Assembly (NCBI RefSeq): GCF_015207825.1
Contig: NZ_JADEWC010000002.1
Location: 124,001 to 188,000, forward strand
Length of the DNA stretch: 64,000 nucleotides
Direction: 5' to 3'
DNA from: Cyanobacterium stanieri LEGE 03274
Lineage (GTDB): Bacteria; Cyanobacteriota; Cyanobacteriia; Cyanobacteriales; Cyanobacteriaceae
Made by a program: the position numbers and the translations under genes. This document shows positions 1 to 64,000 of this stretch, in pieces (positions within the stretch are counted from its first letter, which is position 1; each line of letters opens with the position of its first letter). A model generated the notes under the pieces. The model did not search any database and was not told the origin of the DNA. It saw nothing but the letters and a program-made list of their open reading frames with translations.

Positions 1-1135
1 TAATCTGAGCGGTATTACCACCATCAAAAGTTTTACCACCGAAACCTATGAAATTGAGAGGATAAAAGCCGACAGTGAAGCCTATCGTCGCAGTAATCAA
101 AGGGCGATCGCCTATAGTGCCGCTTTTGTACCCCTAATTCGTTTTGTAATCTTGGTTGGCTTTACCAGCATCCTTTTATTTGGAGGCTTACAGGTAGAAG
201 AAGGTACACTGGCCGTGGGTACTTATAGTGTACTGGTATTTATGACCCAACGGCTATTATGGCCCCTTACCCGTCTTGGGCAAACCCTCGATTTATATCA
301 AAGGGCAATGGCTTCCACCACTAGGGTAATGGCATTGTTAGACACTCCTATTCAGATTCACTCTGGGGATACTCCTTTATCCCTTACGGATACCCAAGGG
401 GATATTTACTTAAAGGATGTTACCTTTTCCTATTTTGAAAGAGAACCTGTGTTAAAAAACCTTAATCTTCATATTGAGGCAGGAAAAACCACCGCCATTG
501 TTGGCTCAACAGGTTCGGGAAAAAGTACCATTATTAAGCTACTCCTCCGACTCTATGAAATTAATTCGGGGATAATTACCCTCGATGGCACTAATATCCA
601 AGATATTGTCCTTTACGACTTGCGCAAAGCCATGGGCTTAGTAAGTCAAGAGGTGTTTTTATTCCATGGTAGCGTTAGGGAAAATATTGCCTACGGTAGC
701 CCCAACGCCACAGAAGATGATGTTATTTCTGCCGCCAAAATAGCCGAAGCCCACCAGTTTATTATGGAATTACCCCAAGGATACGATACCGTAGTGGGTG
801 AAAGGGGACAAAAATTATCAGGAGGACAAAGACAAAGATTATCTATTGCTCGGGCAATTTTGAAAAATCCCCCTATTCTTATCCTTGATGAGGCAACCTC
901 CGCCGTTGACAATGAAACAGAAGCTGCGATCGCCCGTTCCCTACAATATATTACCAAAGATCGTACCACCATCATGATCGCCCATCGTCTTTCCACTATT
1001 CGCCATGCCGACTGTATTTACGTTATGGAAAAAGGAAAAATTATCGAACAGGGTAAACATGAAGAATTAATCGCCCATAATGGTATTTATCAAAGTCTAT
1101 GGCAAGTGCAAACAGGGGAAACAGTAAATTGTTAA
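1..1135 (+). CDS. ABC exporter, fused permease/ATPase (5' truncated)
   Basis: The reading frame is open from base 2, so the gene begins before the window; the first in-frame ATG at 152 is internal. The visible 377 residues hold the end of a type-1 ABC exporter membrane domain (the ITTIKSF coupling-helix region, then two hydrophobic segments) followed by a complete nucleotide-binding domain: Walker [10 protein letters not shown], a Q-loop, signature LSGGQRQR, Walker [10 protein letters not shown] and switch histidine in AHRLST. This is the half-transporter layout of MsbA-like lipid, peptide or drug exporters, which act as dimers in the inner membrane. The substrate cannot be told from the sequence. 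Stop TAA at 1133-1135. Confidence 0.93.
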
Positions 1136-1225
1136 GGTGCGCTGTCACAAATTAGGGTAAGGTTGCAGGTATTAAGGAGATGAGGGGTATGGGGGATAAG
1201 GAGATAGGGAGTAACGGTGATGATA

Positions 1226-1274
1226 GTTCAATTTATTGAACGAACTACCATTAGCCTTGTAATTCATTACACGG
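1226..1274 (+). repeat. Solo bipartite REP-like element
   Basis: First palindrome GTTCAATTTATTGAAC (1226-1241), a 13-nt spacer ending TTAG, then a second palindrome of about 20 bp (1255-1274) with arms CCTTGTAA/TTACACGG. About 62 bp here are nearly identical to 41531-41590, and the same design recurs at 44040-44088 and in the two large arrays. It lies between the ABC exporter and mreD. Confidence 0.8.
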
Positions 1275-1339
1275 TGGAGCTGTGAAGGTACAATCTATTT
1301 ATGAATTATCCAAACTTGATATAATTCACTACAAGGGGA

Positions 1340-1933
1340 GTGATGATATATTTTCTGGTATTCTTAACCATATTTAACAATATTTTACCCATCCCTAAAA
1401 ATCTAATGATCCTCAAAACTAGAATCATTCAACCAATCCTGGTGATTCTCATCTCCATTACTATTTCTTGTCTATTACTAATGTGGCGTATTCCAGGCAT
1501 GGAATTAGTGGGAGTTACCCCCAATTGGCTACTAATTTGGTTGGTAGTGTGGAGCGTCAAAAGAAATCTATGGCAAAGTATGGTAGCCGCTGTTTCCCTG
1601 GGTTTGATTTGGGATAGTATCAGTGGAGATTTTCCCACCCATGTTTTAGGATTAGCAGTGATAGCCCTTTTGACGAGTAATGTTTATCAGGGGGAATATA
1701 TCAAAGAAGACGTTATCTCTATTGTGGTAATTGTCTTTGGTATGGTTATTATCAGTGATACTGTTACCGCCCTACAATATAGTTTACAAACGAATCTTCC
1801 TTTGAGGGATATTTGGTTAAAATACCAACAGCATTCCCTTGCTTCGGCAATTATTAGTAGTTTATGGACACCCTTACTTTATTATCCTTTCAATCATTTT
1901 ATTAATCCCTCTAAAAAATCTCGTCGTCCCTGA
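1340..1933 (+). CDS. mreD: Rod shape-determining protein MreD
   Basis: A strongly hydrophobic protein of about 197 aa with roughly five membrane segments, matching cyanobacterial MreD in its central block (PNWLLIWLVVWSVKR, then GLIWDSISGDFPTHVLG). MreD is an inner-membrane part of the MreBCD elongasome that positions peptidoglycan synthesis. The GTG at 1340 overlaps its own AAGGGGAG ribosome site, which is too close. ATG 1343 and ATG 1406 (giving about 175 aa, the usual family length) are alternatives, and I favour 1406. mreB and mreC are not adjacent in the window. The next gene starts 120 bp downstream on the same strand. Confidence 0.82.
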   Translation: MMIYFLVFLTIFNNILPIPKNLMILKTRIIQPILVILISITISCLLLMWRIPGMELVGVTPNWLLIWLVVWSVKRNLWQSMVAAVSLGLIWDSISGDFPTHVLGLAVIALLTSNVYQGEYIKEDVISIVVIVFGMVIISDTVTALQYSLQTNLPLRDIWLKYQQHSLASAIISSLWTPLLYYPFNHFINPSKKSRRP

Positions 1934-2054
1934 AACCTCACTCTAATTTATAACTGATCAAGGGTAATTGATATTATCGAAAAATTGATAAGGTTTGTTT
2001 CACTTAAGAACATATAATATGAATAGCTTCTGGTAATTTATCATAAAGTCAAAA

Positions 2055-5000
2055 ATGCTCAACTCCGTTTTTAAAAGTTGTTATCCTAGATTAGAAATAT
2101 TATCAGGAAACTTACAACTAGATCTTTTTGCCGCCAAATTAAAATCGGTAGTTGAAAACAAAGCCCCTCAAGTTTATCAAAATCCAGACTTATTTTTTGC
2201 CAATACTTTCCCCACTGATGGCATAAAAACCCTCATTAGAGAAGTATTTACCCGTCTAAGTGGTAAAGGTAGCGGTTCACCTATTCTACGCCTCGAAACC
2301 AGCTTTGGGGGCGGTAAAACCCATGATGAGATAGCGATTTGGCATATTGCTAAATCTGGGCGTACCATTCAAGGTTTAGAGAGATTTACGGATTTAGATA
2401 TTATTCCTACTCAACCGATTCAAGTAGCCGCCATTGATGGGAGAGATTTGGATGCAGAAAATGGGGTAATTCATCAAGACACAGGGGTAACGACTTATAC
2501 TTTGTGGGGTGAAATTGCCTATCAGATAGGGGGAGTAGAAGGTTATCAATTATTGCAAAAGAGCGATCGCACCTTATTAAGCCCCGGTACATCAGTGATG
2601 GAAGCCTTAATAAAAGATAAACCGACGGTAATCATGCTAGATGAAATTGCCCGTTATCTAAGCATGGCAAGGGGGAAAAAAGTAGAAGATAGTAACCTAG
2701 GAAAACAGGTAGTTAGTTTCCTATTTTCGTTAATGGATTTAGCATCTGCCACCAATAACCTAGTCTTAGTGTATTCCCTAGCCTCTAGTAGTGATACCTT
2801 TGCCGAGGAAACCAACGAATTAAAAGAATTATTGAGCGCCTCCGCCCGTCAAGAAAGAATTTTAACCCCTAGCACCGATGTAGAAATATATAATATTGTT
2901 AAACAAAGACTTTTCGACTCCGTAGATGAAGAAGCAGGGAAAAAAGTAGCTTCGGCTTATCTGCAAATGTATAAAACAGCGCCCCTTAATTTGCCCGATA
3001 GTTGTAAAGATGCTACCTATGCCGAAGCCATTGCCCAAAGTTATCCCTTCCATCCCGAATTATTTAATCTCCTTACCAAAAAAATCGCCACCATCGATGA
3101 ATTTCAACGTACCAGGGGCGCTCTACGCCTACTAGCCCAACTGGTGCGTTATGTGTGGAATAATCATCATAAAAATGATGAAGATAACCCAGAAAACAAT
3201 CTGCCCTTGATTCATACCCACCACATACCCATGGGTAAAGAAGAAAATATCACCAACGAATTAACCTCCAAAATTCAAAGAAACACCATGCGCCCTGCCA
3301 TTAACGCAGATATTTTTAACCCCACAGGCAGAAAAGCCTACGCCCAACAACAGGATGAGCAATGGTTAATAGCGGGGAAACCTCCCTTTACCTCCTATGT
3401 AGCCAGAACTATTTTTCTTCATTCCCTTAACTATGGTATCAGTGCCGGGATTCGTCAAGCTGAGTTGAATTTATCCCTTCTCACTCCGAAAGTTGAATTA
3501 AATTTTGTTGATAACACCCTAGAAAAATTACAAACCGTGGCATGGTATTTGGATGTTGACCCTATTACTACCATAGCAAGATTTAAAGAAGAACCCTCCA
3601 TCAATAAAATTATCACAGAAGAAAAAGAGCAGATAGGCAGGGGAGAAGCAAAAGAAGAATTACGCAAACGCCGAGATACTATCTTTGCCAAAAAGTTTTT
3701 TACCCCCATCAGCGCCCCCAACAACCCCGTTGATGTGGACGATCGCCCCGATGATGTGGTATTGTGTCTTATGGATTTTGATGACATTACCATCGCCGAA
3801 TCGACGGAATTTGCCCCTTCTTCGTTAGTTGATATTCTCAATAAGACGGGAGAATCAGGACGTTTTCGTATTTATCGTAACCGTATTTTGTTCTTGGTTG
3901 CCAATAAAGGAGAGTTGGAAAAAGCCATAGACGTGACGAAGGAATATAAAGCCATCCAAAGCATCCTCAAATCCCAGACAAGGCTAGAAGACTTATCCCA
4001 AACCCAACAAAAACAACTCAAACAAAGGGGCGCTGACAAAGAATTAGGAGTCAGACAAGGTATTTCTAACGCCTATCGTCACCTATTCTATCCCGACTTT
4101 GACCCAATCAAAGCTCCTGAAGGCTTAAAACATTTCATTTTATCTCCCCAAGATGCCAACACCGTCAAAGGTAAAAATAATCAACAGGATATTATCTTAA
4201 AAGCGCTCAAAGACTGTCAAAAAATTCGGGGAGATGAACCCCTTAAACCCTATGCCCCAGCTTATATCCAACAAAAAGTATGGCCAGCAGGGTTGGATAA
4301 TATTACCACCAAAGCCATCAAAGAAACCTTTGTTAAGGATTTGGGTTTAAAATTTTTATTAGATCAAGAAATCTCCCTCTTTCGGGATACCATTCGCCAA
4401 GGGTTGGTTGATGGTATTTGGGATTTGGAGGTTAACTCACCAGACAAAAAGACAACCTATATTAAAACCGATACTCCTTTAAGCAATCTTCCCCCCCTCA
4501 TCGAGTTTTCCGACAAATATATTCTTTATCGTCGGGGTATTTTACAACCGCCCCAGCCCAAGATAATTGAACTTTCTGGGCAAGTTATTAACCCTGAAAC
4601 AAAAGAGGTTAGGGTGCGCTGGAAAGCTAATAATGCCTTAGCAGTTACTTTATATCAGGATAATAGTCTAGTGGGTGATAACTTCCGTTATAGCGATGAA
4701 TATGCCACCACCATTGAGAAGTTAACCGTCTTTAAAGTAGTGGCTAATTATGGTGATGGTGAAACGGCTACCCAAGAAATTACCATGGATTTAGTTACTT
4801 CTAGGATGAAGGAAAAAACAGGTAATTATGTGGTTGATAATAATGATCTTTTTAAGATTATTAAACCTACTGAAATTGTCAAAGATGGTACTATTAATGG
4901 TACTTTTAATTATTTAAAAGATGAATGTTTAGATAATAAAATCAAGGGAATTTCTAGCATTATTTTTACTGTGGATAATGTGATGGATTATCGTAAAATT

Positions 5001-5330
5001 AATACGGCTTTACCTTTGTTAAATAGACCTCAATTATGGTCAATAAAAATAGATCAAAGTATTACAATTCAAGCCCCAGAACAGTTTTTACGCCTAGAAT
5101 ATCAGGGAGAGGTTAATAATTTTAGAACTTTGTTTAATACTGTTAATAGTTTACTAAATATTCCTAATAATGAGGCAATAATATCGTTAACTATTACCCT
5201 TGATTTTGTTAATCCTATCGTACCTGATGGTACGGAATTTAATATGATTTTTGATCATTTGAAGCGTAATCCTGTGGATAGATTGAGTTTAAGGGCGATG
5301 TTAGTTAATGATGAGAAAACATCTCCATAA
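2055..5330 (+). CDS. DUF499-type P-loop ATPase of a defence-like cassette
   Basis: A 1,091-residue protein with the DUF499 layout: an N-terminal helical lead, then Walker A in TSFGGGKTH (about residues 82-90), a Walker B-like VIMLDEIAR near 193-201, and a long C-terminal region with no recognised catalytic motif. Families of this kind are known from genomes where they sit beside DUF1156 methyltransferases and SNF2/PLD helicases in phage-defence islands; both partners are present here (7448-10351 and 12076-15288). The likely role is an ATP-driven scaffold or DNA-sensing motor, which is inferred. No strong ribosome site is visible before ATG 2055. The 3' end runs straight into repeat array A. 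Confidence 0.78.
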   Translation: MLNSVFKSCYPRLEILSGNLQLDLFAAKLKSVVENKAPQVYQNPDLFFANTFPTDGIKTLIREVFTRLSGKGSGSPILRLETSFGGGKTHDEIAIWHIAKSGRTIQGLERFTDLDIIPTQPIQVAAIDGRDLDAENGVIHQDTGVTTYTLWGEIAYQIGGVEGYQLLQKSDRTLLSPGTSVMEALIKDKPTVIMLDEIARYLSMARGKKVEDSNLGKQVVSFLFSLMDLASATNNLVLVYSLASSSDTFAEETNELKELLSASARQERILTPSTDVEIYNIVKQRLFDSVDEEAGKKVASAYLQMYKTAPLNLPDSCKDATYAEAIAQSYPFHPELFNLLTKKIATIDEFQRTRGALRLLAQLVRYVWNNHHKNDEDNPENNLPLIHTHHIPMGKEENITNELTSKIQRNTMRPAINADIFNPTGRKAYAQQQDEQWLIAGKPPFTSYVARTIFLHSLNYGISAGIRQAELNLSLLTPKVELNFVDNTLEKLQTVAWYLDVDPITTIARFKEEPSINKIITEEKEQIGRGEAKEELRKRRDTIFAKKFFTPISAPNNPVDVDDRPDDVVLCLMDFDDITIAESTEFAPSSLVDILNKTGESGRFRIYRNRILFLVANKGELEKAIDVTKEYKAIQSILKSQTRLEDLSQTQQKQLKQRGADKELGVRQGISNAYRHLFYPDFDPIKAPEGLKHFILSPQDANTVKGKNNQQDIILKALKDCQKIRGDEPLKPYAPAYIQQKVWPAGLDNITTKAIKETFVKDLGLKFLLDQEISLFRDTIRQGLVDGIWDLEVNSPDKKTTYIKTDTPLSNLPPLIEFSDKYILYRRGILQPPQPKIIELSGQVINPETKEVRVRWKANNALAVTLYQDNSLVGDNFRYSDEYATTIEKLTVFKVVANYGDGETATQEITMDLVTSRMKEKTGNYVVDNNDLFKIIKPTEIVKDGTINGTFNYLKDECLDNKIKGISSIIFTVDNVMDYRKINTALPLLNRPQLWSIKIDQSITIQAPEQFLRLEYQGEVNNFRTLFNTVNSLLNIPNNEAIISLTITLDFVNPIVPDGTEFNMIFDHLKRNPVDRLSLRAMLVNDEKTSP

Positions 5331-5384
5331 TGCGTGGTGTAATAGATTGTTGGTTATGTTTTCATCCTAAAAAACAAATATCGA

Positions 5385-7412
5385 GTTTAATTCATTAAAC
5401 GAAAAATCCGTAGCCTCGGAATTTATTGCGAGGCGATATATGACGATAACCCATAACGTTATAAATCATTGAGGTGTATTCCCATCACCCATCGTGTAAT
5501 AAATTGTTGGATTATCATCATCCCCCACCATGAAATAAATTTCATGGCTAATAATTTTACGTTCAATAAATTGAACTAAGATAATCATAAAACCCCAGCG
5601 CACCTTACACCCCACAAAAATATCGAGTTTAATTCATTAAACGAAAAATCCGTAGCCTCGGAATTCATTACGAGGCGATATATGACGATAGTCGATTTAA
5701 TTATCATCATCCCCCACCATGAAATAAATTTCATGGCTAATGGTTTCACGTTCAATAAATTGAACTAGAATAATCTTAAAAATTAATCTTTTCTAACTCA
5801 TTAATAATTGTGTTATCCCGATGATGTTGTTTTTGGTTTTTTATATAATCAATTACCATGGGTAAACCTCTTTTTCCCACCGTGAAAATGCCGTAGCCAT
5901 TCTGCCAATAGAAAGCATTATTATCTATTTTGCCAACGAAATTAGAACTACTACCCTTAATTTTTCTTACATATTCAGATACTGCCATATTTGGAGGAAT
6001 TGAGACTAATAAATGAATATGATTTGGCATACTATTAATACCATGAACGATACAACTAAATTCCTTTGACTTATTAACAATATATTTATGTAATCTTTCT
6101 TCTATGGAGAAATTAATCAGGGGTAATCTTTCCTTTGTTGCCCATACGATGTGATAATATAATTGCCAGTATGCCATTGATATTATTATTAATTAATATT
6201 GATTCTTTGTCGTATTTTAAGCTCAATAAGCAATAAAAAATGATAGAGTTTAATTCATTAAACGGAAAACCCGTAGCCTCGGAATTCATTACGAGGCGAT
6301 ATTAAACGATAACCCATAACGTTATAAATCATTGAGGTGTATTCCCATCACCCATCGTGTAATAAATTGTTGGATTATTATCATCCCCCACCATGAAATA
6401 AATTTCATGGCTAATGGTTTCACGTTTAATAAATTGAACTAAGATAATCATAAAACCCCCAGCGCACCTTACACCCCACCAAAAAATATCGAGTTTAATT
6501 CATTAAACGAAAAATCCCGTAGCCTCGGAATTCATTACGAGGCGATATATGACGATAGTCGATTTAATTATCATCATCCCCCACCATGAAATAAATTTCA
6601 TGGCTAATAATTTCACGTTCAATAAATTGAACTAAGACTACCATAAAACCCCCAGCGCCCTTACACCCCACAAAAAATTATAGAGTTTAATTCATTAAAC
6701 GAAAAATCCCGTAGCCTCGGAATTTATTACGAGGCGATATATGACGATAGTCGATTTAATTATCATCATCCCCCACCATGAAATAAATTTCATGGCTAAT
6801 AATTTCACGTTCAATAAATTGAACTAAGACTACCATAAAACCCCCAGCGCCCTTACACCCCACAAAAAATTATAGAGTTTAATTCATTAAACGAAAAATC
6901 CCGTAGCCTCGGAATTCATTACGAGGCGATATTAAACGATAACCCATAACGTTATAAATCATTGAGGTGTATTCCCATCACCCATCGTGTAATAAATTGT
7001 TGGATTATCATCATCCCCCACCATGAAATAAATTTCATGGCTAATAATTTCACGTTCAATAAATTGAACTAAGACTATCATAAAACCCCCAGCGCCCTTC
7101 ACCCCACCAAAAAATATCGAGTTTAATTCATTAAACGAAAAATCCCGTAGCCTCGGAATTTATTACGAGGCGATATATGACGATAGTCGATTATTACCAT
7201 AAAACCCCAGCGCCCTTCACCCCACCAAAAAATATCGAGTTTAATTCATTAAACGAAAAAACCCGTAGCCTCGGAATTTATTACGAGGCGATATATGACG
7301 ATAGTCGATTATTACCATAAAACCCCCAGCGCACCTTACACCCACCAAAAAAATATCGAGTTTAATTCATTAAACGAAAAATCCGTAGCCTCGGAATTTA
7401 TTACGAGGCGAT
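5385..7412. repeat. REP-like hairpin array A
   Basis: About 2 kb of tandem, partly inverted modules. Nine copies of a forward element start with GTTTAATTCATTAAAC at 5385, 5627, 6248, 6493, 6685, 6877, 7121, 7239 and 7360. Each is followed after 12-13 nt by GTAG and a second hairpin with arms GCCTCG/CGAGGC. Six copies of a reverse-oriented element have the palindrome CCATGAAATAAATTTCATGG (5528, 5718, 6391, 6584, 6777, 7021) followed by GTTCAATAAATTGAAC. Spacing between forward elements falls into classes near 243, 192 and 120 bp, so units gain or lose whole modules. One interval is 621 bp because it holds the transposase at 5776-6177. The array separates the convergent 3' ends of the ATPase and methyltransferase genes. 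Confidence 0.93.
5776..6177 (-). CDS. tnpA: IS200-like Y1 (HUH) transposase, possible REP-associated
   Basis: A 133-aa Transposase_17 (IS200/IS605 TnpA-like) protein. The HUH metal-binding pair is in PNHIHLLVSI (about residue 50), and the Y1 region is WQNGYGIF...VIDYIKNQKQHH near 108-124, where the tyrosine of DYIKNQ is the expected nucleophile. Such enzymes cut and join single-stranded hairpin DNA. Length and motifs are intact, so it is probably functional. It has no tnpB partner and no obvious IS boundary; it sits inside array A between copies of the hairpin repeat. That is the arrangement of REP-associated tyrosine transposases (RAYTs), although an ordinary IS200-type insertion is an alternative. 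Confidence 0.88.
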   Translation of the reverse strand: MAYWQLYYHIVWATKERLPLINFSIEERLHKYIVNKSKEFSCIVHGINSMPNHIHLLVSIPPNMAVSEYVRKIKGSSSNFVGKIDNNAFYWQNGYGIFTVGKRGLPMVIDYIKNQKQHHRDNTIINELEKINF

Positions 7413-7447
7413 ATTAAACAATAACCCATCATTCATTACGAGGTTAA

Positions 7448-10351
7448 TCACCCCTCAAACATCTCCGTCTGGAAAAATTGTACCTTCGACTTAATCTCAT
7501 CAATACCCAACCAAAGATTAATCAAAGTTTGTTTCTCCTTCATACTATCAGGAATCACCTTAAAAGCCACCTCCATCACCTTCACCAACAAATCATTACC
7601 CCCTAACCCCGTATTCTTGAGGAATTTGCGCACCGCTTCCAAATCCGCCTCATCCTCATATATCCCTATCAAAGCATGTAACCCATCGATGAGATAATCC
7701 ATAGAAAACTCTTGGGGATTGATAGTAAAAGCCCGTTTTTTGAGCCTTTGTTGCGGTGTTAATAACTTACAAATACCACTGGCAGAATCAATTAACTTAT
7801 ATTCTTTTGCCAAATCATTGACATTAAAACCACCCACCGCCAAAGCCAACTGTCTAGCTTCATCAAAAGGAAACTCCCGCGCGCCAAAGGCATCCCATGC
7901 CAATAAATACCACTGAGTTAGGGCATCAAAACCAATGGTATCGGTTTGTAATAGTTTGCGGAAACGATAACCAGCAATGGCTTTTCTGGCTTCGGCGAAA
8001 GCAACTTCTGGGCGCACTTCTTTCCCCGTATTATCAAGGATAGGATAGGATTTAGAAAAGACGTTTAAGGCTACCCCAAAAGCGCTGAGATATAAATCAA
8101 TACCCGTAATGTCGTTATCCTCAAAGTATTCTGCCCGTGATTCCACTAGGTTAGCCACTTCTGGGCGTAAGTCATCCCACCATGCTTGGGGTGCGTTACT
8201 ATCCCTCTTTCTACATACTAATATTACCGTGCTAGAAACACTATTCTTCTTCGCTTGGTGGAGGTTTTGGGGGTTTTCCGTGGATACTGCCCATGAAGCG
8301 GTGATTTCAAACCCTGCATCGATTAAGGATTTGGCTAACACATCCCACGCGCCCGATTCTTTATGGTTAAATTGTACCGTTAAAACGCCCTCATCCTTCA
8401 ACACCCGATAGGCTTCATTCCATGCCATATTCATTTTGCCTTCATAATCCTGTTTGGCTAACTCGTCGGGGGAGATACCCATATTACGGAAACGGGAAGG
8501 GTTGGCAACGGCTTCCCTATCTTTGTCGGTTAATTCTTGCCAAAAGATGTCGGGGAATATGTCTCCTAATATTCTTTTATTCCAGACGTAAAAAAAGTCG
8601 GACAATTCGGCATATTGGATTGTACCATAATAGGGTGGATCTGTGACAATTGCTTCTAAGGTTTTGTCGGGTATGTGATATAAGCTATCGGCAGATTCGA
8701 GGTTTATGTTAATGTTTGATGGGTTGATTTCTTTGGTTAATTTTGTCTCTGGGGGTGTTTCTACGGTTAGGGTTAATTGTTGTTGTTTTTTGCTGGTTTT
8801 TTCTTGTTTATTTACTACATTTTTTTCTTGGTTTATATATTCGCAAAGTTTGCTAAATTCAGAGGTAAACGCATCAGCACATTGATTCCATAATTCACCT
8901 ATTCCAGAAACTTCAGGATAATTCCAATTAAGATTTAATGAGTGTTGCGTTGAGGCTCTTTCAACAGAAAATCTCCCAGAATTCCAAATAGATAATCGAC
9001 AATTTCTATCCACGCACCTATCCAATACTAAAGCTAAATAGGTGATAATTGCTTGGGCTTTTTCTAGTTCATATTCCGCTAATATTTTGGCTTTTGCCTC
9101 GTTGATTATCTCTACATAACTCACAAGAGTTAATAATTGACGAGGGTTAAATAATTCATGCCATTGATTAATACCAATATTAGGTAATCTTTCAGTTTCT
9201 TCACCCATAGGAATATCAATATCAGGTATTAGTTGATTTAAGTGATATTCATCTGATTTAGCTTCTAAATATTCCTGTGCTTTTTTAACTCCTTCTAAAT
9301 CTAAATCTGTGGGGATTCTAAATTGTAAACTGCCTTTTCCTTCCTTAAACGCCACGGCATATAATTGATGTCCTAATCCTTCGGCTTGTGCCTGTTGTTT
9401 GATATAATCATCTTCGATAACATTGTCACAATTACAACATTTGCCAACCCCTCGCCCAATGGTATTATAATCGCTAGGGTCAAATTCTATAGTGGATTGT
9501 CCATCATTAATATTAATAGTTGTACCCTTTCCTTTTTTGCCCTTTATTAACTCAAAGTCCACTCTTTTTTCAGCAAGATTAGGAATAGGTTTAACGGCAT
9601 ACCAATCTGATGTTACTTTTCTAGCTTGTCCTTTTCCTGCGTAGTTACTGGTTTTACTTAGCCACCAATTAGGAGAAAGGGGAATGGTAGAATGACAATG
9701 GGGGCAATTTACCGTGTGCGCCCAAAGGTAATTTTGTACGGTTTCGTTGGGTTGAGATGGGAAAAAGTCTTTTAATCGGGTTTTTGCTTCACTTGCCACA
9801 TAGTTAACCCATTTGTCGATGTCTTGTTGTAAATCCTTACCAAACTTAAGGGGATATTCCATCCCAGCTTTCATGGTGATGTAGGCAACGGGATTTAAAT
9901 CGGAGGCGAAGACATTTAAGTTATACCTAACCCCCTCAAAGGGAATGCTACCCCCTCCCGCGAAAGCGTCGAGGATGCTGGGGGTGTCTTTTCCCCATGT
10001 GGTTTGACAATGGTGTTGTAGTCGTTGGATTTGCTTTTGGGTGGGGGGTTGTTTATAAAGACGTATTTCTTTGATGTTGCGCAGTTTGTCTTTTTCTGCT
10101 TCGGTTTTGCTAGATTTTTCCCAAAATTCGATTTCCTCTTGGCTATAGATACCCATGATGTAGAGAAATTCTTCTGTGGTGATGTCGGCGGGGAGGAGGG
10201 AGGCTAACACGGAGGCGCGGGAAAAGGATAATGGTTTGCGAGAATACCAACGATGTAATCCTTTGAAGGGGTTTCCGCCATGTTCGTAATATACTTGTTG
10301 GTTGAGGAGTTTTACGGGGAATATCTTTTCGATGAATAGTTTTTTGCGCAT
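7448..10351 (-). CDS. DUF1156 adenine-specific DNA methyltransferase
   Basis: A 967-aa protein beginning with a DUF1156 block (GLHRWYSRKPLSFSRASVL, about residues 32-51). The SAM-binding motif I DAFAGGGS lies near residue 128 and the amino-methyltransferase motif IV DPPYYG near 569. This order is that of large COG1743-type N6-adenine or N4-cytosine methylases, which in defence cassettes probably mark self DNA. Two cysteine pairs (CPHC near 214, CCNC near 307) suggest a zinc ribbon between the motifs. It is transcribed opposite to the DUF499 gene and lies between arrays A and B, so its promoter must lie in or next to array B. The target sequence cannot be read from the protein. Confidence 0.88.
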   Translation of the reverse strand: MRKKLFIEKIFPVKLLNQQVYYEHGGNPFKGLHRWYSRKPLSFSRASVLASLLPADITTEEFLYIMGIYSQEEIEFWEKSSKTEAEKDKLRNIKEIRLYKQPPTQKQIQRLQHHCQTTWGKDTPSILDAFAGGGSIPFEGVRYNLNVFASDLNPVAYITMKAGMEYPLKFGKDLQQDIDKWVNYVASEAKTRLKDFFPSQPNETVQNYLWAHTVNCPHCHSTIPLSPNWWLSKTSNYAGKGQARKVTSDWYAVKPIPNLAEKRVDFELIKGKKGKGTTININDGQSTIEFDPSDYNTIGRGVGKCCNCDNVIEDDYIKQQAQAEGLGHQLYAVAFKEGKGSLQFRIPTDLDLEGVKKAQEYLEAKSDEYHLNQLIPDIDIPMGEETERLPNIGINQWHELFNPRQLLTLVSYVEIINEAKAKILAEYELEKAQAIITYLALVLDRCVDRNCRLSIWNSGRFSVERASTQHSLNLNWNYPEVSGIGELWNQCADAFTSEFSKLCEYINQEKNVVNKQEKTSKKQQQLTLTVETPPETKLTKEINPSNININLESADSLYHIPDKTLEAIVTDPPYYGTIQYAELSDFFYVWNKRILGDIFPDIFWQELTDKDREAVANPSRFRNMGISPDELAKQDYEGKMNMAWNEAYRVLKDEGVLTVQFNHKESGAWDVLAKSLIDAGFEITASWAVSTENPQNLHQAKKNSVSSTVILVCRKRDSNAPQAWWDDLRPEVANLVESRAEYFEDNDITGIDLYLSAFGVALNVFSKSYPILDNTGKEVRPEVAFAEARKAIAGYRFRKLLQTDTIGFDALTQWYLLAWDAFGAREFPFDEARQLALAVGGFNVNDLAKEYKLIDSASGICKLLTPQQRLKKRAFTINPQEFSMDYLIDGLHALIGIYEDEADLEAVRKFLKNTGLGGNDLLVKVMEVAFKVIPDSMKEKQTLINLWLGIDEIKSKVQFFQTEMFEG

Positions 10352-10446
10352 TTTCTCCTCTTAATCGGGTGTTGCCGTTATCCCACCATGAAATGGGGTT
10401 TTGCCTTCGCCGTGTAATAAATAGTTGGGTTTGTTGCCATCAACCG

Positions 10447-11480
10447 CCATGAAATGAATTTCATGGCTACTATGTTTTCGTTCAATGAATTGAACTAGGG
10501 TGATAAGGTTATTGTAAGGGGCGATGGTTGATTATTCCCATTACCCACCATGAAATAAATTCCACGGCTACCGTGTTTTCGTTCAATGAATTGAACTAGG
10601 GTAATAAGGCTATTATAAGGGGCGATCGTACTTTAAATCAAATAGAGTTTAATTTATTAAACGGTAAATCCCGTAGCCTCGTAATTCATTGCGAGGCGGT
10701 ATGTGGCGATAGTCGATTATTCCCATTACCCACCATGAAATAAATTTCATGGCTACCATGTTTTCGTTCAATGAATTGAACTAGGGTAATAAGGTTATTA
10801 TAAGGGGCGATCGTACTTTAAATCAAATGGAGTTTAATTTATTAAACGGTAAATCCGTAGCCTCGTAATTCATTGCGAGGCGGTATGTGGCGATAATCCA
10901 TAGGGTGATGGATGGTTTGATGTGTTGCCGTTATCCCACCATGAAATAAATTTCATGGCTACCATGTTTTCGTTCAATGAATTGAACTAGGATAATAAGG
11001 TTATTATAAGGGCGATCGTACTTTAAATCAAATGGAGTTTAATTTATTAAACGGTAAATCCGTAGCCTCGTAATTCATTGCGAGGCGGTATGTGGCGATA
11101 GTTGATTATTCCCGTTATCCCACCATGAAGTAAATTCCACGGCTACCATGTTTTCGTTCAATGAATTGAACTAGGGTAATATGGTTATTATAAGGGGCGA
11201 TCGCACTTTAAATCAAATGGAGTTTAATTTATTAAACGATAAATCCCGTAGCCTCGTAATTCATTGCGAGGCGATATGTGGCGATAGTCGATTATTCCCA
11301 TTACCCACCGTGTAATAAATTCCACGGTTACCATGTTTTCGTTCAATGAATTGAACTAGGATAATAAGGTTATTATAAGGGCGATCGTACTTTAAATCAA
11401 ATGGAGTTTAATTTATTAAACGATAAATCAGTAGCCTCGTAATTCATTGCGAGGCGGTATGTGGCGATAGTTGATTATTC
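10447..11480. repeat. REP-like hairpin array B
   Basis: About 1 kb of units with a period near 185-205 bp. Forward elements start with GTTTAATTTATTAAAC at 10647, 10832, 11037, 11222 and 11406, each followed by a GTAG-preceded hairpin with arms GCCTCG/CGAGGC. Reverse elements have GTTCAATGAATTGAAC at 10480, 10581, 10766, 10972, 11156 and 11341, preceded by CCATGAAA- or CCGTGTAA-type hairpins. Units are joined by a HIP1-like gcgatcgt/gcgatcgc stretch. It shares its design with array A but has its own fixed base changes, so the two arrays expanded separately. It occupies almost all of the region upstream of the methyltransferase start. Confidence 0.92.
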
Positions 11481-11503
11481 CCATAATTCATTAGGAGAGA
11501 ATA

Positions 11504-11932
11504 TTAATCAGCCAATAAAATACGCAACGCCCTCAACGCTAAATTACCCCTATCACCGCTAATTTTAGCAAACCAATAATAAGCCTCCTCATGACTCATC
11601 GCCATTATGCTATTCATAATACTAATTATTTTTTCTTCTTTTCTTAACGGTTGAATAGTTTTAAAAAGTATCGCTAAATTAATTCCAGAAGATTCCGTTA
11701 AAATATAGTTAGATTTTCTTTTATTATTCAGAGTTTTAGGGTCATATTTATTATCTTTTAATGTTTGATAAATAGCATCTCTGACTAAGATAATCTTATT
11801 CATTTTTAAGACTCCTACTTTTTGGGGAGATAATCTTTTTTTCTCTCCAGCTTTTTTGTAGTCCCACTGATATAATTGGATAATAAAATGATTATCTTTT
11901 AAAGGAACTATCCTCAACTGAAACTCTTGCAC
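11504..11932 (-). CDS. Small uncharacterised protein of the defence-like cassette
   Basis: 142 aa, not assigned to a named family. The N-terminal half is beta-rich and basic (FQLRIVPLKDNHFIIQLYQW). The C-terminal part, MSHEEAYYWFAKI...GNLALRALRILLAD, is helical and looks conserved in style. It has no membrane segment or signal peptide and no nuclease or methylase motif. It is co-directional with the methyltransferase but separated from it by array B, and is divergent from the helicase gene (143 bp apart, probably a shared control region). Its position between the methylase and helicase genes suggests a small accessory subunit of the same system; this is inference from context only. Confidence 0.6.
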   Translation of the reverse strand: MQEFQLRIVPLKDNHFIIQLYQWDYKKAGEKKRLSPQKVGVLKMNKIILVRDAIYQTLKDNKYDPKTLNNKRKSNYILTESSGINLAILFKTIQPLRKEEKIISIMNSIMAMSHEEAYYWFAKISGDRGNLALRALRILLAD

Positions 11933-12075
11933 TTTTTAGCTAATAGTTAATAATGATTGACAATTAGTTTTTATAAATTTATCACCCTAGAGACTGGGCA
12001 GTCATTTTAAAATAAATTTTAAAAAAGAAGATAAATTCTGTTATTCACAAAGATATTATACCACTATTATTACCA

Positions 12076-15000
12076 ATGTTATTAACAAAAAAATCTTGGT
12101 TAATTAGTTACTCTAGTAACGAACATAATCCCATTATTGATTTTTATATTCCTGCCCTAGAGTGTGCCATCACATATGACCGCAAATCAGGCTTTTTTAA
12201 TAGTGCTATTTTATCAAAAGTCGCTCAAGGATTAGATGTGATGGTTTATAATCAGGGGCAAATTCGCTTGATTATGGGCTGTGAGTTTAGCAAGGATGAT
12301 TTAGATGCTATTAGTAAAGGATATAAACTAAAAGAGCAATTAAACACTTGTTTAGAAAGACAATTATTAGAACCTGATAGCTTAACTCAGTTAAAACATT
12401 ATGAAATTTTAAGTTGGTTAATAGCCCATGATTTTTTAGAAATTAAAATTGCTATACCTTTAGCTAAAAATGGCTTACCTAATCAATTAAATAAACATAA
12501 ATTATTTCACGAAAAAACAGGAATTTTTACAGATAAAGAGGGTAACAAAGTAGCGTTTAGTGGTTCAAATAATGAGTCTTTGGGTGGCTGGGAAAGGAAT
12601 ATAGAATCATTTCATGTTTATTGTAGTTGGGAGGGAGAAAGGGATTTAGAAAGGGTAAATGAGGAAGAATATCGCTTTGAACAGTTGTGGAATAATTTAG
12701 CCCCTAATGTGAGGGTTTTTGATATTCCCAATGGAGTAAAAAATAAGTTGTTGCGCTACACTCCACAATCAATTAATAATAATCCAACATTAATAATTGA
12801 TCATCTTCAGCAAGATAATTCAGAAAATAATAATCAACCAAAACAATTAGAGGAAAATAATCAGCAATACAACAAAGAAGAAATAATTAATTTAAGTGAA
12901 GAAGAAGAAATAGAGATAGAAAAAGAAAAATTTGCCCCTTTATTAAATATTCATAATCATGGGGGATGTTTAGCTTATGCTTTAGAGTCTATTCCCGTTA
13001 AACCATGGATTCATCAAAGAAAAATATTACTAAAATTTATCGCTAATTTTCCCAATTCCGCCTTAATTTGTGATGAGGTGGGATTAGGTAAAACCATTAG
13101 CACTGGTATTATTGTCCGTTATTTACTTATTTCCCGTCAAGTGCGACGGGTATTAATTCTTGCTCCTGCTAGTGTACAATCTCAATGGCATGAGGAGTTA
13201 AGGGAAAAATTTAATCTTCATTTTTGGAGTTATGGGGGAGGGGTTTTCACAAATCCTGATAAGGAGGTTATTAATCCTGTGGGAAATCCTTGGAATGAGG
13301 TGGATTTGGTGTTGGCTTCTTCCCATTTGGTGCGTCAGGGTAGCCGTAGTCAAGAGTTGTTGGAGGGGGAAGATTGGGATTTGATTGTGGTAGATGAGGC
13401 ACACCATGCGCGTCGTCGTAATCCTCAACGGCGGGAAAATACTCCTAATCGTCTGCTGGATTTATTACAGCAACTCAAGGCGAAAACGAAAAGTTTGTTA
13501 TTGTTGACGGCAACACCCATGCAATTAGACACTATCGAAGTTTTTGATTTACTTAATTTGGTGGGTTTAAAAGGATTATGGCAGTATCAAGATAATTTTT
13601 GTGATTATTACGATAGCTTATCCCAACCCGTTAACGAATTAAGGCTAAATTTTTGGCAATCTCTGGCAGTTAATTATTTTCAGCAAGGGGGAAAATCTTG
13701 TAATATTCTTGAACAATATTTACTACAAAAAAATCGTCTTGTATTCTATCGTCTTAAGGATACATGGCAGAAAGGCAGGGCGATCGCCCATCCCCGTAAA
13801 TTATGTAAAGATGATGCTTTTATAGAGGCTTCTCGACAGTTTTTGACGGTGAATACTCCCCTCAAAGATTTGATGTTTCGTCATACTAGGGAAACTCTAC
13901 GGGAATATTATCGCCGTGGTATTTTGCGTCAGTCTATACCCACTAGACTTGTGTTTGACAATGCGATCGCCCTTAATCATACCAATGAAATTCCATTATA
14001 TCAAGCCGTAAGCGACTATGTGAGACATTTTTATAATTTAGCCCAACAGGAAAACCGCAAAGGATTAGGCTTCTTGATGACATTATACCGTCGTCGTCTC
14101 ACCAGCTCATTTTATGCCATCCAAAAATCATTACAACGACGGCTAGAGGGCATTAGCATCACCGATGATGACTTAATGGATTTGGATGATGCCGATGATA
14201 ATATTATTCAAGGATTAGAAAAATATTATAAACCCACAGATCCATCAGAAATAGAGTATTTAGAAAATATTTTAAGTAAATTTGAACAAGTGGGCGAAGA
14301 TACTAAACTATCCCATTATTTGAGTCTTTTACGTCAAGAATTAACCCATAGAGAAAAAGTTATTACCTTCTTTCAATATACCGACACCATGGATTATGTA
14401 CGAGATACTTTAGTACAGATGTACGGTAATCAAGTGGCTTGTTATTCAGGTAGAGGAGGGGAATTATACCAAGATGGTAAATGGAAAGTAGTAAAAAAGG
14501 AAATAATTAAAAAACTTTTTACTATTGATAATAGTAGTACATCTCCAGAATTGTCATTAAATAATGGTAAAAATATGATAGACGGTAACGAATTGCCGAA
14601 AATCAAAATATTATTATGTACTAAATCGGCTAGTGAGGGGTTAAATTTACAAACTTGCGGAGTATTGTTTCAATATTCCTGCCCGTGGAATCCCATGCAA
14701 ATTGAACAACAAATCGGGCGTTTAGATAGAATCGGACAAATTCACCCCACCATTCATATCCACAACTTTTATTATGATGGTACTGTAGAAGCCAAAGTAT
14801 ATCAGAAGTTGAGATCTAGGATAAATGCTTTTGAAACAGTAGTGGGAGACTTACAACCCATTTTAGCACAAGTACCCACCTTTATTGAACAGGCGGTCAT
14901 GGCCGCAGACCCTGAAGAAGAAGGGGTTTTATTGGCTGAGTTGGATAATTTAATGGATAATCCTCCATCACGCCCAGATTTAAATAAAATTGTATCGATG

Positions 15001-15288
15001 AATGTTTCTGCTGACTTGGAATTGTTAAGACAAAATATTGCACCTAATCCCCTCCCTCCTCAACAAGTAGAAAAAATATTTACTCAATCTTCATGGTTAA
15101 AAAGTCAAGGAATTATATTTGAGAATAAAGGTGATTTAACATGGCAGATAAATTGGCACGATAACATTTATCATGTTACTTTTTATCCTGAAGTTTATGA
15201 AGAATATCCCTCACTCAAACTGATGTCTTTGGGTGAACCACTCATCGAAAAGTTTTTGATATTATTATGTAGCTTTTTTTATTCGTAA
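12076..15288 (+). CDS. PLD-nuclease / SNF2-family helicase fusion
   Basis: 1,070 aa in three parts. Residues 1-220 form a phospholipase-D-like nuclease domain with one HxK motif (FHEKTGIF near 143) and the following SGSNNES. Residues 225-290 are an acidic, asparagine-rich linker. From about 300 there is an SNF2-type helicase: Walker A DEVGLGKT near 336, DEAHH near 438, TATPMQ near 479, and a helicase C domain ending in EQQIGRLDRIGQ near 877. The combination resembles the PLD and SNF2 components (DrmC- and DrmD-like) of DISARM-type defence, here on one chain. It probably translocates on and cuts foreign DNA. The protein ends in a hydrophobic FLILLCSFFYS, which could mark a shortened C terminus. 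Confidence 0.85.
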   Translation: MLLTKKSWLISYSSNEHNPIIDFYIPALECAITYDRKSGFFNSAILSKVAQGLDVMVYNQGQIRLIMGCEFSKDDLDAISKGYKLKEQLNTCLERQLLEPDSLTQLKHYEILSWLIAHDFLEIKIAIPLAKNGLPNQLNKHKLFHEKTGIFTDKEGNKVAFSGSNNESLGGWERNIESFHVYCSWEGERDLERVNEEEYRFEQLWNNLAPNVRVFDIPNGVKNKLLRYTPQSINNNPTLIIDHLQQDNSENNNQPKQLEENNQQYNKEEIINLSEEEEIEIEKEKFAPLLNIHNHGGCLAYALESIPVKPWIHQRKILLKFIANFPNSALICDEVGLGKTISTGIIVRYLLISRQVRRVLILAPASVQSQWHEELREKFNLHFWSYGGGVFTNPDKEVINPVGNPWNEVDLVLASSHLVRQGSRSQELLEGEDWDLIVVDEAHHARRRNPQRRENTPNRLLDLLQQLKAKTKSLLLLTATPMQLDTIEVFDLLNLVGLKGLWQYQDNFCDYYDSLSQPVNELRLNFWQSLAVNYFQQGGKSCNILEQYLLQKNRLVFYRLKDTWQKGRAIAHPRKLCKDDAFIEASRQFLTVNTPLKDLMFRHTRETLREYYRRGILRQSIPTRLVFDNAIALNHTNEIPLYQAVSDYVRHFYNLAQQENRKGLGFLMTLYRRRLTSSFYAIQKSLQRRLEGISITDDDLMDLDDADDNIIQGLEKYYKPTDPSEIEYLENILSKFEQVGEDTKLSHYLSLLRQELTHREKVITFFQYTDTMDYVRDTLVQMYGNQVACYSGRGGELYQDGKWKVVKKEIIKKLFTIDNSSTSPELSLNNGKNMIDGNELPKIKILLCTKSASEGLNLQTCGVLFQYSCPWNPMQIEQQIGRLDRIGQIHPTIHIHNFYYDGTVEAKVYQKLRSRINAFETVVGDLQPILAQVPTFIEQAVMAADPEEEGVLLAELDNLMDNPPSRPDLNKIVSMNVSADLELLRQNIAPNPLPPQQVEKIFTQSSWLKSQGIIFENKGDLTWQINWHDNIYHVTFYPEVYEEYPSLKLMSLGEPLIEKFLILLCSFFYS

Positions 15289-15770
15289 TAATAGCAAATT
15301 CAATTTAGAAAATATATCATCATTTGCCCACTCATAAATTAACTCCTAATTGTTCCATGATTATATATTGACTTTGATATATTTGTGGCGACTTTGTAAC
15401 TTAGAAAATATCCACCAATTAAGAAATTATATTAAAAATCAACAAAGCTATATTTTCAATATGCTGAAAAAGCATTTTTTTTGTATATTTTTGTAAATAA
15501 AAGTCAAGTTTAAATAATTTTAACTAGATTTGTTTAATAAAAGAAGTATTTTTTTAATGGGGATTATATAATAAAGAAAAATAACTCAAAGTAATCATTT
15601 AATTTGCTAATATTTATTGTACTAAAGGGGTTATTTAGTTTTAATTCATAATTTTTAAATCGTCAAATAAAGTTTTTATTTAGGGATATTTTTTATTTCT
15701 AAAATGTGATTTTGAATGCTCTTGGAAAGGGAGTAATTCGGTCTAGTCCCTAGTTTTTGGAGACAAAAAA
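15289..15770. other. AT-rich intergenic region
   Basis: 482 bp of very AT-rich sequence between the helicase gene and the pentapeptide-repeat gene. I see no convincing ORF, structural RNA or repeat of the families found elsewhere in the window. It presumably contains the promoter of the downstream gene; TTGGAG at about 15757-15762 is a plausible ribosome site for ATG 15771. Confidence 0.5.
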
Positions 15771-16775
15771 ATGCAAATAAGTGATATACTTAAACGTTAC
15801 AATCAGGGCGATCGTGACTTTAGGGAAATAAATTTAAGTAAAAGTAATTTAAGTGGAATGAACTTAAGTTATGCAAATTTATCTCGTTCTAAATTAACAG
15901 AAGCTCATTTGGCATGGTCAGATTTACAACGATGTTTCTTATTAGAGTCAGACTTAAGGGGTGCTTTTCTCTACGGTGCAAATTTAAGTTTTGTGAAACT
16001 CAAAGAAGCGCTACTTTTAGAAGCAGATTTAACTAAGGCAGACTTACAGGGTGCGCAGTTACACAAGGCGAATTTAGAGGGTGCAACCCTCAGCGGTGCG
16101 GTATTAAATTGGGTAAGTCTTTACATGGCTAATTTACCGGGGGTAAACCTGTGCGGTGCAAATTTGGAGGGAATTAATTTAAGGGGTGCTAATTTAGAAA
16201 AGGCGAATTTGAATTGGACAAATTTAAATGGGGCGAGGTTGAGTGGGGCTAATTTACGGGGTGCAAAACTCTACGGAATTAAGTTGAAAGGTGCTTTTCT
16301 CAATGGTTTAGATTTGCATGGTGTTAATTTTAGTGCCATGGATTTAGAAGAAACGAAAATGAGTGGTATGAAGTTATACGGCAGTGATTTTAGCGGTAGT
16401 AATATGCAGTCTGCCTATATGCGTCGCAGTGTGTTGGATAAGGCAAATTTAAAAGGTGTGGTGCTAAATCAGGGGCAGTTGAAGGGGGCTCAATTTGTTC
16501 AGGCAAACTTGATGAAAAGTGATTTAAGTGAAACGGATTTGAGGATGGCGGATTTAAGTTTTACTAATCTTAATTTAGTGAATCTAAGGGGCGCTGATTT
16601 GAGTAATGCTAACCTCCATGGTGCTTATCTTTGGGGTGCTTGTCTTGATGGTGCTATAGTTAAGGGTGCTAATTTTACGGGAGCAAATTTACGGGATGCT
16701 GATTTATCAGGCATAGATTTATCAGATGCAATTCTGACAGGGGCGACTATGCCTGATGGTAAAATTCACGTTTAG
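15771..16775 (+). CDS. Pentapeptide-repeat protein
   Basis: A 334-aa protein made almost entirely of A(D/N)LXX-type pentapeptides from about residue 20 to the end (for example ANLSG, ADLTK, ANLRG), predicted to form a right-handed quadrilateral beta-helix. There is no signal peptide or membrane segment, so it is probably cytoplasmic. Cyanobacteria carry many such proteins and most have no known biochemical role; some bacterial members mimic DNA and bind gyrase. The stop codon overlaps the purL stop on the other strand (16772-16775), so the two genes converge without a spacer. Confidence 0.9.
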
Positions 16776-19700
16776 AGGCGACGGGCGATCGCACCTTCCC
16801 AAGTATCAACCATGGTAGTAAGATTAAGATTAACTAGGGAAATACTAGAAGAATTAACCTGTAAACTATCACCTTTTACAGAACCAATTTCCTGCCAATT
16901 ATTGGGTAAATTGTCCGTCAAAAAATGTTCCCATGCCTCTTTATTATCAGGGGAAACAGAAACAATAATGGCACTTGCCAACTCCCCAAACAAAGCCGTA
17001 TCCAGACGGCCAGCAAAAGCAGGTACATTAACCACTGCTCCCAAACTGCCACCGATACAACATTCAGCAAGGGCAACCGTTAAACCGCCCTCCGCACAAT
17101 CATGGGCAGATTTCACCAAACCATGACGAATCCCCTCACGACAAGCCTTTTGTACCGCCTTTTCTAAATCAAAATCGAGGGCAGGAGGTTTTCCAGCGAT
17201 GGTGTCATGGATAGTCGCTAAATACTCAGAAGCCCCCAAACTAGGATTAAAAGCCCCTAAGAAGTAAATTAAATCCCCTTCCTGTTGCCATCCTTGCCCC
17301 GCAATTTTGCTAATATCGGGAATCAAACCCACCATCCCAATCACAGGGGTAGGATAGATGGGTTGAGGATTGCCTTCGCTATCCACCGTTTCGTTATACA
17401 AGGAAACATTACCCCCCGTTACAGGGGTTTCAAACTGACGACAGGCTTCGGAAATACCACTACAAGCATGGTGCAACTGCCAATAACCGATGGGCTTTTC
17501 AGGGCTACCAAAATTAAGGTTATCCGTTACCGCAATGGGTTGCGCCCCCACACAGCTGAGGTTACGGGCTGCCTCTGCCACCGCCAAAGATGCTCCCACA
17601 TAGGGATCAAGATAGACATAACGGGGGTTACAATCAGTGGTTGCAGCAATACCCGTTTTCGCCAATTGAGGTTTTCCATTTACAGGACGCACCCGAATAA
17701 TGGCGGCATCAGCGCCCCCAGGGAGCATCACGGTATTGTTTTGTACTTGGTGATCGTATTGGCGATAAATCCATCTTTTAGAAGCGATGGTAGGCTGATC
17801 TAGGAGGGTTAACAACACTTCAGACCATTTTTGACCTTTGACCCCATTTTCGTCGCACTCAGGCAATTCTTTCTCATGCCAAGCCCATGCCTTTTGGGCA
17901 TATTCGGGAGCTTCGGATAATAATTCATGGTGATAGACGGGGGTGTTGTCCGCTAGGGCAGTGGAAGGCACTTCAGCGGCGATGCTCCCTTGGTGGAGGA
18001 TGCGCACAATTTGTTCTTCGATTACCTCCCCCGCCACCACGGCATGGAGTCCCCAACGCTCGAAAATATCGATTAATTCTTGTTCTCTGCCTTTTTGAGC
18101 CACAAATAACATTCTTTCTTGGGATTCGGAAAGCAGATATTCATAAGGTATCATGCCCGTTTCCCTAGCAGGGATTTTGTCCAAATCCAATTCGATGCCC
18201 AATCCTCCTTTGGCGGCCATTTCTGAGGTAGAACAGGTAATTCCTGCCGCGCCCATGTCTTGGGCCGCTACCACTGCTCCTGTTTTAAAAGCCTCCAAAC
18301 AGGCTTCTACCAGGGATTTTTCGAGGAAAGGATCTCCTACTTGCACTGCGGGGCGATCGTCCATGGAATCGTCCGTTAACTCGGCACTGGCGAAACTAGC
18401 TCCACCCATACCATCTCGTCCTGTGGTAGAACCCACATATAATACGGGATTACCTACCCCAGAAGCCCCTGATTTAACAATGGTTTCGGTTTCCATCAAG
18501 CCGATGGCCATGGCATTAACGAGGGGGTTTCCTTTATAGGCGGAATTGAAATACACCTCACCCCCCACAGTGGGAACGCCGATACAATTATGGGTAATGA
18601 TTCCTGAAGTGGTGACAAATAAATGAGTATTATCCACCTCAATATCATACACGGGGTAATTTTCAACCTCTTGAACTTCGATGTCTTTTATTTTAACAAA
18701 GGCTACTTGATTGGAAACATGATAACGAGGGAACGAATGTTGATTGCCTTGATATTTTTCTAAAGCAGAGACTAATTGTTGATTTCTTTCTTCACTAAAA
18801 ATCTTGACAAATTTAGCTAAATTATCAACATTATTAATTTCTAGTTGCCATAGGGGTAAAGATTCACACTGTCTGCCTTCAATGGTAGATATTTGAGCTG
18901 GTTTACGGTAAATATAAGGAACTACCCCTAAATTTTGTAATAAAAATATTGTTTGTTCAAATAGTTTTTGGCTAGTGGTAGCAAAACCTATTTTGGCGTG
19001 ATTACCAGTGGTTTTTGTGGTTAATGAACCATCCCCTCTCAATAAACCTTTTAATCCTTCTTCTTGTAATGTAGGTGACCAACTAAAGAAACAATCAGGA
19101 AAGGCTTTGAGGGGTGCTTTATGTCCGCATTGCCAAACTTCTTTTAAGAGATGTCCTAATAGCCAAGAAGTAGTATAAACGGCAAAAGTTGACTTTCTTT
19201 CTTCAATACAGGCTTTTAAACCTAATTTTTCAATTAAGTTAATGACATCTTCCACATATTCTTTTTCATGGAGTCCAAAAGTAAAGATGATTTTGTAAGT
19301 GTTACCATTTTGAGAAACACAACCTTCTGACAAGTAATAGCCTAATAAACGGGCAAAATCTTCATCTATTTTTAAAACCGCTTTCATATAATTAGCTTTA
19401 CCACTACGGCGATAAAGACGTAATTCCGAAGGTTCAATGTTAACTAAGGATTCTAGTTGACGATAAAGATTAATGGGTAAATATCCCTGTGTGAGATAAC
19501 GATGTCTTGGTTCTGCATTAGGTTCGATTTCCTTGAGTTTTCTTTTTAAGACTTCAGTTTGTAATTCACACCAATGATCTGGAAAATCGACATAAACGTC
19601 GTTAAATTCTTCTCCTAAAAGGGAAATTAAGTTTAAATCTTCTGTTTTTGCTTCATTAAAGGGTAAATTTAGTAATAAAGGTATTAAATCTCCTTTTTGT

Positions 19701-20482
19701 AGTTCTTTGGCATCTTTAATTTGCCATTGTCCGTTTTGCGCTACTAACTGGGGATGATCTGGGGTGAGGGTGATTTTTCTGCCTAAAGCCGTTTTGAGGG
19801 TGATTAGTTGGTTAGTGAATCGTTTATATATACGGCGAATGGGTTGCCAAGTGGTTTCTTGGGTTTCTTGGTTAAAGGATAGGGTTTCAATGGATTTTTG
19901 TAGTTCTAAGGTATCCTCATGGGTATCTGATAAATGTTTTTCTACAAAGTTGCCAATGGTGTCAAAATGTATTCCTTTCTCATCACGCCATATAAGGGTT
20001 TCTTCTGCAATCAAACAGTTGCCGTAATGACTTATACCCTCTACCACTCCTTGAAAAATTCTCTTGGTGTGGGGATTATCTAAATTACCAAATCGAAGAG
20101 AGTTTAAAATGGCGATGGGACGCGCGCCCATGGTAAAAATATCTCGGAGGATACCCCCTACCCCTGTGGCGGCTCCTTGGAAGGGCTCGATCGCACTGGG
20201 ATGGTTATGGGATTCAATCTTGAAGGCTACCTGTAAACCATCACCAAAATCCACAACCCCTGCATTTTCCCCAGGCCCTACCAAAATTCTTTCCCCTGTG
20301 GTGGGAAATTGGGAAAGGAGAGGACGGGAATTTTTATAACAACAATGCTCTGACCACATTACCCCAAACATCCCTAATTCTGCTCGGTTGGGGTGTCTGC
20401 CTAAACGTTGGACAATATCTTCATATTCAGAGGGTTTTAAACCTTCGGAGGCGATTTCTTCAGGGGTAAAGGGCGCTGACAT
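16772..20482 (-). CDS. purL: Phosphoribosylformylglycinamidine synthase II with intein
   Basis: A 1,236-aa reading frame: PurL exteins (residues 1-155 and 633-1236, together 759 aa, the normal length) interrupted by a 477-aa intein. PurL makes FGAM from FGAR with ATP and ammonia in the fourth step of purine synthesis, working with PurQ and PurS. PurL hallmarks include the HxxNHPS-like [20 protein letters not shown] region, GVPTVGGE just after the intein, and [13 protein letters not shown]. The intein sits inside the conserved [11 protein letters not shown] motif, so splicing is needed for activity. The frame is intact throughout. Confidence 0.97.
18587..20017 (-). mobile_element. PurL intein with LAGLIDADG homing endonuclease
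   Basis: In-frame 477-residue insertion, PurL residues 156-632. Splicing elements are complete: Cys156 at the N-terminal junction (CLIAEETL), block B TPDH (240-243), block [13 protein letters not shown], penultimate His631, terminal Asn632 and Cys633 as the +1 nucleophile. A homing endonuclease lies in the middle with two LAGLIDADG motifs, LLGYYLSEG (379-387, acidic residue Glu386) and GLLRGDG (479-485, Asp484). Both motifs retain an acidic residue, so the endonuclease may still be active. Removing it leaves a contiguous ...[12 protein letters not shown]... sequence. Confidence 0.96.
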
Positions 20483-20687
20483 ATATGGTTGTTTTTTTCG
20501 TAATTTAACGCCTACATTATCCCATATTCATATATCTTAATCAAATTTTTTTCCTCAGTCCTCAAGATATAAATTCAACCAAGGATAAAGAATAATCTGG
20601 GTACATCAGCTATTAAAGATATTACCACCATTGCAAGAATGCCCGTTGCCCATTCCCTACCAACCCTAGAAAATGTTATCCCTAACT

Positions 20688-20818
20688 GGCATTGCACGGG
20701 TTATGGTATGAAATATAGTTGAATTACACTAAAAACTAAAACTTCTAAGTATTATAACCGTTCCCTGTTCCCTGTTCCCTGCCTCAACGAAAAATCATAC
20801 CTAAAATCAGCAACGCTC
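20688..20818 (-). repeat. MITE-like element, copy 1
   Basis: About 130 bp with imperfect terminal inverted repeats related to GGCRTTGSTGA...GGTATGA. Read on the minus strand it aligns end to end with the elements at 25972-26100 and 42087-42216. Its centre is three repeats of the heptamer TTCCCTG, where the other copies carry GGCAATR heptamers. No ORF. The 20483-20687 stretch beside it shows nothing recognisable. Confidence 0.7.
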
Positions 20819-20834
20819 CCTAACTCAGATTATA

Positions 20835-22007
20835 TTACAGTTGAGAAAGTAAGTTTTGATAATAGTCTTGTTTATAGTTAATTTCTTGGGCAATTTGTAA
20901 AGCCTGACTAAAATAAATCCTCGCTTGGTTGATGTTGCCTTGTTGTTGATAAATTATTCCCATGCTTTCATAGGTTTCCATTAATCCATAATAGTTATAG
21001 GCCTGTTGTTGTAGTTTGATTAATTCATCATAGACAGTTAGGGCAGAATCTAATTGTTCATATTCTTGATATAAATTTGCTAATCTTTTTAGGGCATCCG
21101 TTGCGATCGCAAATTGTCCTTGCGCCCATGCAGTATTAAAAGCCTCCTGATAAAAATTAGCCGCCTCTTGAGGGTTATCCAATAACTTATAATCATCACC
21201 CATAGAAATTTCTAGCAATGCCACAGCCCTTAAATTATTATTTCTCACATAATTAGCAATTAACTGCTTCTTATACTCCACCGCATTTTCAGGACGTAAT
21301 ATCGCTCCATTAATCTCCGATAAACGCCTTAAGTAATTAGACTCAGCCAAAAAATTATTATTTTCTTGAGCAAAAGTTAACAACTCCTCATAAATCGGTT
21401 GAGCATTGAAATAATCAAACTTACTCAGATATAAACTACCCAAAGCCTCCAAATTATTAATAATATCCTCCTCCTCATCTTCTCCACGGGCATCATCTAA
21501 CAACTGTCTCCTTAACGCAATGGAATTATCAACATCCCTCAAAGTTTCATAGGCTTCCAAAAAATAAGGCAACAACTGAGGATTTAAAAGATTATTAGTC
21601 GTACTTTCCCTTTGTAAAACCGATAACCTCTCGCTCAAAAAATTAACATCATCTCCCCTACCCCTTGCCCATGCCACGGCGCCCACTTCACCAATTAACT
21701 CAACTTCTTCCCTAGCCCCCAAAAAACGAGTTAGCCTAATTTGACGATACCAAATATCAAACGCCTCATCCTCATTACCCAACTCTAACTGACTTTGTGC
21801 CAACTGATTTAACTCCTCAAGAGCAATTTTTAAGGCTTCTTTTTCCCCTTGAGTTAAATTATTTCTTCTTGGTAATAACTCATCCCTAACATTTTCATTA
21901 ATGGGATTAGCCCTTCTGTTTTGGGCAACAACAGGGTTAAAAACTGAAGATATAGTTAACAATAAAATTAACCAAGAATAGATAATAAAACCTTTTTTAA
22001 GGAACAT
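20835..22007 (-). CDS. Secreted TPR-repeat protein
   Basis: 390 aa with an N-terminal signal peptide (hydrophobic FIIYSWLILLLTISSV, cleavage probably after VVAQ near residue 29), so it is periplasmic or thylakoid-lumenal. The rest is helical, with tetratricopeptide repeats clearest in the C-terminal half (for example TALKRLANLYQEYEQLDSALTVYDELI and MGIIYQQQGNINQARIYFSQAL). TPR arrays mediate protein-protein contacts, and the partner cannot be predicted. It lies downstream of petL on the same strand, but a strong terminator at 22078-22109 separates them. Confidence 0.8.
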   Translation of the reverse strand: MFLKKGFIIYSWLILLLTISSVFNPVVAQNRRANPINENVRDELLPRRNNLTQGEKEALKIALEELNQLAQSQLELGNEDEAFDIWYRQIRLTRFLGAREEVELIGEVGAVAWARGRGDDVNFLSERLSVLQRESTTNNLLNPQLLPYFLEAYETLRDVDNSIALRRQLLDDARGEDEEEDIINNLEALGSLYLSKFDYFNAQPIYEELLTFAQENNNFLAESNYLRRLSEINGAILRPENAVEYKKQLIANYVRNNNLRAVALLEISMGDDYKLLDNPQEAANFYQEAFNTAWAQGQFAIATDALKRLANLYQEYEQLDSALTVYDELIKLQQQAYNYYGLMETYESMGIIYQQQGNINQARIYFSQALQIAQEINYKQDYYQNLLSQL

Positions 22008-22077
22008 GGTATATGTAGAAAAATTTAAACCGTCACCTATTATAGTCTTTTACAAAAAATCCTTTGATTTGAAGAAC

Positions 22078-22109
22078 AAAAAACCCTATCTGGTGACATA
22101 GATAGGGTC
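22078..22109 (-). terminator. Rho-independent terminator after petL
   Basis: On the minus strand, ACCCTATC (22108-22101) pairs with GATAGGGT (22090-22083) around a 10-nt loop and is followed by six T (22083-22078). It lies a few bases after the stop of the small gene at 22117-22212 and supports that gene being a separate transcript. Confidence 0.85.
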
Positions 22110-22116
22110 ATGGATT

Positions 22117-22212
22117 TTATAATAATTTTAAAGCACGGAAACCGTAATATAAACCAACCGCCGCCACGGTGAAAGCACCGATGATGCCAACATAAGCAAT
22201 TACACCAGACAT
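22117..22212 (-). CDS. petL: Probable cytochrome b6-f subunit PetL
   Basis: A 31-residue ORF, MSGVIAYVGIIGAF... ending GLYYGFRALKLL, with one membrane helix and a short basic C-terminal tail. Size and the G-L-x-x-G-[FL]-R-[AS]-x-K-[LI] ending fit cyanobacterial PetL, a single-helix subunit at the edge of the cytochrome b6f complex. A ribosome-site-like AAGGAG lies upstream of the ATG at 22212, and an excellent terminator follows the stop. The longer overlapping frame in this place is not coding. Another single-helix photosynthetic peptide is possible, but the residue pattern favours PetL. Confidence 0.75.
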   Translation of the reverse strand: MSGVIAYVGIIGAFTVAAVGLYYGFRALKLL

Positions 22213-22314
22213 ATATAAAACTCCTTAACTTAAAATGGATAACCCATATATTGTACAATGAAGTGTTAAGTCAATCATAAGTTATGGTCGCTCAGTCTTC
22301 TTAAATTATCAATA

Positions 22315-23409
22315 ATGATGCAGTCAATCATCCCTGTTAAATTGCCCCAAAATGCCTACGAAATTCATATCGCTACAGATGGATTAAAAGAAATTGGCAA
22401 AAAAGCAAAGTCTTTAAATATCGGCAAAAAAGTTTTAGTGATTTCTAACCCCGAAATTTTTGACTACTACGGGCAAACGGTAATCGATTCTTTTACCCAA
22501 GAAGGATTTTCCGTTAATTATCATCTCATTCCTGCGGGGGAAAGTTATAAAACCCTTGATTCCATTAGTAAAATTTACGATACAGCCTTAAATTTAAGAC
22601 TCGAAAGAAATTCCACCATGGTAGCTTTGGGGGGTGGGGTGATTGGTGATATGACAGGTTTTGCGGCTTCTACTTGGTTAAGGGGAATTAATTTTATTCA
22701 GATTCCCACTTCTTTACTGGCTATGGTAGATGCTTCGGTGGGGGGCAAAACGGGGGTAAATCATCCCCAGGGAAAAAATTTGATTGGGGCTTTTTATCAA
22801 CCTAAATTGGTTTTAATTGATCCTCTTGTGTTAAAAACACTGCCAGAGCGAGAGTTTAGGGCAGGTATGGCGGAAGTTATTAAATATGGAGTGATTTGGG
22901 ATAAAGAGCTTTTTAACCGCCTAGAATCAGCAAATAATCTTAATTCTATGGATGTTTTAAGTGCTGATTTACTCAGTTATATTTTAGAACGTTCTTGTCT
23001 TGCTAAGGCTGAGGTGGTGCGACGGGATGAAAGGGAAGGGGGAGTAAGGGCTATCCTTAATTATGGACATACGGTAGGCCATGGAGTGGAGAGTTTGACG
23101 AATTATAATACTTTTGTCCATGGAGAGGCTGTGGCCATTGGTATGGCTGTGGCTGGAAAAATTGCTGTGGAAGCTGGTTTATGGACAGAGGATGAGTTAA
23201 TCAGACAAAATGATTTAATTAAAAAGGCTGGTTTACCTTTGGATATTCCTGCAACGGTGGATAGGGAAGATTTATTGGATAGTTTGCAGTTGGATAAGAA
23301 GGTTAAGGCTGGAAAGGTGCGTTTTATTTTACCGACGGAGATAGGTAAGGTAATTATTCGGGATGATATTCAGACGGATTTATTGAGGAATTGTTTTCGG
23401 GCTAGTTAG
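22315..23409 (+). CDS. aroB: 3-dehydroquinate synthase
   Basis: 364 aa, full length. It converts DAHP to 3-dehydroquinate in the shikimate pathway, using NAD+ and a divalent metal. Seen: the NAD-binding [17 protein letters not shown] (about residues 101-117), [27 protein letters not shown], and metal ligands in the [11 protein letters not shown] and [11 protein letters not shown] regions. Two consecutive ATGs are possible starts (22315 and 22318). It converges with lptC, with 14 bp between their stops. Confidence 0.97.
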
Positions 23410-23423
23410 GAAGTCAGCAACCC

Positions 23424-24530
23424 TTAAGGATAAATGGTGGTAACTACTCGATTATTACCGTTGCCTGTTACTGTTACTTGTTTATCTTGTAGTTTGCCTT
23501 GCGCCCTATTTCCTCGAAAGTTAACTACGGGATTTATCTGTTGATATACCACGTTACCTTGAGCGTCTATATTTTGATCATTTAAATTCCAGATTACATT
23601 ATCGGCATATAGTTTCGCTTCGTTATCTAGGGATTCTCCAAAAATTTGCTTACTCAGATAAACTTTATTCTCTGTTAAGTCAACTTTACCTTGATTTGCC
23701 GTCATGGTAATTTGTTCATCTACTTCTACTAAACGTATCATTTTATCGGCTTCAACAATTCTGTTATTATAATCCCATCGCATTCGGCTACCTGCCCCTT
23801 GTAGGGGAGGATTTAGGGATTGATATTCGATGTTATTTTCTACTATTAAAATGTTATCGTTGAGATTCATTTCTGCTGTGGTAGCCTTTAGGGTATCTGT
23901 GATTTGCTCATCTTCGTAACGGCTGACTTCAAATGGTAAGTCTGTACTGATTAACCCCTGTTCTATTTGCCAGATGATGGCATCGGCAAGGATTTTTAAT
24001 TGTGGTTCAAAGGTATTAGCGACAATGTCTTCTGTTAGTTGTAATACTTGGGTGGCGGTGTTATATTCTGCTTGTTGGGTAACTAATCTGATTTGGGTAT
24101 GAATTGCTTCGATATTTTCTTCAAGGGTAAAGTAGTTTTGCTCTGGTTTCCAATATAGTTTTTCTCCTCGGATTTCCATTTCGTTACGGGTGTCGAAGGC
24201 TATGATTTCCCCGGTGAGGTTGATTTCTTCTCCGTCGTTGATAACTTCCCCGTTTTGGGCGCTGATTTTGAGGACGATTTCTCCATTTTGGAGTAAGTTA
24301 GCGGTAATATCTTCGATGGTGGCGTTTTTGTTGTCTTGGGAGTAGGTTACTTTACCGACTCGTAGTCGCCAGAAGTTTTCACCATCGTTGTTGGATTGTT
24401 CGATGGTGGCATCACTTAAGACGATGCCTGATTCTACTGTTTGATTGTTGTTGGTGTCGTTGATGGGGGGTTGATTTTGGCAACCGCTAATGAGGAGAAT
24501 GGTGAGGAGGGGGATAATTTTTCGGTACAT
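23424..24530 (-). CDS. lptC: LPS export protein LptC-like lipoprotein
   Basis: 368 aa starting with a lipoprotein signal (LLTILLISGC, lipid-modified Cys17). The remainder is repeated beta-rich segments of LptC/OstA type (for example EINLTGEIIAFDTRNEMEIRGEKLYW and NKVYLSKQIFGESLDNEAKLYADNVIW). LptC carries lipopolysaccharide from the LptBFG transporter toward the outer membrane; cyanobacterial members are longer than the E. coli protein, as here. It starts 6 bp after the end of def on the same strand, so the pair probably forms an operon. Confidence 0.85.
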   Translation of the reverse strand: MYRKIIPLLTILLISGCQNQPPINDTNNNQTVESGIVLSDATIEQSNNDGENFWRLRVGKVTYSQDNKNATIEDITANLLQNGEIVLKISAQNGEVINDGEEINLTGEIIAFDTRNEMEIRGEKLYWKPEQNYFTLEENIEAIHTQIRLVTQQAEYNTATQVLQLTEDIVANTFEPQLKILADAIIWQIEQGLISTDLPFEVSRYEDEQITDTLKATTAEMNLNDNILIVENNIEYQSLNPPLQGAGSRMRWDYNNRIVEADKMIRLVEVDEQITMTANQGKVDLTENKVYLSKQIFGESLDNEAKLYADNVIWNLNDQNIDAQGNVVYQQINPVVNFRGNRAQGKLQDKQVTVTGNGNNRVVTTIYP

Positions 24531-24536
24531 CTGAGA

Positions 24537-25028
24537 TTAGGCTATGGCGGGGTTTTGGGTTTTTTTGAGGTGATCTACAAATAGGATTCCGTTTAAGTGG
24601 TCAATTTCGTGTTGTATAATTCTAGCAATAAAACCATGGAATTCTCTTTCTTGTTTTTCCCCTTTTCTATTGTAGTATGTAAGGGCGATCGCCCCATAAC
24701 GTAATACATCAGCCCTTGTGCCTTTAACACTTAAACAGCCTTCCTCCTCCATTAAAAAATCATCGGAAAAGGAAATAATTTCAGGGTTAATCATCTCCAT
24801 GGGTGCCATGAAAGGGGCATGGGGATAACGGGCATTCGGATGGGAAGCCACCACCACCACCCGAGTAGAATAACCAATTTGAGGGGCAGCCAAACCTACC
24901 CCATGGCGCTCAAACACCATTTTTAACATCATATCAATTAACTCTTGTATGTCTGAGGCGTGAATATTTTCCACCCGGGGAGCTACTTTTCTTAAAATAG
25001 GATTACCAATTTGTAAAATTTCTACCAT
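24537..25028 (-). CDS. def: Peptide deformylase
   Basis: 163 aa. Removes the formyl group from the N-terminal methionine of new proteins, with a bound metal. The three family motifs are present: GVGLAAPQIG (about residues 43-52), EEGCLSV (metal-ligand cysteine), and QHEIDHLNGI (both metal histidines and the catalytic glutamate). It is divergent from scpB (45 bp between start codons) and immediately upstream of lptC. Confidence 0.97.
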   Translation of the reverse strand: MVEILQIGNPILRKVAPRVENIHASDIQELIDMMLKMVFERHGVGLAAPQIGYSTRVVVVASHPNARYPHAPFMAPMEMINPEIISFSDDFLMEEEGCLSVKGTRADVLRYGAIALTYYNRKGEKQEREFHGFIARIIQHEIDHLNGILFVDHLKKTQNPAIA

Positions 25029-25073
25029 TGTCCGTGTATGATATTTCCAAACTTTAGTGAATTTTTTATCTGA

Positions 25074-25562
25074 ATGGGATCTGAATATACTAATTTTAAT
25101 TTAGTTACTCAAATAGAAGCGATACTCTATCTTAAAGGTAAACCAACCAGCTGTGCAGAAATAGAAGAATTAACCCAAGCGGGGGAAGAAGAAATAGAAT
25201 CGGCCTTGATTAAATTAATGTCTGATTATGCCCACCGCCCCGAGAGTGCTTTAGAAGTGGTGGAAACCCCTGCAGGATATGCCCTACAACTGCGCCATTG
25301 TTGTCAAAATCTCCTCGAAAATCTTGTCCCTGCGGACTTAAACACCGCCACCCTTCGTACCCTGGCTGCGATCGCACTTACAAATCCCATACTACAAAGC
25401 GACTTAATAACCGTGCGTGGTAGTGGAGCTTATCAACACGTCCAAGAACTGCTAGAATTAGGTTTTATCCGTAAACGTCGTCAAGCCGAAGGGCGCTCTT
25501 ATTGGTTGGAAATTACCGACAAATTTCATCAATATTTTGAAATTGACCAACTACCAACCTAA
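25074..25562 (+). CDS. scpB: Segregation and condensation protein B
   Basis: 162 aa with the two winged-helix layout of ScpB: IEAILYLKGKPTSCAEIEELT at the N terminus and TLRTLAAIALTNPILQSDLITVRGSGAYQHVQELLELGFIRKRRQAEGR in the centre. The canonical AIIAYRQPIT core is altered to AIALTNPILQ, as in other short cyanobacterial members. ScpB dimerises and binds ScpA to complete the SMC condensin. An smc gene is present in the window at 52378-56013, far from this one. No scpA is visible here. Confidence 0.88.
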   Translation: MGSEYTNFNLVTQIEAILYLKGKPTSCAEIEELTQAGEEEIESALIKLMSDYAHRPESALEVVETPAGYALQLRHCCQNLLENLVPADLNTATLRTLAAIALTNPILQSDLITVRGSGAYQHVQELLELGFIRKRRQAEGRSYWLEITDKFHQYFEIDQLPT

Positions 25563-25634
25563 AAAACGTTTATATTAATAAGCAGGTAAAGAGGAACTGA
25601 GTAAAAGAAGAATCACTATAGAGGACAAAAATAA

Positions 25635-25961
25635 ATGGTATTTAACGCAAATTTTTTTGGCGGAGAATCAGACACAACTTTAGATAACACCTTAATTGAT
25701 TACCTACAAAAACAAAAACCAGAAACCCTTGAAAGAATAGCCCAATCAGCAACCCCAGAAATCAAAGAAATCATAACCCACAACGTACAAGGGTTATTAG
25801 GGATGTTGCCCACCGAAGGATTTAACGTACAAATTGTCACCGATAAACAACATATGGCAAATCTACTAGCCTCTGCCATGATGACGGGTTATTTTCTCTG
25901 TCAGATGGAAAAAAGAAAAACCCTAGAAGAAAACCTCTTTGATACCGATTCCATGGAGTAA
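25635..25961 (+). CDS. DUF760 family protein
   Basis: 108 aa, soluble, acidic and helical. The core IKEIITHNVQGLLGMLPTEGFNVQIVTDKQHMANLLASAMMTGYFLCQME matches the DUF760 family, widespread in cyanobacteria and plastids and without an assigned biochemical role in cyanobacteria. A ribosome site (AGAGGA) lies 10-15 bp before ATG 25635. It follows scpB by 72 bp on the same strand and could be co-transcribed. Confidence 0.85.
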   Translation: MVFNANFFGGESDTTLDNTLIDYLQKQKPETLERIAQSATPEIKEIITHNVQGLLGMLPTEGFNVQIVTDKQHMANLLASAMMTGYFLCQMEKRKTLEENLFDTDSME

Positions 25962-25971
25962 TTATTTTCTT

Positions 25972-26100
25972 GGCGTTGGTGAATTAAGGTATGATTTTTA
26001 GTTGAGTTTGGCAATAGGCAATGGGCAATAGTAATAATAGTTTTAATACTATACATTTACTGTAATTCAATAATGCTTCATACTCAAAATCAGCAATGCC
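25972..26100 (+). repeat. MITE-like element, copy 2
   Basis: 129 bp bounded by GGCGTTGGTGAATTAAGG at the left and CAGCAATGCC at the right (imperfect terminal inverted repeats). It aligns nearly base for base with the reverse complement of 42087-42216. It carries three GGCAATR heptamers, against four in that copy. Immediately to its right is a short hairpin, TGGTGGG...CCCACCA (26112-26129), without a T tract. Confidence 0.85.
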
Positions 26101-26235
26101 ATTTTTTTCAATGGTGGGAAATACCCACCATATATTATATTCTTAACCTGACACCTGATAACCGATACCTGACACCTTTTTTACAAGACTATAAATTTTA
26201 TCCTGAAATCAGGTTATTATAGGGTGGTTATTGCC

Positions 26236-27435
26236 CTACCTCAAAATTTTCTCCGTCAGTTTCGCAAGAATAGTCTCCCTTAACTGTTTATCCTTGGGTA
26301 ACATCGCCAAAATCTCTTCAACTTTTTGATTAACTTCAGACTCCCGTTGACTATCTATCCATATCAGGTGATTGGTTTCTTCCCCGTCACTGCGGGTAAC
26401 AGTAATCCTTCTGGCGGATAATCCTTCCCCTTGTTTAACTTTTACTTGCCCTTGGATGGCTTCTAGGTTGGTAAATTTACGGGATAATTCAGCCAGTTTA
26501 CTTTGAAATAAACTAACATCTTCATCTTTCCAAGATTCCGCTGGTTTGTCAGCAATAATCATCATCAAAGCCTCTAACCATTGTTTATCATTTTTGGTTT
26601 CATCACATACTGCTTGGGTAAAACGTTTTAAAATTGGCTCAACACATTTATCTTTAAGGTAAGATGCCCTTATGCGTAAGTCTTCCCTGAGTTTTGTAGT
26701 CTCGTTTCTCACCCCAAAGGCAGAATATAACAAGGATTGACATTCACTCAACAGATTTTCGTAGGCAAGATTAATTTCTCTTAATGCTGTTATCAGGTTT
26801 GTTTTTAGTTGTTTGGCGGTGATACCGTCTTTTTCTTTGTTGGTGGTGATGGGGGGTAAGTCACAGGCTTCGGGTAGTTGTTTAAATAATAGTTCGTCAG
26901 GTTCGACGGTTTTTTGTAAGATGGTTAAGATGTTTAGTGCTGTTGGACTTAATTCTTTTGTTTGAAGGGTATAACGGGGGAGTTGTTTAACAAATTGATA
27001 TAGGGGAGTGACAACGGTTAAAAGGGTGGCGTTACGAATGTTTCTTTTGGCTTTTGTTTGCGGATTACGCAGGATAGCTTCTAATTCTTGGAATACTTCT
27101 CCCCTTAATCCTTCTATGGCAAAATATTTTACGGCATAACGTTCGGGATTTTTGACTAATAATTCTAAATGTTCTTCCCCTAGCACTGGTATAAATGTAC
27201 CATCTTGATATACTCCCACTTCTTCTTTGTAATACAGTAATACGGCGGTAAGAATGATGGGGATGATGCCTTCTTTTACTCCGTAGGGGGGTAGTTGTAG
27301 GATTTGGTATAGTTGGGCGATATTTTGGGGATTTTCGGTGGCTGATGTGCAAAAAAGGGCGATCGCACCCCACACTTTATCTATATTAGGATTATCCCCA
27401 CCCATAGGCGCATGAATACCCCACTCTTCATCCAT
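26236..27435 (-). CDS. C-terminal part of the split BrxC/PglY-like ATPase
   Basis: 399 aa, starting at an ATG whose A is the last base of the upstream TAA stop (TAATG, 27437-27433). It has no P-loop of its own. VWGAIALFC..., LPPYGVKEGIIPIILTAVLLYY and EVGVYQDGTFIPVL are the kind of sequence that, in full-length large P-loop proteins of this type, directly follows the RETGIHR segment seen at the end of the previous ORF. It may therefore be the detached C terminus of one gene rather than a separate protein. It could still be made by translational coupling through the TAATG overlap. The following 135 bp to the MITE hold only low-complexity repeats. Confidence 0.75.
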   Translation of the reverse strand: MDEEWGIHAPMGGDNPNIDKVWGAIALFCTSATENPQNIAQLYQILQLPPYGVKEGIIPIILTAVLLYYKEEVGVYQDGTFIPVLGEEHLELLVKNPERYAVKYFAIEGLRGEVFQELEAILRNPQTKAKRNIRNATLLTVVTPLYQFVKQLPRYTLQTKELSPTALNILTILQKTVEPDELLFKQLPEACDLPPITTNKEKDGITAKQLKTNLITALREINLAYENLLSECQSLLYSAFGVRNETTKLREDLRIRASYLKDKCVEPILKRFTQAVCDETKNDKQWLEALMMIIADKPAESWKDEDVSLFQSKLAELSRKFTNLEAIQGQVKVKQGEGLSARRITVTRSDGEETNHLIWIDSQRESEVNQKVEEILAMLPKDKQLRETILAKLTEKILR

Positions 27436-29735
27436 TAAAATTGTAGTATCTGTGTCGGGGGGGGTAGTATGTAGTTATAACCTTTGCCATCACTAGATTT
27501 GAGGTTATTTTCAGTCAAAGAAAGAGGGCGATGGATACCCGTTTCCCGTAACAAAGAATAATACATCGTCACCTCAGGGCCATAACCAGAAAAACCAAGA
27601 TTAGGTAAACTAGAATGGTTAATCATCGCTGTAATTAACTCCCTTCTTGCCTTGCTACCCTGAGAAGTAAGATTGCGACGGTTAATCAACTCATTCCAGA
27701 GAATAGGAGTTTTAACAAAAGTCTCATCACACAACCGAGAAAGATAACCATTCAACTCCCCTACACTTTTGACGGGGGTTAACTCTCCCCCAATCCAACA
27801 ACGACACTCCCCCCGACTAAAATCAAAAACACTATTTAAAGTTTCATCCAAAGCTTTTTGCGCTTCCATGAGACGATAACGCACCTCCTTTCTCGCTACC
27901 CCATCCGACTGTAACTCCTTCGCCTCATTATTCATCCGATTCAAAGCGCTAAATTCTTGGGCTTGTAATCGCAAAACCTGTAAGTTATTGGTAGTAATGA
28001 CAATAATGGGTAAACCATTGACAGTTTTTTGGGGAAAAGTAGGGGGCATTTCCTCCTCCAACCAATAACCTAACCAACCATCCGTCGAATTATCTTCACA
28101 TTCCACCCTATCCCAATCAAAAGAGGCATCGAGATAATGTCTTTCAAAATAACGTAAAGTGCCTGTTTGATAACTATGTCGTTGCGCAATGATAGGCTTG
28201 AGAGGGCGTAATGGGGATAAAAGTTTGGCTAAACTAGACTGCTCTTGTTTTAAATAGGATTCTAGTTCATAATCAATGTTATAGTCTGAACCTTCCCAGA
28301 TTCTCAACTCATCAATTTGTTTACGATGGGTAATCAACCCTTGTCTTAAAAGTTGTTCAATTTTTTCTTGCCAATAGTTAAACCTATCGTTATCCTCTCC
28401 ATCACAAAGACTATGGGCGACTAAATTACGGGTTGCCCTAATAATACCTGTAATACTAACTAAGTTTAGCAAACCGATCGCCTTTAGCAACCGCAAATTA
28501 TCCTCATCGAGGTGTTTGGCATCGTTGATTAAATCATAGATTTCTACCCACCGTTGGAAATTTACTACCCTTGTCAACCCCATACCCACGGAGGAGATAA
28601 AATAATCATAGATTTGATCAAGTTTGAGGGTAGGTAAGTCATCATCGTTAATAACCGTTTCCTCTAAAAACTTTTTGAACGAAAAAGGCTCATCGGATGT
28701 GATAAAAGTAAATAAGGTGCGATCGTTTTGGGCATATTTGACGCATAAAACTGGTAAAATTAAGGCACTAAGGGGATGAAGGGGATAAATATTTTTAATT
28801 AAATTATCTTCAATTTTTTCTAACTTTAAAATTGGCTCTAATGTTTGATTCCAATAACTACTATATTGGTCAATTTTTTTCTCAAAACCATCATCAAAAT
28901 TCGAGGTAATAGCTTCGGCGATTAACCTAATCATCTGCCCCGTGGATTCGGTAAAAGCAATATCTTCAAATCTTCCTGTAATTTTTGACCATTCATTACG
29001 TTGAATAGTAGCCAACCTTTGTCCATATTCGGTAAAGGCTTGGTGTAAGATACCTAAAATATAAATTCTTTTGCCTTCAACAGCTTCTAATTCTGCTAAT
29101 TGTTGTAATAAATATAAATCCTCTGCCCCTTGATTATAAACGGCATATTCTAAGTTTTTTCCTAGTTCATCAATAACTAAAATAATATCTTTTTTTGTTT
29201 GTAAAACAATATCTTTAATAATACTAACTATGGCAGTATTTTGAACTATTTTACCGTCCTTAATACGGTTTTCTATGTCCTGTAAAGAAGTAATAAACTG
29301 CGTAGATAATTTACCCCCAACATCCTTTAAACCATTAATTAACGCCCGAATAATAGTTAAACTAATCGCCTCTCGTTGACTAACGGCGATCGCCCTTACC
29401 ATGCCATCATCAGGAATATTATTGATAATAACATTATCATCTATATGGTTATTTACTATCTCTAAAGCCTTTCTTTTTACTTGATTTTTTTGATTAGCTA
29501 ATAAAGAAATTAAAAAATGAACAAAAGCAGATTTACCAGTACCATAAACCCCCGTTAAAGTCCAACAATTATATTTATTTTCTCCACTTACTCCCAACAA
29601 AACTCGCTTTAAAGTTTCCACAGATTTATCCGTTAAAACATAACCATCCAAAGCAGATAAATCGTTAAAATCCCTTTCTAAATTAATAGAACGACCATAA
29701 CGACGTTGTAAAGTAAAATAAGAAGATAAATTCAT
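27435..29735 (-). CDS. Large P-loop ATPase, BrxC/PglY-like, N-terminal part
   Basis: I start it at ATG 29735 (MNLSSYFTLQRRYGRS; 766 aa). An upstream start at 29837 would translate a low-complexity spacer that recurs elsewhere. Walker A is GVYGTGKSAF (about residues 62-71), with a Walker B-like IILVIDELGKNLEY later. Organisation and the closing segment MYYSLLRETGIHR suggest the BrxC/PglY or related large defence ATPases. The frame ends at TAA 27437-27435, just after a C8 tract (27464-27457) that breaks continuity with the next ORF. The upstream neighbour on the same strand is a DUF4007 gene, supporting a defence role; which named system is uncertain. Confidence 0.75.
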   Translation of the reverse strand: MNLSSYFTLQRRYGRSINLERDFNDLSALDGYVLTDKSVETLKRVLLGVSGENKYNCWTLTGVYGTGKSAFVHFLISLLANQKNQVKRKALEIVNNHIDDNVIINNIPDDGMVRAIAVSQREAISLTIIRALINGLKDVGGKLSTQFITSLQDIENRIKDGKIVQNTAIVSIIKDIVLQTKKDIILVIDELGKNLEYAVYNQGAEDLYLLQQLAELEAVEGKRIYILGILHQAFTEYGQRLATIQRNEWSKITGRFEDIAFTESTGQMIRLIAEAITSNFDDGFEKKIDQYSSYWNQTLEPILKLEKIEDNLIKNIYPLHPLSALILPVLCVKYAQNDRTLFTFITSDEPFSFKKFLEETVINDDDLPTLKLDQIYDYFISSVGMGLTRVVNFQRWVEIYDLINDAKHLDEDNLRLLKAIGLLNLVSITGIIRATRNLVAHSLCDGEDNDRFNYWQEKIEQLLRQGLITHRKQIDELRIWEGSDYNIDYELESYLKQEQSSLAKLLSPLRPLKPIIAQRHSYQTGTLRYFERHYLDASFDWDRVECEDNSTDGWLGYWLEEEMPPTFPQKTVNGLPIIVITTNNLQVLRLQAQEFSALNRMNNEAKELQSDGVARKEVRYRLMEAQKALDETLNSVFDFSRGECRCWIGGELTPVKSVGELNGYLSRLCDETFVKTPILWNELINRRNLTSQGSKARRELITAMINHSSLPNLGFSGYGPEVTMYYSLLRETGIHRPLSLTENNLKSSDGKGYNYILPPPTQILQF
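27457..27464 (-). repeat. C8 homopolymer at the frame break
   Basis: Eight G on the plus strand, so eight C in the coding strand (codons CTA CCC CCC CCG). With nine or six C the frame passes straight into the downstream ORF with no stop, giving about 1,166 aa from ATG 29735. Candidate contingency locus, frameshifting site or recent mutation. Confidence 0.85.
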
Positions 29736-30154
29736 AATCATCAGTATAAAAAAATTGAGTTCGGGATAATATTTTTGGTTAAGATGGGGAATAGGGAACA
29801 GGCAATAGGCAATAGTGATTATATTTTTAATAATCAATTATTTTGATCATGGAAGTATATTTAATAGTTTAGTTAACTATTATCTAGTTTTTAGACTATC
29901 ACTTAAAGCCTAGTTTTACTAATAAAAAAGAGTTATAAACTGACTTTAAATAGGTAGATATAGCATTATTATAAAAGATAACTTATTATTAAATATTGAT
30001 TTTAAGGTAATAACTGATTTTCAATTAAATTAAACCGTACCATTCGTAATTATACTAAACCTCAATAACTGAAAGTCAACGAATTTTGGAAGATTTAAGA
30101 GGTAAAACCATACCTTTTATTTAAAAAATATTATCAACTATCAATTATCAATTA
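29736..30154. other. AT-rich gap between the DUF4007 and ATPase genes
   Basis: About 420 bp containing a short run of GGCAATR-type heptamers (about 29790-29815) and otherwise very AT-rich DNA. I find no ORF or structural RNA. Co-directional defence genes normally sit closer together, so this may be a decayed or deleted gene, but no recognisable remnant is visible. Confidence 0.4.
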
Positions 30155-31072
30155 TTAACCGTCAATTATTAAGAAAAAATCATCAAGAATATTATCAGCT
30201 AAATCAAGAGGATTACCATTAAAAGATAACTGAATTAAACCAGCAGTATCCGCTAAAAAAAGATTATCATACTTACGAATCATCGTATCAATAGCACCAA
30301 GTAAAGCCTCCTCCGTCAACTTAAACACTAAACCAGGGCTACCATAATCATAAAGTAATCTGCTGATACTAATGGTTGTCTGATTATCACTCACCCAACT
30401 AGCATATTCCAAACAAGTAGCCACCACAATTTCAGGGGCTAAATTTGGTTTACTGCCAAAACGAAAACGATAATTTTTGTTATGGAGAGGCTGATAAATT
30501 AACCCTAAACCCGCAAAAGGAGAATCAATGGAATCTTCCACAAAACCATCATCACCAGTATCCACATACATCCTGAAAATACAAGTCATATCTTTGTTAA
30601 GGGAAGAATCAGCAATATTAGGCTTAATCTCATCCCGAAACTTCTTCAAGCCGTTAAGCAAGTCATCTCGACTAAATTCGGTTTCATTAAAAAGATTAAA
30701 AGTATAATACCATGACGCACCATTACAACTCGGTTTAAGGAAATGCCAATGTAATAACCACAAAGACGCAGGATTTTCCAAGTATTTATCCCAACCATTT
30801 TCCCCTAACAACCTTTGCCCAAAATCTGAGGGATTATCATCATTATCAGTCACTTTAAAAGCATTACACCAATAACGGATACTCCTCACCATATTTTTAC
30901 CCACTCCCAAACGAATGGGGGCATCATTTGCCTGAAAAATATTATTATCTATACTAGCCGCACTAAAACCTTTATTTAACCATCCCCATCGAGGGTGAAA
31001 TGTTTCATGACGGGCAAAAACTGGGTTTATGGGATTATCTAACAGATTTAATGGTAATTTGGTTTGAGTCAT
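30155..31072 (-). CDS. DUF4007 family protein
   Basis: 305 aa. The N terminus (FARHETFHPRWGWLNKGF, then IRLGVGKNMVRSIRYWCNAF) is the DUF4007 signature; the middle has LWLLHWHFLKPSCNGASWYYTFN. DUF4007 genes recur in defence islands near large P-loop ATPases and PAPS-reductase-like (DndC-type) genes, and here the next gene downstream is such an ATPase. No PAPS reductase, PglZ, methylase or protease gene lies within reach, so the module looks reduced. The molecular function of DUF4007 is not established. The adjacent sulfate-transport genes are probably unrelated. Confidence 0.85.
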   Translation of the reverse strand: MTQTKLPLNLLDNPINPVFARHETFHPRWGWLNKGFSAASIDNNIFQANDAPIRLGVGKNMVRSIRYWCNAFKVTDNDDNPSDFGQRLLGENGWDKYLENPASLWLLHWHFLKPSCNGASWYYTFNLFNETEFSRDDLLNGLKKFRDEIKPNIADSSLNKDMTCIFRMYVDTGDDGFVEDSIDSPFAGLGLIYQPLHNKNYRFRFGSKPNLAPEIVVATCLEYASWVSDNQTTISISRLLYDYGSPGLVFKLTEEALLGAIDTMIRKYDNLFLADTAGLIQLSFNGNPLDLADNILDDFFLIIDG

Positions 31073-31150
31073 TGGGTGTTATGGATTACTGTTTAAGGGT
31101 ATTATGCAATGGGTTTTATATCAATATTTAATTTATTTGATGTGCCATAA

Positions 31151-31939
31151 TTATTTTAATGGCCACCAAGAAACTTTATCCCTAGTGGCACTATAAACTT
31201 CTTTTAATTCTTCTGGTTGTAGGATATGAATTACATCATCGGATGTGCTATTATTTTTATCTAGTTTGATTAATCCTTCCTTTTGCATTCCTTTTAAAAC
31301 TTGTTCAACGGTGCGCTGGTTGAGTTGACAGGCTTTGGCGATTACTTCCACAGCCAAATCAAGGATATAAACTCCTTTTTCATTGGGTTGATTTTCCAAT
31401 TCCCTTTCTTGATAAATTAACGCCCTGAGGAGAGATGCTACGGCTTGGGGAGGATAACTACTACAGTTGAGGAGATGATAAGTAAATTTTTCCCTTAACT
31501 CGAATAGTTTAGCATAGCGATCGCCCATTACCTCAAAATGATCATAAATTTGTTTGAGGGCATCAAGGGGAATTTTAGTGACATAGGTGGTTTTATAAGC
31601 CTCCACCAGACTAGGATAAGCCTTTGTTGCTAAACCATGACTAAAAGGTAAACTACGCATTCCAAAACAACCACCGCTATAGGTTAGGGATAAAATGCGA
31701 TCGAGGGGATTACTACGTAATATTATAGGCCCTCCTTCTAAAACTACATACAAACTATCTAAATCCTCATCAGGGGAAAAAGCGGTAAAAACAGGGCGAT
31801 TGGAAAAAAGTTTTTCTCTGGTAAGACTATCTGGGGGCAGAAAAGCACTTAATTCTTTTTCGTCTAATCCTTTAAATAAATAGGAGTTATTGATTAAAAA
31901 AGTAAGGATGTTAGATTCACTGGGATTTTTTCTTACCAT
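31151..31939 (-). CDS. Crp/Fnr-family transcription regulator
   Basis: 262 aa: an N-terminal cyclic-nucleotide-binding-like beta-barrel (LFKGLDEKELSAFLPPDS..., DSLYVVLEGG) and a C-terminal winged helix (LDLAVEVIAKACQLNQRTVEQVLKGMQKEGLIKL, about residues 193-226). The phosphate-binding signature of cAMP-binding Crp is absent, so the effector is unlikely to be cAMP. It lies 131 bp from the TauE/SafE gene on the same strand and close to the sulfate importer genes. A CysR-like role in sulfur control is possible, but only from position. Confidence 0.85.
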   Translation of the reverse strand: MVRKNPSESNILTFLINNSYLFKGLDEKELSAFLPPDSLTREKLFSNRPVFTAFSPDEDLDSLYVVLEGGPIILRSNPLDRILSLTYSGGCFGMRSLPFSHGLATKAYPSLVEAYKTTYVTKIPLDALKQIYDHFEVMGDRYAKLFELREKFTYHLLNCSSYPPQAVASLLRALIYQERELENQPNEKGVYILDLAVEVIAKACQLNQRTVEQVLKGMQKEGLIKLDKNNSTSDDVIHILQPEELKEVYSATRDKVSWWPLK

Positions 31940-32069
31940 TGTTGCCTGATAATTTAATGTAGTCTTTTATGCACATTTTCCCACAGTTACAGACTGTTTG
32001 AGATGGGATTTTAATTAATGTCAAAATTAAATTTAGTTTTCTGGTAATATAAACACCTAATTTAAAAAA

Positions 32070-32828
32070 TTAACTTATCCACTGCCATAGGTTACGCACA
32101 GCCAAAAAGACGACTACCACCAAAAAAATTCTGCGCAACCATAGATTACTCATTTTCATGGTGACTTTTGCCCCAATTATCGCCCCAAAAAACATGGTGA
32201 TGCCCAAAATAATGCCTAATTGATAATCTACTAATCCTTGAGTCATAAAAATGAGGGTAGCAATGATGGAGGAGAAAATATTTAATACTTTGGTAATGGC
32301 AACGGCTTCTATAAATGTCATATTTAAAAAGCCAATGAAAGTCGCTGTCAATGTAGTTACATAACCACCACTAAAAAACCCTCCATAGATACCTAAACCA
32401 AAGGTTAAACCATAACCTATTTTTAAAGCGGTGGGGCTTGGCTTTTCTTGTTTTTCTAATCCTTTGTTTTTGTTGGTGACGGAAAAAACTGTAACGGCAA
32501 TCATGAATATGGAGATGAGTAAGGGCATGGTATCGGCAGGGATAATAATTACCAACAAAGCCCCCAAAATTGAACCAATTACTGTTAAAACCGACAACAG
32601 AGACAAATCTGGGCGTTTTAGCACGTCACTTTTTAAAAAAGGAATAGTCCCCCCGATACTCATAAATATTAAGGCAAACATATTCGTTGCGATCGCCCTT
32701 GCGGGATTAATATCAAACTCTAACATCACAGGCACAGTTATCAGGGAATTACTTCCCGTCACCACTCCAATGACGCTAGTTAAGAAAAAAATCGCAACTA
32801 AAAATATTAATTCTGTGGGTGTCATCAT
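32070..32828 (-). CDS. TauE/SafE family anion permease
   Basis: 252 aa with about seven to eight membrane helices and the two-fold internal repeat of the TauE/SafE family (VIGVVTGSNSLITVPVML near the N terminus and GLGIYGGFFSGGYVTTLTATFIG in the second half). Members export or import sulfite, sulfonates and related organic anions. Its closeness to a sulfate ABC importer 700 bp away on the other strand makes a sulfur substrate plausible. A low-complexity stretch of GGGAACR heptamers follows at 32862-32890, upstream of its start. Confidence 0.88.
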   Translation of the reverse strand: MMTPTELIFLVAIFFLTSVIGVVTGSNSLITVPVMLEFDINPARAIATNMFALIFMSIGGTIPFLKSDVLKRPDLSLLSVLTVIGSILGALLVIIIPADTMPLLISIFMIAVTVFSVTNKNKGLEKQEKPSPTALKIGYGLTFGLGIYGGFFSGGYVTTLTATFIGFLNMTFIEAVAITKVLNIFSSIIATLIFMTQGLVDYQLGIILGITMFFGAIIGAKVTMKMSNLWLRRIFLVVVVFLAVRNLWQWIS

Positions 32829-33044
32829 ACTAAATCCTGTTTGAATAATATACTAATTAGGGCAGGGAACAGGGAACGGGGAACAGGCAAAAGACAATAA
32901 TTTTTTATTGTCAATGGTTACACGGTGCATAATAGTAAACTTTGCTAATCAGATTTGACATCACTACTTAAAACTTTAAAAATGAAATTAAAATGTTTTC
33001 TATTTTAATTAACATATAGAATAAACCTATAGTATATCCAGAAA

Positions 33045-33425
33045 ATGAGCAAAAAAGCACCGTCTAAGTTTAACGCCTCTAGGATAAGAGATCACCTAGC
33101 CAATGAACGAACCTACTTAGCATGGATGCGTACAGCAGTAGGCTTAATGGGTTTTGGGGTAGTTATTCTACGTCTTCCGAACTTTCAACCGCCTGAAGTT
33201 CCACGACTTGGCATTAGCTGGAAAATGGGGTTACTTTTTGCCTCCGTTGGTTTAATTACCGTCTTACTTTCCACCATCCAATACTTTTCTGTACGCCGTG
33301 CTATTGATCAAGATACCTATGAACCTTCTGACAAAATTATTATTTTATTTAGCGGTGCGATCAGGCGTAGCCTGCCACTTCGTGATCGCTCTCTTTGGTG
33401 GAGCAATTATTTATATAGTGTTTAG
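33045..33425 (+). CDS. DUF202 membrane protein with frameshifted C terminus
   Basis: 126 aa. The N-terminal half is a normal DUF202 protein (RDHLANERTYLAWMRTAVGLMGFGVVILRL, then a second helix GLLFASVGLITVLLSTIQYF). After residue 106 the sequence turns polar (RRSLPLRDRSLWW) because a 25-bp element has been inserted at 33363-33387 and shifts the frame by one. Removing the 25 bp restores AIALFGGAIIYIVFSISQR, a third membrane helix, with a stop at about 33459. The present protein has lost that helix, so the gene may be a recent pseudogene or a two-helix variant. Confidence 0.85.
   Translation: MSKKAPSKFNASRIRDHLANERTYLAWMRTAVGLMGFGVVILRLPNFQPPEVPRLGISWKMGLLFASVGLITVLLSTIQYFSVRRAIDQDTYEPSDKIIILFSGAIRRSLPLRDRSLWWSNYLYSV
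33363..33387 (+). repeat. 25-bp palindromic insertion in a HIP1 site
   Basis: The flanks GCGATC and GC rebuild a perfect HIP1 octamer when the 25 bp are removed. The insert starts with the palindrome AGGCGTAGCCT and ends in GATC, so the GATC core is duplicated at both edges. It looks like a small dispersed repeat of the sort cyanobacteria carry in HIP1 sites. Confidence 0.8.
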
Positions 33426-33537
33426 CATTTCTCAGAGAAATATTTTCTTTTTACAATAAAATATTTTTAAAAATGTATTGAAAATTGATTCAAAGTTCAT
33501 TATGATAGTAGCTAACAAAATTTGTAAAACATGAGCG

Positions 33538-34596
33538 ATGAAACTACAGAGAAGATTATTCAGTAAATTTTTGCTAGGATTAACCATTAGCGGAGTAATC
33601 GCCAGTTGTGCTTCCCCCTCCACCACCACAGAAAATACAGGTAGCACAGCAGAATCCCAATCCCAAGAAGAAGTAACCCTCACCCTTGTTAGCTACGCAG
33701 TAACCCAAGCAGCCTACGAAAAAATCGTTCCCCAATTCGTTGAATACTGGGAAGAAACCACCGGACAAAAAGTAACCATCGACCAAAGTTATGGCGGTTC
33801 AGGCTCTCAAACCAGAGCAGTCATAGACGGTTTAGAAGCTGATATAGTCGCCCTCGCTCTCGCCTCCGACACCTACGCCCTCCAAGAAGCGGGATTAGTC
33901 GAACCTGGTTGGGAAAATGAAGTATCTGGACAAAATGGCATTATTACCCGTTCCGTAGTTGCCCTCGTGAGTAGAGAAGGAGGACAGAAAGTAGAGACAT
34001 GGCAAGACTTAGCAGATCCTAATATTAGCGTAATCACAGCGAATCCTAAAACCTCTGGGGGAGCTCGTTGGAACTTTCTCGCCCTTTGGGGTAGCATCAC
34101 CCAAGCAGGGGGAAGCATTGAACAAGCCACAGAATATGTTGCCCAAGTTTATAGCAGTGTCACCACCCTTCCCAAAGACGCTAGGGAAGCCTCCGACGTT
34201 TTCTATACCAGAAACCAAGGGGATGTATTAATGAACTACGAAAATGAACTATTACTTGCTGAATCCCAAGGTAGAATTCAACCCTACGTTATTCCCACTG
34301 ATTACAATATCTCCATCGAGGGGCCTGTGGCAGTGGTAGATGGATATGTGGATAGACGAGGTACAAGGGAAGTGGCGGAGGCTTTTGTGGAATTTCTATA
34401 CACCCCCGAAGCACAAAGGGCATTTGCCGAGGCAGGTTTTCGCCCTGTTAATGAGGAAGTTTTTGCAGAATTTAGCGATAAATTTCCCGTGGTAGAAAAT
34501 CTTTTCACCATCGAAGACTTTGGCGGTTGGCCTACAGCCCAATCAGAGTTTTTCGATGATGGCGGTATTTTCGATCAAGCCATTTCAGGAAGATAG
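33538..34596 (+). CDS. sbpA: Sulfate ABC transporter substrate-binding protein
   Basis: 352 aa with a lipoprotein or Sec signal (LLGLTISGVIASC, Cys24), then the sulfate/thiosulfate-binding fold: LTLVSYAVTQAAYEKIVPQF, QSYGGSGSQTRAVIDGLEADIVALALASD, and NPKTSGGARWNFLALWG. It captures sulfate in the periplasm and delivers it to the CysT-CysW permease. It is the first gene of an operon-like run (sbpA, NIL protein, cysT, cysW, cysA), all on the plus strand. An ATG in another frame 7 bp upstream (33531) is not the start. Confidence 0.95.
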   Translation: MKLQRRLFSKFLLGLTISGVIASCASPSTTTENTGSTAESQSQEEVTLTLVSYAVTQAAYEKIVPQFVEYWEETTGQKVTIDQSYGGSGSQTRAVIDGLEADIVALALASDTYALQEAGLVEPGWENEVSGQNGIITRSVVALVSREGGQKVETWQDLADPNISVITANPKTSGGARWNFLALWGSITQAGGSIEQATEYVAQVYSSVTTLPKDAREASDVFYTRNQGDVLMNYENELLLAESQGRIQPYVIPTDYNISIEGPVAVVDGYVDRRGTREVAEAFVEFLYTPEAQRAFAEAGFRPVNEEVFAEFSDKFPVVENLFTIEDFGGWPTAQSEFFDDGGIFDQAISGR

Positions 34597-34729
34597 TTTA
34601 GGGTTGCTCAACAAGGGGAGTCATGAGGCGCGATGGACAATTGACAATTACGAAATTCTGACTCTACCAGTATCCCAAAAATTCCGTAGGAATAATTACC
34701 AATTTCATTACAGCTATGGAGAGTTGACT

Positions 34730-35047
34730 ATGACAAACCAAGATATTCAAGACAAAAAATCTATCAAAATTTCTATCCATATTCCCCCGAATCATCATGA
34801 TAAACCAATCATTGTTGATCTGGCTTCCAAGCACAATTTAGAAGTAAATATCACCTCTGCCATGTTAGGGGAATATGCGGATAAAGATGGTTGGTTTAAC
34901 CTTATCTTGTCAGGAGAAAAAACTGCCATTCAAGAGGCTTTAAATTATCTATCTGACTTAAATATAGAAGTTTGGAGTCAGACGGGAAACGGTCAACAAA
35001 TAGTAAAAGATTCTTGGAGTTTGGGAGAGTGGGAAATCAGACATTAA
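34730..35047 (+). CDS. NIL-domain protein in the sulfate-uptake operon
   Basis: 105 aa from ATG 34730, which has a GGAGAG ribosome site just upstream; longer frames starting at 34520 overlap sbpA and are not likely. The core (IKISIHIPPNHHDKPIIVDLASKHNLEVNITSAMLGEYADKDGWFNLILSGEKTAIQEALNYL) is a NIL domain, a ferredoxin-like fold best known as a ligand-binding regulatory domain of MetN methionine importers. Placed between sbpA and cysT, it probably senses a sulfur metabolite or modulates this importer (inference). A second NIL protein is fused to a ferredoxin at 41032-41436. Confidence 0.85.
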   Translation: MTNQDIQDKKSIKISIHIPPNHHDKPIIVDLASKHNLEVNITSAMLGEYADKDGWFNLILSGEKTAIQEALNYLSDLNIEVWSQTGNGQQIVKDSWSLGEWEIRH

Positions 35048-35084
35048 ACATTCTCGATGGAAAACTATTCCCCTAAAAAAAATC

Positions 35085-35945
35085 ATGATTAGTTCTTTAA
35101 AACAACCACCATTCAATTATCGAGAAACCATTAAAAATATTCTGCGCAAATTCTCCATCCCCTGGGCGGTGACTATCATCTTTCTCGCCGTAATTTTAAT
35201 CATTCCCATGATGGCGTTAATACTTGAGTCAGCGAGTTTAGGATGGGAAAACTTCTGGCAGGAGGCAACGGCGGAGGTGGCAGTGGCTTCCTATATTTTT
35301 ACCTTTGGCACTGCCTTAGTTGCTTCTTTGATTAACGCTGTGATGGGAACTTTAACCGCTTGGGTGTTGGTGCGTTACGACTTTTGGGGCAAAAAAATTA
35401 TTGATGCCACCATCGACATTCCTTTTGCATTACCTACCACGGTGGCAGGTTTGGTATTAGCGACGGTGTATTCTGAGGATGGTTGGATTGGTCAGTTTTT
35501 TACTCCCTTTGGTATTCAGATTACTTTTTCACCTTTGGGGGTATTTGTGGCGATGTTATTTATCGCCTTGCCTTTTGTAGTCAGAACTTTACAGCCTGTA
35601 TTACAGGAAATGGGATCGGAAATTGAGGAGGTTTCTTGGTCACTGGGTGCATCGGATTGGCAAACTTTTCGCCTAGTAATTTTACCCCCTCTCATTCCTG
35701 CTATTTCGGCGGGGGTGGCTTTGGGTTTTTCTCGGGCGGTGGGTTCCTATGGAACTATTGTTATTGTTGCTTCTAATATTCCTTTTCGGGATTTGATCCC
35801 CCCTGTATTGGTATTGCAAAAACTGGAACAGTATGACTATGTGGGAGCAACGGTAATTGGAGCGGTTTTGTTATTTATTTCTTTGGTTTTGTTGTTAATT
35901 ATTAATCTGTTACAGCAGTGGGGCAAACGTTATGCAGACAATTAA
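35085..35945 (+). CDS. cysT: Sulfate ABC transporter permease CysT
   Basis: 286 aa, six membrane helices, binding-protein-dependent permease domain with the EAA loop EEVSWSLGASDWQTFRLVILPPL. It closely resembles CysT/CysU of sulfate/thiosulfate importers (GTLTAWVLVRYDFWGKKIIDATIDIPFALPTTVAGLVL). It overlaps cysW by 14 bp, suggesting coupled translation of the two permease subunits. Confidence 0.95.
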   Translation: MISSLKQPPFNYRETIKNILRKFSIPWAVTIIFLAVILIIPMMALILESASLGWENFWQEATAEVAVASYIFTFGTALVASLINAVMGTLTAWVLVRYDFWGKKIIDATIDIPFALPTTVAGLVLATVYSEDGWIGQFFTPFGIQITFSPLGVFVAMLFIALPFVVRTLQPVLQEMGSEIEEVSWSLGASDWQTFRLVILPPLIPAISAGVALGFSRAVGSYGTIVIVASNIPFRDLIPPVLVLQKLEQYDYVGATVIGAVLLFISLVLLLIINLLQQWGKRYADN

Positions 35946-36744
35946 AAGATTAAATACGGGCAAGAATTGGTCAATTTTGGTTGTATTTGTTTATTTGGGA
36001 CTGATTTTATTAATTCCTGCTGTCTCGGTGTTTTATGAGGCGTTTAAGGAGGGGATTCCCACTTTTTTACAGGCAATTCAACAACGGGAATTTATCCAGG
36101 CGGTATGGTTAACGGTGCTGTTGTCGTTGTTTAGTGTACCTTTAAATACGGTGTTTGGTTTGTGTGCGGCGTGGGTAATTGCGAGGAATAATTTTCGGGG
36201 TAAGGCGTTTTTGATGAGTATTATCGATTTGCCTTTTTCCATTTCCCCTGTGGTGGCTGGATTAATGATGGTGCTTTTGTATGGGCGTAATGGTTGGTTA
36301 AATTGGTTGGTGGAATATCTTGATGTGAGAATTGTTTTTGCTTTGCCGGGGATGGTATTGGCGACGATTTTTGTGACCATGCCTTTTGTGGCGAGGGAGG
36401 TAATTCCTGTGTTGGAGGAGATTGGTAGTGAGCAGGAGGATGCGGCCAGGAGTCTGGGGGCGAATGATTTACAGATTTTTTGGCGGGTGACTCTCCCTAG
36501 TATTCGTTGGGGTTTACTCTATGGGGTTTTGCTGACTAATGCTAGGGCGATGGGGGAATATGGTGCGATCGCCGTTGTTTCTGGCAACATTATCGGTAAA
36601 ACGGCATCCCTACCGATTTTCGTGGAATTGGCCTACAAAAACTATCAAAGTCAATCGGCTTTTGCCGCCTCAGTGGTACTGGTTTTGTTGGCAGTTGTCA
36701 CCCTTATTTGTAAGGAAATTTTGGAACGTTATACAAGGATTTGA
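35932..36744 (+). CDS. cysW: Sulfate ABC transporter permease CysW
   Basis: 270 aa, six membrane helices, partner of CysT. The EAA loop is EEIGSEQEDAARSLGANDLQIFWRVTLPSI, and the segment LLYGRNGWLNWLVEYLDVRIVFALPGMVLATIFVTMPFVAREVIP is typical of CysW. Start ATG 35932 lies inside the 3' end of cysT. A C-rich hairpin repeat separates it from cysA. Confidence 0.95.
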   Translation: MQTIKRLNTGKNWSILVVFVYLGLILLIPAVSVFYEAFKEGIPTFLQAIQQREFIQAVWLTVLLSLFSVPLNTVFGLCAAWVIARNNFRGKAFLMSIIDLPFSISPVVAGLMMVLLYGRNGWLNWLVEYLDVRIVFALPGMVLATIFVTMPFVAREVIPVLEEIGSEQEDAARSLGANDLQIFWRVTLPSIRWGLLYGVLLTNARAMGEYGAIAVVSGNIIGKTASLPIFVELAYKNYQSQSAFAASVVLVLLAVVTLICKEILERYTRI

Positions 36745-36772
36745 TCCCCCCTAACCCCCTTGTTAAGGGGGG
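36741..36772. repeat. C-rich palindromic repeat between cysW and cysA
   Basis: GATCC followed by CCCCTAA and the inverted repeat CCCCCTTGTTAAGGGGG (36755-36771). The same element, reverse-complemented, occurs at 63612-63640. The hairpin could reduce transcription into cysA. A run of TTCCCYR heptamers follows at 36790-36815. Confidence 0.75.
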
Positions 36773-36852
36773 AACTAATAGATCAAAAACTGTTCCCTAT
36801 TCCCCGTTCCCTAGTTTCTAATTCACTTTTTCATAACACTATATCTAAAACA

Positions 36853-37860
36853 ATGAGTATTATTATCAATCAAGTAAACAAAAAATTCGGTGATTTCCAA
36901 GCTCTAAAAAATATTAATTTAGAGGTAAAACCCAATACTTTAGTCGCCCTCCTTGGCCCTTCTGGTTCAGGAAAATCAACTCTTTTGAGGGTAATTGCAG
37001 GGTTAGAAACCCCCGATAATGGTCAAGTAATTATTAATGGAAAAGATACCACCCATCTTGATATTCGTAAACGAAATATTGGTTTTGTATTCCAACATTA
37101 TGCCCTTTTTAAACATCTCACCATCAAGGAAAATATTGCCTTTGGTTTAAAAATTCGTAAAACTCCCAAAAATCAAATAAAACATAAAGTGGCTGAATTG
37201 CTTGATTTGATTCAATTAGAGGGTTTGGGCGATCGCTACCCATCCCAATTATCAGGAGGACAAAGGCAAAGAGTCGCCCTAGCGCGCGCGTTGGCTGTGC
37301 AACCCCAGCTATTGTTATTGGACGAACCTTTTGGGGCATTAGATGCCAAGGTGAGGAAGGATTTAAGGGCATGGTTACGGAGATTGCATGATGATGTCCA
37401 TATTACCAGTGTATTTGTCACCCATGACCAAGAAGAAGCCATGGAAGTGGCAGATGAAATTGTGGTAATGAATCACGGCGTTATTGAGCAAATTGGCACC
37501 CCTGCAGAAATTTATGATAATCCTACCTCACCTTTTGTGATGAAATTTATCGGGGAGGTGAATGTTTTACCTAGCCATACTCCTATTTTTGTTAATGTTA
37601 ATCATGATGAATATTCCTCCCATCCAGAGGTGTTTGTGCGCCCCCATGAGGTAGATATTTTGTTAACAGATGACAATGAAAGTACCAAAACCACCATTAA
37701 AAGAATCACTCATCTAGGCGCAGATATACAAGTAGAATTACTTTTAGAAAATAATTTGCCCATTATTGCCCATCTCAGTAAACAAAAATTTAATTCTTTA
37801 AATCTTAAAAATAATCAAGTAGTTTTTGTCAAACCCCATCGCATAAAAACCTTTGCCTAG
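36853..37860 (+). CDS. cysA: Sulfate ABC transporter ATP-binding protein CysA
   Basis: 335 aa from ATG 36853 ([18 protein letters not shown]); a longer frame from 36760 would translate the spacer repeat. Walker [10 protein letters not shown], signature [15 protein letters not shown], Walker [13 protein letters not shown] and the H-loop VTHDQEEAM are complete. A C-terminal TOBE-like region ([11 protein letters not shown]) is as in CysA/PotA-type ATPases. It powers sulfate import through CysT-CysW. Its TAG stop lies on the palindrome CTAG shared with the convergent glycosyltransferase gene. Confidence 0.95.
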
Positions 37861-40136
37861 GATGATAAAATTCGCTCTAAATTTATTGTTAAATTATGTG
37901 GATTAATGTAAATATCCTCAAAACGACTATCGGGATAAAGAAAATTATTAAAACTTTTACTGCCCATAATTTCCCCTAAAATATAATGATATTCTAAATC
38001 AATAATATTACTAACTAACCAGTAACAAGGATATACATAATTAGGGGAAAAAATTTCTATTACCGTCGTTTTGGATTGACAAAAAACTAGATTACTTAAA
38101 CCACTACCATGGGGAGAAATGACAATTTCTGCTTGATTTAATAATTCTGCTTGTTGCTTGACAGAAAGTAATTCTAAATTGAAAATTTCAAAGTTATATT
38201 GTTTTAAAATATTGATAATTTCTTGTTCATTAATTAACCTTCTATTACTAGATTTTTCTCGACTAATATAAATTTTTTTATCAGGTGTTTTTTTATCTAA
38301 ATTATCACCTAATATTTTTGTACGTAAATATTGACAACTCCAAGGAGGCATCCAGGCGATCGCACTGGGAAAAGAAGGTACAATTAATTTATCAGCCTTA
38401 ATATGGGTAGGAAAAGAAAGAGGAAATATCTTCGAGGAAGGAATGCCAAACATTTCTAAAGTTTCCCGTTGAAATTGGCAACGATTATCCACCACCACAT
38501 AATCCACTTCATCCCAAGAAATAGAAGCCTTTTCCAGTAGATGAATACGAGGAAGAATATCAAATAACCAATGGAAATAGATATTGTTTAACAATCCTCC
38601 CAAAACAACTACCTTACCTTTAAGACGAGTGACAGGGGAAAGCAAAGAAGTTGTCAACAAGGAATGATAACGAGGATGTTTATCAGGATGATTAGGACTC
38701 AGGGCAGGAGATTCGGGAGAAATATCCCCTATCATATAGTTATCATCGCTGATAATGGCACTACTGCCCTCGTCTTCCCGTAACCAAAACCGTCCATTAT
38801 CTAAAATTGTCACAAAACTAGAGGGTAAGGGGAATTTGTGCGGAAAATAAAAACTAGGATGAATATTATTATCAAAACTATGGGGAGGTTTTAGGCTAAG
38901 TTGATTATCTCCATAAATTAACTGATAATTTCCTTTTTTCTTTGCCCATTGTTGGCTAGTTTCATAATATTTTTTAGCTTCATTTATGATTAAATTTTCA
39001 GGATGATTAACTTTTTTTGTTGAGCCATTGATTAAATTTTTAATCACATTTTTTATATATTCATTATCCGTATTACTTAATTGATTAAGATATTCTTTTA
39101 CTTTATCTTGATTATTTTGTTGATGGAGAATAAAGAATAAGTTATCCAGAATATTTTTAATTTCGTTTGTTGTTAATAAATTTTGGTTTGATAAATTATT
39201 TTGTTTAAGAACTAAATCATCCAATGCAATTTGATAGTAGATACTTGCTAAAGAGTATTTTTTTTGTGCAAATAATAAATGAGCAATAATAACAGTAAAT
39301 TCTGCTAAACTTTTGTTGAAAAATAAGTTATCAATTAGACGATAATTTAAAATGATACTTTGATCATTACTTTCTTTACTCCAATTAAGTAAGTTAGTAA
39401 ATATATCAAAATTATTCACTAAAATTTGCCAAGATTCTTTTGCTTTCTTTACATTTCCTTGCAATAAATAGATATAACCTAGTTCACCATAAATACGGTC
39501 ACTATAAGGATCAATATTTAAACATTGTTGATAATAATCAATAGCTAAATCTAATTGATGAGTAGCAGTATAACAAAAACCTAAATTGTACAAGATTTTA
39601 TTATCATTACTATAAAAATCAAGAGCTTTTAAATAATAACTAATGGCTTGATTATATTCTTTAACATACTGATATTGTTCTGCTATATTTAAATATAATT
39701 CTTTCCATTGAGCATTTATAGATAAACCATTTTTCCACACCTCCATAGCATCATCAAAATTGCCAGAGTATAGAAAACAATAACCAAGTTTAAGATAACC
39801 TTGGAAATACTCTGCATTAAATTCTAATACCTGTTGATAAATCAAAGAAGCAGTATTAAATTGATTATTTTTAAAATATAAATCACCTAATTCTTGAAGA
39901 TTATGAGCAACAATTACTAATTCTTCCTCATCCGCACACAAAAAACAATCTAGCCAAAGAGCGATCGCCCTTTCCTCGTCATCAGCTAACATATAGCTAA
40001 CCCCAGCATAAGCCAAAAATAAAGGATTAGAATCATTCACCGTCAATAAAGATTCTATATAAGCCTTTAATTGTTCATAATTATTTTGATAACAATAACT
40101 CTTTACCTGTGCCTTAACTTCTAACCAATTATCCAT
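37857..40136 (-). CDS. TPR protein fused to GT61-family glycosyltransferase
   Basis: 759 aa from ATG 40136 ([15 protein letters not shown]); a GTG 36 bp upstream falls in a probable terminator. Residues 1-270 are tetratricopeptide repeats (for example [25 protein letters not shown]). The C-terminal 330 residues match the DUF563/GT61 glycosyltransferase domain: [63 protein letters not shown] and [17 protein letters not shown]. It probably adds sugars to exopolysaccharide, LPS or protein; the acceptor is unknown. Confidence 0.87.
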
Positions 40137-40160
40137 ACTATTCTTACAATAGGGGTTGCT

Positions 40161-40215
40161 AAAAAAAAGCACAAGCCACCCCTCCCCGACCGCTACGGGT
40201 CAAGAAAAGGTGGCT
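40161..40215 (-). terminator. Probable terminator of the thioredoxin gene
   Basis: On the minus strand AGCCACC (40215-40209) pairs with GGTGGCT (40180-40174). A GC-rich inner stem (CCCG...CGGG) lies between, and a run of eight T follows at 40168-40161. It lies about 200 bp after the thioredoxin gene and just before the glycosyltransferase start. Confidence 0.55.
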
Positions 40216-40417
40216 ATGTTTTATATAATTTTATTATAACATAACTAAGGCTAAATGACTACATTTTTGCTGTTTTTTTTGATAATTATGCTAGAAAATT
40301 ATTGATTTTTTAAAAAGCAGTAAAAAACTTCACTTAATAGCATAAATATTTCATAGATACATCCTGCTAAAAATACTAAGAAAATATATTAGCCTTAGTT
40401 AATTGAACCAGTAATTC

Positions 40418-40975
40418 TTAACCATGATCACGGGGATTATCTTGATTTCCTTCTATAATAGGATTAGCATTTTTCAGCTGAGAAGTTATCCCCTGAGAGT
40501 TCGCATAAGGGAGGGGATTATTATTAATTAAAGCTGTTAAATTTTTTTGAAAAATTGATAAAGGTTGTTCGCCAATGGTAGATGCGATCGCACTTCCGTC
40601 CTGATCAAGAAAAACAAAATGGGGAATACCATCCACCTGATACCGTAAAACCTCAGGAAGCCACTTCGTATTATCCACATTAAGCATCACAAAATTAATA
40701 TCATTGCCATACTCCTGCTTCAAAGTCGCCATATCCCCAGCCATGGCTTGGCAACTGGTACACCAATTGGCATAAAATTCCATCAAAGTGGGCTTACCAT
40801 TACTAACCGCCACCTCCAAAGGAGTAGAATTTTGTGCCTGTGCCTCCAAAGACTCAGAATTAGCGCTAGTTTGTAACCCTAATACCAAAGTAACACTAAG
40901 GGCGATCGCCACCAAAGCAATTACCAAATTTCGTAAACCATTAACCCCAACACCAGAAGAAGTATTTTCAGACAT
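40418..40975 (-). CDS. Membrane-anchored thioredoxin (TxlA/HCF164-like)
   Basis: 185 aa: one N-terminal membrane anchor (LVIALVAIALSVTLVLGL, about residues 17-34), then a thioredoxin fold with the redox motif WCTSC (near residue 71) and the cis-proline in VDGIPHFVFLD. This is the layout of cyanobacterial TxlA and plant HCF164, which pass reducing power across the thylakoid membrane for cytochrome assembly. A cytochrome b6f small subunit is encoded elsewhere in the window, but no link is visible. It is divergent from the NIL-ferredoxin gene (56 bp apart). Confidence 0.88.
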   Translation of the reverse strand: MSENTSSGVGVNGLRNLVIALVAIALSVTLVLGLQTSANSESLEAQAQNSTPLEVAVSNGKPTLMEFYANWCTSCQAMAGDMATLKQEYGNDINFVMLNVDNTKWLPEVLRYQVDGIPHFVFLDQDGSAIASTIGEQPLSIFQKNLTALINNNPLPYANSQGITSQLKNANPIIEGNQDNPRDHG

Positions 40976-41031
40976 AAATATAATTCCCTACACTATAAAT
41001 AGTTATTCAAAAACCATTATCCCTCAAACTC

Positions 41032-41436
41032 ATGAAAAAACGAGTAACCCTCACCTTTCCCCGTACCATGGTACAAATTCCCATCACCTATCGCCTTGCC
41101 AAAGAATTCAACATCGCAGCCAACATCATCCGCGCCCAAGTCGCCCCCAACCAAATCGGTAAATTAGTAGTAGAATTATTAGGAGACATAGATCAACTAG
41201 AAATAGCCATCGATTGGATGAAATCCCAAGACATCAAAGTTTCCTCCGCCACAGGAGAAATCATCATCGATGAAGAAATCTGCGTCCATTGTGGCTTATG
41301 TACAGGGGTATGCCCCACCGAATCCCTCACCCTCAATCCCAGTAGTTATAAACTACAATTTCGTCAACAAACCTGCATCGTCTGTGAGCAATGTATTCCC
41401 ACTTGCCCTGTCCAAGCTATCACCACTAATTTATAA
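41032..41436 (+). CDS. NIL-domain 2[4Fe-4S] ferredoxin
   Basis: 134 aa. The N-terminal NIL domain (KRVTLTFPRTMVQIPITYRLAKEFNIAANIIRAQV..., residues 3-75) is joined to a bacterial-type ferredoxin with two cluster motifs, CVHCGLCTGVCP (about 84-95) and CIVCEQCIPTCP (about 115-126). The fusion is common in cyanobacteria and methanogens. Its partner is not firmly known; NIL suggests binding of a sulfur amino acid or a related ligand, so a role in sulfur or homocysteine chemistry is plausible. Confidence 0.92.
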   Translation: MKKRVTLTFPRTMVQIPITYRLAKEFNIAANIIRAQVAPNQIGKLVVELLGDIDQLEIAIDWMKSQDIKVSSATGEIIIDEEICVHCGLCTGVCPTESLTLNPSSYKLQFRQQTCIVCEQCIPTCPVQAITTNL

Positions 41437-41480
41437 AGGTTTCAGGTATTAAGATGATGAAGACTATGGGTAATAATCAT

Positions 41481-41520
41481 TTAATATCAAGTCTGCTCGA
41501 TCACTTACAAATTAGCAGTA
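41481..41520 (+). repeat. 40-bp dispersed repeat, copy 1
   Basis: TTAATATCAAGTCTGCTCGA followed by tcacttacaaattagcagta. It matches 63963-64000 at about 34 of 38 positions. Here it directly precedes a REP-like element (41532-41580), so the two may form a composite unit. Confidence 0.65.
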
Positions 41521-41531
41521 TTAATATCTTA

Positions 41532-41580
41532 GTTCAATAAATTGAACGAACTACCATTAGCCGTGTAATTCATTACACGG
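41532..41580 (+). repeat. Solo bipartite REP-like element
   Basis: GTTCAATAAATTGAAC (41532-41547), a spacer ending TTAG, and the perfect hairpin CCGTGTAATTCATTACACGG (41561-41580). Nearly identical to 1226-1274 over 62 bp, including the flank to GCTGTGAA. Confidence 0.8.
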
Positions 41581-41766
41581 TGGGGCTGTGAAAATATTTG
41601 ATATAAATTGTTCATTATCAATTGTTTACACCCATGAAAGATTGCGATTTTTATCCCCAACTCAAATTATTTATTGAAACACTACCTCAAAAAGTACGGA
41701 AAACCTACATATATAAATACTTCAATCACCATAAAATAAAAACATAGCAACCACTGTCAAAACATT

Positions 41767-42075
41767 ATGAAATTTAACCTTTCTTCCCTATACACATGGT
41801 ACACCAACGGCATCCGTAACCCCCAATACCGTCTCTGGGTAATCCTTGGCACATTAGTATATCTCATTAGCCCCATCGACATTTCCCCCGACATCATCCC
41901 CATCGCAGGGCAAATTGATGATTTTGTCATTGTCTCCATCATGCTATCAGAAGTATCTCAACTACTCTTAGGGGCAATGAAAAACAAAAAACTAGACAAA
42001 GATAATATTGACAATGGAAATAGTGATAGTCAAGGAGAAACCGTAGAAGTAGAAGCCATCCCCCTCGACAAGTAA
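41767..42075 (+). CDS. DUF1232 (YkvA-like) membrane protein
   Basis: 102 aa. The motif YLISPIDISPDIIPIAGQIDD (about residues 32-52) defines the DUF1232/YkvA family. A hydrophobic stretch surrounds it, and the tail is charged (KNKKLDKDNIDNGNSD...). Function unknown; members are small membrane-associated proteins. It stands alone between REP-like and MITE-like elements. Confidence 0.88.
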   Translation: MKFNLSSLYTWYTNGIRNPQYRLWVILGTLVYLISPIDISPDIIPIAGQIDDFVIVSIMLSEVSQLLLGAMKNKKLDKDNIDNGNSDSQGETVEVEAIPLDK

Positions 42076-42086
42076 AAATCAATTAG

Positions 42087-42216
42087 GGCATTGCTGAGTA
42101 TGAAGCATTATTAAATTACAGTAAATATATAGTATTAAAACTATTATTACTATTGCCCATTGCCCATTACCTATTGCCAAACTCAACTAAAAATCATACC
42201 TTAATTCACCAACACC
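42087..42216 (-). repeat. MITE-like element, copy 3
   Basis: 130 bp from GGCATTGCTGAGTATGAAGC to CACCAACACC. On the minus strand it matches 25972-26100 almost base for base, differing by one extra heptamer (four GGYAATR units instead of three) and a 6-bp deletion near the right end. It begins 11 bp after the DUF1232 stop. Confidence 0.85.
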
Positions 42217-42232
42217 TAAATTAAGTTAAAAA

Positions 42233-42640
42233 TCAATCAAACAAAGATAACGGTAAATGTCCGTAAGTTCCTAGAATAGAATCATTAACATCAGAAAAAA
42301 TCGTTATTAATACCCCACGATATTCCCCAGAATAATCAGAAACCATGTGAGATAACTTTTCTCCATTAAACTTGATATAAATAGGCTCATCACCATCAAC
42401 CCCATGACGACGACTAATATCTAAAACATAGCCAAAAGCCTTGAGGTAACTTTGTAAGGCAGAAAAACCCTCATCATAACTCGATGCGCAAATACCCAAA
42501 TTACAATAATCCGCCTCATGGATAATCAACAAAAGAGATTTTTGCAACTCCACCTTTTCCGTTTCCGATGCGGGAATCTTTGTTTTAATACCACTATATT
42601 CCTTTAAAACCCTTAAAGCCGAAGCTACTTCAGAATTCAT
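42233..42640 (-). CDS. DUF1824 family protein
   Basis: 135 aa, soluble. The segments LLLIIHEADYCNLGICASSYDEGFSALQSYLKAFGY and GDEPIYIKFNGEKLSHMVSDYSGEYRGVLITIFS match DUF1824, a small cyanobacterial family of unknown role. It lies 50 bp downstream of perR on the same strand and could be co-transcribed with it. Confidence 0.87.
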   Translation of the reverse strand: MNSEVASALRVLKEYSGIKTKIPASETEKVELQKSLLLIIHEADYCNLGICASSYDEGFSALQSYLKAFGYVLDISRRHGVDGDEPIYIKFNGEKLSHMVSDYSGEYRGVLITIFSDVNDSILGTYGHLPLSLFD

Positions 42641-42690
42641 TTAATTACCCTTAAAAAAATTATTACTACAAATAAACCCCAAGCTAAATT

Positions 42691-43113
42691 TTAATCCTCA
42701 GCACAAGAATTACACTCCCCCTGCACAATTACCTCATAATGATCAACTTTTAGCCCTCGGCGCAACTTGTGAATGGACAAATTAGAAAAAGTTTCCCAAG
42801 GAATATCCTCGATTTTTCCACAACAGTTACAGCGAAAATGATGATGAGGAGAAACATTGGCATCGTATCTACATACCCCCTCTTGTAACAACACCTCACG
42901 AATTAACCCCACATCCCTCAGAGTTTGTAACGAAAGATATATTGTTGCTTGAGATAAAGTCGGTACGTCTTTATTTAAATCTGTCAAGATATTTTCTGCG
43001 GTGGGATGATCATTTCTACTCAACAGATTGGCATATACAGCATAGCGTTGGGGAGTCACCCTCAGCCCTTTTGCCTTTAGTACACTAATAATTTCATCTG
43101 CTTTTTTTCCCAT
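42691..43113 (-). CDS. perR: Fur-family peroxide regulator PerR
   Basis: 140 aa. N-terminal winged helix (GLRVTPQRYAVYANLLSRNDHPTAENILTDL), then a dimerisation domain with the metal-site cluster HHHFRCNCC (about residues 91-99) and a second CxxC near the C terminus (CNSC). Divergent placement next to a type II peroxiredoxin gene matches the PerR-peroxiredoxin pair known in Synechocystis, which identifies it among Fur paralogues. It is expected to repress until peroxide oxidises its metal site. Confidence 0.88.
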   Translation of the reverse strand: MGKKADEIISVLKAKGLRVTPQRYAVYANLLSRNDHPTAENILTDLNKDVPTLSQATIYLSLQTLRDVGLIREVLLQEGVCRYDANVSPHHHFRCNCCGKIEDIPWETFSNLSIHKLRRGLKVDHYEVIVQGECNSCAED

Positions 43114-43159
43114 GACAAAGTAAAAATAATCTTAGTCTTACACTACAAACTTACAGTCT

Positions 43160-43174
43160 AATTGATAATCAATT
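43160..43174. promoter_or_regulatory. Palindrome, candidate PerR/Fur operator
   Basis: AATTGATAATCAATT is a perfect 15-bp palindrome 47 bp from the perR start, in the shared control region with the peroxiredoxin gene. Its TGATAATCA core resembles Fur-family boxes. The assignment is inference. Confidence 0.5.
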
Positions 43175-43233
43175 TTTTAGTATTAATCAACTAGCCTTAA
43201 CTATACCTTAACAAAAATGAATAATTATTGTTG

Positions 43234-43262
43234 TTGACAAATTCCTAAATAAGAGTTATTCT
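43234..43262 (+). promoter_or_regulatory. Sigma70-type promoter of the peroxiredoxin gene
   Basis: TTGACA (43234-43239), a 17-bp spacer and TATTCT (43257-43262), giving a leader of about 75 nt before ATG 43346. A GTAGAGG ribosome site lies at about 43333-43339. Confidence 0.65.
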
Positions 43263-43345
43263 GAGATAGAAGCAAAAAGTTAAGTAGCTTCAACAATATT
43301 TTTAAAAACGTAAAGTTTTATTAACCATTATAGTAGAGGTAAAAC

Positions 43346-43918
43346 ATGGCTGTTATCGAACAAGTACCTAGTGTAGTATTCAAAACCCGTGTCCGTGATG
43401 AATCCGTAGAAGGACCTAACCCTTACCGTTGGGAAGACAAAACCACTGAAGATATTTTTGGCGGTAAAAAAGTAGTTGTTTTCTCCTTACCCGGAGCATT
43501 TACCCCTACTTGTTCTTCTAATCATCTTCCTCGCTACGAAGAATTATACGATGAGTTTAAAGCTCAAGGTGTTGATGAAGTAATTTGTGTATCTGTAAAC
43601 GATGCTTTCGTAATGTTCAAATGGGGTAGAGAAATCGGCGCTAAAAACGTATTCCTATTACCCGATGGAAACGCTGAATTCACCCGCAAAATGGGTATGT
43701 TAGTTGATAAATCTAACCTCGGATTCGGTTTGAGATCTTGGCGTTATTCTATGCTTGTTAACGACTGTAAGATCGAGAAAATCTTTGTAGAGCCTGGTTA
43801 TGAAGATAACTGTCCTACCGATCCTTTCGAGGTCTCTGATGCTGATACTATGTTAGCTTACCTCAAAGGAACTGCTCCTGCTGGAGTATGTGAACCCGTT
43901 AAGGAATTTGTAGGTTAA
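43346..43918 (+). CDS. Type II peroxiredoxin
   Basis: 190 aa. The Prx5/AhpE-like peroxidatic motif [19 protein letters not shown] (catalytic Cys near residue 56) is followed by [36 protein letters not shown] and [11 protein letters not shown]. It reduces hydrogen and alkyl peroxides using glutathione or thioredoxin. The codon pattern looks like that of a well-expressed gene, and it has a consensus promoter and a strong terminator of its own. Divergent PerR is the likely regulator. Confidence 0.95.
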
Positions 43919-43946
43919 TAATTAAAAAAAAATAATTTGATTTTTG

Positions 43947-43971
43947 GGGTGTATATTTACACCCTTTTTTT
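43947..43971 (+). terminator. Rho-independent terminator after peroxiredoxin
   Basis: GGGTGTA (43947-43953), loop TATT, TACACCC (43958-43964), then seven T (43965-43971), 29 bp after the stop codon. Confidence 0.9.
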
Positions 43972-44039
43972 GTGAGTGATACTTTTTTGGTATTGCTGAT
44001 TTTATGCTAAATCTGATTGATAAAACTTAGCATTACCCA

Positions 44040-44088
44040 CCGTGTAATGAATTACACGGCTACATAGATAACGTTCAATAAATTGAAC
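44040..44088 (-). repeat. Solo bipartite REP-like element
   Basis: Reverse orientation: CCGTGTAATGAATTACACGG (44040-44059) and GTTCAATAAATTGAAC (44073-44088). Read on the minus strand, the second hairpin is preceded by GTAG, the tetranucleotide typical of REP sequences. It is followed by short ACCTNAGACC-like repeats up to the end of glnN. Confidence 0.8.
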
Positions 44089-44133
44089 TAAAGATAAACC
44101 TAACACCTAAAACCTGGCACCTAAGACCTAAAA

Positions 44134-46308
44134 CTATTTAATAAACAACATTTCTTGATAGGTAGGTAAAGGCCATAATTCATCATCAACCTCACCTTCA
44201 AGGGCATCAGCATATTTGCGGACTTCATTCATCATGGGAAGAATGGTTTGGGCAAAATATTTCATATGGGCTTCGGTATCTGCGAAATCTTCTTTTCCTA
44301 GGGCTTCACTAAGTTTTTCAACTTCTATCATTAATTGATTAACCAAGGTGGCGATTTTTTCGATCGCAGTGGTATCCAATTTGATACCGACATTATTTAA
44401 ACTAGCCATGGTGCTAGTAAGTTTAGAAAGATAATTGATAGCAGCAGGATAAATAGTAGTTTTTGCCATGCTAACCACTAATTTTGCTTCCACCTCAAGG
44501 GAAAGAATATATTGCTCTGCATATACCTCAAAACGGCTTTCTAATTCCACAGGGGAAAGCACCCCCATGCGATCAAATAGCTCCTCAACCTCTTTATATC
44601 TGAGACTAGGTAAAGCATCAGCAGTGGTGGGTAAATTAGCCAAACCCCTTTCCTCTACGGCCATTTTATGCCATTCATCAGAATAACCATTACCACCAAA
44701 AACCACAGCCCCATGTTTTTCCATGATTTCTTGGAGAACTTTTTGGATAGCATCATTAAGCTCAGTACCTTGGTTTAACTCAGCCTCTAATTTTTCCGCA
44801 ATCCACTGTAAAGAATCGGCTAAGATGGTATTCATCGCCACCAAAGGACCTGCCACCGACTGACTAGAACCCACGGCCCTAAACTCGAAACGGTTACCAG
44901 TAAACGCAAAAGGAGAAGTTCTGTTGCGATCGCCCGGATCCTTAGGAATAACAGGTAAAGTATCAATACCAATATTCATGGTTTGAGCCAACTGAGAACC
45001 CTTGATTTCTCCCGTGCGAATTTGTTCAAAGACATCCTCCAACTGAGAACCAAGATAAACCGACATGATAGCAGGAGGAGCTTCATTAGCCCCTAAACGA
45101 TGGTCATTACTAGCCGTTGCCACCACCGCGCGCATCAAAGGCCCAAACTTATGAACCCCTCGGATAATTGCCCCACAGAAAAGGAGGAATTGAGCATTAC
45201 TATGGGGAGTATCACCAGGATCTAGTAAATTACCCTGAGTAGCATTACCCACAGACCAATTCACGTGCTTTCCAGAACCATTAATCCCAGCAAAAGGTTT
45301 TTCATGGAGCAAACACAAGAAACCATGTTTTTTGGCCATTTTTCTTAAAATGGTCATGGTTAACTGTTGATGATCCGTTGCCACGTTAGCACTTTCAAAG
45401 AAAGGCGCCAATTCAAACTGGCCAGGGGCCACCTCATTATGACGAGTTTTCGCGGGAATACCCAGACGATACATAGATTCTTCCACATCCTGCATAAAAA
45501 CCTGTACTCGCTCAGGGATAGCACCAAAATAATGATCGTCAAATTCCTGTCCCTTAGCCGAAGGTCTGCCAAATAAGGTTCTTCCTGCTAAAAGTAAATC
45601 AGGACGACTATGGGCGAAATTAGCATCAACCAAAAAGTATTCCTGCTCTGCTCCACAGCTAGAATTAATGGGGGCTATATCAGTATGTCCCAATAGTTCT
45701 AACACTTTACGAGCCGACTTGTTGAGGGCCGCATTAGAACGAAGCAGAGGAGTTTTTTTATCCAGAGCTTCCCCAGTCCAAGAAACAAATACCGTAGGAA
45801 TACAAAGGGTTACACCGTTATCCGTCTCCATCACATAGGCAGGGCTAGTCACATCCCAAGCGGTATATCCCCTAGCCTCAAAGGTAGAACGAATACCACC
45901 ATTAGGGAAAGACGAGCCGTCAGGTTCTCCTTTGACCAATACTTTTCCTGCAAACTCAGAAATTACCGAGCCGTCACCCTGTACGGACACAAAACCATCA
46001 TGTTTTTCAGCGGTGGAGTTGGTGAGGGGGTAAAATACATGGGCATAGTACAAGGCTTTTTTAGAAATTGCCCAATCCCTCATGGCCGTAGCTACCACAT
46101 CCGCAATGGAGAGATCGAGGGGTTCTCCTGTTTGGATGGTTTTTTGTAGGGATTTAAATACATCTTTAGGTAAACACTCCTGCATTTTGCTGAGGGTGAA
46201 TACATCTTTTGCCCACATTTCTTCCAATCTTTTGGGGCTATTAAAAGGTTTTACCTCTCTATTGGTGATTTGATAAATGGCTTGAACCCTTGATTGATTT
46301 CCACTCAT
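44134..46308 (-). CDS. glnN: Glutamine synthetase type III
   Basis: 724 aa, the length of GSIII. Seen: [23 protein letters not shown] in the N-terminal part, the ATP/glutamate site blocks [16 protein letters not shown]-like [32 protein letters not shown], and [20 protein letters not shown]. It makes glutamine from glutamate, ammonia and ATP. In cyanobacteria GlnN is usually induced under nitrogen starvation by NtcA, but I see no clear GTA-N8-TAC site upstream. The start ([14 protein letters not shown]) has no strong ribosome site. Confidence 0.96.
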
Positions 46309-46363
46309 AGTCTTTTATTTGAAGGATAATCTTTCAGAATAATGATTATGTAATTTTCAAATA

Positions 46364-46376
46364 GTTCACAGTGAAC
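46364..46376. promoter_or_regulatory. Palindrome in the glnN/GST divergent region
   Basis: GTTCACAGTGAAC, a perfect 13-bp palindrome 56 bp upstream of glnN and about 105 bp upstream of the GST-like gene. It does not fit the NtcA consensus. It could be an operator for another dimeric regulator. A CCCATTA heptamer array follows at 46396-46432. Confidence 0.35.
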
Positions 46377-46481
46377 ACTTTTGTAACTTTTTATCTTTTA
46401 CCCATTACCCATTGCCCATTACCCATTACCCAAACAAAGGTTATATTTAATTTTAGACTTATTACTTTTATTGAGATACTA

Positions 46482-47681
46482 ATGGCGATCGCACCTTTAT
46501 CCTGGCAAGAACTAGAAAAATTAACGGACTATCATATCGATAAAATCAACGGACAAACCAACTCCCAAGCCACCCTCAGACTGTTTAACCACCAACAAGA
46601 AGCCATAAGAGTAACCCTCTATAGAGATAATCACGCCTGGTGTCCCTACTGTCAAAAAATATGGCTATGGCTAGAAGAAAAACAAATCCCCTACCGCATC
46701 AAAAAAGTAACCATGTTTTGCTATGGTCAAAAAGAACCATGGTATAAAGAAAAAGTTCCCTCAGGAATGCTTCCCGCCGTAGAATTAGACGGCAGAATAA
46801 TCACCGAAAGCGACGACATATTAATAGCCCTCGAACAAACCTTCGGCGTATTACAATTCGGCATGGAAGATAAAAAAGTCCTCCCCCTAAGAAAACTAGA
46901 AAGACTACTATTTAGGGCATGGTGTACATGGCTATGCTACCCCACCATTTTTCCCCAACAAGAAAACAACAACCGTCAACAATTTATTCAAGTCATTAAA
47001 AAAGTAGAACAAGCCCTCAGTCAAACCCCGAGCCCTTACTTTCTCCAAGACTTTAGCACCGCCGATGTAATTTTCACCCCCTACATAGAAAGAATGAATG
47101 CTAGTCTTTACTACTACAAAGGCTATTCACTAAGGGAAGAAAATCCCAATCTTTCCCGTTGGTTTGATGCCATGGAAACTCGCCCCACCTACCGAGGCAC
47201 TCAAAGCGACTTTCACACCCACGCCCATGACTTACCCCCTCAAATGGGAGGATGCTACAGTAATCGTGAACCCCAAACCCTCAAAAATCAACAAAGAGTT
47301 GATCAAGGAGACTGGTTTTTATTACCCGATGTGGCTTACCCTGAGCCTGAAAACTCAAGACAAGAAGCCCTCCACAGAGTTTTAAAACATCGTCACAACA
47401 TCATCGACATCAACCCTACCGATAATCAATTATTTGATCAAGCCCTACGTAGCGCCTTAACCTACATGATGACAAAAGAAGATTGTCCTCCCCCTAACCA
47501 ATCTGCCCTCGGGTTAAGATATTTACGGGATAGAATTAATGTGCCTCGGGATATGTCCATTTATGCAGGAAAAAGGCTCAGACAAGCCCTAGAATATACC
47601 GCTAGTTTAGATAGTAACATACAACCAGAACCTTTACCCATTCGTCATCGTCGGGATCAAAACCCCCTTAATTTTCGTTAG
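46482..47681 (+). CDS. Glutathione S-transferase-like protein
   Basis: 399 aa from ATG 46482 ([14 protein letters not shown]), placed here because the longer frame from 46371 would translate a heptamer repeat. An N-terminal thioredoxin-like GST domain has a glutaredoxin-type WCPYC motif (about residues 53-57) and the cis-proline block [24 protein letters not shown]. An all-helical GST C domain follows, then about 120 extra residues with conserved [39 protein letters not shown]. The extended form is typical of cyanobacteria and plastids; the substrate is unknown. Confidence 0.9.
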
Positions 47682-47737
47682 GCTAGAGGAATAATTCATC
47701 ATTACAGCGCACACCCTCCATTAACTTTGAAATACTT

Positions 47738-49201
47738 ATGAATAAAATTAAAAAGTCATTGCAATGGTTAACCATTGGCTTAATTACCATCACCTTCACT
47801 ATTATTAGCCGTAACGTTGCCATAGCCCAACCCATTAGCCATTATTCTGATTTAGCATACCCCCCCTTAGGGGAAGTGGAATTACCAAAATACGATCGCC
47901 TTTCCCTCGATAACGGCATGGTAATATATTTAATGGAAGATCATCGTCTTCCCCTCATCACGGGCAATGCAGTGCTAAAAACAGGGGATAAATTTGAACC
48001 CACAGACAAAATTGGATTAGCAACCCTCACGGGGGATTTACTACGCACAGGAGGCACCACCAACCGCAGTAGAAATGAAATTGATACTATCCTCGAACAA
48101 AAAGCGGCTTCCATCGAAACCTCCATCGGCACAAACTCGGGTAATGTTACTTTTAATACCCTTAGCTATGATTTGGAGGAAGTTTTTAACCTTTTTGCTG
48201 ATATATTACGTAATCCAGCCTTTGAAGAAACTTTTTTAGATTTTGAAAAAAACAATCTCAGAGGGAGCATTTCCCGTCGCAATGATAATCCGGGTAATGT
48301 TGTTCGCAGGGAGTTTAGAAAACTTATTTATGGTGATGATAGCCCCTATGCTCGTACCATCGAATATAGTACCCTTGAGAATATTACTAGGGAAGATATA
48401 ATCAATTTTTATCAACAACACATTCGCCCTGAAAATATTATTTTAGGTATTGTGGGGGATTTTGAACCCGATAAGATTAAAAATATTATTGCTCAAACCC
48501 TAGGAGATTGGGAAGTTGATACCCCTGCCCCTGCCCAAAATATTCCTATGCCCACTCAAGTGGCTTCTTCAGGATTATATTTAATTGATCAACCTCAGCT
48601 TACTCAAAGTAATATTTTATTAGGACATTTAGGGGGTGAGTTAGATGATCCTAATTATCCTACATTAACCGTTATTAATGGTCTTTTAAATGGTTTTGGG
48701 GGTAGATTACATAATCAGGTGCGATCGCGCCAGGGTTTAGCCTATTCTGTCTATGGGGTATGGGGCGCCAACTATAACTATCCTGGTTTATTTTTAGCAG
48801 GGGGGCAAACTAACACCGATACCAGTGGGCAATTTATTCAAGCCATTAACCAAGAAATCGAAAAACTGCGTACAGAGAGAATTAGTCAAGAGGATTTAGA
48901 CTATGCCAAAAATTCTATCCTTAATTCCTTTGTGTTTCAATTTCAAAGCCCTAATCAAATTCTTTCCCGTATTATGACCTATGAATATTATGGTTATCCC
49001 CAAGATTTTATTTTTGATTATCAAAAAGCGGTAACTAATACCACTGCCCAACAGGTTTTTGAGTCGGCACAAAACTATTTACAACCTGATAAATTTGTCA
49101 CCCTTGTTGTGGGTAATGGTGATGAGGTTAAAGACACTTTGGCGGTTTTAAATCAGGATATTCAAACCCTTGATATTACTATTCCTCTACCTAATAGTTA
49201 A
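47738..49201 (+). CDS. M16 peptidase-like protein, non-catalytic subunit
   Basis: 487 aa with a signal peptide (LTIGLITITFTIISRNVAIAQ), so exported. Two M16 (insulinase/pitrilysin) domains are visible, but the zinc motif HxxEH expected near residues 93-105 is replaced by ATLTGDLLRTGGT, so it cannot be a metalloprotease by itself. The second domain keeps the substrate-positioning R/Y motif (VRSRQGLAYSVYG). In heterodimeric M16B proteases one subunit is catalytic and the other looks like this; the catalytic partner is not adjacent in this window. Confidence 0.9.
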   Translation: MNKIKKSLQWLTIGLITITFTIISRNVAIAQPISHYSDLAYPPLGEVELPKYDRLSLDNGMVIYLMEDHRLPLITGNAVLKTGDKFEPTDKIGLATLTGDLLRTGGTTNRSRNEIDTILEQKAASIETSIGTNSGNVTFNTLSYDLEEVFNLFADILRNPAFEETFLDFEKNNLRGSISRRNDNPGNVVRREFRKLIYGDDSPYARTIEYSTLENITREDIINFYQQHIRPENIILGIVGDFEPDKIKNIIAQTLGDWEVDTPAPAQNIPMPTQVASSGLYLIDQPQLTQSNILLGHLGGELDDPNYPTLTVINGLLNGFGGRLHNQVRSRQGLAYSVYGVWGANYNYPGLFLAGGQTNTDTSGQFIQAINQEIEKLRTERISQEDLDYAKNSILNSFVFQFQSPNQILSRIMTYEYYGYPQDFIFDYQKAVTNTTAQQVFESAQNYLQPDKFVTLVVGNGDEVKDTLAVLNQDIQTLDITIPLPNS

Positions 49202-49335
49202 ACTTTATCTTAAGGGATAGGGGCGATCGCCCCTTATTTTCTATTATCAATTGTTTTTTACCCTAGCGATCGATTATCATTCTAATGACATAAAGTCTTC
49301 GTGTCTGGATAATTGAGGAGGAAACTAAAAATAAA

Positions 49336-50733
49336 ATGACAGAAAATCAAATTATTAATAACAAAGATTCTCGTCATGAGTTAAGGGATTTAGTTGCCTC
49401 CCAATTAAAACTGATGTTAGATGCAAATAACCTTCAAGGGGCAAAGTCTTTACTGATTCCCGTGCAACCTGTGGATATTGCTGAAGCCATTGGGGATTTA
49501 CCCGAAGCGATGCAACTAATCGCCTTTCGTCTTCTCAATAAAACTGAAGCTATCGATGTTTATGAGCATTTAGACTATACCACCCAACAATCATTAATTG
49601 AAGAATTTAAACGTCAAGATGTCTTAGACATCGTTGATAAAATGTCTCCCGATGATAGGGCAAGATTGTTTGATGAGTTACCCGCATCGGTGGTAAAACG
49701 TATTTTAGCCCAACTTAGCCCCGAAGAAAGACAGGCAACTAATTTATTATTAGGTTATGAGGAAAACACCGCAGGAAGAATCATGACTCCTGAATATACT
49801 TCCTCTAAGGCTAATATTACCCTCGAAGAAACTTTAAATAGGTTGCGATCGCACGCTACTATATCAGAACTAATATACTATATCTATGTCACCGATGAAT
49901 CTCGCCATTTAACAGGGGTAGTATCCCTCAAAGACTTAGTTACCCACGAACCTCAGCAAACCCTAGGGGAGATTATGAAATCCGACGTTATCTATATTAA
50001 AACAGATATGGATCAAGAGGAAGTAGCCAAAGTAGTCCAAAGATACGATTTTTTAGCCGTGCCAGTGGTAGATAGAGAATTACGATTAGTGGGTATCGTC
50101 ACCGTGGATGATGTCATTGATATTATCGAAAAAGAAGCCACCGAAGATATTTACGCCCTCGGTGCGGTGCAATCGGATGGAGATAACTACTTTGAAACCA
50201 ATCTTTTCACCGTTGCCCGTCGTCGAGTTACTTGGTTGCTAGTATTATTATTCACCAACACCATCACAGGCAGTATCATTGGTGGACAAGAAGAACTTTT
50301 AACCAGAATCACTGTCTTAGCCGCTTTTATTCCCCTTCTCATTGGCAGTGGTGGTAACATTGGCACTCAATCTTCTACCGTGGTAATCCGTGGTTTAAGC
50401 ACCGATGAATTAAAGGATTTAGGAGTAGGTAAAGTTATCTTTCGAGAGGCGATCGCCGGGGCGCTCTTAGGACTAGGATTAGGATTAATCACCATATTAT
50501 GGGCCTATCTCTTACCCCAAAGTCAGCGCAACTTAACCGTTGCCGTCACCGTTGGTATTAGCCTAATGGCCATTTCTATCCTAGCATCCATTGCTGGTTC
50601 AGGTTTACCATTCTTATTTAAACTGCTAAAATTAGATCCTGCCCTCATGTCTGGCCCCTTTATTTCCACCGCTGTAGATGTTTTAGGGGTACTAATTTAT
50701 TTTAGCATTGCAGGATATGTTTTAGGTTTTTAA
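49336..50733 (+). CDS. mgtE: Magnesium transporter MgtE
   Basis: 465 aa: an MgtE N domain (DIAEAIGDLPEAMQLIAFRLL..., MSPDDRARLFDELPASVVKRILAQLSPEERQAT), two CBS domains (residues 140-265), and five C-terminal membrane helices including the pore-lining GSGGNIGTQSSTVVIRGLS. A dimeric Mg2+ channel closed by cytoplasmic Mg2+ binding to the N/CBS domains. Strong ribosome site GAGGAGG 15 bp upstream. Two further HIP1 sites flank the gene. Confidence 0.96.
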   Translation: MTENQIINNKDSRHELRDLVASQLKLMLDANNLQGAKSLLIPVQPVDIAEAIGDLPEAMQLIAFRLLNKTEAIDVYEHLDYTTQQSLIEEFKRQDVLDIVDKMSPDDRARLFDELPASVVKRILAQLSPEERQATNLLLGYEENTAGRIMTPEYTSSKANITLEETLNRLRSHATISELIYYIYVTDESRHLTGVVSLKDLVTHEPQQTLGEIMKSDVIYIKTDMDQEEVAKVVQRYDFLAVPVVDRELRLVGIVTVDDVIDIIEKEATEDIYALGAVQSDGDNYFETNLFTVARRRVTWLLVLLFTNTITGSIIGGQEELLTRITVLAAFIPLLIGSGGNIGTQSSTVVIRGLSTDELKDLGVGKVIFREAIAGALLGLGLGLITILWAYLLPQSQRNLTVAVTVGISLMAISILASIAGSGLPFLFKLLKLDPALMSGPFISTAVDVLGVLIYFSIAGYVLGF

Positions 50734-50816
50734 AATAATTGACAATTAACAATGGACAATGGACAATTAGACTTTAAATTCTACCGTTGCCAATCTCAAT
50801 AAAATTACCGTTATAA

Positions 50817-52103
50817 ATGGTTAAAAAAAGTGTAAATGTTAATGACAAATATCAAAAATTAATCCTCGCCATCGGGCCTGGAATTTTAATGGCAGGGGCA
50901 GCCATCGGAGTTTCTCACCTAGTACAAGCCACCCGCGCAGGGGCAGAATACGGCTTTTCTTTACTATGGTTATTAATTTTAGCGGTGGTGAGTAAATACC
51001 CTTTCATGGAATTTGGGCCCCGTTATGCCTCCGCCACAGGGGAAACCCTCATCAAAGGCTATCGCCATCTAGGCAACTATGCTTATGGTACTTATATCGC
51101 CCTCACCATCGGCACTATGTTTATTATTCAAGCCGCCGTCACCGTGGTAACAGCAGGATTAGCCGAACAATTATTCAATTTTGGTTGGTCTGCGGTGCAG
51201 TGGAGTGGGGTAATTTTGGCTTTATGTATTGTTTTGTTATACATTGGTCATTACAAGCTCCTTGATTTAACCATGAAGTTTATCATCTCTCTGCTTACTA
51301 TCTGTACGGTATTAGCGGTAATCATGGCATTGGGGGCAAGGGTAGGTAGTGAGTCTGTTAACGCCATTCCTCCTTCCTATTGGAATCGGGCGGGAATTAC
51401 TTTTGCCATCGCATTTATGGGCTGGATGCCTATTCCCCTTGATGCGGCGGTGTGGCACTCCATTTGGACAGGGGAAAGAGCAAAACAAACCCATTATTTA
51501 CCCACTTTAAAGGAAGCAAATATTGATTTTAATTTAGGGTATTTATCAGCAGGTTTTATTGGTTTATTATTCTTTCTTTTAGGCGCTTTAGTAATGTTCG
51601 GTAGTGGCGAAAGTTTTTCTAATAATAGTGTTCAATTTTCTGTACAAGTCATTCAGCTTTATAGTAATACCCTCGGTGCTTGGAGTACCCCCATAATTGC
51701 GATCGCTGCCTTGATAACCATGTTTAGCACTACTTTGGCGGTAACAGACGCTTACCCACGGGTAATGGCTACCTTATGGGCAGAGCATCATCCTAACCCT
51801 GAAAAAGACCAAAGTAACTCTATTATTTACAGGGTATCATTATTAGTTATACCTGCTCTTGCCCTTATCATTTTACAATTTTTAGCAGGACAAACTTTCA
51901 CCGTTTTAATTGATTTTGCTTCCGCCTTATCTTTCATTGCTGCCCCCATTTTGGGATGGTTTAACCTCAAATTAATTACAGGAAAATCAACCCCTGCCAT
52001 CGCTAGACCAAATAAATTTTATCGTTATTTCAGTTGGCTTTGTTTATTATGGTTAATAGCTTTTACTCTTATTTGGTTTTATTGGCAATTTTTTTACCGA
52101 TGA
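50817..52103 (+). CDS. Nramp-family transporter lacking the DPGN motif
   Basis: 428 aa, about 11 membrane helices, Nramp fold (GPGILMAGAAIGVSHLVQATRAGAEYGFSLLW, then KYPFMEFGPRYASATGETLIKGY). The metal-binding DPGN of helix 1 is replaced by AIGVSH, while helix 6 keeps a methionine and proline in GWMPIPLDAAVWHSIW. Canonical Mn/Fe transport is therefore unlikely. The nearby mgtE (84 bp upstream) allows the idea of an Mg2+ carrier, as in Nramp-related magnesium transporters, but that is inference. The substrate is unknown. Confidence 0.85.
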   Translation: MVKKSVNVNDKYQKLILAIGPGILMAGAAIGVSHLVQATRAGAEYGFSLLWLLILAVVSKYPFMEFGPRYASATGETLIKGYRHLGNYAYGTYIALTIGTMFIIQAAVTVVTAGLAEQLFNFGWSAVQWSGVILALCIVLLYIGHYKLLDLTMKFIISLLTICTVLAVIMALGARVGSESVNAIPPSYWNRAGITFAIAFMGWMPIPLDAAVWHSIWTGERAKQTHYLPTLKEANIDFNLGYLSAGFIGLLFFLLGALVMFGSGESFSNNSVQFSVQVIQLYSNTLGAWSTPIIAIAALITMFSTTLAVTDAYPRVMATLWAEHHPNPEKDQSNSIIYRVSLLVIPALALIILQFLAGQTFTVLIDFASALSFIAAPILGWFNLKLITGKSTPAIARPNKFYRYFSWLCLLWLIAFTLIWFYWQFFYR

Positions 52104-52377
52104 TTAAAATGACACTACCATCTTTTAGCTTTTCTTTATGACTATTAATCATCAAATAAGCAACTGTTTTGCTATATTTAATTTTCAATAAGTAAAAATA
52201 AATAAACTAATCTCAAAAATTAAAACCAACAATACTTGAAAAATTATTATCCAAAATAACAATGTTGTTATCTAAAATTTTCAACCATTCTTTATCTCCA
52301 TAAAACCACTTGTTCTTAAATTGCTAAAAGCAAAATAAATATTTTTTCACCATATTAAAATTACTAAATCCTGATCA

Positions 52378-55300
52378 ATGGTATATGTTAAAAGAGTAGA
52401 ATTATCTCGCTTTAAGTCTTTTGGAGGCAGCAATGCCGTTCCTTTTTTACCCGGTTTTACCGTCATTTCTGGGCCTAATGGTTCAGGAAAATCAAATATC
52501 TTAGATGCCCTTTTATTTTGCCTTGGTTTAGCTAGTTCAAAGGGTATGCGCGCTGATAGATTACCTGATTTAATTAACAATAGCCACAAGGGTAATAATA
52601 AAACTTTAGAAACCATTGTTTCTGTTACTTTTGACCTGTCTGATTTTGAAGATTTAGATAATTTTGAGCAAGACAATAGTGATAATAATGAAGAAGAAAA
52701 AGATAATAATATTGATTTAAAATCCTTAACAGAATTAAAAATAACCCGCCGTTTAAGGGTTACAAAAAAAGGCAGTTATGCTTCTACTTTTTATGTCAAT
52801 GATCAACCTTGTACCGCCACAGAATTACAAACTCAGTTAAACCGTTTACGTATCTATCCTGAAGGTTATAACGTGGTGTTGCAGGGGGATGTCACCCGCA
52901 TTATTACCATGAATGCCAAACAGAGAAGAGAAATCATTGATGAATTGGCTGGGGTGGCAGAATTTGACCGCAAAATTAATCAAACTAAATCCACTTTGGA
53001 GGCGGTAAAAGAAAGGGAAGAAAAATGTCATATTATTACTCAAGAGTTGTCTGCCTATGGAGAAAAGTTACAACAAGATTCCCAAAAGGCGGCAAAATAT
53101 CAGAAGTTAAAAGCCAAAATTCAAGAAAAAAAAGAATGGGCTATCGTTATTAATTGGCGTTATCTTCAAGAACAAGAAAAACAGTTTAATCAGCAGATAA
53201 TTAATATTGAAAATGACCAAGAAAATAAACAAAAAGAATTAACTTTTATTAGAGAACAAAGTGCGATCGCCCTTAATCGTTTAGAAGAACTAAATCAAGA
53301 AGTAAAAGCATTAGGAGAAGAAGAACAAATTTCCATCGCCTCCAAACTTGCTACCCAAAAAGCCAAAAAACAACAATTAAAGCAAAGACAAAAAGAACTA
53401 GAAAAACAATTCCAAAATAATTTCAATAACCAAGAAAAAATAACTACTAATCAACAAGAATTAGAACAACAATTAGTTAATATAAATAAACAAAAAGAAG
53501 ACCTAGAAAAAAAAGAAATACCCACCCAAGAAACCAAAAAAAACGAACTTAAAAAAAACCTTGAAACATTAAAACAATCCGCCCAAGAAATCGCCGCCCA
53601 ATCCCAAGCATGGGTAGAACAACAAACCGCCCTCAACCAAGAAATTAACCAAATTCAAAACCAACTCAACCCCCAACTAACCCAAAAAGCCCTATTACAA
53701 GCCCGTAGCCAACAACTACAAACCACCATCAAAAACCAAAACCAACAACTAACCCACATAGAAACCCAACTCCATAACCAACCCCATGCCAACTTTGAAC
53801 AAGACATCCAAACCCTAGAAAAAACTGTTCAAAAACTAGCCCAACAACTCAGCAACCTTGAGCAAGAAATCACCCTCAACCAAGAAACAGTAAATCGTTT
53901 GTTAATCGAACAACGAGACAAACAAAGACAACTAGATAAACTAGAAGCCACCAAACAAGCCCAACAAGAAGCCCAAGGCACCTACGCCAGTAAAATAATA
54001 TTAAACTCTGACTTACCAGGAGTATGCGGTTTAGTAGCCCAACTAGGACAAGTAGAAACCGTCTATCAACTCGCCCTCGAAATCTGTGCAGGGGGAAGAT
54101 TAGGCTTTATCGTAGTCGAAGACGATTCCATCGCCGCCGCAGGGATTAAACTGCTCAAAGAAAAAAAAGCAGGTAGGGCAACCTTTCTCCCCCTCAACAA
54201 AATTAAAGCCCCCCGCCTCCATCAACTAGGGGGCATCCAATACGCCCAAGGTTACATCGATTTAGCCGTTAACCTCATCACCTGTGAAGATAAATATCGA
54301 CCTATTTTCGCCTACGTTTTCGGTAATACCATGGTATTTTCTGACCTAGAATCTGCCCGTAACTTTATCGGTCAAGAAAGAATCGTTACCCTTGACGGGG
54401 AATTATTAGAAGCCAGTGGCGCCATGACTGGGGGAAGTATAAGTAAACGCAACGCCCTTCACTTCGGCAATGCTATCCACACCGATTCTGCTGAAGTGGA
54501 TATGTTATACAAACGTATTCAAGAAATTGAAGACATAATTATCCAGCTTAACCTTAAAATAACGGAAAAAAGGCAACAAATCAAGACCCTTAGCGAAGAA
54601 CTTAGTCAAGCCCGACAAAATAGACAAAAAAAACAGCTTGATTCTGAACAATGGCAAAAAGAAAATAGCCGTTTAGAAACAGAAAAAGAAAAAATAATTA
54701 CTGACAACGGACAAAATTATCAACAGTTAGTAGAAAGCACTCAAGAATTAACTAACCTTGAAAAAACTATTCCTATTTTAGAAGCTAAATTAACAAAAAA
54801 ACAAACTCAATTAAAGCAATTAGAATCGAGTTACGATAATCAGGAATGGCAGAATTTACAATCACAAATTCAAACCCAAGAGCTAGAGTTAGAAGAGCAA
54901 CAAAAAATAATTAATCAAACTCAGAATAAATTACAATCTTTAGTGAATCAATCTTTAGATATAGCATTAAAATCTCAGCAAAATCAAGATAAATTAGATA
55001 GCATTATTCAATCCCAAGATAAACTAATTATCGAACAAAAACATAATCAACAAAAATTAATTGAACTAGGTCAAGAAATTACTAATTATGAAAGCCAATT
55101 TCAAGCATTAGCTCAAAAATTAGCTGACATAAAAAAAGCTAGGGATGATCAAGAAAAAGCCCTGAAAAAATTAGAAAATCAACAGCAGCAACTGAGCTGG
55201 AATTTAGAAAAACTTTTATTACAACATCAAGAAACCCAAACAAAATTAACAGAATTAAAAACTCAATTAGCAGAAATTACCCCAGATTTACCCAATCCTT

Positions 55301-56013
55301 TACCTGATATTCCCTACTTGATCAACAAAGAAGGGGAAGACAGTAAAATTGTTTTTGATAACTTACAAGAACAACTAGAACAAATTAACAAAGAAATTCG
55401 CAACGGAGAGAAAAGATTAGAAGCCCTTGAACCCGTTAATATGTTAGCATTAGAAGAATATGAAAAAAATCAAGAAAGACTTAAAGAATTATCCGATAAA
55501 TTAGCTACATTAGAAGGGGAAAGAACCGAATTATTATTACGGGTAGAAAATTTTACCACCCTCAGATTAAGGGCATTTAAAGAAGCCTTTACCGCAGTAA
55601 ATGAAAACTTTAAAACTATTTTTGCCACCCTTTCTGAAGGGGATGGTTATTTAAAATTGGAGGATGAAAATAATCCTTTTAATGGTGGTTTAACCCTCGT
55701 TGCCCATCCCAAAGGAAAACCCGTTACAAGATTAAGTTCCATGTCTGGGGGTGAGAAATCTTTGACCGCCTTGAGTTTTATTTTCGCCTTACAAAGATAC
55801 CGCCCTTCTCCTTTTTATGCCTTCGATGAAGTGGATATGTTTTTGGATGGCGCCAATGTAGAAAAACTGTCAAAAATGATTCAACAACAGGCAAAATTAG
55901 CTCAATTTATCGTAGTTAGTTTACGTCGTCCGATGATTGAAGCCTCCGAGCGCACCATAGGCGTAACCCAAGCCAGGGGAGCATATACCCAAGTATTAGG
56001 AATAAAATTATAA
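52378..56013 (+). CDS. smc: Chromosome segregation protein SMC
   Basis: 1,211 aa. Head N (MVYVKRVELSRFKSFGG, Walker A GPNGSGKSN near residue 35), a long coiled coil very rich in Gln and Lys (about 170-510), hinge (about 530-690, with YASKIILNSDLPGVCGLVAQL and ASGAMTGGSISKRN), a second coiled coil, then head C with signature SSMSGGEKSLTALSF and Walker B FYAFDEVDMFLDG. A homodimeric condensin ATPase that compacts DNA with ScpA/ScpB; scpB is at 25074-25562. No ribosome site is obvious before ATG 52378. Confidence 0.97.
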   Translation: MVYVKRVELSRFKSFGGSNAVPFLPGFTVISGPNGSGKSNILDALLFCLGLASSKGMRADRLPDLINNSHKGNNKTLETIVSVTFDLSDFEDLDNFEQDNSDNNEEEKDNNIDLKSLTELKITRRLRVTKKGSYASTFYVNDQPCTATELQTQLNRLRIYPEGYNVVLQGDVTRIITMNAKQRREIIDELAGVAEFDRKINQTKSTLEAVKEREEKCHIITQELSAYGEKLQQDSQKAAKYQKLKAKIQEKKEWAIVINWRYLQEQEKQFNQQIINIENDQENKQKELTFIREQSAIALNRLEELNQEVKALGEEEQISIASKLATQKAKKQQLKQRQKELEKQFQNNFNNQEKITTNQQELEQQLVNINKQKEDLEKKEIPTQETKKNELKKNLETLKQSAQEIAAQSQAWVEQQTALNQEINQIQNQLNPQLTQKALLQARSQQLQTTIKNQNQQLTHIETQLHNQPHANFEQDIQTLEKTVQKLAQQLSNLEQEITLNQETVNRLLIEQRDKQRQLDKLEATKQAQQEAQGTYASKIILNSDLPGVCGLVAQLGQVETVYQLALEICAGGRLGFIVVEDDSIAAAGIKLLKEKKAGRATFLPLNKIKAPRLHQLGGIQYAQGYIDLAVNLITCEDKYRPIFAYVFGNTMVFSDLESARNFIGQERIVTLDGELLEASGAMTGGSISKRNALHFGNAIHTDSAEVDMLYKRIQEIEDIIIQLNLKITEKRQQIKTLSEELSQARQNRQKKQLDSEQWQKENSRLETEKEKIITDNGQNYQQLVESTQELTNLEKTIPILEAKLTKKQTQLKQLESSYDNQEWQNLQSQIQTQELELEEQQKIINQTQNKLQSLVNQSLDIALKSQQNQDKLDSIIQSQDKLIIEQKHNQQKLIELGQEITNYESQFQALAQKLADIKKARDDQEKALKKLENQQQQLSWNLEKLLLQHQETQTKLTELKTQLAEITPDLPNPLPDIPYLINKEGEDSKIVFDNLQEQLEQINKEIRNGEKRLEALEPVNMLALEEYEKNQERLKELSDKLATLEGERTELLLRVENFTTLRLRAFKEAFTAVNENFKTIFATLSEGDGYLKLEDENNPFNGGLTLVAHPKGKPVTRLSSMSGGEKSLTALSFIFALQRYRPSPFYAFDEVDMFLDGANVEKLSKMIQQQAKLAQFIVVSLRRPMIEASERTIGVTQARGAYTQVLGIKL

Positions 56014-56088
56014 GGAAAATTTAAGTATCTTTCTTATTTTGCCGTGATATAAATAAGTGGTCATTTAAAGAAATAACCAGCTATCGAA

Positions 56089-56970
56089 ATGTTAACAAAA
56101 CTTTGGTTGTTGCAGTTGCCCGTTGACGAAATTCAAGTAGAAAGAGTTAACGTTTTTTTGCAAACCGTTAAAGAACAACTTGCCAATTTTGGTATTAAAT
56201 TAGTAGGAGCAATTCTGCTCTGGATTGTAGGTCAATGGCTAATTAATAAAGGAGTTAAATTATTATCTCGTCTATTAAAAAGACAAAATATTGACATAAC
56301 CTTAATTGCCTACTTAAGCAACTTTATCATTGTTGCCTTAAAAATCATCCTCATCGTCGCCATTTTAGGCTATTTCGGCATCGAAACCACTTCCTTTGCC
56401 GCCCTACTCGCCGCCGCTGGTATCGCCATTGGTGCAGCTTGGGGAGGGCTTTTAGCTAACTTTGCCGCAGGGGTATTCTTAATTTTATTCACTCCCTTCG
56501 CAGTGGGCGATTTTATATCCGCAGCGGGAATAACTGGCACAGTGGATGAGATTGGTTTATTTGTCACCACCATTAACACCCCAGATAACGTTAAAACCAT
56601 TGTTGGTAATAACAAGATTTTTGCCGATAATATCCAAAATTATTCCGCTAACCCTTATCGTCGGGTAGATTTAGTTGCCCAATTAAATCACAGCACCAAT
56701 CATCAAGAGGCTATTGATTTATTAAAACAAAAACTTGCTACCATTGCCAATGTAATTGATGAACCTGCCCCCACGGTAGAAATTTTAGAATTTAATTTAG
56801 CTGGGCCTGTTTTAGCTGTACGCCCCTATTGTAATAATGACCATTATTGGCAAGTTTATTTTGATACCAATAAACTAATTAGAGAAACCTTTGGGGAAGC
56901 AGGATATTCTATTCCTGAACAACATTACGCCGTCAGAGGCTTAGAAAAAACCAATAATCTCCATGGATAA
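56089..56970 (+). CDS. mscS: Small-conductance mechanosensitive channel (MscS family)
   Basis: 293 aa with three N-terminal membrane helices. The pore helix LLAAAGIAIGAAWGGLLANFAAGVFLILFTPFAVGDFI (about residues 104-141) has the glycine/alanine pattern of MscS TM3. The beta domain DEIGLFVTTINTPDNVKTIVGNNKIFADNIQNYS and the alpha-beta tail follow. It releases solutes upon hypo-osmotic shock. It lies 75 bp after smc on the same strand and is convergent with menB. Confidence 0.94.
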   Translation: MLTKLWLLQLPVDEIQVERVNVFLQTVKEQLANFGIKLVGAILLWIVGQWLINKGVKLLSRLLKRQNIDITLIAYLSNFIIVALKIILIVAILGYFGIETTSFAALLAAAGIAIGAAWGGLLANFAAGVFLILFTPFAVGDFISAAGITGTVDEIGLFVTTINTPDNVKTIVGNNKIFADNIQNYSANPYRRVDLVAQLNHSTNHQEAIDLLKQKLATIANVIDEPAPTVEILEFNLAGPVLAVRPYCNNDHYWQVYFDTNKLIRETFGEAGYSIPEQHYAVRGLEKTNNLHG

Positions 56971-56979
56971 ACTAAAATC

Positions 56980-57813
56980 CTAGGGCAACCATGGATACTC
57001 ATCAAAATTCGGTGGGCGTTTTTCCAAAAACGCCTGTTTACCCTCAGCGCCCTCCTCCGTTAAATAATATAATAAAGTAGCATTTCCAGCCAACTCCTGT
57101 AACCCTGCTTGTCCATCACAATCCGCATTAAAAGCCGACTTGAGACAACGAATAGCAATGGGGCTTTTTGCCAAAATTTCCTTAGCCCAATCAATGCCTT
57201 CCGCCTCCAATTGCTCAACGGGTACAACCTTATTCACCAAACCCATATCCAGCGCCTCCAGGGCATTATACTGACGACAGAGAAACCAGATTTCACGGGC
57301 TTTCTTCTGCCCCACAACCCTAGCCAAATAACTAGCCCCAAAACCACCATCAAAACTACCCACCTTCGGCCCAGTTTGCCCAAAAACAGCATTATCCGCC
57401 GCAATGGACAAATCACAGATAAGATGTAAAACATGACCACCCCCAATGGCATAACCTGCCACCAAAGCAATCACCACCTTAGGAATAGTGCGGATTAACC
57501 GTTGCAAATCTAACACATTCAGGCGAGGCACACCATCATTACCCACATATCCTGCCTTACCCCGCACACTTTGATCGCCCCCAGAGCAAAAAGCATACTT
57601 ACCATCGGTATGAGGCCCAGCGCCCGTTAACAATATTACCCCAATTTTTTGATCTTCCCGCGCATCACAAAAAGCATCATATAATTCAAACACCGTTTGT
57701 GGACGAAAAGCATTACGTTTATGGGGACGATTAATAACTATTTTAGCTATTCCCCCCTGTTTAAAATATAAAATATCCTGATATTCCTTGACCTTTTCCC
57801 AATTAAAATTCAT
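56980..57813 (-). CDS. menB: 1,4-dihydroxy-2-naphthoyl-CoA synthase
   Basis: 277 aa crotonase-fold enzyme. The oxyanion-hole blocks [11 protein letters not shown] (near 88-98) and [49 protein letters not shown] identify MenB rather than a generic enoyl-CoA hydratase. It cyclises o-succinylbenzoyl-CoA for phylloquinone, the photosystem I electron carrier. It is the last gene of a minus-strand run after 57819-58406 (5-bp gap) and 58445-59221, so all three may be co-transcribed. Confidence 0.96.
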
Positions 57814-57818
57814 TATTT

Positions 57819-58406
57819 TTAAATACTAATAGAACTCGGTTTATCGTAACTAGCAATTATACGACGACAGCCCGACTCAGGTTGCGCCCATTGATTAACA
57901 TATTCATTAGGATTACCCCAACATAAACCCAAATATACCTCATCTTTTCCTGTGTCTAATTCCGCCCATTCCGCTTCTTGATACAATTCCTCTAACTGCT
58001 CAGAAGTTAGCTCATTTTCCCTATCTTCGGATAAATAATATTTCATATCCTCCGTTACTTCTTTCCAAAAATCTAGTACCGAAGCCTTGGCCTCTACCAA
58101 AAAATCCTTATCCCCATCAATGGCAATTAACTGATTATATACTTCAGGAAAACTAAAACTTTTTCCCTTAAAAGTAATCTTTCGTTTGATTAAACCAGAA
58201 ACATTATTCTTTTCTTGATATTCATGAATTTGGCGACGAAAATCCCGAAAAATAAAAACTCTCCCCGTTTTATCCATATCAAGAGCTTTAGAAACAACGG
58301 GATTATCTAGCTTTTCAGAGGTGTTAAAAATCAATCTTTTGCCACTCCATGTGGCCTTTAATTCCATTTCTAAAAAATCAATTAATTCTTTAGTGCTGTA
58401 AGTCAT
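57819..58406 (-). CDS. Uncharacterised acidic protein upstream of menB
   Basis: 195 aa, not recognised. Soluble, with an N-terminal half of mixed fold ([44 protein letters not shown]) and a C-terminal acidic region ([22 protein letters not shown]) ending in [29 protein letters not shown]. No signal peptide or catalytic motif is seen. Close coupling to menB (5 bp) suggests co-expression; whether it is linked to phylloquinone synthesis is unknown. Confidence 0.8.
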
Positions 58407-58444
58407 CGGGTTAATTGGTCTAATTAACTGGGGTAAAATTCTGT

Positions 58445-59221
58445 TTAAGAGAATAAATTAACCATATCACCTTTAGTGAAATCTGTTAAAGATAACAATT
58501 TGATACTAGATTTTGAGGTAACACTAGCTCTGGTTTCCTCTGTATTATAACCCCAAGAGGCTAAAAATAATTTTACCCCGACTAGGTCTTCTTGTTGATT
58601 TACCCTCTCCAATGCTTCTAATCTATCTTCAATAAAACAAATATCCGTTGGTTTAACGTTTTCTTGATTTACAATTAATTGTAAACTTTCATACTTTTTT
58701 CTTTTTTGTTCTTTACCCCAAAAGATTATTTTATCTACATTAATTCCCCCATTAATTAATATTTGTTTAGCAAATTTACCTTCTTTTGTTGTTATAATAT
58801 ATATCTTATAAGTTTCATTAATAAAATCTTTAATCCTATCGATAATATGGGGGTAAAATCTATGTAAATTTAACCATTTATCTAAATTATTATTAATATC
58901 ATTTTCTCTAACTTTGTCTAATTGTTGAGCTATTAATTCTTTCATTAAACAATCTTTTTTAAGGATTTCATCAACAAAATAAGACCATTGATTAAATAAC
59001 TTTATTTTATTTTTTTCCATGTCCATTGCCCTAAAAATCAAAGGCATTTCCCATCCAGTTTCAATGGTAGGACGTAAATATTGAAAAACTTCCTGACTAT
59101 ATGCTAAATCTTCTAATTTTTTTTCCCAAATGATTTCATAAGTTAATCTACTGCTATGGAAATATTCCGCCATACCATCACAAATGACCCCATCAAAGTC
59201 TAGTGCTATAATTCGATTCAT
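58445..59221 (-). CDS. HAD-superfamily hydrolase
   Basis: 258 aa. HAD motif I is IIALDFDGVICDG at the N terminus (nucleophile Asp near residue 8), motif II is YIITTKEGKFA (near 143), and motif IV is ICFIEDRLEALERV (near 195), with a helical cap between I and II. Probably a Mg2+-dependent phosphatase; the substrate is unknown. First gene of the HAD, unknown protein, menB run. Confidence 0.85.
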   Translation of the reverse strand: MNRIIALDFDGVICDGMAEYFHSSRLTYEIIWEKKLEDLAYSQEVFQYLRPTIETGWEMPLIFRAMDMEKNKIKLFNQWSYFVDEILKKDCLMKELIAQQLDKVRENDINNNLDKWLNLHRFYPHIIDRIKDFINETYKIYIITTKEGKFAKQILINGGINVDKIIFWGKEQKRKKYESLQLIVNQENVKPTDICFIEDRLEALERVNQQEDLVGVKLFLASWGYNTEETRASVTSKSSIKLLSLTDFTKGDMVNLFS

Positions 59222-59319
59222 TTTTTCTGTTCATTTTAGTGTTGATATTATATTTTATTCTATAGAACATTCTTTTTTCTACGAATTATCCCATAGTGAT
59301 TAAATTATTTTTAAATATT

Positions 59320-59766
59320 ATGATTCAAGAAACAAACTCCAATCTGATTAATAGTTTAATGAAAGAAACTTTGATTGATTTAAAACAACAAATTACCAGA
59401 ATAGATAATTATTTAATGGTTATTTTTTCTTTGGTGATAGTGTTATTAATAATTTCTGGATATTTAAATCATTACCATGTGTTAAAAATTATTTTTCAGT
59501 CCTTAGAAATTAGTCTATTATTTGCTTTATTAATAGTTTGTGTGGTGGGATTATTTCAATATAGACATCAATATTTTATTTTTAATGATTTACCACAGGA
59601 TACCGAAAATTTAGTTATTCAAGAAAAGGACATTTTTAAATATTATCAGGAGGAGTTATGGAAGCTACATCGAGTTTATCAAAGAAAAAATACTTGTCTT
59701 AATACTTCCTATATTTTAATAATTATCTCCGCTTTATTTTTAACTTTAAATATTTTCTTTCGTTAA
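59320..59766 (+). CDS. Small membrane protein of unknown function
   Basis: 148 aa from ATG 59320 (a GTG at 59296 is an alternative). Three hydrophobic helices: YLMVIFSLVIVLLIISGYL, LEISLLFALLIVCVVGLF, and a C-terminal TSYILIIISALFLTLNIFF. An amphipathic stretch QEKDIFKYYQEELWKLHRVYQRKN lies between. The fold resembles small SLATT-like or other two- to three-helix membrane proteins that act as effectors in some defence or signalling cassettes, but no sensor gene is adjacent. Weak, unassigned. Confidence 0.6.
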   Translation: MIQETNSNLINSLMKETLIDLKQQITRIDNYLMVIFSLVIVLLIISGYLNHYHVLKIIFQSLEISLLFALLIVCVVGLFQYRHQYFIFNDLPQDTENLVIQEKDIFKYYQEELWKLHRVYQRKNTCLNTSYILIIISALFLTLNIFFR

Positions 59767-60066
59767 TTATACTTAATCGATATGAAATAAGGGCGATCGC
59801 CCTTAAAGTATATTTACGTAGATAAATTTCCCATTACATTGACACAGAAAACAAAGTTATAATAAAGAATGTATATGAAAAATATCTTAAAAATAAATTA
59901 TAAATAACTTTAGACAATACCTACTTATACAAAAAACATCACATAATTTACATTACATATTACCATTACAATTGTCACACACAAAACTAAATAATTATTA
60001 ACCCTTCTTTATCATTAATAAAAACTATTATCTATTACCAGCAAATAAAACAGAGGAAATAAATCC
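59767..60066. other. Intergenic region upstream of the minor-pilin operon
   Basis: 300 bp with one HIP1-containing palindrome (GGGCGATCGCCC, 59790-59801) and otherwise AT-rich DNA. It presumably carries the promoter for the pilin operon; AGAGGAAA at 60051-60058 is a likely ribosome site. Nothing else is recognisable. Confidence 0.5.
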
Positions 60067-61608
60067 ATGTCCCAACAACCACCCGAATCCCCCCTAAAAT
60101 CTCTCCTATGGCTATGGAAAAAAAGATTAGGTCAACATAACCAAGAAGCCGGAAACACCCTCATTATCGCCATTTCCTTAGGGGTTCTGCTCATCGGTGC
60201 CACTAGCACCATGATTTTTACATCTAGCAGAAATAGAACCAACGTTACATCTGATGAATATGCACAGCAAACTGTCAGTATCGGAGAAGCTGGAATTGCT
60301 CAAATCATAGCGGAATTAAACAGCTCAAATAAAAAAGGTTTATTGCTCAAAACTTTTGATCCAGAGGGGTATTTGGGTAGTCCATTAAATCAATGGGAAA
60401 AAACTACAACATTGCAATATATTGTTAATGCTTGTGGTGCTACAACGACTCAGGATGTTGCTGATGAGTTAATGACAGTAACTTTGGATGCCGATGGTAA
60501 GTTAAACAGTGATTCTATCACCTTTGCTAAAGGAGAGTATAAATTACTAGCATATCGATATACTCAAGATCCAAGTGGCTCACTAAGTGGCAAAGGTCAA
60601 TTATTAGTACAATCAAACATTGATGGAAATAGTCAATCTCGTTTATTAATTGAGGCACCTATCACCGTTGAACCTAGTTGGGACGTTAGTGGTACAACCG
60701 CTCTAATGGCAACGGAATTTAATATGCAACAGAGCGATGCGATCGCCTCTAATATTATTTGCACAGATCCCGCGCTATGCCCTCTATCTTGTAACCCAGG
60801 ACAAGATGAACCAACCACAGATGATCTACGGGAATCCATTAAAGCAACATCAAATTCTGAGATAACCGATGTTTACAGCGATGGTACGACCAATATCACC
60901 ATTGCTAGTGCTACGATACCTCCTATTCCACCACCACCAACGGGAATCATAAACTATGGACCAATCTCTGGCAACAAGACATTTCCAGAAAGTGGAGATG
61001 TCCCTATTTCTATGGAAAATCCTGACGGCACATTTCGAGATGTCTATGTCTATCAAATAAGTTCTTGGAATAGTAGTGAAATTTTAATAGAATCAAATGC
61101 CGAAGTACATCTGTATATTTCAGGAGGTGTAATTCAAGGAGGAAATGACGACTTAAGATTAGTTGATCCAAATGCGACACCACGCCCCGGACAAATTAGG
61201 GTTTATGGCAACCCTCCTGCCAACGGCACTCAGGATTGGCTTTTATCTGGAAATGCCTGTACTATGGCGTTTATTCACGCCCCTTATGCCAATATTGGTA
61301 TTGATGGAGGGGGTAATGGCTGTTCAGGAATAGACACAAATGATGCCGTTACCGATGCAAATCTTTTAGCTGAAAGCGGAACTACATATACAACCAGTGA
61401 TTTTACAAACCCCACTGGCACGAATATATATGGTGCTGTATGGTCAAAAACATATAACGTTATCGGTAATCCTAGTAATAGTTCAGTATTTTATGAGCAA
61501 CCAGGGCTAATGGAGGTGATCTCTAGTGAAATACCTGGCATACCAGGGCTAGAAAAAATCTTAACAGGTTCTTTCTCTCAATGGGAAAGAAGGGAGGTAG
61601 GAAACTGA
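60067..61608 (+). CDS. PilX-like minor pilin, large
   Basis: 513 aa. A short basic N terminus is followed by EAGNTLIIAISLGVLLIGATSTMIFTSSRNR (about residues 27-57), the PilX/type IV pilus-assembly N-terminal helix with its conserved glutamate replaced by a less typical context. The large extracytoplasmic part is rich in Gly, Ser, Thr and Asn, with cysteine pairs (CTDPALCPLSC) and low-complexity IPPIPPPP. It is the first of three genes for minor pilins; the next starts within a few bases. Comparable large members occur in cyanobacterial pilin clusters. Adhesin-like display at the pilus tip is plausible. Confidence 0.78.
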   Translation: MSQQPPESPLKSLLWLWKKRLGQHNQEAGNTLIIAISLGVLLIGATSTMIFTSSRNRTNVTSDEYAQQTVSIGEAGIAQIIAELNSSNKKGLLLKTFDPEGYLGSPLNQWEKTTTLQYIVNACGATTTQDVADELMTVTLDADGKLNSDSITFAKGEYKLLAYRYTQDPSGSLSGKGQLLVQSNIDGNSQSRLLIEAPITVEPSWDVSGTTALMATEFNMQQSDAIASNIICTDPALCPLSCNPGQDEPTTDDLRESIKATSNSEITDVYSDGTTNITIASATIPPIPPPPTGIINYGPISGNKTFPESGDVPISMENPDGTFRDVYVYQISSWNSSEILIESNAEVHLYISGGVIQGGNDDLRLVDPNATPRPGQIRVYGNPPANGTQDWLLSGNACTMAFIHAPYANIGIDGGGNGCSGIDTNDAVTDANLLAESGTTYTTSDFTNPTGTNIYGAVWSKTYNVIGNPSNSSVFYEQPGLMEVISSEIPGIPGLEKILTGSFSQWERREVGN

Positions 61609-61610
61609 AA

Positions 61611-62147
61611 ATGAAAAATAGAATGATTTTTAATAAATTATTTTTGAATTATTCCAATTCATCAACAAAAAATGAATCAGGCTTTACCCTAATAGAAGTC
61701 CTCGTTACCATCCTTGTGGTTACAGGATTCGTTCTCGGCTCACTCCAAGCCGTGGTACTCGCTACCTTTTTCCGAGTCCAAGCCCAAGACAAAAACGAAG
61801 CTCTTAACTGGGTACAACAAGACTTAGAATTAATCCGTTATCAGGCTTTTAGTTTAGATTTATTGGTTGATGGTCATGAGCCAGATGGTTCTATATGTGC
61901 TAACTCGACCTATGGACAGGAACTATTGAATCAAGTAAATTCTGATTTTCCACTTACACAAACCGTTTCCATCAATGGAAAGTCATACGATATTCAAAGA
62001 ATATATCAAGACAACGATAATACTTTACAAATTTCCCATATCGTAACATATAATTCTGCTCATCCTCGTTACCAGAAGGATGGAGATAATACCGTAACCC
62101 AGTTATCAACGGAGGCAATACCTGATGTGGCACTTAGTTGCGAATAA
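61611..62147 (+). CDS. Prepilin-like protein (PilV/GspI type)
   Basis: 178 aa from ATG 61611, with GGGAGG upstream at 61592-61597. A class III prepilin signal follows: short basic leader, cleavage site ESG-FTLIEVLVTILVVTGFVLGSL with Glu at +5. The globular part has two cysteines (C near 104, C near 177). It is a minor pilin of type IV pili or a pseudopilin. It starts 2 bp after the preceding stop and overlaps the next gene by 23 bp. Confidence 0.87.
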   Translation: MKNRMIFNKLFLNYSNSSTKNESGFTLIEVLVTILVVTGFVLGSLQAVVLATFFRVQAQDKNEALNWVQQDLELIRYQAFSLDLLVDGHEPDGSICANSTYGQELLNQVNSDFPLTQTVSINGKSYDIQRIYQDNDNTLQISHIVTYNSAHPRYQKDGDNTVTQLSTEAIPDVALSCE

Positions 62148-62706
62148 ATTCAAAAATACAGATGTCCAACAAGGCTTTACCCTAATAGAAATCATCGCCA
62201 TTCTAGTCATTATCGGCATCGGCAGCGCACTGGCAACCCCCAGCCTAATCAATTCTCGGCGCCAAGACCAGGTAAATCAAGCCCACCGCCGAATCAGAAG
62301 CGCATTAGTAGAAGCTCAAGTAACAGCCAATCGACTATCACGGAGTTGCGAAATACAATTTGCGTCAACTGCTATTACTGGTTCGAGAATAATTCTTCCG
62401 AGTGGTAGGGTGGTAAGTTGTCTGGCAGAAAACCTAAGAATTGATGACAGTGTTGTTAGCATCAGCAAAGACTCTCCGGGGGGTAGTTTACCCAATAATA
62501 TTAGCTATAGTTTTCAGGGAGGCACAGCAAATGCTCAAACTATCTGGGTATCCAGAAAAGACTTTAATGGTAATGTAATTCAAAATACCGCCAGATGTAT
62601 TGTTGTATCACCTGTTGGCATGATTCGTACGGGTATTATTGACTCTGATGGCAATTGTTATAACGTTGAAAACGATCGCTACGATGTTAGCGTTAGTAGT
62701 CCGTAG
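62125..62706 (+). CDS. GspH/FimT-type minor pilin
   Basis: 193 aa with prepilin motif QQG-FTLIEIIAILVIIGIGSALATPSLINSRRQDQVNQAHRRIRSALVEAQVTANRLS, the classic FimT/GspH N terminus with Glu at +5. C-terminal beta domain with several cysteines. GGAGG at 62111-62115 supports ATG 62125, which lies inside the previous gene, so translation is probably coupled. Together the three genes would form a priming complex for the pilus. Confidence 0.87.
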   Translation: MWHLVANKFKNTDVQQGFTLIEIIAILVIIGIGSALATPSLINSRRQDQVNQAHRRIRSALVEAQVTANRLSRSCEIQFASTAITGSRIILPSGRVVSCLAENLRIDDSVVSISKDSPGGSLPNNISYSFQGGTANAQTIWVSRKDFNGNVIQNTARCIVVSPVGMIRTGIIDSDGNCYNVENDRYDVSVSSP

Positions 62707-62781
62707 TTTTTATACCCAAGAAGGGCAAGGAGGAAAAAAATCAAATATTAGAAGACTATTTAGAGCATAAAATACCATTCT

Positions 62782-63564
62782 ATGAAAACCGATTCTATCT
62801 TTTACGAACTATTTTTAAATCTTCCCGATAGCTTATTCTCCCTGCTTGGGTTATCCCCCGAATTAGCAAAAGAATATCAATTCACCTCCCAAGAATTAAA
62901 ACAACTCGCCAAAAGGATAGACGGACTTTTTCTCCCTCTCAATGATGATAAACCTATCTATTTTGTGGAGGTACAATTTCAAAAAGACGAAAATTTATAC
63001 TATCGGTTATTCACTGAAATATTTACTTACTTAGGGCAATACAAACCACCGCAAAACTTCCGTGCCGTTGTTCTGTGGGCAAAAAAAAGTTTAGATATAT
63101 CCCTACCGCCCTATTATCAAGAATTTAAAGACTCAGGTAAATTAACTGTCATATATCTGGACGAATTAAACTCAAACACCACTGATAGTATTGGAGTAGA
63201 AATTATGAAACTAATTATCGCTCCACAATCTCAGGCAAAAACCCAAGTAGAAAAACTATTTTCCATTGCTCAACAAGCGGAGGAATCAAGTACAAAAAAC
63301 CAAGATATTATAGAACTATTAGAGAAAATATTAACTTACAAATTTAGTAATTATTCAAGGGAGGAATTAGCAAAAATGTTTACCCTATCAGACTTCAAAA
63401 AAACTCGTTTTTATCAAGAAACCTATGCTGAGGGAAAAGCTGAAGGAAAAATATCTATTATCCCCAGCCTTTTAAAACTTGGCTTAACTACGGAACAAAT
63501 CGCTCAAGCTCTCGAATTAGACATTGAAATAGTTCATAAAATAGCCAGAAATGGAGAAAGTTAA
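62782..63564 (+). CDS. Rpn/DUF2887-type PD-(D/E)XK nuclease
   Basis: 260 aa. The N-terminal nuclease domain has KRIDGLFLPL...IYFVEVQFQKDENLYYRLFTEIFTYLGQY (catalytic Asp near 55 and E-x-Q near 72-74), the pattern of Rpn family recombination-promoting nucleases (DUF2887), common in multicopy in cyanobacteria. The C-terminal part (FSNYSREELAKMFTLSDFKKTRFYQETYAEGKAEGK) ends with a helical LTTEQIAQALELDIEIV motif. The last 225 bp recur at 63674-63898. Confidence 0.9.
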   Translation: MKTDSIFYELFLNLPDSLFSLLGLSPELAKEYQFTSQELKQLAKRIDGLFLPLNDDKPIYFVEVQFQKDENLYYRLFTEIFTYLGQYKPPQNFRAVVLWAKKSLDISLPPYYQEFKDSGKLTVIYLDELNSNTTDSIGVEIMKLIIAPQSQAKTQVEKLFSIAQQAEESSTKNQDIIELLEKILTYKFSNYSREELAKMFTLSDFKKTRFYQETYAEGKAEGKISIIPSLLKLGLTTEQIAQALELDIEIVHKIARNGES

Positions 63565-63611
63565 TCCTAAGTGCGATCGGGGGCAACAAAGGGACAACTT
63601 GAAAATAATTT

Positions 63612-63640
63612 CCCCCCTTATCAAGGGGGGTTAGGGGGGA
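63612..63640. repeat. C-rich palindromic repeat, second copy
   Basis: Perfect inverted repeat CCCCCCTTATCAAGGGGGG (63612-63630) followed by ttaggggggatc. Reverse complement of the element between cysW and cysA at 36741-36772. It lies between the nuclease gene and its 3' duplicate. Confidence 0.8.
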
Positions 63641-63673
63641 TCATACTTCATGACTCACGTGGGAACGCTATAT

Positions 63674-63898
63674 AAATTTAGTAATTATTCAAGGGAGGAA
63701 TTAGCGAAAATGTTTACCCTATCAGACTTCAAAAAAACTCGTTTTTATCAGGAAACCTACGCTGAGGGCAAAGTTGAGGCGAAAATATCTACTATCCCCA
63801 GCCTTTTAAAACTTGGCTTAACTACGGAACAAATCGCCCAGGCTCTCGAATTAGACATTGAAATAGTTAAAAAAGTGGCTGTAAATGAGGAAAATTAA
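63674..63898 (+). pseudogene. Duplicated 3' end of the Rpn/DUF2887 gene
   Basis: 225 bp matching 63340-63564 with scattered substitutions; most third-position changes are silent (for example AAGAAACCTAT to AGGAAACCTAC). It encodes the C-terminal 74 residues only, without the nuclease domain. An in-frame ATG at 63650 could give an 82-aa protein, but there is no convincing ribosome site. Probably the remnant of a second family copy or a partial tandem duplication. Confidence 0.8.
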
Positions 63899-63962
63899 TA
63901 AAAGTTCTCCACTCTTGGGTGGTTTAATACCCCATAACCCCCCGCAAATTCGGGGAACTCCA

Positions 63963-64000
63963 TTAATATCAAATCCGCTTGATCACTTACAAATTAGTAA
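63963..64000 (+). repeat. 40-bp dispersed repeat, copy 2
   Basis: TTAATATCAAATCCGCTTGA followed by tcacttacaaattagtaa, related to 41481-41520. It runs to the window edge. In the first copy a REP-like element follows directly, so one may lie just beyond the window. Confidence 0.6.

Follow-up and report, generated by a model that had tools for sequence, protein, structure and literature searches.

Two-hairpin REP-like elements and their probable partner, an IS200-class Y1 transposase, in Cyanobacterium stanieri and beyond

REPs are abundant in many bacterial genomes, and the TnpA-REP proteins form a class separate from IS200. The locus described here raises the question of whether an enzyme of the IS200 class can also keep a repeat family of its own. 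In the stretch of Cyanobacterium stanieri LEGE 03274 DNA that we analyzed (the window; 64,000 nt of contig NZ_JADEWC010000002.1, positions 124,001 to 188,000), two arrays of hairpin repeats lie close together, one of them enclosing a transposase gene. We estimate the probability at roughly two in three that the arrays belong to a REP-like family with a two-hairpin unit, and that the tnpA gene in array A encodes its dedicated, low-copy Y1 HUH enzyme.

Two arrays built from a two-hairpin element

Searching for palindrome 1, a gap, and TA(G/A)CC, we found 29 two-hairpin elements in the window. Array A (5385..7409) holds 15, nine forward (starts at 5385, 5627, 6248, 6493, 6685, 6877, 7121, 7239, and 7360) and six reverse (5527-5576, 5716-5765, 6390-6439, 6583-6632, 6775-6824, and 7020-7069). 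Array B (10446..11455) holds 11, five forward (starts at 10647, 10832, 11037, 11222, and 11406) and six reverse (10446-10495, 10547-10596, 10732-10781, 10938-10987, 11122-11171, and 11307-11356), one of the reverse copies having GTAA in place of GTAG; it encloses no transposase. The remaining three are solos, two forward with TTAG (1226..1275 and 41532..41581) and one reverse with GTAG (44039..44088). These numbers agree with the sequence-only reading, which had given array A at least 15 elements and array B 11 and had placed solos at 1226, 41532, and 44040; with the gap fixed and at most one mismatch allowed, the window yielded 22 matches versus 0.00 expected from 100 dinucleotide shuffles.

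The forward type element (6248..6297) consists of palindrome 1 GTTTAATTCATTAAAC, a gap, GTAG, and palindrome 2 GCCTCGGAATTCATTACGAGGC; in the reverse type element (5716..5765, minus strand), palindrome 1 is GTTCAATTTATTGAAC, followed by TTAG and a palindrome 2 with CCATGAAATTTATTTCATGG. The general plan is thus palindrome 1, a gap of 12 to 13 nt, and TTAG or GTAG at the foot of palindrome 2, as had been proposed. We collected 69 distinct copies across the genome, counting those in the arrays. Palindrome 1 is separated from the first G of palindrome 2 by 12 nt in 61 of them and by 13 nt in 8, and the foot is TTAG in 40, GTAG in 28, and GTAA in 1, the search pattern having fixed TA(G/A)CC so that only the first letter of the foot was free to vary widely. 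Genome-wide, the pattern matched 195 copies (100 + 95), compared with 0 for the reversed control. All 20 sampled solos are intergenic, none lying inside an ORF of at least 100 aa. As for its surroundings, array A has to its left a DUF499/HmaC-like ATPase gene (2055..5330, plus strand), and a DUF1156/HmaB-like DNA methylase gene (7448..10351, minus strand) occupies the space between arrays A and B; the two arrays split a putative Hma-like defence locus.

Elements frequently come in pairs. Of 31 close pairs, drawn from 150 listed element places of 5732, 30 are in −/+ orientation and none in +/−, with starts mostly 42 to 48 bp apart, in line with the inverted, BIME-like pairs suggested earlier. 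High copy number, intergenic location, and an arrangement in inverted pairs and arrays are traits that this family shares with REPs, REPINs, and BIMEs.

What sets the unit apart is that it is made of two stems, both of which covary, a structure that the REP definition of one imperfect palindrome does not describe; the sequence-only reading had remarked on this difference from classical REPs. In a set of 38 elements (taken from 102 distinct spacer-motif elements and representing 19 loci, several elements sharing one locus), 96.3% of cells are paired, with 122 double changes versus a shuffle mean of 38.3 and a covariation score of 0.469 versus 0.04 to 0.10 when slid. Two of the five measures were close to the shuffles, namely double-change pairs (10 versus 8.3) and pair types (24 versus 21.8). 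Single-side changes number only 5 in this set and G-U pairs are very few; the scarcity of single-side changes fits DNA rather than RNA hairpins.

The transposase in array A is IS200-like

The tnpA gene (5776..6177, minus strand) has the reverse element 5716-5765 on one side and the forward element 6248-6297 on the other, each turning its palindrome 1 toward the gene. As anticipated, it encodes a complete Y1/HUH transposase (Y1_Tnp, PF01797, 2.7e-30), a 133-aa protein with H53-I-H55, Y111, and the motif YIKNQKQHH, and is the sole close copy in the genome. Y111, Q115, H118, H119, W91, and Q92 are invariant.

The earlier description of the locus as a REP/RAYT-like system survives in part: the genome-wide repeat family is REP-like and the Y1 gene is single copy, but the enzyme is no RAYT. 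It passes the NCBIfam IS200/IS605 model (89.3 bits, cut-off 55), as expected for the IS200-like enzyme originally suspected, and stays below the cut-off of REP_Tyr_transpos (29.9 bits versus 80). Compared with the motif table of PMC6006769, it has YIKNQKQHH and does not have the RAYT motif Y---NP. We therefore rejected a RAYT (class 2) assignment, which is at odds with the failed REP-transposase model, the missing Y---NP, and the subclass 1.2 signature. The predicted fold agrees, with IS608 as the top match (31% identity, TM 0.68, rmsd 7.7) and Escherichia coli TnpA-REP at rank 30 (15% identity). Judged by motifs rather than by the clustering of Quentin et al., the protein fits TnpA-Y1 subclass 1.2. 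A tree of TnpA proteins gathered by HMM search rests on few columns with weak inner support, and its RAYT branch is so long that the placement is meaningless.

Elements accompany relatives of the transposase

The sequence-only reading had described the system for a single cyanobacterium, but it is not confined to this genome. Of 107 distinct relatives of the TnpA, 62 have two-hairpin elements within 700 bp, as judged by a de novo two-hairpin search to which known element patterns were added; the detector found none at the other 45. Flanked relatives concentrate among the better matches (60/92 above 150 bits, 2/15 weaker), and the comparison groups are nearly devoid of elements (1/20 loci in sister clade B, 0/15 for IS200 homologues). 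The flanking units differ in sequence from those of the arrays while following the same plan. Gene and element are found together in numerous further cyanobacteria and in a small number of other phyla.

Searching de novo for two hairpins with a TAG-type foot, we obtained 70 units in 106 kb beside 80 named relatives, present at 33 of the 80 loci, as against 3 units in 175 kb of outer flanks and 1 in shuffled near flanks. With the foot requirement dropped, the density was 3.23 units per kb near the genes versus 0.22 per kb far from them, one unit being countable on both strands.

The number of elements also follows the enzyme across genomes, in the comparison of copy counts that had been put forward as a check. 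Elements occur in 203 of 388 genomes; the median count is 20 in the 82 genomes with a clade A TnpA and 0 in those without. With kinship controlled at the level of the genus, 21 of 23 genera show more elements where clade A is present (permutation p = 5e-5). In this test, genus g1 was scored with the GTTYAAT pattern, partial clade A genes in G220 and G338 were counted as absence, and mixed genera with all-zero pattern counts (g23, g45, g58, g86, and g122) were left out, as was g56 (clade A 1, 1, 0; others nearly all 0). Elements equally abundant in relatives lacking the transposase had been named as an outcome that would speak against the partnership. Single cases of this kind exist, such as the congener G002 with 107 copies and G011 with 27, neither having a close TnpA, whereas the overall statistics run the other way. 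Of the 306 genomes without clade A, 135 have at least one element and 82 have five or more, the maximum being 173. Conversely, 14 of the 82 clade A genomes lack any AGTC-type pattern match; in four of these (G000, the genome studied here, together with G004, G052, and G058), tnpA is accompanied by elements with a different sequence.

The congener G004 provides a good example of a related locus. Its TnpA is 69% identical to that of array A and lies within its own cluster of 7 elements, in the same order of reverse element, tnpA, and forward element. The G004 array is located between a Methylase_S gene and a gene for an EcoAI-type R subunit.

Alternative explanations

IS200-type elements bear hairpins at both ends. 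The elements could hence be the termini of an ordinary, still-mobile IS200/IS605 element or MITE/PATE-like remnants of it left by internal deletion, array A being one copy nested in repeats, and both the model match and fold of TnpA and the flanking reverse and forward elements in G000 and G004 would agree with this. Neither normal IS200 ends nor several complete copies came to light, however, these being the features by which the sequence-only reading would have recognized an ordinary insertion sequence. G000 has one close tnpA copy; 75 of the 82 clade A genomes have one strong copy, as read from the match list, and the two copies in G055 are only 83% identical, so that the several near-identical complete copies typical of an IS were not seen. 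Where elements flank tnpA on both sides, the nearest ones are oriented −+ in 12 cases, +− in 10, ++ in 5, and −− in 5, and this variation indicates that clade A loci have no fixed IS ends; fixed subterminal hairpins at both ends were likewise not found across the relatives, orientation and distance both varying, and the order and spacing of flanking elements differ between loci. Among the related pairs of tnpA loci listed, no transposon ends were detected: homology usually does not extend far beyond the coding sequence, and elsewhere, as for L142/L157, the loci are syntenic throughout. The 15 IS200 homologues tested in the surveyed genomes also lack such elements, and we consider this explanation unlikely. 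Similarly unlikely, in our estimate, is a role of the elements as mere passengers or target sites, spread by a MITE with the terminal repeats TTATATCAAGT..ACTTGATATAA, through a DDE transposase, or by some other enzyme, their link to TnpA reflecting only an inherited neighbourhood. Of 23 sampled G000 solos, 15 carry at least one MITE-like arm, 10 carry both, and 8 carry none; in the window, the solo at 1226 has the right arm with no left arm found, that at 41532 has both, the right one weak, and that at 44039 has neither. In G002, which has no close TnpA, 11 of 15 sampled copies are armed, albeit in a sample biased by its origin, chiefly BLAST matches to a copy that has an arm. The element copy number in G000 is thus apparently raised by a MITE-like repeat containing the element, and the arms in both genomes make it possible that a DDE-type transposase spread the armed solos; elements retained in many genomes without clade A point the same way. 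Against a general role of the MITE, arms are absent from all 26 array elements and all 7 of the G004 cluster and occur on only 3 of 129 AGTC-type copies, while the link between element and TnpA recurs in other lineages and the dosage effect holds inside genera. A comparison of two solos with G004 and G003 revealed no clean empty site, the intergenic regions being too diverged to align.

Two further explanations fare worse. Strong stem covariation and the exclusively intergenic position of the sampled solos would be expected if the hairpins were selected RNA or DNA structures, such as terminators or chromosome-organizing sites, that TnpA only maintains. This is very unlikely given the patchy distribution, copy numbers that swing widely within a genus, tandem arrays of inverted pairs, and the rarity of G-U pairs. 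Hardly credible is the idea that the elements belong to a classical class 2 RAYT and that the array TnpA is a chance neighbour. The genome does possess such a gene, its other HUH gene, at C8:19138, which passes the REP-transposase model with 87.4 bits; its flanks, however, contain GTAG repeats of its own, with a single hairpin, and lack two-hairpin elements of the array family, which accompany relatives of the array TnpA elsewhere.

Proposed mechanism and relation to known systems

In IS608, a dimeric enzyme handles two hairpins on one strand. For the preferred reading, a REP-like two-hairpin family served by its own Y1 enzyme, we propose that TnpA still folds like the IS200/IS608 enzymes and probably also forms an IS200-type dimer, in which each subunit would take one hairpin of an element on single-stranded DNA. 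The foot of hairpin 2, (T/G)TAG or TGAG, would guide the choice of cleavage site, possibly along with the AG in the foot of hairpin 1. By cutting and rejoining in trans, the enzyme would place element copies at further single-stranded sites between genes, frequently as inverted (−/+) doublets whose inner hairpins are hairpin 1, and arrays may be built by local rejoining or recombination. With its low copy number, the enzyme looks domesticated.

TnpA-Y1 subclass 1.2 is tabulated as REP "no" and said to lack IS properties (Quentin et al. 2018, PMC6006769). The array A TnpA resembles the subclass, as characterized there, in its Y---Q--HH signature, WQ, short protein, low copy number, and occurrence in Cyanobacteria; it differs in having NHIH where DH[IV]H is tabulated and in its length (133 aa versus a median of 148). 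The tabulated "no" also contrasts with clade A, which often has what looks like a dedicated two-hairpin family, although clade B does not. With REPtrons, REPINs, and BIMEs, as described in PMC6006769, PMC3116915, and PMC3733652, the system shares a low-copy Y1 gene amid its own palindromic repeats, a separate repeat family for each enzyme, genome-wide intergenic copies, inverted pairs, arrays, and a GTAG-like foot. It departs from them in having two hairpins per unit, with the TTAG, GTAG, or TGAG foot on the second, and an enzyme of the IS200 class rather than class 2; where a RAYT is defined by flanking REPs with a GT[AG]G foot, this tnpA is flanked by two-hairpin elements with the feet counted above. 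The fold and the HUH and Y motifs are those of IS200/IS605 elements (IS608, ISDra2), which differ in having multiple near-identical copies and fixed left and right ends. Double inverted repeats or double palindromic TIRs adjoin P. putida 607, P. fluorescens 4255, and some TIRYT genes (PMC3733652). Those repeats likewise have two palindromes per flanking unit beside a Y1 transposase, sometimes in hundreds of copies; by their description in that paper, they are set apart as degenerated GTAG-1 units plus unrelated stem-loops or as RAYT-like TIRs.

Taken further, clade A of subclass 1.2 could have reached a REP system from IS200 independently and by a second route, in which an old partnership, extending over Cyanobacteriota and Chloroflexota and turning up here and there in Acidobacteriota and Thermodesulfobacteriota, joins a dimer to an obligate two-hairpin substrate, one hairpin per subunit, and the element sequence shifts with the enzyme lineage while the architecture stays fixed; the chances that this is so appear evenly balanced. 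A class 1 enzyme with a REP-like family might represent either another route by which a transposase becomes a repeat-keeper or an intermediate on the way, and it provides a lead to the function of a subclass described in the literature as generally devoid of IS ends and of REPs. Two-hairpin elements may also explain part of the palindromes scattered through cyanobacterial genomes, and the two-hairpin rule makes a sharp and cheap biochemical prediction.

An association with type I restriction-modification or defence genes was considered as a rule and rejected: when 77 ORFs next to 43 cyanobacterial loci were scanned with Pfam, the 25 commonest families, beyond which there are 121 further ones, included no restriction-modification family. 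BLAST searches with six defence proteins gave neighbour matches at 5 of 80 loci (L141, L162, L165, L178, and L183).

Array organization

The two arrays are best read as a real and widespread REP-like system, in which a class-1 enzyme is combined with a two-hairpin unit. In the window, 15 short-repeat elements make up array A (5385-7409) and 11 make up array B (10446-11455), with three solo elements at 1226, 41532 and 44039; the counts and coordinates of the sequence-only reading proved correct. In + orientation, the element consists of GTTYAATNNATTRAAC, a gap, (T/G)TAG and a palindrome of ~22 nt, the G of the foot being the first paired base of this second palindrome. The gap from palindrome 1 to the foot G measures 12 nt in 61 of 69 distinct copies and 13 nt in 8, and a fixed-gap pattern of the element gave 22 matches versus 0.00 in 100 shuffles. 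Very small cyanobacterial repeats were reportedly covered by Elhai et al. 2008, and these might include some of the palindromes.

Orientations alternate along most of the arrays, the repeating doublet being a reverse plus a forward copy with their first palindromes face to face; tnpA (5776-6177, minus strand) lies between the two copies of one of these doublets. Among 150 listed element places, 62 were paired within 100 bp, comprising 30 -/+ close pairs, one +/+ and no +/-, with starts mostly 42-48 bp apart. This is the pair arrangement of BIMEs and of REPINs, as defined in PMC3116915, with four hairpins per doublet. The nearest elements around tnpA occur in all orientations, so no fixed IS ends emerge.

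For covariation, 38 elements originating from 19 loci were aligned without gaps; they had been picked by the spacer motif and by a starting AGTC, which fixes the four outermost stem-1 pairs. Standard pairs filled 96.3% of pair cells, both-side changes occurred in 122 cells versus a shuffle mean of 38.3, and the covariation score was 0.469 versus 0.04-0.10 for slid pairings; double-change pairs (10 versus 8.3) and pair types (24 versus 21.8) were not clearly set apart from shuffles. Changes on one side only were confined to 5 cells, making DNA hairpins a better fit than RNA. In a wider set of 102 elements, with the spacer motif as sole criterion, the paired share was 83% versus 29-57% for slid pairings.

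The transposase and its class

TnpA (133 aa; Y1_Tnp match 2.7e-30) passed the IS200/IS605 NCBIfam model and failed the REP-transposase model. A profile search of PDB sequences returned eight matches, all transposases, led by the IS608 and ISDra2 proteins and without TnpA-REP 4ER8. Five AlphaFold models were made, and the best of them (pLDDT 81; the other four 75 to 48) likewise had IS608 as its top structural match (31% identity, TM 0.68, rmsd 7.7), with 4ER8 at rank 30. The motifs WQ and YIKNQKQHH match those that Quentin et al. 2018 (PMC6006769) give for subclass 1.2, except for NHIH where the table has DH[IV]H. In that paper, subclass 1.2 is tabulated with REP "no", generally lacks IS200 end structures, has low copy number and is hosted mostly by Cyanobacteria and Bacteroidetes. 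A search of the open-access literature, mostly at listing level, showed no account of two-hairpin repeats linked with subclass 1.2. Among the nearest precedents is PMC3733652 (Di Nocera and colleagues), whose cyanobacterial GTAG families may overlap with palindrome 2.

The genome also encodes a second HUH protein (G000:C8:19138-19389) with motifs NHYH and YIHYNP, which scores 87.4 bits against the REP-transposase model (cut-off 80) and is a RAYT on that basis. Its flanks contain different, single-hairpin GTAG repeats such as GTAGTTGCCACTTTAGTGGCA, and the two-hairpin element of the array family was not found there. Array TnpA and RAYT form separate systems within one genome, and each has repeats of its own.

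Elements beside related transposases

In other genera, the closest TnpA homologues share ~42-53% identity, and at 10 of 11 such loci (L053-L063) an element lies ≤700 bp from tnpA. Its sequence is mostly quite different, while the plan is shared: AGTCNNNT..ANNNGACT, TTNNGCTAT, TTAG or TGAG, and a palindrome of ~22 nt. We searched the flanks of 80 named relatives de novo for pairs of hairpins that are separated by 6-15 nt and have a TAG-type foot. Near flanks gave 70 units in 106 kb, compared with 3 in 175 kb farther out and 1 when the near flanks were shuffled; without the foot condition, two-hairpin density fell from 3.23 per kb in near flanks to 0.22 per kb in far ones. Units occurred at 33 of the 80 loci, including loci assigned by record title, most of them MAG contigs, to Chloroflexota (L142, L157, L168, L169, L178, L183), Acidobacteriota (L188) and Thermodesulfobacteriota (L194). 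When the detector also used the known patterns, an element turned up ≤700 bp away in 62 of the 107 distinct relatives (60/92 scoring >150 bits, 2/15 weaker), and the same detector found one at 1/20 loci of sister clade B and 0/15 IS200 homologues. By the REP-like reading, TnpA would bind and cleave the two-hairpin element, a dimer would sit on the two hairpins, and the elements would transpose via TnpA.

In the TnpA tree, clade B and IS200 each formed one group (support 100 each), and 80 of 89 rows of clade A, the clade of array TnpA, fell into a single group (support 96); nine branched outside it, among them Bacteroidota, Planctomycetota, Acidobacteriota and Thermodesulfobacteriota L194. Clade B (L217-L236), a further TnpA group of cyanobacteria, also has Y---Q--HH and hardly any two-hairpin elements. 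The Chloroflexota loci L142 and L157 are syntenic over 2.7 kb, with one element on each side of tnpA at nearly equal distances, which suggests that gene and elements were inherited together.

Copy number, kinship and MITE-like carriage

The genome (3.19 Mb, 67 contigs) contains 100 + 95 element copies and 0 for the reversed control; all 20 of 20 sampled solos lie outside ORFs of at least 100 aa. In congener G004 there are 16 copies, and seven surround its tnpA (69% identical) in the same reverse-tnpA-forward order. Of 388 genomes across the order, 203 had the AGTC-type pattern, with 5732 copies in all and a control near zero. The median was 20 copies in the 82 genomes bearing a strong clade-A gene (best E ≤ 1e-58) versus 0 in the other 306 (Mann-Whitney p 3e-16). 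The median was higher with the gene in 21 of the 23 tested genera having both kinds, some further such genera being left out (permutation p 5e-5). However, 14/82 clade-A genomes lack any AGTC-type copy, and 135/306 genomes without clade A have at least one, 82 at least five (21/42 with clade B, 61/264 with neither clade). Such element-rich genomes indicate a further contribution from kinship, former presence or another carrier.

In Cyanobacterium, many solo elements lie in a MITE-like repeat bounded by TTATATCAAGT..ACTTGATATAA (window about 41476-41640; also L197-L216 and L240-L255). Among 23 sampled solos, the left arm was present in 12 and the right arm in 13; 10 had both arms and 8 had neither. 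An arm was present in 11/15 sampled copies of congener G002 and 3/3 G004 copies outside the cluster, copies mostly chosen by BLAST with an arm-bearing copy. G002 has 107 element copies and lacks a close TnpA, so MITE hitch-hiking is likely there, and copy number alone is no proof of TnpA activity in the genus. Arms were found at 0/26 array elements, 0/7 G004-cluster elements and, by a loose test, 3/129 AGTC-type copies. A further dispersed repeat, some 50-150 bp long (window 42076-42224), matches many places in G001, G003 and G004.

Gene neighborhood

Arrays A and B interrupt a putative defense locus of Hma-like type (window 2055-15288) with genes for a DUF499/HmaC ATPase, an HmaB-like methylase, a DUF7680 protein and a PLD/SNF2-type helicase. 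A general type I R-M neighborhood of tnpA did not emerge from the 25 commonest Pfam families of ORFs next to 43 cyanobacterial loci. In G004, the array has a type I specificity gene on one side and a gene for an EcoAI-type R subunit on the other (L195, G004:C1:176000-195900, 7969-15035), and at L141 and L162 tnpA is flanked by HsdR-like and HsdM-like neighbors.
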